A stretch of 34,487 nucleotides of DNA from Lysobacter antibioticus HS124 (GTDB lineage Bacteria; Pseudomonadota; Gammaproteobacteria; Xanthomonadales; Xanthomonadaceae), in contig NZ_HG424569.1 of assembly GCF_000336385.2 (NCBI RefSeq), positions 42,325 to 76,811 on the forward strand, read 5' to 3'. The translations under genes were made by a program, and so were the position numbers. Of this stretch, positions 1 to 34,487 are shown in pieces. The notes beneath the pieces were generated by a model. That model searched no databases. It was not told the DNA's origin and saw nothing but the letters and a program-made list of their open reading frames with translations. Position 1 is the stretch's first letter. Every line of letters starts with the position of its first letter.

Positions 1-1
1 G

Positions 2-595
2 ATGGCCGAATCTTTCGTTCGCAGCTACGTCTACGACGCCTTGATCCTGGACCGGCTGCTGCCCGACGGCGACGCCCTGGTCCTGCTGCGGCGCTGGCGC
101 GGCGAGGGCCTGGGCGCGCCGGCGTTGTTCCTAACCGCCTGCGATCAGGTCGACGACCGCATCGAAGGCCTGGCCAGCGGCGCCGACGACTATCTGATCA
201 AGCCGTTTTCGATGGACGAGCTGATGGCGCGGATCGCGGCGATCGCCCGTCGCGGCGGTTCCATCCGACCCACCCGGCTGCGGGTCGGCGATCTGGAGAT
301 CGACCTGGGCCGGCGCGAAGTGCATCGGCGCGGGGTGCTGTTGCCGCTGCGGCCGAAGGAGTTCGCGGTGCTGCAGCGGCTGGCCGAACGCGCCGGCCGG
401 GTGGTGTCGCGCAGCGAGCTGATCGCCGGCTGCTGGGGCGAGGACCGCGAGCCGGCTTCGAACGCCGAAGAAGCGGTGATGGCCGCGTTGCGGCGCAAGC
501 TCGGCGATCCCTCGCCGCTGCGCATGGTGCGCGGCGCCGGCTATGCGCTCGAAGACGGCCCGCTTGAGGGCGGCGATGGCCCCCAGGCTCCGTGA
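2..595 (+). CDS. OmpR/PhoB-type response regulator, 5'-truncated by window edge
   Basis: A two-component response regulator that would bind DNA when phosphorylated by a sensor kinase. The visible 197 residues lack the first ~35 residues of the receiver domain, so the real start lies left of the window; the ATG at base 2 is only the first in-frame Met. Visible receiver motifs are the phospho-acceptor Asp17 (ILDRLLPDG), Thr45 (FLTA) and Lys67 (YLIKPF). A winged-helix Trans_reg_C domain follows at about residues 93-185, with the usual RPKEFAVLQ and VRGAGY signatures. A histidine kinase gene normally follows such a gene, but none is seen downstream; the partner may lie upstream or elsewhere. The family assignment is firm; the signal and target genes are unknown. 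Confidence 0.93.
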   Translation: MAESFVRSYVYDALILDRLLPDGDALVLLRRWRGEGLGAPALFLTACDQVDDRIEGLASGADDYLIKPFSMDELMARIAAIARRGGSIRPTRLRVGDLEIDLGRREVHRRGVLLPLRPKEFAVLQRLAERAGRVVSRSELIAGCWGEDREPASNAEEAVMAALRRKLGDPSPLRMVRGAGYALEDGPLEGGDGPQAP

Positions 596-957
596 CCGCC
601 GGCTGCGCGCCGTCGCGCGGCGCCCGCGCTTCGGTAACCGGCGACCCGATGCAGACCGCCCCCTGTACCGCAACGGCGGCATGGCGCATCGCGTGATCCA
701 GCAGCAACCGGCGGCGCTCCGAATCGAGCGCGGCACCGCGCCGATGCGCCGGGGCGGCCTGGGAGGGGGAGTCGGCGCAGGTCGAGCGCGCGCGATGCCA
801 AGGCGATGCCGACGGTTGCCGGACATGATTGGAGCGCAGGGCTGAATGGAGGATTCGGGGGCCGGGTCGGCCGGCCGACGGAAGGCGGGGAGCCGAGGCC
901 GATTAGGAGGATGATGGTCGCAGGGCCGGACGCGTGTCCGGCCGATGGAGGCGCGCC
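596..957. other. intergenic region without a convincing gene
   Basis: About 360 bases between the response regulator and the next candidate ORF. An ATG at 576 overlaps the regulator's end where a sensor kinase would be expected to start, but its 89-residue frame, ending near 845, shows no transmembrane segment, H-box or ATPase motif. A 14-bp perfect palindrome (GTCGGCCGGCCGAC) lies at 866-879, and a strong AGGAGG lies at 905-910 in front of a 44-residue frame with no recognisable features. I see no terminator. Confidence 0.5.
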
Positions 958-1200
958 GTGGCGACCCAAAACATGGCCTGGTTCATTACCGCCTGCGACG
1001 ACCGTGGCCAATGCGGCGATCTGCTGTGCATCCGTTCCAGCGACGTAACCTCGCTTGGCGATGGGACCGAGAAAACCGAGCAGTTGTCGATCTCGATCCG
1101 CAATCGCGAAGGCAGGGCGCTGAGGCGGCGTAGCGAAGGCATCTACGTCGACGATGGGGTGAACAGAGTCTATTGGTCGCAAGATCCTTCCGCGCCCTAG
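958..1200 (+). CDS. small hypothetical protein (80 aa)
   Basis: An 80-residue frame beginning with GTG at 958, preceded by a good ribosome binding site (GGAGG at 947-951, 6-nt spacing) and ending with TAG at 1198-1200. An in-frame ATG at 934 is also possible but less well placed. The protein is soluble and mixed in charge, has no signal peptide or membrane segment, and ends in RVYWSQDPSAP. Its codons are less G/C-biased at third positions than neighbouring genes, which suggests either a recently acquired gene or a non-genuine frame. I do not recognise a family. It stands alone between the response regulator and a convergent FAS1 gene (ends 1200 and 1205). Confidence 0.4.
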   Translation: MATQNMAWFITACDDRGQCGDLLCIRSSDVTSLGDGTEKTEQLSISIRNREGRALRRRSEGIYVDDGVNRVYWSQDPSAP

Positions 1201-1204
1201 CCGA

Positions 1205-1696
1205 CTATCGGCCAGGGGCGGGGAAAAGGTTGACGCGATCGATGCCGTGGATCGCGGCGTTGCTCGCATACAGGTTGGGCAGGGTGACCTTGGCGGCGCC
1301 GACCATCACTTGCTTGTCGATCGCCTGGATCGCCAGGCTGTTCCCATGCAGGGTCTTGAGCGAATCCCAACGCTCGAACTCGGCGACGGTCTTGCGTTTC
1401 GGGACGATGTGGTGGCACAGCAGGTCGACCAGGCGCTGCTTGTTCTCGGCCAGGAACAGCGATTCGAGATAGCCCGGCGGAAGCTCGGCGAATGCGGCGT
1501 CGGTGGGCAGGAAAGCCGTGAACGGGCCCGGCCCATCGAGCAGATCGCGCAATCCGGCGCGCTCGGCCGCGTCGCAGAAGATCGCGAAGGATCCCTGTTC
1601 GGCCGCGACGTCGAGCAGTTTCTTCGCGGCCGGTTCGGGGCGTGCAATGGCGGTGATCCGCGGCATCGTGCCGGCGGACGGAGCGTGGGAATTCAT
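1205..1696 (-). CDS. FAS1 (fasciclin) domain protein, paralog 1
   Basis: A 163-residue protein consisting of one fasciclin (FAS1) domain at about residues 24-160. The H1 motif reads GPGPFTAFLPTDAAFAELP and the H2-like end reads NAAIHGIDRVNLFP. FAS1 domains generally mediate adhesion or polymer binding and are usually exported, but the N-terminus (MNSHAPSAGTMPRITAIA) has no hydrophobic signal sequence. It is clearly a paralog of the protein at 2636-3109: both share the GSF-IF start, the PTDAAF core and the HGID-VNL end. The two genes point away from each other around a pair of small genes. The ribosome binding site is weak (AAGG). Family certain; function and location unknown. Confidence 0.88.
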   Translation of the reverse strand: MNSHAPSAGTMPRITAIARPEPAAKKLLDVAAEQGSFAIFCDAAERAGLRDLLDGPGPFTAFLPTDAAFAELPPGYLESLFLAENKQRLVDLLCHHIVPKRKTVAEFERWDSLKTLHGNSLAIQAIDKQVMVGAAKVTLPNLYASNAAIHGIDRVNLFPAPGR

Positions 1697-1750
1697 GGGG
1701 TCGGCCTTGTGTGGCAGCGCGACTGCGCGCGCTGCGATGGGTGGGGCGAG

Positions 1751-2092
1751 TCACCAGCCCCAGATGCCGATGGCCAGCAGCAGAAGGCAACCCGATATCG
1801 CGGTCGCCCAGTACGAGTAGATCATCGGGCCGCGATTGTCCTTGCAATACAGGGCGCCGCCGCGATCCAGGCTCAGGCGGAAGTTCCTGTCTCTGAGATA
1901 GATCATCAGCTTTCGCGCACCGCCTCGCTGGGTCGGCGGCGCTTCCCGCTCGGATTCGCGGCCGCGGTGGGCGTGGTCGTGCTGCTCGGGGTGCAGGTGG
2001 CCGAGCAGTTTCCAGAATCTGGCCTGGAGCAGGGATTCGATCGCGATGGCCGCAACGAACAGGATCAACGCGGACAGAGTGATCGCGTTCAT
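1751..2092 (-). CDS. small two-segment membrane protein (113 aa)
   Basis: The start ATG (2090-2092) overlaps the TGA of the upstream gene as ATGA, implying translational coupling. The protein has a hydrophobic N-terminal segment (about residues 4-20, ITLSALILFVAAIAIESLL), a His-rich hydrophilic stretch (HLHPEQHDHAHRG), a basic middle, and a C-terminal membrane segment (about residues 94-112, ending LLLLAIGIWGW). A predicted topology would place both termini on the same side. I do not recognise the family; the histidine cluster could bind metal, but that is a guess. A longer in-frame extension to 2500 is rejected because the coupled upstream gene occupies that stretch. Confidence 0.72.
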   Translation of the reverse strand: MNAITLSALILFVAAIAIESLLQARFWKLLGHLHPEQHDHAHRGRESEREAPPTQRGGARKLMIYLRDRNFRLSLDRGGALYCKDNRGPMIYSYWATAISGCLLLLAIGIWGW

Positions 2093-2340
2093 TGCCGATC
2101 TCGCACGGCGATGCGCGGGCAGCGCCGCCGTCCGCTCGGATCCTGGCCAGGAAAGGGGCGGGGCGAGGCGCGATCGAAAAAATAGTGCCGCCACGGCGTG
2201 GCCGGCCTCAACGCGGCCGGATAGCGGCAGGGAACCGGCCAGCCTTCGCTCTCCGCGTCCTGGATCGCGCGCGCGTCCTGTCGGTCGAGATCGCGAGCCG
2301 CGTTGGAGCGAAGCAGTTCGAGGTGCGCGTGGGCGTACAT
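2089..2340 (-). CDS. small hypothetical protein (83 aa), coupled to the membrane protein gene
   Basis: An 83-residue ORF with an excellent ribosome binding site (GGAGG, 5-nt spacing before the ATG at 2338-2340). Its TGA overlaps the next gene's ATG, so both probably form one transcript. The sequence is hydrophilic and basic, with an alternating-charge helix-like region (residues 10-35, ARDLDRQDARAIQDAES) and a Pro/Arg-rich C-terminus. There is no signal peptide, membrane segment or known motif. The strong ribosome binding site and stop/start overlap are the main support; composition alone would not be convincing. Function unknown; it may act with the small membrane protein. Confidence 0.6.
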   Translation of the reverse strand: MYAHAHLELLRSNAARDLDRQDARAIQDAESEGWPVPCRYPAALRPATPWRHYFFDRASPRPFPGQDPSGRRRCPRIAVRDRQ

Positions 2341-2444
2341 GCCGTCCTCCGGCCTGCGGGCTGAGGAGCGGCTGGGAAGACGCTTCGGTGCTTGCAGGTA
2401 GCCACCATATCAGACCGCGCATTGCCCGGCGTGACGAGAGCGCC

Positions 2445-2470
2445 GCCTCGTCACAGCAAAGTAACGAGGC
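2445..2470. promoter_or_regulatory. 7-bp inverted repeat in the divergent intergenic region
   Basis: GCCTCGT and ACGAGGC, separated by 12 bases, lie between the minus-strand small-gene pair (start 2340) and the plus-strand FAS1 gene (start 2636). The A/T-richer centre and divergent location would suit a regulator site, but there is no further evidence. Confidence 0.25.
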
Positions 2471-2635
2471 CAAGCGCATGTTGGGCGGGTTGCGGTGCAA
2501 TGCCGCAACGGCTGCTCAAGCCGCGCCGCACGTCCACTCACTCTCCGCATTGAGTTATCGCTCCTGATCTTTCAGGGGCATCGGCTTCGGCCATCCTCGA
2601 TTCGCCGAAAGCGGATCCACCAGCAGGTGACCTCC

Positions 2636-3109
2636 ATGAATACCAATCAGAACTCCACCCCGAGCGCCAATCAAACCGCTGCCTCGACCCTCAGCGTGCT
2701 CGATACCGCCGCCGCCAACGGCTCGTTCGGCATTTTCGGTCGCGCGGTGGAAAAAGCCGGGCTCAAGGAAACCCTGGCCGGCCCGGGCCCGTTCACCGTC
2801 TTCGCCCCGACCGACGCGGCCTTCGACAGTCTGCCGGCCGGCAAACTGGACGAGCTGTTCAAGCCGGAAAACAAGGAACAGCTGAGCGCCATCATCAACT
2901 ACCACGTCGTCAACGGCCGCCGCAGCGCGGCGGACGTCGGCAAGTGGGATGCGGCCAGGACCGTCAACGGACAGCCGGCGCCGATCAAGCGCGACGGCGA
3001 GACCGTCAGCATCGATGGCGCGCGCATCACCGTGGCCGACCTGGCCTCGGCCAACGGGGTCGTGCATGGCATCGACAAGGTCAACCTGCCGGCGGCGAAG
3101 AAGAACTGA
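2636..3109 (+). CDS. FAS1 (fasciclin) domain protein, paralog 2
   Basis: A 157-residue protein that is essentially a single FAS1 domain (about residues 20-153). Signature stretches are GPGPFTVFAPTDAAFDSLP and NGVVHGIDKVNLP. The chosen ATG has an AGGTGA ribosome binding site just upstream; an in-frame start at 2495 would add an implausible low-complexity leader. Like its paralog at 1205-1696 it lacks a signal peptide: the N-terminus is Asn/Thr/Ser-rich and polar. FAS1 proteins are commonly cell-surface adhesion or matrix proteins; here the location is unclear. It is followed by a strong terminator at 3153-3177, so it is probably monocistronic. Confidence 0.92.
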   Translation: MNTNQNSTPSANQTAASTLSVLDTAAANGSFGIFGRAVEKAGLKETLAGPGPFTVFAPTDAAFDSLPAGKLDELFKPENKEQLSAIINYHVVNGRRSAADVGKWDAARTVNGQPAPIKRDGETVSIDGARITVADLASANGVVHGIDKVNLPAAKKN

Positions 3110-3152
3110 CCCGGGCGCGGGCCAGGGATGGCCTCGACCGAAAGCTCAAGCG

Positions 3153-3177
3153 AAAGGCCAGCGCAAGCTGGCCTTTT
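3153..3177 (+). terminator. rho-independent terminator after FAS1 paralog 2
   Basis: A perfect 10-bp stem (AAAGGCCAGC / GCTGGCCTTT) closed by a GCAA tetraloop and ending in a T-run, 44 bases after the FAS1 stop codon. Confidence 0.88.
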
Positions 3178-3407
3178 CGTTGCGGCGCCTGCCCGGTCCG
3201 CATCGGATCGTGTCCGCGTGTGCGCCGTCTCGATCTGCGCGGCGAACACGCACGCCGGCTTCGCAAGCGCGAGGCCGAGTTCGAGCGCGAGCAGGACTGC
3301 ACGGGCGAGGTCCAGGCCGACGCACCGGCACCCGGCCTACTCCCGGGTCGCGACCGCCGCTGCCGGAGCGGTAAGCGGCGGCGACGCGCGGGCATCCGCG
3401 GCGCGGG

Positions 3408-3818
3408 TCAAGGCGCGCGGGCGGCCTCGGACTGGGGGCGGCCCGGCACCGGGGCGACATCCAGGACATAGGCGACGCGGCCGCTGCGACCGGACCTCAT
3501 GGTGCCGAACTCCGTCGCAGCGATGGCGAAACGGTAGCGTCCCGGCCGCGCCGGCTTGCCTTCGATCCGCGCGCAGTCCTCGCCGCGGGCATGCTCCAGC
3601 CGCAGCCCCTCGGGCAGTTCGCCGGACTCGATCTCGAACGCGGCGATCGGATTGCCGGGATTGGCAACGCAGATGGATGCGGCGTAGGCGGCCTGCGCCG
3701 CTGCGGCCGGCAGGGTCTCGGGCCGCAGGCGCAACTCGCGCCTGCATCCGGTCCCCGCCGCCGTCGCGATACACATCGCAGCCGCGAGCCAGATCGCGCT
3801 TGTCTTGACCTTGGGCAT
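3408..3818 (-). CDS. putative Ig-fold lipoprotein
   Basis: A 136-residue protein with a lysine-containing N-region, a hydrophobic core (IWLAAAMCIATAAGTG) and a cysteine at about residue 25 that could be a lipidation site. The lipobox (GTGC) is not ideal. The mature part resembles a putative-Ig (He_PIG-like) module: ELPEGLRLEHARG followed by IEGKPARPGRYRFAIAA. Two further Cys in the domain could form a disulfide. It is expected in the periplasm or anchored to a membrane; such folds bind other proteins or polysaccharides. It is divergent from the Sel1-repeat gene, with about 150 bases between starts. Function unknown. Confidence 0.72.
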   Translation of the reverse strand: MPKVKTSAIWLAAAMCIATAAGTGCRRELRLRPETLPAAAAQAAYAASICVANPGNPIAAFEIESGELPEGLRLEHARGEDCARIEGKPARPGRYRFAIAATEFGTMRSGRSGRVAYVLDVAPVPGRPQSEAARAP

Positions 3819-3965
3819 GGGGCCTTTGCATGATCGATCGCGTCCATCTTAGCCCCTGCTCGATTGAGGCGGCGGACGGACGCGCCGCCGCTCGAACTAG
3901 GCGCGGGGCGGGCGGTTGCGGACCGCCTCGCGGGCGGTATGGCCTGTCGCAAGGAGGGGAAGGCT

Positions 3966-5222
3966 TTGAAACGGTATTTATCGGCCGGCTTGGTGTTGCT
4001 GGGCGGCTGGCTGTCCGGCGCCGAGGCGTCGGCGCGTTGCATGGACGTCGAGAGCCGGGTCGCCGCCTGCCGGATCGCCGGGCAGGACAAAAGCCTGGCG
4101 ATTTGCCTGGCCGGCGACGAAGCGGTCTACCGCTACGGCCTGGAGCAGGGACCGGACGAACTGGTGTTGCGCGCGCCGCTCGCGCAGCTTGGCTATTACC
4201 GTGCGGACGGCGCCCAGGGCACGATCGACGAGACGGTGGTGTTCGCCAACGGCGACCATGCCTATCGGGCCCGCTTCGGCTTTCGCGACGGCCAGGCGCC
4301 GGATCCGACCGAGCTGCGCAAGATCGGCGAGCTGCAGGTCCAGCGCAAGGGCGACACGGTCGCCGCCCTGACCTGCGCCGCGGACAGCATCGAGCGGGTT
4401 CCCGAGCTGCTGCTCGACCGGATGCGCAAGCTCGGGCGCACCCACGCCAGCGACGCGGTCGAGTTTCCCAATTACGACATCGAGTATCCCGGCCCGGTCG
4501 CGCAGTCGCCGGCCTGCGAACGCGACTCGAACGTGGACAGTTGCTGGAGCCAGGGCGTCTCCGCTGCGCGCGGCGGCGATCCGGCGCTGGCGCTGGGTTA
4601 CTTCGACAAATCCTGCGACGCCGACCTGGGCCCGCAAGGCTGCTACGAAGCCGGCAAGCTGTACCTGCACAACCGCAAGCTGCGCGACTACCCGCGCGCT
4701 TACGAACGCCTCGGCCGGGTCTGCGCCAGCGACGACATCGGCCAGGGGCCCTACGCCTGCAAGTACCTGGGCTGGATGCATCACACCGGCATCGGCGCGC
4801 CGCGCGACACGGCCCAGGCCTGGACCTATCTGTCCAAGGCCTGCTTCCTGCACAACCCGGATTTGTTCCTGGACGCCGAAGGCTGCCACTTCCTCGCCGA
4901 AGCGGCCTTGGCCGGAGCGCCGCGCAGCGAACGGCCGCAGCGCGTATCCGGCGAGCGCGGTCAGCTGGCCTATCTCGCGCTGGCGATGGGCTGCGCCGAC
5001 GGCGCCGAGGGCATCTGCGCCCAGGCCAGGACGCTACTGTCCGACGCCCGCGCCGCATCTGCCGCCTGGGTCGCCGGTTGCGACGCGGACGCCGCGGCGT
5101 CGCCGCTCGGCGACTGCGCCGGCCTGATCGCGCCGCAGGCCGATTACGAAGCCAATCGGGCCTTGCGCAAACGGATTCTTTCGCGATTCCGCGACGCGTC
5201 GAGCGCGCTGGACGCGCCCTGA
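3966..5222 (+). CDS. exported Sel1-repeat protein
   Basis: About 418 residues. I prefer the TTG at 3966 because AAGGAGGGG (3951-3959) precedes it at good spacing and it opens directly into a signal peptide (KRYLSAGLVLLGGWLSGAEASA); an ATG at 3939 is the alternative. The mature N-terminal ~170 residues are not recognised. Cys-containing Sel1/TPR-like repeats follow from about residue 190, for example GDPALALGYFDKSCDA and YACKYLGWMHHTGIG, a pattern shared with Hcp-type cysteine-rich proteins where paired cysteines lock helices. Predicted periplasmic or outer-membrane-associated, with a protein-interaction role. No partner is evident; the gene stands alone before the tRNA. Confidence 0.82.
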   Translation: MKRYLSAGLVLLGGWLSGAEASARCMDVESRVAACRIAGQDKSLAICLAGDEAVYRYGLEQGPDELVLRAPLAQLGYYRADGAQGTIDETVVFANGDHAYRARFGFRDGQAPDPTELRKIGELQVQRKGDTVAALTCAADSIERVPELLLDRMRKLGRTHASDAVEFPNYDIEYPGPVAQSPACERDSNVDSCWSQGVSAARGGDPALALGYFDKSCDADLGPQGCYEAGKLYLHNRKLRDYPRAYERLGRVCASDDIGQGPYACKYLGWMHHTGIGAPRDTAQAWTYLSKACFLHNPDLFLDAEGCHFLAEAALAGAPRSERPQRVSGERGQLAYLALAMGCADGAEGICAQARTLLSDARAASAAWVAGCDADAAASPLGDCAGLIAPQADYEANRALRKRILSRFRDASSALDAP

Positions 5223-5361
5223 AAGCGCGCTGCCGTCGCCGCGTTCGAACCCGGCGGGCACGGCCGGCAAGCGGCGCAGGTGAGGCATGGCGCCGATGCC
5301 GAGGAGCTGCGCCGATCGCGCGACCGGCCTGCAGGCGAGGGCGGTTGTCTGGTTGGCGCTT

Positions 5362-5388
5362 GCTACGGCGGCTTGCCGCCGCCGTAGC
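5362..5388. repeat. 10-bp stem hairpin downstream of the Sel1 gene
   Basis: GCTACGGCGG and CCGCCGTAGC form a perfect 10-bp stem around a 7-base loop. It has no adjacent T-run on the plus strand, so it is a doubtful terminator for the Sel1 gene; it may stabilise the mRNA end or be a dispersed hairpin. Confidence 0.45.
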
Positions 5389-5396
5389 GCAGGCAC

Positions 5397-5424
5397 AAAA
5401 AAACCGGCGCGAGGCCGGCTTTTT
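5397..5424 (-). terminator. terminator of tRNA-Pro
   Basis: Read on the minus strand, CCGGC-CTCGC-GCCGG is extended by a G-T pair and an A/T-rich stem base, ending in seven T. It lies 13 bases after the encoded CCA of the tRNA. The A/T-symmetric flanks could also let it work for plus-strand transcripts. Confidence 0.82.
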
Positions 5425-5437
5425 CGTCGTATCAGAT

Positions 5438-5514
5438 TGGTCGGGGAGACAGGATTTGAACCTGCGACTTCTACGTCCCGAACGTAGCGCTCTACCAGGC
5501 TGAGCTACACCCCG
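5438..5514 (-). tRNA. tRNA-Pro, anticodon CGG
   Basis: A 77-nt tRNA on the minus strand. The acceptor starts CGGGGTG. D-arm and conserved TAGCTCAG are present. The anticodon stem CTACG/CGTAG closes loop TTCGGGA, giving anticodon CGG, which reads the proline codon CCG, a major codon in this GC-rich genome. The T-arm is GCAGG-TTCAAAT-CCTGT, and the 3' end encodes discriminator A plus CCA. Acceptor position 6:67 pairs T with T, a mismatch in an otherwise paired stem. Confidence 0.97.
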
Positions 5515-5529
5515 ACTGCTGAGCCGCAA

Positions 5530-5559
5530 ATTCTAGCGACGTCCCCCCGGGTGATGCAA
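5530..5559 (-). promoter_or_regulatory. sigma-70 promoter of tRNA-Pro
   Basis: On the minus strand a -35 box TTGCAT (5554-5559) and a -10 box TAGAAT (5530-5535) are separated by 18 bases. The -10 box ends 15 bases before the mature tRNA, and a GC-rich discriminator follows, typical of stable-RNA promoters. Confidence 0.72.
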
Positions 5560-5788
5560 GAGGGGCGATGCAAAAAATTCATCGCGACGGGTCCGGCCCC
5601 GATCAAAGCCCGCCCGGAGGCGGTTCCGGCGCTTTCGCCCCGGATCGGTCGTCGTGCCCCGGCGCGGCAAGCCAGGAGCGGGGCGGGACGTTAAACTGTT
5701 TGCGTCGGTTGCGCCAGCCGTTCGTCCGTCCGCGGACGGGCCCGGGCGCCGCCGCCGGCCCGTCCGCCCGACCCCATTGGAGTACCGC

Positions 5789-7174
5789 TTGATCAAGCCC
5801 CGCACCCCGCCCGGGGTCATGGAGCTCTTGCCCCGTGACCAGATCGCCTTCCAGCGCATGCTGGACACGATCCGCCGCAACTTCGAGCGTTTCGGCTTCC
5901 TGCCGATCGAAACGCCGGTCATGGAGCTGTCGGAGGTACTGCTGACCAAATCCGGCGGCGAGACCGAGCGCCAGGTCTATTTCGTCCAGTCCACCGGCGC
6001 GCTGGAGAAGAGCGCGCAGTCGGGCGAGCGCGGCGTGCCGGAAATGGCCCTGCGCTTCGACCTGACCGTGCCGCTGGCGCGTTACGTGGCCGAACACGAG
6101 CACGAATTGGCGTTCCCGTTCCGCCGCTACCAGATGCAGCGCGTGTACCGCGGCGAGCGCCAGCAGCGCGGCCGCTTCCGCGAGTTCTATCAGTGCGACA
6201 TCGACGTGATCGGCAAGGACGCGCTCAGCGTGCGCTACGACGCCGAGCTGCCGGCGGCGATCTACGCGGTGTTCTCCGAGCTCAACATCGGCGCCTTCAC
6301 CATCCAGCTGAACAACCGCAAGCTACTGCGCGGCTTCTTCGAAGCCCAGGGCGTGGCCGATGCGCAGCAGCAGGCGCTGGTGCTGCGCGAGGTCGACAAG
6401 CTGGACAAGCGCGGCGCCGACTACGTGCGCGAGACCCTGACCGGGCCGGAGTTCGGCCTGGCCGCGGATGCGGTCGCCACCATCCTCGACTTCGTCGCGA
6501 TCCGCTCGACCTCGCACGAGGACGCGCTGGCGCGCCTGGCCGCGCTGGGCGAGGGCAACGAATCGCTGCGCCAGGGCGTGGCCGAGCTGCGCGAGGTGCT
6601 GGAGCTGGTGCGCGCGCTGGGCGTGCCGGAAAAGAACTACGCACTGAACTTCTCGATCGCGCGCGGCCTGGACTACTACACCGGCACCGTCTACGAGACC
6701 ACCCTCGACGACTACCCGCAGGTCGGTTCGATCTGCTCGGGCGGCCGCTACGAGGACCTGGCCAGCCACTACAGCAAGTCCAAGCTGCCCGGCGTCGGCA
6801 TTTCGATCGGCCTGACCCGGCTGTTCTGGCAGTTGCAGGAAGCCGGCCTGGTCAGCACCGCCGACAGCAGCGTGCAGGTGCTGGTCACCCAGATGGACGA
6901 GGCCCACCTGCCGCACTGCCTGGCGATCGCCAACGAGCTGCGCCACGGCGGCCTCAACACCGAAGCGGTGATGGAAGCGTCCAAGCTCGGCAAGCAGTTC
7001 AAGTACGCCGACCGCGCCGGCATCCGCTTCGTGGTCGTGCTCGGCGAGGACGAACTGGCCAAGGGCACGGTGACGGTCAAGGACCTGCGCCGCGAAGACC
7101 AGTTCGAGGTCGCGCGCAGCGAACTCGCGCGCACCCTGCGGGTCGAACTCGAACAGTCGCGGGCCATGCAGTGA
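5789..7174 (+). CDS. hisS: histidyl-tRNA synthetase
   Basis: Charges tRNA-His with histidine using ATP, in the cytoplasm. I place the start at TTG 5789: TTGGAG (5777-5782) lies 6 bases upstream and the protein then begins with the family-typical [13 protein letters not shown]. At 461 residues it is longer than the E. coli enzyme (424) and resembles the form I recall from Xanthomonas. Class II motif 2 is at about residues 118-138 ([18 protein letters not shown]), the histidine-binding signature RGLDYYTG at 292-299, GGRYEDL at 318-324, motif 3 ([12 protein letters not shown]) at 335-346, and an anticodon-binding domain at about 362-455. Open frame upstream to 5654 lacks family similarity and is excluded. 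Next gene in the same direction starts after 259 bases. Confidence 0.97.
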
Positions 7175-7433
7175 CCCTCTCGCGCGCCGGTCGCGTCGGC
7201 AACGCCGGCCGTCCGGACGCGCCGACGCGCGCTCGCCGCGCGCGCTCCTCCCATCCCGCGCGGCGCTCCACGCCGACGCGGGATCGGGCGCCGGCTGCGG
7301 CCGGCTTCCACCCCGCGACCGGCAGCCGCCGGCGCGGTTCCCATCGTTCCATTGACGCACCGACTCCCGAGTATGCGCGGCCGGTTCCGGCCGTCGCAGA
7401 TGATCGCCAGGGTGCGATGCGGAGAACCCACGC

Positions 7434-9332
7434 TTGAACAAGATCCAACTCGATGGCCGCTCTTTGACGCGGTCGCAGCTCGTCGCCGTGGCTTACGGCG
7501 CCCAGGTCGAACTGTCCGCGGCGCAACTGCCGGCGGTAGCGCGCGCGGCCGACTTCCTGGCCGAACAGGTGCGCCGCGAAGAACCCATCTACGGCGTTTC
7601 GACCGGCTTCGGCAGCAACGCCGACCGCCTGCTCGGCGCGCACCATCTGCGCGACCAACTGCCGGGCGCCAAGCGCAACCAGGAGACCCTGCACGAAGAA
7701 CTGCAGCGCAACCTGATCGTGACCCACGCGGTCTGCGTCGGCGAGCCGTTCGCGCCGGAAATCGTCCGCGCGATGCTGTGCATCCGCGTCAACACCCTGA
7801 TGCGCGGCCACTCCGGCATCCGCGTGCAGACCCTGCAGGCGCTGACCGACCTGCTCAACGCCGGCATCGTGCCGGTGGTGCCGCAGCTGGGTTCGGTCGG
7901 CGCCAGCGGCGACCTGGCGCCGCTGTCGCACCTGGCCATCGTCCTGCTCGGCGGCGGCGAAGCCTTCTATCAGGGCCAGCGCCTGCCCGGCGCCGAAGCG
8001 CTGGCGCGCGCCGGCCTGGCCCCGGTCAAGCTGTCCTACAAGGAAGGCCTGGCGTTGAACAACGGCACCGCGCAGATGCTGGCCTGCGGCGTGCTGGCCC
8101 TGGCCAAGCTCGAAGACCTGCTCGACACCGCCGACCTCGCCGCGGCGATGACCATCGACGCCTTCGCCGGCCGCCTGGGCGCGTTCGCCGAGGAAGTGCA
8201 CGCGCTGCGCCCGCATCCGGGCCAGGTCGAGGTCGCCGCCAACCTGCGCAAGCTGCTGGCCGGCTCGACCCTGTCCGACATTCCCTACCACCTGGTGCCG
8301 CGTTTCCGCGCCTGGCAGCCGCAGAGCTGGGACACCCCGGCCGCGCAGCAGCTCAGCTTCGACATCGGCTGGGACTGGGTGCCGTTCGGCCAGCGCCACG
8401 GCCGCGAGAAGTTCTACAACCGCTTCCGCCCGTTCCGCGGCGGCAAGAAGCACCAGCCTCAGGACAGCTATTCGCTGCGCTGCATTCCGCAGGTGCACGG
8501 CGCGGTGCGCGACGCCATCGCCCAGGCCGCGCGGGTGCTCGAGGTCGAACTCAACTCGCTGACCGACAACCCGATCGTGTTCCCGGACGCGCAGGCCGAG
8601 CACGTCGAACAGCAGGTGATCTCGGCCGGCCATTTCCACGGCATGCCGCTGGCGCTGGCGATGAGCTACGTCAAGGCGGCGATCCCGGTGCTGGCGAGCA
8701 TTTCCGAGCGCCGCCTCAACAAGCTGGTCGACCCGGCCACCAACGACGGCCTGCCGGGCTTCTTGATCGGCAACGAGGATTCGACCGAGTCCGGCCACAT
8801 GATCGTGCAGTACACCGCCGCGGCGATCGTCAACGACCTGGCCAGCCGCGCCCATCCGGCCTCGGTGTACTCGATCCCGACCAGCGCGAATGCCGAAGAC
8901 CACGTCTCGATGGGCGCCAACGAGGCGCGCCATGTGCTGGCGATGGCCGACGACCTGGGCAAGGTGCTGGCGCTGGAGCTGTACACCGCCGCCCAGGCGC
9001 TGGATCTGCGCCGCGACATGATCAACGCCGCGCGCGATCTGGCCGATCGCGCCGACGCCGCGACGCTGGCCGCCAAGATCGCCGGCGGCCCGCTGGCTGG
9101 CGGCGAGGATCACGCCGGCTTCCTGGCCGAAGTCGAAGGCTTGCGCGCCGAACTGGCCGCCGCCGACGAGTTCCGTCCGGGCCGCGCGGTCGCCGCCGCG
9201 CACGCGGCGCTGCGCGAAGCCATCCCGTTCCTCGACCACGACCGCGCCCTCGACGGCGAAGTCGCGACCGCGGTGCGGCTGGTGCGCGACGGCACCGTGC
9301 TCGACGCGGCCCGCGCTACGCTGCAGGGCTGA
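7434..9332 (+). CDS. hutH: histidine ammonia-lyase family protein, with internal insertion
   Basis: A 632-residue member of the MIO-dependent aromatic amino-acid lyase family; HutH converts histidine to urocanate and ammonia. Start TTG 7434 has GGAG 10-13 bases upstream. Visible residues: catalytic Tyr53 (YGVSTGFG), the cyclising Ala157-Ser158-Gly159 (GSVGASGDLAPLSH), YSLRCIPQVHGA at 346-357, NSLTDNP at 374-380 and Glu488. The selectivity pair is Thr97-His98, matching the Ser-His of histidine lyases rather than the His-Leu or Phe-Leu of tyrosine or phenylalanine lyases. The usual family length is about 510: here about 60 residues (roughly 279-342, rich in Trp, Phe, Arg) are inserted before the YSLR motif and the C-terminus is extended. 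No hutU, hutI or hutG lies nearby, so an anabolic or specialised role is possible. Confidence 0.88.
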   Translation: MNKIQLDGRSLTRSQLVAVAYGAQVELSAAQLPAVARAADFLAEQVRREEPIYGVSTGFGSNADRLLGAHHLRDQLPGAKRNQETLHEELQRNLIVTHAVCVGEPFAPEIVRAMLCIRVNTLMRGHSGIRVQTLQALTDLLNAGIVPVVPQLGSVGASGDLAPLSHLAIVLLGGGEAFYQGQRLPGAEALARAGLAPVKLSYKEGLALNNGTAQMLACGVLALAKLEDLLDTADLAAAMTIDAFAGRLGAFAEEVHALRPHPGQVEVAANLRKLLAGSTLSDIPYHLVPRFRAWQPQSWDTPAAQQLSFDIGWDWVPFGQRHGREKFYNRFRPFRGGKKHQPQDSYSLRCIPQVHGAVRDAIAQAARVLEVELNSLTDNPIVFPDAQAEHVEQQVISAGHFHGMPLALAMSYVKAAIPVLASISERRLNKLVDPATNDGLPGFLIGNEDSTESGHMIVQYTAAAIVNDLASRAHPASVYSIPTSANAEDHVSMGANEARHVLAMADDLGKVLALELYTAAQALDLRRDMINAARDLADRADAATLAAKIAGGPLAGGEDHAGFLAEVEGLRAELAAADEFRPGRAVAAAHAALREAIPFLDHDRALDGEVATAVRLVRDGTVLDAARATLQG

Positions 9333-9353
9333 AGTCCCAGGCGCCTGTGCATT

Positions 9354-9377
9354 CCCTCTCCCGCTCGCGGGAGAGGG
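9354..9377. repeat. REP-like hairpin
   Basis: CCCTCTCCCGC and GCGGGAGAGGG form a perfect 11-bp inverted repeat around TC, followed by GGGGTAGGGGGAGGG. Intergenic hairpins of this type are, to my knowledge, common in Xanthomonadaceae. It lies between the ammonia-lyase and the oxygenase genes. Confidence 0.75.
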
Positions 9378-9442
9378 GTAGGGGGAGGGCGCGCGATGAA
9401 CGCCAGCGGTGAAGGCCAGCGGTGAAAGGCAGGGGGCCCGTC

Positions 9443-9991
9443 ATGCAGATCGTCCGTCACAACGACCGCGTTTTCACCTTGCGTCCGCTGCTGGCGCCGG
9501 ACGAATGCGCCGAACTGATCGCCTTGGCTGAGGCGCACGGCTTCGAGCCTGCCGGCGTGCGCACCGCCGACGGCGGCCAGAAACCGATGGCGCACGTGCG
9601 CAACAACGAGCGCGCCGTGTTCGAATCGCCGCACTGGGTCGGCGCCCTGTGGCAGCGCCTGCGCGCGGTCGGCCTGCCGGCGTTGGACGGCGAAGTCGCG
9701 GCCGGCTTGCCGCGCGCCTTGCGCTTCTACAAATACGGCCCGGGCCAGCGCTTCCGCATGCACAAGGACGGCCCCTGGAGCGAAGACGGCCGGCTCAGCC
9801 GGTTGACCCTGCTGGTCTATCTCAACGACGGCTTCGGCGGCGGCGACACCGACTTCCGCCAGTTCCGGGTCGTGCCGCGCGCCGGCGACGGCCTGCTGTT
9901 CGTCCACGACACCTGGCACGAGGGCGCGGCGGTCGAGTACGGCACCAAGTACGCGCTGCGCTCGGACGTGATGTACGCGCCGCCGGCATAA
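9443..9991 (+). CDS. 2-oxoglutarate/Fe(II)-dependent oxygenase (prolyl 4-hydroxylase-like)
   Basis: A 182-residue single-domain dioxygenase of the P4H-like 2OG-Fe(II) superfamily, which hydroxylates an amino-acid side chain or small molecule using O2 and 2-oxoglutarate. The iron-binding HxD is His107-Lys-Asp109 (RMHKDGPW), the distal His is His159 (DTWHEG), and the 2-oxoglutarate-binding Lys is probably Lys169 (YGTKYALRSD). The preceding RFYKYGPGQRF and LTLLVYLN strands fit the double-stranded beta-helix. ATG 9443 has AGGGGG upstream; a GTG at 9422 would add seven residues. It has no signal peptide. It follows the ammonia-lyase by about 110 bases, separated by a hairpin, and converges with the cyclase gene (12 bases between stops). 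Substrate unknown. Confidence 0.9.
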   Translation: MQIVRHNDRVFTLRPLLAPDECAELIALAEAHGFEPAGVRTADGGQKPMAHVRNNERAVFESPHWVGALWQRLRAVGLPALDGEVAAGLPRALRFYKYGPGQRFRMHKDGPWSEDGRLSRLTLLVYLNDGFGGGDTDFRQFRVVPRAGDGLLFVHDTWHEGAAVEYGTKYALRSDVMYAPPA

Positions 9992-10003
9992 GCGGCGCGC
10001 GGT

Positions 10004-11878
10004 TCAGGACGCCAACCGCTCCGCCCCCCAGACCCGCACGCAGTCGCGGCCGTCGGCCTTGGCCAGATACAGCGCCTGATCGGCGAATTGCAGGGCCGCC
10101 TCCACCCCCAGATCCGCATCCGGCGCGATCTCGTGCACGCCGATGCTGGCGGTGACCGGGATGTCGCGGCTGCGGCTGGGGCAGGGCTGGGCGGTGAGGC
10201 GTTCGCGCAGTTCCTCGGCGACCCGGGCGCCGGCATCGAGATCGTGGTCGGGCAGCACGGCGACGAATTCCTCGCCGCCGAAACGCGCCAGCAGGGCGTG
10301 GTGCGGAATCAGCACCTGGGCGATCAGGCCCGCGGCCCAGCGCAGGCATTCGTCGCCGATCAGATGACCGTAGCGGTCGTTGATCTGCTTGAAGTGGTCC
10401 AGGTCGATCATCATCAGCACCAGCGGCCGGCGTTGGCGGCGCGAGCGGTGCAGCAGCGATTCGAAGGCCTCGCGGAAATGGCTGCGGTTGTGCAGGCCGG
10501 TCAGCGCGTCGCGCTGGCTGGTTTCGCGCAGCCGTTCGTGCGCGTCCTCGAGTTGGACCAGGGCCTGGCGCAGCTCCAGCGTGCGCAGCTCGACCTTGTG
10601 CTCGAGCTGGTCGCGCGCCTCGCGCACGATCCGCTCGTTCTCGCTGCGCAGCGACGAGTAGCGGTAGCCCAGGGCGACCGAAAGCAACAGCATTTCCAGG
10701 GCCGAGCCGATCTGCACCCCGTATTCGGTGATGAACATCTTCGGCAGCAGGTCGAAGGCGATCGCGGCGAACATGCCGGTGCCGAGCAGGAACGCCGACC
10801 ACGCCAGCAGGAACAGCCGCGCCGGCTTGTAGCCGCGGCGCATCGCGACCAGGCTCTCGACCGCGATCCAGGCGATGCTGACGAACACCGCAGCCGAGGC
10901 GATCGGGGTGGCCACGCGATAGGGCAGGCGGGGCGCGGCCAGGCCGAGCACCACGAAGAACGCGATCATCGCCAGGCCGACGTAGTCGCCGCCGCGCCAG
11001 CGTTGGCGCAGGCCGAGGAACTCGCGCGCGAACTGCTGCATGCCGATCTGGGCCAGGCAGATCGACAACGGCACCGAATGGTCGGCCAGCCAGGGCGACT
11101 GCGGCCACAGGTATTCGAAGCCCAGGCCGTTGAGGGTCAGCAACACCAGGCCGAAGGCGCAGATGTGGAACAGGTACCAGAAGTAGCTGGAGTCGCGCAG
11201 GCTCAGCCACAGCACCAGGTTGTAGAAGAACAACGCGGCGAGGATGCCGTAGTACAGGCCGATGCCGAGCTGAGCGTCGCGCGCCAGTTCGGTGAACGCG
11301 CTGGGGGTGTACAGGGTCAGCGGCACCTGCATCGAGCTTTGGCTGCGCACGCGTACGAACACGTCGACGGTCTCGCCGGCCGGCAGATCGATCCAGAAAT
11401 TCGGATGGCGGTAGCGGATCGCGCGCGCCGCGAACGGCAGGCTGTCGCCGCCGGCCTGGTAGGTCGCGACGCCGTCGGCGCCCGCGGTGTACACGTCGAG
11501 CCGGTCGCTGAGCGCGAACTCCTGCACCAGCAGCCAGCGCGGCACTTCGGCGTTGCGGTTGCGTACCGCGATGTGGAACCAGAATGCGCCAGGCTGGAAC
11601 CCGAACGAGTTGCGCCCGCCGGGCAGGGGCTGGAAGCGGCCGTCGAGCATCGCCTGGCGCGCGCCGTCGAGTTCCAGCCGGCCGCCCGGGTCGTGGTAGT
11701 AGGCGGTGAACGGCGCCAGCTCGACCGCGCGCGTGGCGCGGCCCAGGTCGAGCACGCTATGCGCCTGCGCCGGCAGGGACGCGGTGAGCAAGGTCCACGA
11801 CAGGGCGAGGCAGAACAGGCGGAGCGCCGCGGCAGCGCGGCGCAGGCGGACGGGCACGGCGGACTGGGTCGTGTTCAT
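10004..11878 (-). CDS. membrane diguanylate cyclase (7TMR-DISM-GGDEF)
   Basis: A 624-residue inner-membrane sensor that would make cyclic di-GMP from two GTP. Order: signal peptide to about residue 39 (LTASLPAQA), a periplasmic 7TMR-DISMED2-type beta domain (about 45-190, possibly carbohydrate-sensing), seven membrane helices (about 205-405), a coiled coil (about 410-455) and a GGDEF domain (about 456-615). The catalytic motif is intact as GGEEF at 534-538, with IDLDHFKQIND at 491-501. The product-inhibition I-site RxxD expected just upstream is replaced by PHHA, so feedback inhibition through that site should be absent. No EAL or HD-GYP domain is attached. It is divergent from the TrpR-like regulator. 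Confidence 0.95.
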   Translation of the reverse strand: MNTTQSAVPVRLRRAAAALRLFCLALSWTLLTASLPAQAHSVLDLGRATRAVELAPFTAYYHDPGGRLELDGARQAMLDGRFQPLPGGRNSFGFQPGAFWFHIAVRNRNAEVPRWLLVQEFALSDRLDVYTAGADGVATYQAGGDSLPFAARAIRYRHPNFWIDLPAGETVDVFVRVRSQSSMQVPLTLYTPSAFTELARDAQLGIGLYYGILAALFFYNLVLWLSLRDSSYFWYLFHICAFGLVLLTLNGLGFEYLWPQSPWLADHSVPLSICLAQIGMQQFAREFLGLRQRWRGGDYVGLAMIAFFVVLGLAAPRLPYRVATPIASAAVFVSIAWIAVESLVAMRRGYKPARLFLLAWSAFLLGTGMFAAIAFDLLPKMFITEYGVQIGSALEMLLLSVALGYRYSSLRSENERIVREARDQLEHKVELRTLELRQALVQLEDAHERLRETSQRDALTGLHNRSHFREAFESLLHRSRRQRRPLVLMMIDLDHFKQINDRYGHLIGDECLRWAAGLIAQVLIPHHALLARFGGEEFVAVLPDHDLDAGARVAEELRERLTAQPCPSRSRDIPVTASIGVHEIAPDADLGVEAALQFADQALYLAKADGRDCVRVWGAERLAS

Positions 11879-11998
11879 CTTCCATGGCGGTGACGGACGC
11901 AGGCCGTTGCGTCGCGCGGACGGGAGGCGCCCGCGGAGGGGGCGCGGGCAGGGCGTGTTCTGGGTCTTAACGCGATTCGCGGCCGGTTCAGGCCGGGC

Positions 11999-12027
11999 TT
12001 GACGATCTTCGCTGTGGCCGCTAATGT
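11999..12027 (+). promoter_or_regulatory. probable promoter of the TrpR-like gene and his operon
   Basis: A -35 box TTGACG (11999-12004, five of six consensus bases) and a -10 box TAATGT (12022-12027, keeping the key T, A and final T) are separated by exactly 17 bases. The expected start of transcription falls near 12034, inside the palindrome at 12022-12047. Confidence 0.62.
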
Positions 12028-12047
12028 ATTAACGCGTTAGTACATTA
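12022..12047. promoter_or_regulatory. 26-bp palindromic operator, likely for the TrpR-family regulator
   Basis: Two 13-base half-sites, TAATGTATTAACG and CGTTAGTACATTA, are inverse complements except at one symmetric position, so 24 of 26 bases are symmetric around ACGCGT. It is conspicuously A/T-rich in a GC-rich region and covers the -10 box and probable transcription start. A further TAATGCA half-site follows at 12046-12052. Location directly before a TrpR-family gene and the his operon makes autorepression and control by that protein the simplest reading. Seen: symmetry and position. Inferred: the ligand and regulator. Confidence 0.72.
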
Positions 12048-12115
12048 ATGCATTTGTGATCCGGTCGTCGGGTCTGGATGCGCCACTGCCTCGCAACGCC
12101 AGCCGAATCTCCTGC

Positions 12116-12427
12116 ATGAAGCGCCGCGCCACCGATCTCGACCAAAGCCAGGACGCGCTCGCCGATCTGGCCGACGCTTTCGCCGGATTGCGCAGCGCCG
12201 AGCAGGTGCGGGCCTTCCTGGAAGACCTGTGCACGCCGGCCGAGCTGGAAGCGATGAGCGACCGCTGGCGGGTCGTGCCGTTGCTGGAGCAGGGCGTGCC
12301 TTATCGCGAGATCCACGACCGCACCCAGGTCAGCGTGACCACCATCGGCCGCGTCGCGCGCGTGCTCGAGCGCGGTGCCGGCGGCTACGCCGCGGCCCTG
12401 CACCGCCGCCCCGGCCGACACCGCTGA
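12116..12427 (+). CDS. TrpR/YerC-YecD family repressor, probable his operon regulator
   Basis: A 103-residue all-helical DNA-binding protein of the TrpR-like YerC/YecD family. The family core is visible: FLEDLCTPAELEAMSDRW (about residues 34-51), then LLEQGVPYREIHDRT-VSVTTIGRVAR, which forms the helix-turn-helix (about 56-82). I start at ATG 12116, giving the usual family length of about 100; a GTG at 12056 would add a non-conserved leader. No good ribosome binding site is seen at either. It sits 96 bases before hisG in the same direction, below a promoter covered by a palindrome. TrpR itself senses tryptophan; here histidine is the more likely co-repressor, an inference from context. Confidence 0.88.
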   Translation: MKRRATDLDQSQDALADLADAFAGLRSAEQVRAFLEDLCTPAELEAMSDRWRVVPLLEQGVPYREIHDRTQVSVTTIGRVARVLERGAGGYAAALHRRPGRHR

Positions 12428-12523
12428 TCGCGCTCTGCGCGTCGCGGCCCCTGCGCCGCGGCCCGCGTCAGTTCCCTCCTTGTCCGTTAGCCGCTCGCCC
12501 CGCATCCCCACCGAGACCCGTCC

Positions 12524-13438
12524 ATGAGCCCTCCCGCCAGCGCCGTCGCGCGTGACCGCCTGCGCATCGCGATCCAGAAGTCCGGCCGCCTCGCCGACCC
12601 GGCGCGCGCCCTGCTGAGCGCCTGCGGCCTGAGCTGGCGCGAAAGCCGCGACCGCCTGTTCTGCTACGGCGAGACCTTGCCGGTCGACCTGCTGCTGGTG
12701 CGCGACGACGACATCCCGGGGTTGATCGCCGATGGGGTCTGCGATCTCGGCGTGGTCGGCCGCAACGTGCTGCTGGAACAGGACGGCGATCGCCGCGGCA
12801 ACGGCCGCGCGGCGGCGTTCCGCGAGTGGCGTCCGCTCGGGTTCGGCGCTTGCCGGCTGGCGATCGCGGTGCCCGACGCCTGGCACTGGGAAGGGCCGCA
12901 GCAGCTCACCGGCAAGCGCATCGCCACCAGCTACCCGGCATTGCTGAGCCAATGGTTGGCCGAGCAGCGCATCGAGGCGCAGGTGGTGCTGCTGTCGGGG
13001 TCGGTCGAGATCGCGCCGCGCCTGGGCCAGGCCGAGGCGATCTGCGACCTGGTCTCCAGCGGCGCGACCCTGGCGGCTAACCAGCTCAAGGCGGTGCAGA
13101 CCCTGGTCGAAAGCGAGGCGGTGCTGGCCGGCCCGGTCGAACGGTTCGACGACGTCCGCGGCGAACTGGCCGACCTGTTGCTGCGCCGGCTCGACGGCGC
13201 GATGCGGGTGCGCAACAGCAAGCTGCTGATGTTCCAGGCCCCGCGCGACCTGCTCGACGAACTGCTGCCGCTGCTGCCGGACGCCGAGGCGCCGACGGTG
13301 ATGCGCCTGGACAACGACGACAGTGTCGCCCTGCAGGCCTTGTGCCACGGCGCGGTGACCTGGCAGCGGCTGGAGGAACTCAAGCGCGCCGGCGCGCGTG
13401 GCCTGATGGTGCTGCCGGTGGAGGGCATGCTGGCATGA
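12524..13438 (+). CDS. hisG: ATP phosphoribosyltransferase (long form)
   Basis: First step of histidine biosynthesis: ATP + PRPP gives phosphoribosyl-ATP. At 304 residues it is the long form, carrying a C-terminal regulatory domain (about 225-300, from [15 protein letters not shown]) that allows histidine feedback inhibition without HisZ. The N-terminal catalytic half contains [11 protein letters not shown] (13-23) and [13 protein letters not shown] (74-86); the PRPP-binding region is [18 protein letters not shown] (about 170-187). First of eight contiguous his genes; its TGA overlaps the hisD ATG. No run of histidine codons or leader-peptide attenuator is visible upstream, consistent with repressor control. 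Confidence 0.97.
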
Positions 13439-14748
13439 GCGCGCGCATGCAACGTCTGCTTTGGAACGCATTGGACGAGGCCGCGCGCGAGCAGGCCCTG
13501 CGCCGCCCGGCGCAACAGACCCGCGCCGATACCGCCGCGGCGGTGGCGGAGATTCTCCAGGCGGTGCGCTGCGACGGCGATGCCGCCCTGCGCCGCTATG
13601 CCGAGCGCTTCGACGGCCGCGCGCCGGAGCGCTTCGCGGTGTCGGCCGGGGAGTTCGAACAGGCCGAACGCTCGTTGAGCCCGGCGCTGCGCTCGGCGAT
13701 CGACGAGGCCGGCGAGCGCATCGCCCGTTTCCACGAAGCCGGCATGACCCGGCCCTATGCCCTGGACACCGCCGAGGGCGTGCGCTGCGAACGCGTGCTG
13801 CGGCCGATCCGCCGGGTCGGCCTGTACGTGCCGGCCGGCTCGGCGCCGCTGCCCTCGACCGCGCTGATGTTGGGCGTGCCGGCGCAACTGGCCGGCTGCC
13901 CCGAGGTCGCCCTGTGCACGCCGCCGCGCGCCGACGGCAGCGCCGATCCGGCGGTGCTGTACGCCGCGCGCCGCTGCGGCATCGAGCGCGTGTACAAGCT
14001 CGGCGGCGCGCAAGCCATCGCCGCGATGGCCTTCGGCACCGCCAGCGTCGGCAAGTGCGACAAGCTGTTCGGGCCCGGCAACGCTTACGTCACCGAGGCC
14101 AAGCGCCAGGTCGCCCTGCTCGAGGGCGGGGCGGCGATCGATCTGCCGGCCGGCCCCTCCGAAGTGCTGGTGATCGCCGATGCCGGCGCACGCGCCGACT
14201 TCGTCGCCGCCGACCTGCTGTCGCAGGCCGAACACGGCCCGGATTCGCAGGTGATCCTGCTCAGCGACGATGCGGCCCTGCTGGATGCGGTGGACGCCGA
14301 ACTCGAACGCCAGCTCGCGGTCTTGTCGCGCGCCGACACCGCGCGCGCCGCGCTGGGCGCGTCGCGCTCGATCCTGGTCGATTCGATCGACAGCGCGCTT
14401 GCGGTCAGCAACCGCTACGCGCCGGAACACCTGATCCTGGCCCTGCGCGACGCGCGCGCCTGGCTGGGCGAAGTCGAGGCCGCCGGTTCGGTGTTCCTCG
14501 GCGACTGGGCGCCGGAAGCGCTCGGCGATTACTGCAGCGGCACCAACCACGTGCTGCCGACCAGCGGTGCGGCGCGCTATGCCGGCGGCGTCAACGTGGC
14601 CAGCTTCCAGGTCGCGATCACGGTGCAGGAGGTGCAGCCGCAGGGCTTGCGCGCGATCGGCCCCTGCGCGGTCGAGCTGGCCACGGCCGAAGGCCTGGAC
14701 GCGCACCGCGAGGCGGTGGCGCTGCGCTTGCGCGCGGTGGCGGCATGA
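13435..14748 (+). CDS. hisD: histidinol dehydrogenase
   Basis: Catalyses the last two oxidations, L-histidinol to L-histidine, with NAD+ and zinc. 437 residues, close to the usual ~430. Zinc ligands and catalytic residues are visible by comparison with the E. coli enzyme: Gln264 and His267 ([12 protein letters not shown]), Glu331-His332 (YAPEHLIL), Asp365 ([13 protein letters not shown]) and His424 (LDAHREAV). NAD-binding stretch: [19 protein letters not shown] at 205-223. The ATG overlaps the hisG stop as ATGA; a second Met four codons later is also possible. The 3' end overlaps hisC the same way. Confidence 0.97.
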
Positions 14749-15875
14749 GCGATCAATCTTCGATGAGCGACCAGGCGATGAACGACGATCCGGTACTGCT
14801 GCTGCGCGAAGACTTGCGCGATTTCGCCGGCTACAGCTCGGCGCGCAGCGAAAAGCGCGACGGCCGGGTCTGGCTCAACGCCAACGAGGCGGCCTGGCCC
14901 AGCGTGGCCGACGGCGAAGGCGCGGTGCGCCGCTACCCCGATCAGCAGCCGGCGGCGCTGCGCGAGCGCCTGGCCCGGCTGTACGGCTGCGAGCCGCAGC
15001 AACTGCTGGCCGGGCGCGGCAGCGACGAGGCCATCGACCTGCTGGTACGGGCGCTGTGCCGCCCCGGCGGCGACGCGATCGCGATCACCCCGCCGACTTT
15101 CGGCATGTACGCGGTCTGCGCGCGCCTGCACGGCGTGCGCACCATCGAGGCGCCGCTGCGCGATACGCCCGACGGCTTCTCCTGCGATTTCGCCGCGCTC
15201 GCCGACACGGTCGAGCGCGAGGCGGTCAAGCTGGTGTTCCTGTGCTCGCCGGGCAATCCCTCCGGCAGCTTGTTGCCGTTGCCGCAGATCGCCGCTTTGG
15301 CGCGGCGCCTGCGCGGCCGCGCCCTGGTGGTGGTCGACGAGGCCTACATCGAGTTCGCCGAGGGCGCCTCGGCGGTGAGCCTGCTCGGCAGCGAACGCAA
15401 CATCGCCGTGCTGCGCACCCTGTCCAAGGCGCACGCATTGGCCGCGGCGCGGATCGGCACGGTGATCGCCGATGCCGGGCTGATCGCCGCGCTGCAGCGC
15501 TGCCAGGCGCCGTACCCGTTGCCGACCCCCTGCGTCGGTTTGGCCCTGCGCGCGCTGGCCGAAGTGCCCCTGAACACCACCAAGGCGCGCACCGCCACCG
15601 CGATGAGCGAGCGCGAGCGCCTGGCCGAGGCCTTGCGCGGCCTGCCCGGCGTGCGCCGGGTCTATCCCTCGCAGGCCAACTTCCTGCTGGTGCGCTTCGA
15701 CGACGCCCAGAGCGCGTTCGATGGCCTGCTCGACACCGGCGTGGTGGTGCGCGATGTGCGCGCCGCGCCGCAACTCGGCGATGCGCTGCGCATCAGCCTG
15801 GGCACGCCGGAGCAGAATGCCGCGGTGATCGAGGTGCTGAGCCGGATCGCGCGCCGGGCCGGAGTCGCGGCATGA
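14745..15875 (+). CDS. hisC: histidinol-phosphate aminotransferase
   Basis: PLP enzyme converting imidazole acetol-phosphate and glutamate to histidinol-phosphate. 376 residues, class I/II fold. The Schiff-base lysine is Lys228 ([15 protein letters not shown]), the PLP phosphate-binding turn is [11 protein letters not shown] (90-100), Asn171 lies in SPGNPSG, and Asp198-Tyr201 in VVDEAYIEF. The ATG at 14745 overlaps the hisD stop; internal Mets at residues 7 and 12 offer alternative starts. The family usually has TLSKAFGLAG; here it is AHALAA, a mild variation. Its stop overlaps the hisB ATG. Confidence 0.96.
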
Positions 15876-17029
15876 GCGCGGGCACGCCGATCCTGTTCGT
15901 CGATCGCGACGGCACCCTGATCGAAGAGCCGGCCGATTTCCAGATCGACAGCTACGCCAAACTGCGCTTCGTGCGCGGGGTGATCCCGGCGATGCTGAAG
16001 CTGCGCGACGCCGGCTACCAGTTCGTGATGGTCACCAACCAGGACGGCCTGGGCACCGAGTCCTATCCGCGCTGGAGCTTCGACGGTCCGCACGAGCTGA
16101 TGATGCAGGTGTTCGAAAGCCAGGGCATCGTGTTCCGCGAGGTGTTGATCGACACCAGCTTCCCGGCCGAGAACCGGCCCACGCGCAAGCCCGGCATCGG
16201 CCTGGCGCTGCACTTGCTGAAAGACCGCAGCATCGATTGGCAGCGGTCGGCGATGGTCGGCGATCGCGAAACCGACAACGGCTTCGCCGCCAACCTCGGC
16301 GTCCGCGCGTTCCAACTGCGCACCGAGCAGTTCGGCGGCGAGTGGGACTGGGCCGGCATCGCCCACGCCTTGGCCGACCGGCCGCGCACCGCGCGGGTGC
16401 AGCGCAATACCCGCGAGACCCGGATCGAGGTCGCGCTGGACCTGGACCGCGCCGCCGAGCCGCGGGTCGCGACCGGGCTGGGTTTCTTCGACCACATGCT
16501 CGAGCAGATCGGCAAGCACGGCGGCTTCGCCCTGGAGCTGCGCTGCGAGGGCGACCTGCACATCGACGAGCACCACACCATCGAGGACAGCGCCCTGGCG
16601 TTGGGCCAGGCCCTGCGCGAGGCGCTGGGCGACAAGCGCGGCATCGGCCGTTACGGCTTCGACGCCGCGGCGGGCGGCGAGGGCGAAGGCGAAGGTGTTC
16701 AGGAAAAAAGCACACTTATTCGGCAGGCCGATGTCGTCTTGCCGATGGACGAGACCCTGGCGCGGGCCGCGCTGGATTTCTCCGGCCGGCCGTACTTCGT
16801 GTTCTCCGGCGCGTTCGCGCGCGAGCGCGTGGGGGATTTCCCTACCGAGCTGGTGGCGCACTTCTTCCGCTCGTTGTGCGAAACCGCCGGCCTGAACCTC
16901 AATCTGAACGTGGAAGGTGATAACGATCACCACAAGATTGAGGCATGCTTCAAGTCGGTGGCGCGTGCGCTGCGTCAGGCGATCCGTCGCGAAGGTCGCG
17001 AGCTGCCGAGTACGAAAGGGGTTCTGTAA
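15872..17029 (+). CDS. hisB: bifunctional histidinol-phosphatase / imidazoleglycerol-phosphate dehydratase
   Basis: Fused enzyme catalysing the sixth and eighth steps of the pathway. The N-terminal HAD phosphatase has nucleophile Asp11 and Asp13 ([11 protein letters not shown]), MVTNQDG (53-59), and MVGDRETD (128-135). The dehydratase half (about 175-385) has [14 protein letters not shown] (204-217), the manganese-binding [12 protein letters not shown] (234-245) and [11 protein letters not shown] (351-361), ending STKGVL as in E. coli. Unlike E. coli, where RFGF runs directly into VLPMDE, about 25 extra residues (264-288; [11 protein letters not shown] then [10 protein letters not shown]) are inserted. 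Their codons are A/T-rich (around 16696-16725), unlike the rest of the gene. Ends in TAA overlapping the hisH ATG. Confidence 0.96.
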
Positions 17030-17640
17030 TGACGTGGGTGGTAGTAGTGGATTCGGGGGGGGGGAACGTCGGCTCGGTGCGTTATGCATTGGAGCGGTTG
17101 GGCGCGCGTTCGATCCTGAGCGCGGACCCAGCGACGATCGCCTCCGCCGATCGCGTGATCCTGCCGGGCGTGGGCGCCGCCGCCCCCGCCATGGCGCGTC
17201 TGCGCGAGCGAGGCCTGATCGACCCGATCCGCCGCTTGCAACAGCCCTTGCTCGGGATCTGCCTGGGAATGCAGCTGTTGTACGAGTCCTCGGAGGAGGG
17301 CGAGGTGGAATGCCTCGGCCTGCTTCCGGGCCGTATCACCCGACTGCCATCAGGACCAGGAGTGCGTGTGCCACACATGGGCTGGAACCTCCTCCGCCAA
17401 CGCGCGCCGCGAGACCGCGGCGACGCCCTGCTCGCCGGGCTCGGCGAGCGCGACCAGGCCTATTTCGTCCACAGCTACGCCGCACCGGTGACCCAGGACA
17501 CCCTGGCCAGCGCCCGCTACGGCGTCGACTTCACCGCCGTGGCCGGGCGCGGCAACTGCTACGGCGCCCAGTTCCACCCCGAACGCTCCGCCGCGGTCGG
17601 TTCGCGCCTGCTCGCGAACTTCCTGGCCCTGGAGGGGTGA
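17029..17640 (+). CDS. hisH: imidazole glycerol phosphate synthase, glutamine amidotransferase subunit
   Basis: Releases ammonia from glutamine and channels it to HisF. 203 residues with a complete class I amidotransferase triad: Cys78 ([11 protein letters not shown]), His183 and Glu185 (GAQFHPERS). The oxyanion strand PGVGA is at 46-50. The start ATG overlaps the hisB TAA. Codons 10-12 are three consecutive GGG giving a run of ten G (17055-17064), a plausible slippage site near the start of an essential pathway gene. The first ~110 codons use more A/T-ending codons (GTA, CCA, TCA, GGA) than the rest. Two bases separate it from hisA. Confidence 0.96.
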
Positions 17641-17642
17641 AC

Positions 17643-18392
17643 ATGGGCAACGCCACCTTGTATCCCGCGATCGACGTGCGCGACGGCCGGGTCGTGCGCC
17701 TGCACCAGGGCGACTACGCCCAGGAAACCCGCTACGAGACCGAACCGCTGGCGCTGGCCACCCGCTATGCCGAGGCCGGCGCCAAGTGGCTGCACCTGAT
17801 CGACCTGGACGCCGCCCGCTACGGCGGCTACACCCTGGCCCCGCTGCTGCGCGCGATCACCACCTCCAGCTGGATGCGGGTGCAGACCGGCGGCGGCGTG
17901 CGCAGCGAGGCCGACGTCGAGGCGATCCTCGACGCCGGCGCCGACCGGGTCGTGGTCGGCTCGCTGGCGGTGAAGGAGCCCGAGCAGGTGATCGGCTGGT
18001 TCCGCCGCTTCGGCACCGAACGCATCACCATCGCCCTGGACGTGCGCCAGGCCGGCGACGGCGGCTGGGAACTGCCGGTGGCGGGCTGGACCGAGGCCAG
18101 CGGCGCGCGCCTGGAGCCGGTGCTGGAGCGCTACGCCGGCGCCGGCCTGCGCCACCTGCTGTGCACCGACGTATCGCGCGACGGCACCATGGCCGGGCCC
18201 AACCTGGACCTGTACCGGCACCTACACACGATCGCGCCGCAGGTCCAGGTGCAGGCCTCCGGCGGGATCCGCGACATCGCCGACATCGTCGCCGCCGACG
18301 GCGTCGGCTGCAGCGGCGCGGTGCTCGGCAAGGCCCTGATCGAAGGCCGGTTCCAGCTCGGCGACGCGCTGCGCCAGGTGCGCCGATGCTGA
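17643..18392 (+). CDS. hisA: phosphoribosylformimino-AICAR-phosphate isomerase
   Basis: Amadori isomerase converting ProFAR to PRFAR. A 249-residue TIM barrel with general acid/base Asp11 ([14 protein letters not shown]) and Asp133 (ITIALDVR). Phosphate-binding loops are visible as QTGGGVRSE (81-89) and QASGGIRD. The [15 protein letters not shown] stretch is typical. It is paralogous to HisF, and shares DVRDGRVV with it. The last bases overlap the start of hisF (ATGCTGA). Confidence 0.97.
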
Positions 18393-19198
18393 ACGCCGCC
18401 GCGCCCGCGCCGAACCCGACCCCGCTGAGCCGGCGCATCGTGCCCTGCCTGGACGTGCGCGACGGCCGGGTGGTCAAGGGCGTGCGCTTCCGCGACCACG
18501 TCGACATGGGCGACATCGTCGAGCTGGCCCTGCGCTACCGCGACGAGGGCGCCGACGAACTGGTGTTCTACGACATCACCGCCAGCCCGCAGGGCCGCAG
18601 CGTCGACCGCGACTGGGTCGAGCGGGTCTCGCGCGCGATCGACATCCCGTTCTGCGTCGCCGGCGGCATCCGTTCGGTCGAGGACGCGCGCGGCGTGCTC
18701 AATGCCGGCGCCGACAAGATTTCGATCAACACGCCCGCACTGGAACGGCCGGCGCTGATCGGCGAGATCGCCGCCGAGTTCGGCGTGCAGTGCGTGGTGG
18801 TCGGCATCGACAGCCTGCGCGACCCCGACGGCGAATGGCGGGTGCGCCAGTACACCGGCGACCCCGACCGCACCCAGGCCCTGGCCCGGCGCACCCTGGA
18901 CTGGGTGGTCGAGGCGCAGCGCCTGGGCGCCGGCGAGATCGTGCTCAACTGCATGGGCAGCGACGGCGTGCGCGGCGGCTACGACATCGAACAACTGTCT
19001 GCGGTGCGGGCGGTATGCGAGGTGCCCCTGGTCGCCTCCGGCGGCGCCGGCGCGATCGAGCATTTCGGTGCGGTGTTCCGCGAAGCCGACGTCGACGCGG
19101 CCTTGGCGGCCAGCGTGTTCCACTCCGGCAGCATCCGCATTCCGGTCCTCAAGGCAGTGTTGCGAGAGCAGGGTGTCCCAGTCCGCGAACTCCAATGA
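18386..19198 (+). CDS. hisF: imidazole glycerol phosphate synthase, cyclase subunit
   Basis: Uses ammonia from HisH to convert PRFAR to imidazole glycerol phosphate and AICAR. 270 residues, about 12 longer than usual because of an N-terminal Ala/Pro-rich leader before [17 protein letters not shown]. Catalytic Asp23 (CLDV) and Asp142 (VGIDSLRD) are present. Phosphate loops are [11 protein letters not shown] (91-101) and VASGGAG. The start overlaps the hisA stop by 7 bases; the end overlaps hisIE by 26 bases. Confidence 0.97.
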
Positions 19199-19859
19199 CG
19201 CCGCCGCGTCCGGCCTGGACGCAGCGCAGATCGACGCCCTGGCCTGGGACAAGCAGGACGGCCTGTTGCCGGCGGTGATCCAGGACGCGGCGGACCTGCG
19301 CGTGCTGATGCTCGGCTACATGGACCGCGCCGCGCTCGACGCGACCCTGGCCAGCGGCCATGTGACCTTCTACAGCCGCAGCAAGCAGCGCCTGTGGACC
19401 AAGGGCGAAAGCTCCGGCCACTTTCTCGACCTGGTCTCGATCGAAACCGACTGCGACCGCGACACCTTGCTGGTGCGCGCGGTGCCGCACGGGCCGACCT
19501 GCCATCTCGGCCGGGTCAGCTGTTTTCCCGAGGCCCCCGGCGACGAGTTGGCCTTCCTCGGCGAACTCGACGAATTGATCGCCCGGCGCGAGCGCGAGCG
19601 TCCCGAGGGCAGCTACACCACCCACCTGTTCGCCAAGGGCGCGGCCGCGATCGCCAAGAAGGTCGGCGAAGAGGCGGTGGAGACCGCGCTGGCGGCGGTC
19701 GGCGAAGACGACGCGGCCTTATGCGCCGAAGCCGCCGACCTGTTGTTCCACCTGCAGGTGCTGTTGCGCGCGCGCGGCCTGTCGCTGGCCGACGCGGTCG
19801 CGGTGTTGCGCCAACGCCACGGCCAGCCGCATCGCGGCGCGCGCCGGCGCGAGGACTGA
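19173..19859 (+). CDS. hisI: bifunctional phosphoribosyl-AMP cyclohydrolase / phosphoribosyl-ATP pyrophosphatase
   Basis: HisIE fusion for the second and third steps of the pathway. Cyclohydrolase half (about 20-120): [16 protein letters not shown] followed by Asp93, Asp95 and Asp97 around Cys94, with Cys110 and Cys117 completing the usual zinc-site cysteines. Pyrophosphatase half (about 125-225): [25 protein letters not shown] and [17 protein letters not shown] 19173 is chosen because it leaves only a short Ser/Asn/Ala-rich leader; it lies inside the end of hisF. Last gene of the operon; 29 bases separate its stop from a convergent gene and no clear terminator hairpin is seen there. Confidence 0.95.
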
Positions 19860-19888
19860 GGGCCAGACGCCGCCCCAGCGCCGCCGAC

Positions 19889-20680
19889 TCAACTGATGTC
19901 GTTCTCGAACGCCGCCCGCGCCAGTCCGCCGATGGTCACCGACTGATCGCTGAGGAAGGCCTTCTCGAACCAGTTCAAGGTATTCCACTGGTCCTCGACG
20001 CCCTTGTGCATGTATTCCTTCTGCAGCTCGGAATACGGCGACACCGGGCCGGGCCCGTTCTGCGGGATCTCGCCGTTCTTCTTCTTGTCCATGTAGGTGT
20101 CGACCATGATGCCGGCGACGATGTTGTTGGACTTCTGCGTCTCCCAGCGCGCGCGCAGGTAATCGGCGGCGACGGCGAGATTGGTGTCGTAGAAGTGGCC
20201 CGGGGTCCAGCGCAGGTCGCGCAACTGTTCGAATGCGCCCTGGATGTCGTCGGGATGACGCTCCATCGCGTCCTTGATGTAAGCCTCGACCTTGCCGCGA
20301 TCTTCCGGCGCCCACTGGGTCGCTTCGGTCTTGTAGGCCCCGATCGCCGACTCGATGGTTTCGCGCGACGCGGCGGGCAGGTCGGGATGACGCTCGAGGA
20401 TCTTCTGTCCGTACTGCTCGACCAGTTGCGCCACCGTCGGCTCGCGTTCGGTCTTGCCGCGGCCGGGCAGGGCGAGGATCTGCAATTGGATCTCGACCGC
20501 GACCGCCTTGTCGATCGCGGCGCGGTCGTCGGCGAGCTGCGAGGCGCCGGCGCCCTGGCTCAGGTGGGTCTGGTACTGGCGGATCGCCCGGTCGGTGGCC
20601 TCCGAAGCGGTCGGCGGCTCGGGCGGTTCGGGGCGATAGGGGTAGGCGGTCGGTGCCGCCGCAGTGATCGGCGTGACCAT
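19889..20680 (-). CDS. hypothetical protein (263 aa)
   Basis: A soluble protein of unknown function. ATG 20680 is preceded by GGAG at 6-base spacing; a TTG four codons earlier is less likely. The N-terminus is Pro/Ala/Thr-rich (ITAAAPTAYPYRPEPPEPP), then a largely helical, charged region follows (about 30-200), with a C-terminal part carrying NNIVAGIMVDTYMDKKKNGE and a Trp/Phe-containing end. No signal peptide, membrane segment or catalytic motif is recognised. A Pro-rich flexible leader with a helical body occurs in some secreted effectors and phage-related proteins, but nothing here proves that. It converges on the his operon and stands alone. Confidence 0.8.
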   Translation of the reverse strand: MVTPITAAAPTAYPYRPEPPEPPTASEATDRAIRQYQTHLSQGAGASQLADDRAAIDKAVAVEIQLQILALPGRGKTEREPTVAQLVEQYGQKILERHPDLPAASRETIESAIGAYKTEATQWAPEDRGKVEAYIKDAMERHPDDIQGAFEQLRDLRWTPGHFYDTNLAVAADYLRARWETQKSNNIVAGIMVDTYMDKKKNGEIPQNGPGPVSPYSELQKEYMHKGVEDQWNTLNWFEKAFLSDQSVTIGGLARAAFENDIS

Positions 20681-21034
20681 GACGGACTCCAACGGGTTGG
20701 GGGAGACTCACCCTAGGACGCCGCATTCGCCGCGCACATCCGGGCCGTCCCTAGGCCTTTGTTAAGCCGGAACCGGCTTCGCAGCGGGTATCGGCCGAAT
20801 CCGATACGCCTGCCCCTATAGCGGCGCCGTGAGCCGCGACCGAACGCAGCGGTGTGGGCGAGCCTCGCGGCCGAAACCCGGAGTCGCCGGGCCCCGGTGA
20901 GGTCGAGTGCCGTTTGGCTTCGGATAGCGCGCTTGCGTACGTCGCTTCGGTTGCCGCGGCCCACGCCGCCGCAGGAGCGGTGGGGCACGAGGCGTGCGCC
21001 CGCGCATAATGGGCCGTTCCCAAGGAGTTTTCGC
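20681..21034. other. intergenic region with a degenerate inverted-repeat element
   Basis: Lies between divergent genes. At about 20814-20853 the stretch GCGGCGCCGTGAGCCGCGACC resembles a left arm of the dispersed element, shortened here in quotation to its core GTGAGCCGCGACC. At about 20940-20985, TTGCCGCGGCCCACGCC resembles the right arm. Both are diverged. AAGGAG at 21022-21027 is the ribosome binding site of the next gene. No coding potential is convincing. Confidence 0.5.
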
Positions 21035-22648
21035 ATGCGCCCGATCGCGTCCGCCGCCCTGTTGTCCGCCCTGTTCGCTACGGCCGCCTCGGCGACGCCG
21101 CAGTGCGAGGGCACGGTCTATGCCGACCGCAATGGCAACGGGCGCCGGGACGCCGGGGACGCGGGATTGGCCGGGCAGCGGGTGTCCGACGGCGAAATCA
21201 TCGTCGTGACCGATGCCCTAGGGCGCTACCGGCTGACGCCGCGCGAGGGAAGCAGCCAGTTCCTGATCAAGCCGGCGGGCTATCGGCTGCCGGCGCGCGG
21301 CAACGGGCTGCCCGATTACTGGCTCAACGTGCGCGAAAACGAAGGGCCCGCGCTGAAGTACGGCGGCATGCCGCGCAGCGAAGCGACGTGCCGGGACTAC
21401 GGTCTGATCCCGCAGCGCGCGCAGGGCGGCGAGGATCTCGACGTGCTGGTGTTCGCCGACCCGCAGACCAAGAGCGCGGTCGACGTGGGCTACTACGAGC
21501 GGGCCATCGTCGAGCCGCTGGCGCGCGAGGGCGCGGCTGCCCGGTTGGGCCTGAGCCTGGGCGACATCACCCACGACGATCTGTCGCTGTATCCCCGGCT
21601 CAATGCCGCCACTGCGCGCCTGGGCGTGCCCTGGCTGCATGCGCCGGGCAACCATGATCTCGATTTCGACGCGGCCCGCGACGAGGACTCGCTGCTCAGC
21701 TTCCGCCACGTCTACGGCCCGGACACCTACGCCTGGGAAGAACCGCAGGCCAACTTCGTGGTGTTCGACGACGTGGTCTACCGGCCGGGGCCGAAGCCGG
21801 ACTACATCGGCGGCCTGCGCGAGGACCAGTTCGTCTTTCTCGAACGTTACCTCGCCGATGCGCCGAAGCAGCGCCTGCTGGTGCTGGCCATGCACATTCC
21901 CTTGTTCGACGCCGCGCCGGGACGCGAGAGCTTCCGCCGTGCCGACCGCGAACGCCTGTTCGCGCTGTTGCGGCCGTTCCCGCACGTGCTGGTGCTGAGC
22001 GGGCACAGCCATGCCCAACGCCATGTCTTTCACGCCGCGGCGAGCGGCTGGCAGGGCGCCGCGCCGCTGCACGAGTACAACGTCGGCGCCGCCTGCGGGG
22101 CGTTCTGGTCCGGCGTGCGCGATGCCCAGGGACTGCCCGACAGCACCATGAGCGACGGCACCCCGAACGGCTACGCACGCCTGCGCATCGGCGCGGATGC
22201 GCGTTATGCGCTGAGCTGGCATCCGGCGCCGTCGGCCGGACGCGCGCTGGACGCGGACTCGGTGGCCAACGCGCACCTGCGCCTGTACGCGCCGAAGACC
22301 TTGCGCCGCGGCTCGTATCCGATCCGCGGCGTGTACGCCAATGCGTTCATGGGGCGCGAGGACAGCCGGGTGGAATTGCGTATCGACGGCGGCGAATGGA
22401 CGCCGATGCGTCGGGTCGAACAGCCCGACCCGGCATTGTTGGCCGAAAACGCCCGCGACGACGGCGCCGAGCGCTTGCGCGGCTACGACCGCGCTGCGAT
22501 CGCGATGCCGTCGGCGCATCTGTGGAACGCGGCGCTGCCGACCGATCTGGCGGCGGGAGAGCATGCGATCGAAGTACGGGTATTCGATGCGTGGCAGGGC
22601 GAGCAGCGCTTGTCCACGCGCTATCGCCTGATCGAGGCCGCACCGTGA
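21035..22648 (+). CDS. exported calcineurin-like metallophosphoesterase
   Basis: 537 residues. Signal peptide to about residue 20 (ALLSALFATAASA). An N-terminal SdrD/SpaA-like module (about 24-125) has the calcium-type signature DRNGNGRRDAGDAGLAG. The central phosphoesterase domain (about 134-370) has the full two-metal set: Asp142, GDITHDD (176-182), GNHD (205-208), His287 and GHSH (323-326). A C-terminal beta domain (about 385-537) matches the usual MetallophosC arrangement. It should hydrolyse phosphate esters in the periplasm; the substrate is unknown. ATG 21035 has AAGGAG at good spacing. Its TGA overlaps the next gene's GTG, implying coupling. Confidence 0.94.
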   Translation: MRPIASAALLSALFATAASATPQCEGTVYADRNGNGRRDAGDAGLAGQRVSDGEIIVVTDALGRYRLTPREGSSQFLIKPAGYRLPARGNGLPDYWLNVRENEGPALKYGGMPRSEATCRDYGLIPQRAQGGEDLDVLVFADPQTKSAVDVGYYERAIVEPLAREGAAARLGLSLGDITHDDLSLYPRLNAATARLGVPWLHAPGNHDLDFDAARDEDSLLSFRHVYGPDTYAWEEPQANFVVFDDVVYRPGPKPDYIGGLREDQFVFLERYLADAPKQRLLVLAMHIPLFDAAPGRESFRRADRERLFALLRPFPHVLVLSGHSHAQRHVFHAAASGWQGAAPLHEYNVGAACGAFWSGVRDAQGLPDSTMSDGTPNGYARLRIGADARYALSWHPAPSAGRALDADSVANAHLRLYAPKTLRRGSYPIRGVYANAFMGREDSRVELRIDGGEWTPMRRVEQPDPALLAENARDDGAERLRGYDRAAIAMPSAHLWNAALPTDLAAGEHAIEVRVFDAWQGEQRLSTRYRLIEAAP

Positions 22649-23238
22649 GCGCCGCGCCCAAAGGCCCGGCCGACGACCTGCCGGTGATCGCCTTCGCCGA
22701 TGCCGCGACGTTCGAGCGTTGGCTGGAAAGCGGTGCGGAGCCGCGCGGAGTGTGGCTGAAAATCGCCAAGAAAGGGCAGGGCGCGGTGACGGTGAACTAC
22801 CAGGAGGCCCTGGACGTGGCCTTGTGCCACGGCTGGATCGACGGCCTCAAGCGCGGCCTGGACGAAGTGTATTTCCTGCAGCGATTCACTCCGCGCCGGC
22901 CGCGCAGCCTGTGGTCGAAGATCAACATCGGCAAGGTCGAACGGCTGATCGCCGAAGGCCGCATGCGCCCGGGCGGGCAGCGCGAGGTCGACGCGGCCCA
23001 GGCCGACGGGCGCTGGGCGGCGGCCTACGAATCGGCCAGCAAGATGAGCGTGCCCGAGGATCTGGCCCTGGCGCTTAAGCGCGAGCCGAAAGCCCGCAAG
23101 TACTTCCAGGCGCTGGACGGCGCCAATCGCTACGCGGTGTTGTGGCGAGTGCACACCGCGAAAAAGCCGGAGACGCGCGCGGCGCGGATCGCCAAGTTGG
23201 TGGCGATGCTGGCGCGCGGCGAGAAGATCCATTCCTGA
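22645..23238 (+). CDS. YdeI/OmpD-associated family protein
   Basis: A 197-residue protein of the YdeI/OmpD-associated family, some members of which are linked to peptide or bacteriocin resistance; biochemical role is unclear. Visible family features: PRGVWLKIAKKGQG, then NYQEALDVALCHGWIDGLKRG, FTPRRPRSLWSKINI-KVERLIAEGRM, and a C-terminal ETRAARIAKLVAMLARGE. No signal peptide. GTG 22645 overlaps the metallophosphoesterase stop (GTGA), so the two genes are probably cotranslated although no functional link is obvious. Confidence 0.9.
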   Translation: MSAAPKGPADDLPVIAFADAATFERWLESGAEPRGVWLKIAKKGQGAVTVNYQEALDVALCHGWIDGLKRGLDEVYFLQRFTPRRPRSLWSKINIGKVERLIAEGRMRPGGQREVDAAQADGRWAAAYESASKMSVPEDLALALKREPKARKYFQALDGANRYAVLWRVHTAKKPETRAARIAKLVAMLARGEKIHS

Positions 23239-23355
23239 TGAAGAATTGACGCGGGCTTTACGCGCCGGACGGCGCTCGGGAATGGCGGCTTTACGCCGGC
23301 GCTTCCTACATTGGGCCTCAAGGCGCGCCGCCCCGAGTGCGCCGCGAGTGCGAAC

Positions 23356-23808
23356 GTGTCGATCCTCATCCTGCGCGGCCCGCAGCCCGGTGCCGCCGTC
23401 GAATGGCCGCTGCAGCCCTTGGCCGGCCCGGTCCGCGCCGGTTTGATCGAGCGCGCCGCCAGCGCCGGCAAATCGATCGCGCTGCGCTGCTGCCGCAGCG
23501 AGCGTGAACTGGTCGAGTGCCTGCGCGGCATGCGTGCGGCCAACACCGAACTGCTGCTGCTCGATCCCGGCGCCTGCGTGCCGGCCAGCGCCGAATTGCG
23601 CGACGCACTGGACGGTTTGCCGATGCCCTACATCGAAGTCCACGACGACCGGATGGGCGCGCTGGAACCCTCGATCGTCCCGCATTGCGGCCCGCGCCTG
23701 CGCCTGGTCCACGGCTATGCCGCGCACAGCTACACCCTGGCCCTGTCGATCGCGCTGGAGCACCTGGGGTGCGACGAATGCGGTAACGCTGTCCATGTCG
23801 GCACCTGA
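23356..23808 (+). CDS. degenerate type II 3-dehydroquinate dehydratase-like protein
   Basis: 150 residues from GTG 23356, the typical AroQ length; the open frame extends to 23311 but family similarity begins at ILILRGPQPG. The fold is recognisable: LLLLDPGACVPASAELRDAL aligns with the AroQ INPGAYTHTSVALRDAL segment, YIEVHDDRMG with IEVHLSN, and HGYAAHSYTLALSIALEHLG with the C-terminal helix. His96 of IEVH is kept. The catalytic Asn is Asp70, the THTS segment is VPAS, the SN after IEVH is DD, and no catalytic Tyr/Arg loop follows the first strand. It is therefore probably not a dehydroquinase; a regulatory or new catalytic role is possible. The next gene overlaps its 3' end. Confidence 0.78.
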   Translation: MSILILRGPQPGAAVEWPLQPLAGPVRAGLIERAASAGKSIALRCCRSERELVECLRGMRAANTELLLLDPGACVPASAELRDALDGLPMPYIEVHDDRMGALEPSIVPHCGPRLRLVHGYAAHSYTLALSIALEHLGCDECGNAVHVGT

Positions 23809-24034
23809 GCCGAACATGGACAGCGCCGATACGCACCATTTCTATTTCGCCGACTACGAGATCCTGGTCGGCGGCCGTTTCTGCATTCGCGGCCAGGCCA
23901 CGTTGGACTATGCGCCGACGGATACGACGCCGTTCGACCCGGCCGAGTTGGTCGAGCGCCTCCGCCGCCGCATCGCCGACGAGCGCGGCGTCGAGCGCGA
24001 TGAAGTGCGGATCCGTCATCTGAGCCGGTTGTAG
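23795..24034 (+). CDS. small hypothetical protein (72-79 aa)
   Basis: A small soluble protein, here given from ATG 23795 (79 residues, overlapping the preceding gene by 14 bases); ATG 23816 (72 residues, MDSADTHHFYF) is an equally good start. Neither has a clear ribosome binding site. The sequence has a beta-rich first half (FYFADYEILVGGRFCIRG) and a helical second half (AELVERLRRRIADERGV). Codon bias is that of a real gene. Family unknown; overlap suggests cotranslation with the dehydroquinase-like gene. Confidence 0.62.
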   Translation: MSAPEPNMDSADTHHFYFADYEILVGGRFCIRGQATLDYAPTDTTPFDPAELVERLRRRIADERGVERDEVRIRHLSRL

Positions 24035-24345
24035 CCGCCAACCGCCGCGATCGACGCATCGCTCCCTGTAGGGGCGGCGTCCCACGGGGACTTTCTGCGG
24101 TCATGAGCCGCGACCGCCGCAGCGGGGCGTATGCGAGCGCAGCGCCCAAACCCCGGATAGGCCGTCTAATGCGGAAGAACCCTGTGCCCGGGCTGCGGAC
24201 ACGGGCATGACTTGCCGCGACGGCGTCCGCTTTGGGGTAGGAGCGACGCAAGTCGCGACCGCCGTGTTGCGGCTTGCGCCGTAGCTGCGGCACCCCCGTC
24301 GCGGCTTGCGCCGCTCCTACACGAGCCCGTCGGCCGCAGCGTCGC
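24035..24345. other. intergenic region carrying repeat elements
   Basis: About 310 bases between convergent genes. A diverged copy of the dispersed repeat lies near 24067-24115 (TGTAGGGGCGGCGT and GAGCCGCGACCGCCGCAGCGG), and a clear paired element lies at 24237-24321. No gene is convincing. Confidence 0.55.
24237..24321. repeat. paired inverted-repeat element (85 bp)
   Basis: Left arm GTAGGAGCGACGCAAGTCGC at 24237-24256 and right arm GCGGCTTGCGCCGCTCCTAC at 24301-24320 are imperfect inverse complements. It belongs to the same family as the elements at 30539-31263 and 33575-33741, here with a shortened centre. Confidence 0.75.
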
Positions 24346-25044
24346 TCAGACCGGGTCGATCTGCGCGAACGATTCCACCCGGGTGTGGCCGTGCGTGGCA
24401 TCGCCCTCGCGCGGCTGCGGGTAGTCTTCGCGGCGGTCGACCAGCACCGTGCCGACGCCGGCGTCGCGGGCGGCGTCGAGTTCCTCGACCACGTCGGACA
24501 GGAACAGGATCTCGTCGGCGGGCAGGCCGATCGATTCGACGATGCGCGCATAGCTGTCGCGCTCGCGCTTGCCGCCGACTTCGGTGTCGAACCAGCCCGA
24601 GAACAGCTCGGTCAGATCGCCCGCATCGCTGTGGCCGAACAGCAGCCGCTGCGCCGGCACGCTGCCGGAGGAGTACACGTACAGGCGCAGGCCGGCGTCC
24701 TTCCAGCGGCGCAGCGCCGGCGCGGCATCGGGGTACATGTGCGAAGTGAAATCCGCGCTGCGGTAGCCGTCGGCCCAGATCATGCCCTGCAGGGCCTTGA
24801 GCGCGGTGTGCTTGCGGTCTTGGTCGATCCAGCCCTGCAGCACCTCGACCACGGTCGAGTCCTGGCACACGCCGCCGTTCTCCAGCGCCACCGCGTCCAG
24901 CCACTTGCGCACCGCCGGTTCGCGCCCGCGCACGGCGACGAAGCCCGGCAGGGCCCGGCGCGCGTAGGGGAACAGCACGTCCTTGACGAACGAGATGCTG
25001 CTGGTGGTGCCTTCGATGTCGGTGAGAATGGCGCGGATGGGCAT
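24346..25044 (-). CDS. mtnC: enolase-phosphatase E1 (methionine salvage)
   Basis: HAD-family enzyme that enolises and dephosphorylates 2,3-diketo-5-methylthiopentyl-1-phosphate to the acireductone used by MtnD. 232 residues, the usual length. The nucleophile motif is Asp9 and Glu11 in [20 protein letters not shown] and [12 protein letters not shown] supply the second and third HAD motifs. Cap residues IWADGY and MYPDA are typical. No clear ribosome binding site precedes the ATG. It lies 108 bases after mtnD in the same direction, so mtnB, mtnD and mtnC probably share a transcript. Confidence 0.96.
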
Positions 25045-25152
25045 GGGGCGAGGAATTAGGTAAAAGGAACGGGTTGGGAGAAACGAAGCGGAGGCGAATT
25101 GCGAGTCGCGATCAGAGAGCGGCGCAGGACGCTCGCTACTCGTTCCCCGCTC

Positions 25153-25710
25153 TCAGCCCGCCTGTCCCTTCTCGTAGCGCGGGAACTGCTGGGCCAGGTC
25201 GCTGCCGGTGAAATAGCCGACCCAACCGTCCGGCTCGGTGAAGAAACGGATCGCGACGAAGCTCGGCTCCGGGCCCATGTCGAACCAATGCAGGGTGCTG
25301 TCGGGCACCGAGATCAGGTCGCCTTGCTCGCACTTGATCTCGTACACGTTGGGTTCGACGTGCAAGGTGAACAGGCCCGAGCCGGCGACGAAGAAACGCA
25401 CTTCGTCTTCCTTGTGGTAGTGCTCGTCGAGGAACTTGCCTCGCATCGCCTCGCGCTGCGGATTGTCCGGGGCGATGCTGACCACATCGACGGTCTTGAA
25501 ACCTCGTTCGGCGGTGATGCGCTCGATGTCGGCGCGGTAGGCGGCCATGATCGCTTCCGGCGTGTCGCCCGGCTTGACCGGCTGGGCGGCCTGCCACTGT
25601 TCGAAGCCGACCCCGATCTTGGCCAGTTCGCGTGCGATCTGCGCCTGATCGTTGGTGCTCAGCGTCGGCGTGCCGGGCTCGTCCTCGGCGAAAATGCGCA
25701 GGCGGCTCAT
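25153..25710 (-). CDS. mtnD: acireductone dioxygenase
   Basis: Oxidises the acireductone to 2-keto-4-methylthiobutyrate and formate with an iron-bound enzyme (a nickel-bound form gives an off-pathway product). A 185-residue cupin whose metal ligands are His97, His99, Glu103 ([12 protein letters not shown]) and His141 (STLHWFDMG). ATG 25710 overlaps the mtnB stop as ATGA. An open frame continues upstream to 25836 but belongs to the mtnB region. An 8-bp inverted repeat (GAGAGCGG / CCGCTCTC, 25115-25154) spans its stop codon. Confidence 0.96.
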
Positions 25711-26345
25711 CGCTGCAGTCTCCTCAGTTCCAGTTCGCATCCGAGCAGGAATTCGAACGCCTCCAGGTGGCGCCGGGCCTCGGCCATGTCGCGGCCCCAG
25801 GCGTACAGGCCGTGGCCGTCGATCAGATAGCCCCACATCGGCTGGCGGTCGAGGGTGGCGTCGACCTGGGCGGCCAGGGTCGGCATGTCCTGGGTGTTCG
25901 GGTACACCGGCAGGTCCAGCTCGGTCTCGTGGGTGGTGGTGCCGCGGAAGGCCTTGAGCAGCTCGTAGCCCTCCAGATGCACGTGGCCCTGGCCGGCGAA
26001 CAGGCGCGAGGCCACGGTCTGGGTCTGCGAATGGGTGTGCAGGACGCAGCCGACCTCGGGGTAGCGCTTGTACAGCTGGGTGTGCAGCAGGGTCTCGGCC
26101 GAGGGGCGGTGCTCGGTGGCGACCGGCTGCCCGTCCAGGTCCACGACCATGATGTCGGCCTCGGTCAGGCGGCCCTTGTCGCGGCCGGACACGGTGATGG
26201 CGACGTGGGACTGGTCGATCCGGCGCGAGAAATTGCTGCTCGTGGCCGGAGTCCAGCCGCGCTGGGCCAGCTCGCGCACATTGACGATGATCTCGCCGGC
26301 GCAGTGCGACAGGTGCTGGGGGTCGTAGGGCAGGGGGCTGTTCAT
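25707..26345 (-). CDS. mtnB: methylthioribulose-1-phosphate dehydratase
   Basis: Class II aldolase-fold enzyme that dehydrates methylthioribulose-1-phosphate to the substrate of MtnC. 212 residues. Zinc ligands are His103 and His105 ([10 protein letters not shown]) and His178 (DGHGLYAWG); the acidic residue of the aldolase family is Glu84 (SAETLLH). TSSNFSRR near 36-42 is the phosphate-binding loop. First gene of the mtn group. The preceding terminator ends about 14 bases before the ATG, leaving a very short leader; a TAAACT just upstream could be a -10 box but no -35 is apparent. Confidence 0.95.
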
Positions 26346-26358
26346 GGTCTCAGTTTAC

Positions 26359-26391
26359 AAACAAACGGCGACCGGGGCGGCCCGGTCGCCG
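26359..26391 (-). terminator. terminator of the first amino-acid permease gene
   Basis: An 11-bp perfect stem (CGGCGACCGGG / CCCGGTCGCCG) with a 4-base loop, followed on the minus strand by TTTGTTTG. It separates the permease gene from mtnB. Confidence 0.8.
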
Positions 26392-26447
26392 TGGGTTTGC
26401 CCCGGCTGGCGGCAACACAGCGTTGCCGCGGGCCCGCGCAGTGCCGT

Positions 26448-27875
26448 TCAGGCCTTGCGCAGGCGGCTGTGGCGGAAGCCGTACAGGAAGTAGACCAAGA
26501 TCCCGACCGCGGTCCAGACCGCCATCAGCATCCAGTTGTGCGCGCTCATGGTCGACAGCAGGATCAGGCAGCTGACGATGCCGGCCAGGCAGATCGGCCA
26601 GGCGAACGGAATCCGGAACGGGCGCGGCAGGTCGGGCTGGGTGCGGCGCAGGATCAGCACGCCGGCGCAGACCGCGGCGAAGGCGATCAGGGTGCCCATC
26701 GAGGTCATGTCGCCGAGGATGTCGAGCGGGAACAGCGCCGCCAGCAGGGCGATGCCGATGCCGGTGATGACGGTATTGATGTGCGGGGTGCGGTACTTGG
26801 GATGGATCTTGGTGAACACCGGCGGCAGCAGGCCGTCGCGGGCCATGATCATGAAGATGCGCGGCTGGCCGATGATCATCACCAGCACCACCGAGGACAG
26901 GCCGACCAGGGCGCCGACCTCGACCACCACGCGCAGCCAGTTCAGCGCCGGATGGGCGGCGATCGCGGTGACCACCGGCTCGTCGGTGCCCAGGGTGGTG
27001 TAGGGCGCCAGGCCGGTCATGACCGCGGCCATGCCGATGTAGAGCACGGTGCAGATCGCCAGCGAGGCCATCATGCCGATCGGCATGTCCTTCTGCGGCT
27101 TGTGCGATTCCTGCGCCGCCACCGACACCGCCTCGAAGCCGATATAGGCGAAGAACACCATCGAGGCGCCGCGCAGCACGCCTTCCCAGCCGTATTTGCC
27201 GTGCCCTTGCGATTCGGGGATGAACGGGGTCCACAGCTCGGGGTTCACGTACTTCCAGCCGACCGCGATCACCAGCACGATCAGGCCCGACTTCAGCAAC
27301 ACCATCGCCATGTTCATGGCCGAGGATTTGCGGATGCCGACGTAGCACAGCCAGGTCAGCAGCAGCACGATCGCCGCCGCCGGCAGGTTGGCGATCGCGC
27401 CGGTCGGGCGCAGCTTGGCGTCCAGCGGCGCCTGCACCAGCGCCGCCGGCAGGGTGATGTCGAAGTGTTGCAACAAACTGAGGAAGTAGCCGGTCCAACT
27501 GACCGCCACCGCCGAGGCGGAGACGCCGTACTCCAGTATCAGCATCCAGCCGATGAACCAGGCCGAGAGTTCGCCGAGGGTGGCGTAGGTGTAGGTGTAG
27601 GCGCTGCCGGAGACCGGCACCATCGCCGCGAACTCGGCGTAGGCCAGGGCGCAGAAGGTGCAGCAGATCGCGGCCAGGACGAAGGACAGCATGATCGCCG
27701 GGCCGGCGTGTTCGGCCGCGGCCTTGCCGGTGATGACGAAGATGCCGCCGCCGATCACCGCGCCGATGCCGAGCGCGGTCAGGCCCCAGGGGCCGAGGGT
27801 GCGGTGCAGGCTGAGGCCGTCGGCGTCGCTGTGGGCAGCGTGCGGGTGTTTGGTCGCCCGGAGTTGTTCCAGCAT
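26448..27875 (-). CDS. APC-family amino-acid permease 1 (cationic amino-acid transporter-like)
   Basis: A 475-residue inner-membrane transporter with about 12-14 predicted helices, of the APC superfamily (YfnA/CAT-like). TM1 carries the unwound substrate-binding motif GIGAVIGGGIFVITG (about 35-49); TM2/3 has AYAEFAAMVPVSGSAYTYTY; TM6 has FFAYIGFEAVSVAAQE. These are the standard features of amino-acid/proton or amino-acid/cation transporters, but sequence alone does not give the substrate. AGGACG precedes the ATG. It is a paralog of the adjacent gene at 28128-29609 and has its own terminator. Closeness to mtn genes may be chance. Confidence 0.93.
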   Translation of the reverse strand: MLEQLRATKHPHAAHSDADGLSLHRTLGPWGLTALGIGAVIGGGIFVITGKAAAEHAGPAIMLSFVLAAICCTFCALAYAEFAAMVPVSGSAYTYTYATLGELSAWFIGWMLILEYGVSASAVAVSWTGYFLSLLQHFDITLPAALVQAPLDAKLRPTGAIANLPAAAIVLLLTWLCYVGIRKSSAMNMAMVLLKSGLIVLVIAVGWKYVNPELWTPFIPESQGHGKYGWEGVLRGASMVFFAYIGFEAVSVAAQESHKPQKDMPIGMMASLAICTVLYIGMAAVMTGLAPYTTLGTDEPVVTAIAAHPALNWLRVVVEVGALVGLSSVVLVMIIGQPRIFMIMARDGLLPPVFTKIHPKYRTPHINTVITGIGIALLAALFPLDILGDMTSMGTLIAFAAVCAGVLILRRTQPDLPRPFRIPFAWPICLAGIVSCLILLSTMSAHNWMLMAVWTAVGILVYFLYGFRHSRLRKA

Positions 27876-27924
27876 GGGGTTCGTCCTGGTGTTGCGTGTG
27901 TCCGCGATCCGGATCCCCTGCGTC

Positions 27925-28011
27925 CCGTCATTCCCGTCAAGGCGGGAATCCGAAGACTTCGAAGTCGTGCCCCGGCGAAGCCCTGGAGTCCCGCTTTCGC
28001 GGGAACGACGG
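27925..28011. repeat. 87-bp inverted-repeat element
   Basis: CCGTCATTCCCG at the left and CGGGAACGACGG at the right match as inverse complements in 11 of 12 bases. Inside are hairpins TTCCCGTCAAGGCGGGAA and GACTTCGAAGTC (a 12-bp perfect palindrome). This CATTCCCG-type intergenic repeat is, to my knowledge, widespread in Xanthomonadaceae. It lies between the two permease genes. Confidence 0.75.
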
Positions 28012-28075
28012 CTTCGAGGAGCGGGCCCGAACGGCGAGCCGGTCGCTGCGGTGGAAACGTCTGTGCGTGGAAAGG

Positions 28076-28105
28076 AAAAAGGCCGGCGGAAGGTGTCCGC
28101 CGGCC
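28076..28105 (-). terminator. terminator of the second amino-acid permease gene
   Basis: A perfect 10-bp stem (GGCCGGCGGA / TCCGCCGGCC) with a 5-base loop, followed on the minus strand by TTTTTCC, 22 bases after the permease stop. Confidence 0.87.
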
Positions 28106-28127
28106 TCGAATCATGAATGCGCCGGGT

Positions 28128-29609
28128 TCAGGCCTTGCCGCCCGCCGCCCTGCGCAGCTTGCTGTGGCTGTAGCCGTAGAAGGCGTAGATCAGCAGGCCG
28201 ATCACGGTCCAGCCGGTCATCAGGTGCCAGTGCTCCGAGAACGGCTTCCAGAACAGGTACAGGCAGGCCGCGGCGCCGAGCGGGCAAACCACCACGGCCA
28301 GCGGCACGCGGAACGGACGCGGCAGGTCGGGGCGGGTGTTGCGCAGGATCAGTACGCCGATGCAGACGGTGGCGAAAGCGAGCAGGGTGCCCATCGAGAC
28401 CAGTTCGCCGAGCAGTCCGATCGGCAGCAGGCCGGCCAGGATGCAGGCGAACACGCCGACGATGATCGTGCCCATGTACGGGGTCTGGAACTTCGGATGG
28501 ACCTTGGCGAACAATTGCGGCAGCAGGCCGTCCTTCGCCATCGAATAGAAGATGCGCGGCTGGCCCATCAGCATCACCAGGATCACCGAGCTGAGGCCGG
28601 CGATCGCGCCGATCTCGACCGCTAGCTTGAGCCAGCCCAGCGCCGGATAGGCCTCCAGCGCGGTCGCCACCGGCTTCGGAGTGCTCAGCATGTGGTACGG
28701 CAGCAGGCCGGTCAGCACGCCGGAGACGATGATGTAGATGATGGTGCAGATCACCAGCGAGCCGAGGATGCCGATCGGCATGTCGCGCTGCGGGTTCTTG
28801 GCCTCGCCGGCGGCGGTGGAGACCGCGTCGAAGCCGATGTAGGCGAAGAACACCACCGAGGCGCCGCGGACGATGCCGTCGATGCCGTACTTGCCCGGGC
28901 CCTGGTTCTCCGGAATGAACGGCACCCAGTTGTCCGGGTTGACGTACTTCGCGGCGAAGGCCACGAACAGGGTGATCACCACGACCTTGATCGCGACGAT
29001 GATCGAGTTGATGAAGGCCGACTGGGTGATGCCGACGTAGCACAGGCCGCTGAGCGCGGCGACGATCGCCACCGCCGGCAGATTGACCAGGCCGCCCGTG
29101 TAGACGATCGCGCCATCGACCACGTTCAGCGGCGCCGCCGACAGCGAGGTCGGCAGGCCGACGCCGAAACTGGTCAGCAGGCTGTTGAGGTAGCCCGACC
29201 AGCCGACCGCGACGGTCGAGGCGGCGAACAGGTACTCCAGGACCAGGTTCCAGCCGATGAACCAGGCCACGAACTCGCCCAGGGTGGCGTAGGAATAGGA
29301 GTAAGCGCTGCCCGAGACCGGCAGCATGGCCGAGAACTCGGCGTAGCACAGGCCGGCCAGGGCGCAGGCGAAGCCGGCGATGATGAAGCTCAGCACGATC
29401 GCCGGGCCGGCGTGTTCGGCGGCGGCGTGGCCGGAAAGGACGAAGATGCCGGCGCCGATGACCGCGCCGATGCCCAGCATCACCAATTGGGTCGCGGTCA
29501 GCGACCGTTTCAGCGTGGCTTCGCCTTCGAGGCTGCCCTCCACGGGCTCGCCGGCGTCCACGTGGCCGGCCGGCGCCACGGGCTTGGTGATGAACAGGCC
29601 TCTCGACAT
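28128..29609 (-). CDS. APC-family amino-acid permease 2 (cationic amino-acid transporter-like)
   Basis: A 493-residue inner-membrane transporter closely related to the neighbouring permease. It shares the TM1 motif GIGAVIGAGIFVLSG, CYAEFSAMLPVSGSAYSYSY and FFAYIGFDAVSTAAGE, with the same loop PFIPENQGPGKYG (PFIPESQGHGKYG in the paralog). A hydrophilic N-terminal tail of about 35 residues precedes the first helix. ATG 29609 has GAGGGGAG just upstream. The tandem arrangement suggests gene duplication followed by divergence in specificity or regulation. A tandem 10-bp repeat lies in the upstream region (29632-29651). Confidence 0.94.
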   Translation of the reverse strand: MSRGLFITKPVAPAGHVDAGEPVEGSLEGEATLKRSLTATQLVMLGIGAVIGAGIFVLSGHAAAEHAGPAIVLSFIIAGFACALAGLCYAEFSAMLPVSGSAYSYSYATLGEFVAWFIGWNLVLEYLFAASTVAVGWSGYLNSLLTSFGVGLPTSLSAAPLNVVDGAIVYTGGLVNLPAVAIVAALSGLCYVGITQSAFINSIIVAIKVVVITLFVAFAAKYVNPDNWVPFIPENQGPGKYGIDGIVRGASVVFFAYIGFDAVSTAAGEAKNPQRDMPIGILGSLVICTIIYIIVSGVLTGLLPYHMLSTPKPVATALEAYPALGWLKLAVEIGAIAGLSSVILVMLMGQPRIFYSMAKDGLLPQLFAKVHPKFQTPYMGTIIVGVFACILAGLLPIGLLGELVSMGTLLAFATVCIGVLILRNTRPDLPRPFRVPLAVVVCPLGAAACLYLFWKPFSEHWHLMTGWTVIGLLIYAFYGYSHSKLRRAAGGKA

Positions 29610-29631
29610 CGAACTCCCCTCTCTCTCGTAA

Positions 29632-29651
29632 GAAGTGATCTGAAGTGATCT
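29632..29651. repeat. tandem 10-bp direct repeat upstream of permease 2
   Basis: GAAGTGATCT occurs twice head to tail, starting 23 bases upstream of the permease 2 ATG. Placement would suit a regulator site or the transcription start region, but no family is recognised. Confidence 0.5.
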
Positions 29652-29807
29652 GTGCCCGTCGTTCTGCGACGACGATGGATGACCGACTCCCGGAGCGGGG
29701 CGGCGGGCCACCTTAACCCAGTGCGGAAACGGGCGGCAAGCGGAGCCGGTCATGGCCTTTGCGGCGATAATCACGGTCCCGGCTCTGCGCCCTGTGCTTT
29801 TTTCGGT

Positions 29808-30407
29808 ATGCCTGTGAAACATTCGGACTCGATCGGTCAGCTGCGTTCCAATCTCGACCTGTACGCGCGCCAATGGCCCGACGAAGCCGAACATACGCTG
29901 CCGTTTCTGGCCTTGCTCACCGAAGCCGACGGCGGAGAGACGGCGCCGGACGGCGCCACCGAACCCGGCGACCCCTTCCTGCGCGAGCGTCTGGCCGGCC
30001 ATTTCACCGGCGGCGCCTGGCTGATCGACCGCGCCGGCCGGCGCGTGCTGCTGACCCACCATCGCAAGCTCGGCCGCTGGCTGCAGCTCGGCGGCCACGC
30101 CGACGGCGACCGCGACCTGGCCCAGGTCGCCCTGCGCGAGGCCGAGGAAGAGTCCGGCCTGACCGGACTGAGCGTGGAGCCGGAACTGTTCGACCTGGAC
30201 CGGCACTGGATCCCGGCCCGCCACGAAGTCCCCGGGCACTGGCACTACGACCTGCGCTACGTGGTTCGCGCCAGCGACAACGAAGACTACGTGGTCAGCG
30301 AGGAATCGCTGGACCTGGCCTGGCGCGACATCGCCGAGCTGTTGGCCGACCCGACCAGCGACGAATCGATGCGGCGCATGGCGCGCAAGTGGCTGGCGCG
30401 GGGGTGA
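29808..30407 (+). CDS. NUDIX hydrolase
   Basis: A 199-residue enzyme expected to hydrolyse a nucleoside diphosphate linked to another moiety. The Nudix box spans about residues 96-118 (GGHADGDRDLAQVALR then EAEEESGL). The REUxEExGU part is intact, with Glu114 and Glu115 as metal ligands, but the first Glu of the consensus is Arg102. The N-terminal ~60 residues are not part of the usual domain. ATG 29808 is chosen because the upstream open frame to 29652 is unlike a protein and overlaps the permease promoter region. It is followed by the tandem repeat array. Substrate not predictable. Confidence 0.92.
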   Translation: MPVKHSDSIGQLRSNLDLYARQWPDEAEHTLPFLALLTEADGGETAPDGATEPGDPFLRERLAGHFTGGAWLIDRAGRRVLLTHHRKLGRWLQLGGHADGDRDLAQVALREAEEESGLTGLSVEPELFDLDRHWIPARHEVPGHWHYDLRYVVRASDNEDYVVSEESLDLAWRDIAELLADPTSDESMRRMARKWLARG

Positions 30408-30470
30408 GGATCGCGGCCGGCCGCTGCGCCAGCGCCGCAGCGGCTCGCCTGTAGCAAGCGGCGGCGTCTG

Positions 30471-30536
30471 CCTGTAGGAGCGGCGTGGTTGCCCTGTAGG
30501 AGCGAGGTGGTTGCCCTGTAGGAGCGAGGTGGTTGT
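30471..30536. repeat. three 22-bp tandem repeats at the left edge of the array
   Basis: Units beginning CCTGTAGGAG occur at 30471, 30493 and 30515 with an exact 22-base period (third unit CCTGTAGGAGCGAGGTGGTT). They match the junction sequence between the larger units that follow, so they look like slippage or unequal-crossover products of the same element. Confidence 0.85.
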
Positions 30537-31263
30537 CCTGTAGGAGCGGCGTAAGCCGCGACCATCGCAGCGGTGTGCGATACCGCGTTCCCGTCCGCAG
30601 CGGCGGATCGACAAAAACACACCCGTTGTTGCCGCGTTGCCGGTCTTCGCCGGCGCCGCGCTTGCGTCCACCGCTTCGGCGGTCGCGGCTCACGCCGCTC
30701 CTACAAGGAAGCGGCGTCATCGGGGGTAGGAGCGACGCGAGTCGCGACCGCCATATTTCCAGCTTGGCCGTCCTCACCCCAAAGCGGCGTGGTCGCCTGT
30801 AGGAGCGGCGTAAGCCGCGACCATCGCAGCGGTGCGATACCGCGTTACCGTCCGCAGCGGCGGATCGACAAAAACTCACCCGTCGTTGCCGCGTTGCCGG
30901 TCTTCGCCGGGGCCCGCGCTTGCGTCCACCGCTTCGGTGGTCGCGGCTCACGCCGCTCCTACAAGGAAGCGGCGTCGTCAGGGGAGGAGCGACGCGAGTC
31001 GCGACCGCCATATTTCCAGTTTGGCCGTCTTCACCCCAAAGCGGCGTGGTCGCCTGTAGGAGCGGCGTAAGCCGCGACCATCGCAGCGGTGCGATACCGC
31101 GTTACCGTCCGCAGCGGCGGATCGACAAAAACTCACCCGTCGTTGCCGCGTTGCCGGTCTTCGCCGGCGCCGCGCTTGTGTCCACCGCTGCGGCGGTCGC
31201 GGCTCACGCCGCTCCTACGAGGAAGCGGCGTCATCAGGGGTAGGAGCGACGCGAGTCGCGACC
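30537..31263. repeat. tandem array of three ~257-bp units, each holding a paired inverted repeat
   Basis: Unit 1 runs 30537-30795 (259 bp), unit 2 30796-31052 (257 bp), and unit 3 31053-31263 (partial, 211 bp). They are nearly identical. Each begins with arm TAGGAGCGGCGTAAGCCGC and holds its inverse (GCGGCTCACGCCGCTCCTA) about 165 bp later: pairs 30539-30705, 30798-30963 and 31055-31219. Each unit also has a separate hairpin arm TAGGAGCGACGCGAGTCGC (near 30726, 30984 and 31242). The array fills the gap between the convergent NUDIX and phospholipase genes and contains no gene. Confidence 0.92.
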
Positions 31264-31304
31264 GTCGTGTCGAACGGTCGCATCGCAAAACCGGGTGCCG
31301 ACGC

Positions 31305-33392
31305 TCAGCCCCGCCCGATCGCCGGATCGCTGACGCCCGGGCTGCCGTTCTCGGCATGGCCGGCGATGCGGCGCAGATAACGGGCATCGGTATCGCAAGT
31401 GACGCTGAAGTCGTACCAGCGCCGGCTGGTCGCCAGCGGCCAGTGATCGCGCACCCGTGCGCCCGGGGCGAGGTCGTAATGGCGTGCCGGCGCATCGCTG
31501 TAGTGGTTCGGGCGCAGGGTCAGGCGGCAAGTCGCGCGGCCGGTGTTGACGAATTCCAGGCTCAGCAGTTCGCCGATCGCATCGTGGCGCACGATCACTT
31601 CCGGATTGGCGCCGGTCGCCGACAGCGCCTTGTTCAGATCGCCGCGGAACTGCCGCAGGAATCCGTTCGGACCATAGGCGGCCAAGTCGTAAATGCCCTG
31701 GGTGTACTGGCGCGCGCTCCAGTAGTCCGACAGCGCGGTGTTCGCGTCCAGGGTGTAGTACCACGGCCCGTCGCTGCGATTGCCGGCGTACACGTTCAGG
31801 CAGGCGCCGGCGACGCCGTCGTTGCCGAAATCCAGCCAGTAGCGGCCGCTGGAAGCTTCGATCCGCCCGTCCACGCGCAGTTCGTACGGCAGCGCCCGCG
31901 CAGGCCGCGCGCCACGCTCCTGGCGCGGCATCGACGGCTTGCTCGGCGGCTTGGGCGCGCTGAGCTTGCAGCTGGCGTCGGCGCCGCTCATCGCGCCGGA
32001 AGTGTCCGGCAGGGTCGGCCACTGCGCATTGGGGTTGGCGAAATCGAACGCAGTGCTGAGATCGCCGGCGACGCTGCGGCGCCAGGCGCTGATGTTCGGT
32101 TCGGCGATGCCGAAGCGCGCTTCCAGGAAGCGCAGCACCGAAGTGTGGTCGAACACCTGCGAATTGACCCAGCCGCCCTTGCTCCACGGCGAGATCACGA
32201 ACATCGGCACGCGGATGCCGAGCCCGACCGGGATGCCCTTGTAGTTTTCGGTCGCGGTGTCGACCGTGCTCTTGCCGAGGCTGGACGTGATCGCCGGCAG
32301 CGGCGGCGGAACGTGGTCGAAGAAGCCGCCGTTCTCGTCGTAGTTGATGATGAAGACGGTCTTGGACCAGACCTCGGGATTGGCCACCAGCGCCGCCAGC
32401 AGGCGCGCGGTCAGCGACTCACCGTAGGCCGGGGTCGCTTCCGGATGCTCGCTCATGATGTAGGACGGCACGATCCACGACACCGCCGGCAGGGTGCCTT
32501 CGCGCACGTCCTTGGCGAACTCGGCGATCAGGTGTTCGCCGCGCGAGCTCTTGGCATTGGTTTCGTTGGAGCCCGGGACGATGGCGCGGGCGCGCTTGTA
32601 CAGCTCCGAAGCGGTGTCCAGCTTGCGGAACTTGGCGAAGTAGGCGAGCGAGTTGTCGCCGTAGTTGTCGTGCTCCTGGTACACCCGCCACGGGATGCCG
32701 GCGTTCTGCAGCCGTTCGGCGTAGGTGGTCCAGCGATGGCCGGCGAAGTTCGGGTTGTCGCGCGCCATGTCGCCGGTCCAGTTGCCGTCGTCGGCGTTGT
32801 TGACCGCCTGCGGCCCGAAGTCGCCGACGGTCATGCCGCTGGTGCCGGCGAACAGGTGCATGCGGTTGGGATTGGTCGGGCCGTGGTGCGAGCAGTAATA
32901 GGCGTCGCAGACCGTGAACGCGTCGGCCAGGGCGTAGTAGAACGGCAGGTCCTCGCGGCGGAAGTGGCCCATGCACATCGAGCCCTTGGTCGCGACCCAG
33001 GCGTTGTAGTCCTTCCAGCGGGCGTGCGAGCCCTTCCAACTGTGGTCGATGTCGGCCATGCAATGCGCGGCGGTGCGCATGGTGTCGAGGTGGAACGGCA
33101 GCACCGGTTGCGGATTGGTCGCCGACTTGGGCTGCTCCCACACCGTCTTGCCGCCGGGCAGCGGAATCGGCCGCGGATCGTCGAAGCCGCGCACGCCGCG
33201 CAGCGCGCCGAGGTAATGATCGAAGGAGCGGTTCTCCTGCATCAGGATCACCACGTGCTGCACGTCCTGGATAGTGCCGGTGACACGCGCGGCCGGAGTG
33301 GCGAGCGCGGCGCGGATGGTGGGCGGCAGCAGGCTCAGCGCGGCGGCGGAGCCGGCGAGCTTGAGGAAATCGCGACGAGTGGAGGTGACCAA
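31305..33392 (-). CDS. phosphocholine-specific phospholipase C, Tat-exported
   Basis: About 695 residues. Cleaves phosphatidylcholine or sphingomyelin to release phosphocholine. TTG 33392 is chosen: AGGAG lies 7 bases upstream and the protein then opens with a twin-arginine signal (STRRDFLKLAGSAAALSLL), so it would be exported folded. The phosphoesterase domain (about 42-480) begins VQHVVILMQENRSFDHYLG with the active-site Glu53-Asn54, and includes HGPTNPNRMHLFAGT and FIINYDENGGFFDHVPPP. Two C-terminal beta domains of the PLC type (DUF756-like) occupy about 520-690. Length matches the PlcN/PlcH family. It is flanked by repeat elements and stands alone; a role in phosphate or choline acquisition or in attack on eukaryotic membranes is plausible. 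Confidence 0.94.
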   Translation of the reverse strand: MVTSTRRDFLKLAGSAAALSLLPPTIRAALATPAARVTGTIQDVQHVVILMQENRSFDHYLGALRGVRGFDDPRPIPLPGGKTVWEQPKSATNPQPVLPFHLDTMRTAAHCMADIDHSWKGSHARWKDYNAWVATKGSMCMGHFRREDLPFYYALADAFTVCDAYYCSHHGPTNPNRMHLFAGTSGMTVGDFGPQAVNNADDGNWTGDMARDNPNFAGHRWTTYAERLQNAGIPWRVYQEHDNYGDNSLAYFAKFRKLDTASELYKRARAIVPGSNETNAKSSRGEHLIAEFAKDVREGTLPAVSWIVPSYIMSEHPEATPAYGESLTARLLAALVANPEVWSKTVFIINYDENGGFFDHVPPPLPAITSSLGKSTVDTATENYKGIPVGLGIRVPMFVISPWSKGGWVNSQVFDHTSVLRFLEARFGIAEPNISAWRRSVAGDLSTAFDFANPNAQWPTLPDTSGAMSGADASCKLSAPKPPSKPSMPRQERGARPARALPYELRVDGRIEASSGRYWLDFGNDGVAGACLNVYAGNRSDGPWYYTLDANTALSDYWSARQYTQGIYDLAAYGPNGFLRQFRGDLNKALSATGANPEVIVRHDAIGELLSLEFVNTGRATCRLTLRPNHYSDAPARHYDLAPGARVRDHWPLATSRRWYDFSVTCDTDARYLRRIAGHAENGSPGVSDPAIGRG

Positions 33393-33574
33393 GGCCGGGC
33401 TCCTGGCTGGGCGGGCGGCGGGCTGCCGCGGGAAAAAGACTAGCCTGAGAGGCGCAGATTGCAGGTTCGTGGCAGCCCTGCGCGCGCGAGCGGGATCACG
33501 TTTCCGCAAGCCGCGGCGGATAATTTGGCCGCGAAATTCTGTGAATGCGGTCGCGCGAAGCGTTGGGCGGCTCT

Positions 33575-33741
33575 TGTAGGAGCGGCGTCAGCCGCGACCA
33601 CCGCTGCGGTGATCGCGAGCGCGGCCGGCCGAAGCCCGGGCGGATGCGGCCGCCGGTTTCGCTAAGACGGGCGGGTCTGATGCTTCGGAAGGAGCGCGGT
33701 ATCGCACCGCTTCGGCGGTCGCGGCTCACGCCGCTCCTACA
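33575..33741. repeat. paired inverted-repeat element (167 bp)
   Basis: The left arm (33575-33611) starts TGTAGGAGCGGCGTCAGCCG and the right arm (33705-33741) ends GCGGCTCACGCCGCTCCTAC plus A; the arms match as inverse complements over about 37 bases with a few mismatches. The span equals that of unit 1 of the tandem array (167 bp), although the interior is different. The 403-base gap 33393-33795 otherwise holds only the upstream region of the phospholipase gene. Confidence 0.85.
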
Positions 33742-33795
33742 AAGGCCGCTTGCGCCGCTGCGCCCCGGATGCGGCGCGGGCAGGCGGCGCATGGC

Positions 33796-34269
33796 TCAGT
33801 CGCGCAGCCACTTGGTCATCAGCCGGCGCGGATGCGCGCGGTAGCCCGCGCGCTCGTAGATGCCGCGGGCGTGGGCGTTGTCGTCGTTCACTTCCAGCCG
33901 CAAGGCGCCCAATCCTTCGGCCCGGCACAGGGCCTCGATCTCGGCCAGGGCGCGCTTGGCCAGCCCGCCGCCGCGGTGCGCCGGCAGCACGAACAATTCG
34001 TCGAGCAGGCCGTAGCGTCCGCCGAACTCCAGGCTGAAGCAGAAGCCGAGGACGAAATAGCCGGCTATCGCGCCGTCGCGCAGGATCAGCCGCAACCGGC
34101 CCGCGTTCGGGTCCGACACCAGGGTCAGCAGCGCCTGCCGCAGCGCCGGTTCGTTCCACGGCAGGTGCTCGACCGTGTAGAACTCGCGCAGTACCGGCAT
34201 CAGCCGCTCCAGGTCGGCGGCGCCGGCGGCGGCGAAACGGTAGTCGGGGGCGGGGGAGGCGTCGTTCAT
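33796..34269 (-). CDS. GNAT-family N-acetyltransferase
   Basis: A 157-residue acetyl-CoA-dependent acetyltransferase. The acetyl-CoA binding motif A is LDELFVLPAHRGGGLAKRAL (about 89-108); the C-terminal GNAT strand-helix reads ALRLEVNDDNAHARGIYERA then GYRAHPRRLMTK. ATG 34269 has AGGAG at 5-base spacing and overlaps the stop of the upstream gene (ATGA). An open frame to 34305 is the end of that other gene's region. The acceptor substrate cannot be told from sequence. Confidence 0.93.
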   Translation of the reverse strand: MNDASPAPDYRFAAAGAADLERLMPVLREFYTVEHLPWNEPALRQALLTLVSDPNAGRLRLILRDGAIAGYFVLGFCFSLEFGGRYGLLDELFVLPAHRGGGLAKRALAEIEALCRAEGLGALRLEVNDDNAHARGIYERAGYRAHPRRLMTKWLRD

Positions 34270-34487
34270 GGCCACTCCTGGCTGCGGCCGTAGCGCGTCA
34301 TCCACGCGGCGACGGACGGATCGGATCGGTACTCGGCGCGAAGCGCGTCCCAGCGCGCGCGTTCGTCGCGGCGTCGCTGCTCGGCCTCGCGCGACAGGGC
34401 CTCCATGGCCTGCGCGTCGGAGGGCTCGCCGCCGGAGAAGTCGAGGTTGTGCTCGTGCGCGATGACGAATTCGCGCAGTTCGTGCGG
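34266..34487 (-). CDS. hypothetical protein, C-terminal fragment cut by window edge
   Basis: The frame is open from the right edge to TGA at 34266-34268, giving 73 residues with the 5' part outside the window. The sequence is hydrophilic and helical, with a charged run (ALSREAEQRRRDERARWDAL) followed by YRSDPSVAAWMTRYGRSQEWP. The stop overlaps the GNAT start as ATGA, which together with its codon bias supports a real gene cotranslated with the acetyltransferase. Family not recognised. Confidence 0.75.
   Translation of the reverse strand, partial: PHELREFVIAHEHNLDFSGGEPSDAQAMEALSREAEQRRRDERARWDALRAEYRSDPSVAAWMTRYGRSQEWP

Follow-up and report, generated by a model that had tools for sequence, protein, structure and literature searches.

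The histidine genes of Lysobacter antibioticus HS124 are preceded by a small TrpR-like gene and by a palindrome that lies exactly over the predicted -10 box, which raises the question of whether this palindrome is the site at which the pathway is switched, and by which regulator. The sequence analysed, referred to here as the window, is a stretch of 34,487 bases (assembly GCF_000336385.2, contig NZ_HG424569.1, positions 42,325-76,811 of the forward strand) from a genome of 5.14 Mb, and all coordinates are given as positions within this window. HisR sites upstream of hisR-his operons have been predicted in Proteobacteria, the Xanthomonadales included (Ashniev et al. 2022, PMC9413887), so that the HisR system counts as already known and the window adds a further instance of it; the name HisR for the YerC regulator is taken from the same paper, whose main text does not name Lysobacter. 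The idea of an operator for this TrpR-like regulator, put forward in an earlier note on this DNA, is therefore not new. We propose that the palindrome is very probably the operator of HisR, a TrpR-family repressor which, probably when bound to histidine, would shut off hisR-hisGDCBHAF(IE), and that this operator would be occupied as a tandem array.

Gene content of the hisR-his locus

The regulatory gene hisR (12116..12427, plus strand) encodes a YerC/YecD family TrpR-related repressor of 103 aa. This identity, already suggested by the earlier note, was borne out by matches to TIGR02531 (59.4 bits, cut-off 42.2) and to the Trp_repressor domain PF01371 (87.9 bits, the sole PF01371 match in the genome); the score against the TrpR model TIGR01321 (29.7 bits) is below its cut-off of 67.25. 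The solved structures that match HisR by sequence are Trp-repressor-like (3kor, 3frw and 3g1c), and the recognition stretch reads VSVTTIGR in the HisR protein described here, compared with astatisr in the YerC-like 3kor. The nearest named relatives are from Lysobacter, with 86% identity to L. antibioticus. An in-frame GTG start at 12056 was disfavoured, as the relatives align from the M at 12116 and mostly begin with ATGAA.

Downstream and on the same strand are located hisG, the first his enzyme gene (12524..13438; TIGR00070, 172.1 bits, cut-off 75.75), and seven ORFs corresponding to hisD, hisC, hisB, hisH, hisA, hisF and hisIE (13342..19859), each scoring above its NCBIfam cut-off; the coordinates of the his ORFs are those of the ORF listing, with unrefined starts. 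hisR comes first and adjoins hisG, a placement that characterises hisR in Proteobacteria, and hisIE forms the far end of the operon. In all 80 named relatives hisG is likewise found just downstream of hisR and on the same strand. Divergently from hisR runs a gene for a 7TMR-DISM/GGDEF diguanylate cyclase (10004-11878, minus strand). Control of this gene by the operator was not adopted: on the minus strand, no -35-like hexamer stands at a distance of 16-18 bases from the right arm, and a GGDEF relative, upstream and in the opposite direction, is present in 47 of the 80 relatives' stretches.

Promoter and operator

The promoter region, as read directly on the plus strand, is comprised of a -35-like hexamer TTGACG (11999..12004), a spacer of 17 nt (12005-12021) and a -10-like hexamer TAATGT (12022..12027), the predicted -10 box, which is at the same time the left arm of the palindrome. 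The predicted operator, TAATGTATTAACGCGTTAGTACATTA, covers 26 bp (12022..12047), is symmetric at 24 of its 26 positions and is kept in relatives. The earlier note had described hexamers, spacer and palindrome in the same terms, and re-reading of 11999-12047 returned the same letters. Within the operator, the central 20-bp dyad TGTATTAACGCGTTAGTACA (12025..12044) agrees with the pattern YG-N3-TA-N6-TA-N3-CR at 8/8 positions. Compared by eye with the HisR motif predicted for Proteobacteria, TGTAnTArnnnnyTnTTACA (PMC9413887), it is one base off, with G for T at motif position 16. A second dyad, CGCGTTAGTACATTAATGCA (12033..12052), overlaps the central one, lies 8 bp downstream of it and also scores 8/8. 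It includes the half-like element TAATGCA (12046-12052), for which the earlier note had suggested tandem binding; the element completes this second dyad and takes its place in a conserved 8-bp pattern, which supports that suggestion. A third dyad position, 8 bp upstream of the central one (12017..12036), is weak in this genome (6/8). The outer half-site is also overlapped by a four-codon ORF, ATG-CAT-TTG-TGA (Met-His-Leu-stop, 12048-12059), which is probably due to chance.

Scanning of the 5.14-Mb genome for further sites, a check that the earlier note had proposed, revealed no second place within 3 mismatches of the 26-mer. Allowing up to 2 mismatches, the 20-bp pattern was found at six places in the genome, compared with three for the reversed control; since the reversed control gives three, the five further places are near chance level, and the closest of them (1 mismatch, on contig C34) has no 8-bp neighbours, so that all five were rejected as operators. 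Only one other 26-mer of the window is symmetric at 24 of 26 positions, a GC-rich inverted repeat at 26366-26391 which is perhaps a terminator.

Conservation of the operator in relatives and in the host family

When the upstream regions of the window and its 80 named relatives were compared, the outer TGTA/TACA was found to keep at least 7 of its 8 bases in 78 of the 81 regions; in two others 6 bases remain, and in one (L023) a site cannot be recognised. On the strength of this conservation the palindrome is taken as real, and the earlier note's check for its presence in relatives came out in its favour. The 24-bp consensus AATGTANTARCRCRYTANTACATT, with up to 3 mismatches, is present upstream of hisR in 76 of the 80 relatives and nowhere else in those stretches. 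Two of the hisR-hisG loci near those of Lysobacter are filed under other organisms, L008 in a Tolypothrix record and L023 in a Thermoanaerobaculia MAG record, and probably represent assembly contamination.

Among the 149 genomes of the host family, 137 possess hisR. The operator consensus was found in 130 of these 137 and in none of the 12 without hisR, with a maximum of one match per strand per genome, and a reversed-pattern control matched none of the 149. Within the fetched hisR stretches, the best match has at most 3 mismatches in 130 of the 137 and between 4 and 7 in the other seven; after dropping G018 (7 mismatches) and G007 (5), the aligned family set consisted of 135 sites from 48 genera. 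Conservation inside the 24 bp of this set is partly the result of selection, since the anchoring pattern allowed 4 mismatches, an effect of which the flanks are free.

Two positions of the -35 box

At 111 of the 135 family sites, -35-like letters (TTGA, TTGC, TTGT or GTGAC) are located 19-26 bases before the operator, and 21 of these 111 also carry such letters next to it; at 20 sites they were found only abutting the operator, and at four in neither place. The strict TTGAC shows the same two places, with 87 of the 135 at -26 to -23, 16 at -7 to -4, and two elsewhere within 55 bases. Both registers occur within single genera (e.g. g28, g7 and g32). Relative to the fixed operator, the -35 box thus has two alternative positions, separated by about 19 bp, and presumably the promoter shifts by this distance, its -10 being supplied by TAATGT of the left arm or else by the right arm.

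Overlapping dyads at 8-bp steps

TrpR binds tandem operators with its dimers at 8-bp steps, as Lawson and Carey are said to have described in 1993. The window contains overlapping dyads of this TrpR type, scoring 8/8 at 12025 and 12033, and instead of a single site there appear to be two or three that overlap at a spacing of 8 bases. The flanks of the family sites display the same spacing. The genus-mean frequency of TG at -5/-4 is 0.50, compared with 0-0.11 at 18 other offsets tested (111 sites with the far -35), and that of C-R at +29/+30 is 0.63, compared with 0.01-0.36 at 20 other offsets (86 sites whose start codon is at position 33 or beyond; with the start at 38 or beyond, n = 48, C-R is at 0.52). 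These outer elements are the inner TG and CA shifted outward by exactly 8 bp. Scored along the 135 family sites, the 20-bp dyad peaks at offsets -5, 3 and 11, with means of 7.01, 7.84 and 6.53 of 8, and the next value, 4.22, belongs to another 8-bp step. The left (upstream) dyad position reaches at least 7/8 in 0.70 of the family sites (genus-balanced mean). Overlapping dyads also account for the conservation of the centre C-R-C-R. The arrays differ in extent, with both neighbours at 53 of the 135 sites, the left one only at 38, the right one only at 22, none at 17, and a longer array at five.

Since the dyad motif was derived from the family set, it was tested on 46 loci of 17 families outside it. 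Weak TIGR02531 matches below the cut-off (L238-L241 and L263-L274) and same-family loci were excluded, and hisR genomes of the host order outside the host family entered only with fetched loci. An 8/8 dyad is present in 36 of the 46 loci, and 34 of these 36, from 15 families and including 13 loci of a single family, have a neighbouring dyad 8 bp away that scores 7/8 or better; neighbours at 16 bp were found in five of the 36, and at other shifts up to 20 there are none. Counting the first site per locus, 33 of 36 have a neighbour where 0.99 was expected under a null in which those bases left free in the 36-bp stretch are redrawn at local composition, a null that preserves base composition only and not dinucleotides; for the family set the same null gives 3.0 expected against 101 of 116 observed. 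Outside the family, arrays of two dyads (19 loci) and of three (14) are found beside three loci with one. Based on these patterns, we consider it rather likely that gammaproteobacterial HisR operators are in general arrays for two to three dimers at 8-bp steps, with a promoter that slides by about 19 bp and uses either arm as its -10. If true, 8-bp arrays would represent a DNA-reading mode common to the TrpR superfamily.

Genomes lacking hisR

The 12 hisR-less genomes of the host family (G002, G003, G030, G034, G037, G047, G054, G075, G082, G102, G114 and G142) all lack a hisG match as well. Because the whole unit is lost, hisG included, the contrast with these genomes is on its own no proof of a link between hisR and the operator, and its use as such was withdrawn; the joint absence suggests repeated loss of histidine synthesis, four of the 12 being less than 90% complete. 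In the host order, a TIGR02531 match is missing from 26 of 151 genomes, 20 of which were queried, and 15 of these 20 have kept hisG. All 15 belong to family f253, in which two other genomes (G851 and G919) possess hisR, and the hisR-less condition of these order-mates may go back to a single event. The operator is absent near hisG in all 15 and absent from the hisG contig; two 3-mismatch matches in hisR-less order genomes are located on contigs other than that of hisG, while 7 of the 20 genomes contain a match to the reversed control. In seven of 16 hisR-less stretches, hisG is preceded by isolated 7/8 dyads, five of them at -63 to -69, and none of them has an 8-bp neighbour.

Leader ORFs with a run of at least three consecutive His codons are present within 300 bases before hisG in 12 of the 14 full hisR-less loci; in 80 hisR loci, the 250 bases ahead of hisR hold none. 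The two sets compared differ in searched length and in base composition. The hisG fragments L313 and L314, both from one genome and outside the 14 full loci, have no leader. Two His-run ORFs in series were found in nine hisR-less loci (L300, L301, L303, L304 and L306-L310, at about -290 and -130), which are possible tandem his attenuators. The Rfam His_leader model gave sub-threshold matches (E 0.09-0.13) to three of the hisR-less loci. For the window, an RNA leader or attenuator of the RF00514 type was rejected, as Rfam returned no match at E up to 1 between 11500 and 12700 and no His-run ORF lies upstream of hisR; the earlier note had likewise seen no his leader-peptide attenuator. Because the operator is absent and His-run leaders are present where hisR is missing and hisG kept, it seems that, in the host order, control by a leader peptide can take the place of the repressor with its operator and vice versa, with the caution that f253 may represent one event. 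Such a swap between a protein repressor and an RNA leader on the his operon is a natural case for asking why one supplants the other.

Proposed mode of repression and alternative explanations

In the mechanism that we propose, HisR dimers, probably charged with histidine, would sit next to one another on the DNA that holds the -10 box and the expected start, one dimer each on the central dyad (12025-12044) and on the second (12033-12052), as in TrpR. Bound HisR would exclude RNA polymerase, so that expression of hisR, by autorepression, and of the pathway would drop in concert; under histidine shortage HisR would leave and both hisR and the his genes would rise. The analysis shows the sequence, its conservation, its linkage to hisR and the 8-bp pattern; from these we infer that HisR binds here as tandem dimers and represses, and that hisR and the his genes share one transcript. 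Histidine is put forward as the co-repressor by extrapolation from HisR of the Firmicute Ruminococcus gnavus (R. gnavus), for which histidine-dependent DNA binding was shown (PMC9413887); the difference in recognition stretch from the YerC-like 3kor counts as a caveat. In one X. citri transcriptome, the Trp-repressor-like XAC1827 (-2.41) falls together with hisG (-2.32) and hisD (-2.02) (PMC6337780), a co-variation from hisG onward which fits one operon.

The outer bases could also be read as belonging to one long dyad bound by a single HisR dimer, with the outer TG/CA touched by flexible N-terminal arms or aiding bending, and with no tandem binding. In the family sites they share the palindrome's centre of symmetry, and a basic arm, M-K-x-R, starts 130 of 133 family HisR proteins (the K partly by construction, as start codons were sought with A-A following them; the R not). 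Against the tandem reading itself weighs that the outer elements coincide, left with right, at 56 sites, little above the 49 or so expected under independence (74 left and 89 right, of 135), and that pairing across the dyad at the outer positions is 0.55 versus 0.45 and 0.51 versus 0.40 with shuffled partners, a modest excess much like that at the adjoining positions. However, the size and side of the arrays vary both in the family and outside it, and neighbours occur solely at 8 or 16 bp; since arrays of two dyads would not be expected from a single long dyad of fixed size, this reading is weakened and we hold it to be unlikely.

In a second alternative, HisR would sense tryptophan or another amino acid and cross-regulate the his operon instead of answering histidine. 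Proteobacterial HisR is the branch nearest to TrpR, with a motif that resembles that of TrpR (PMC9413887), but hisG follows hisR in 80 of 80 relatives, every family genome has at most one operator match per strand, and Firmicute HisR requires histidine for binding (PMC9413887), which makes such a ligand quite improbable. Even less credence is given to the palindrome acting mainly in the RNA, where it would form a terminator or 5' hairpin, or serving a different regulator, its place beside hisR being incidental. A palindrome in a leader can form a hairpin; however, Rfam is empty at E up to 1 for 11500-12700, the site is missing near hisG where hisR is absent and hisG kept, and the operator stays put while the -35 has two alternative positions some 19 bp from each other, so that the location of the operator within the transcript varies. 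We regard this last explanation as highly implausible.

Relation to known systems

With E. coli TrpR, the system described here shares the protein family, the palindromic operator, autoregulation (here proposed) and the 8-bp tandem layout, and it differs in its target, the his operon, in its half-site and in its presumed ligand, histidine. A his operon attenuator, composed of a leader peptide and a terminator, serves the same need, the setting of his genes by histidine supply, but is RNA-based; leader peptides are found in hisR-less order-mates and not in the window. The TrpR motif used for comparison is that printed in PMC9413887. The HisR (YerC) regulon of that paper is similar in that its his operon opens with a TrpR-family gene and has a palindrome immediately upstream of it; its HisR site is a 20-bp palindrome with an unconserved centre, whereas here the centre C-R-C-R and the outer YG/CR are conserved. 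Mentions of tandem sites, half-sites and cooperativity in its main text, supplements aside, concern His codons, T-boxes and TrpR rather than HisR sites. The available text of PMC5343134, on TrpR regulons, holds nothing on the hisR gene and does not contain the word Xanthomonadales, and that of PMC6956189, on his and trp auxotrophs, likewise holds nothing on hisR. No description of tandem HisR sites was found in the literature searched, which comprised few subscription journals and no supplements. The sites from 48 genera of the host family lend strong comparative support to a predicted histidine repressor whose shown binding is from a Firmicute only (PMC9413887), and they lead to the prediction of tandem HisR binding at the 8-bp spacing of TrpR.

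Loci with diverging sites

The 10 of 46 outside-family loci that have no 8/8 dyad comprise five alphaproteobacterial loci of one family, the alphaproteobacterial L255, and L283, L287, L295 and L298. Because the dyad differs there, the specificity of HisR may have shifted in one alphaproteobacterial family, represented by L249, L251, L252 and L254. Upstream of hisR in these four loci we observed a dyad of the approximate form GTTCCA-N14-TGGAAC, located shortly after TTGAC or TTGC.
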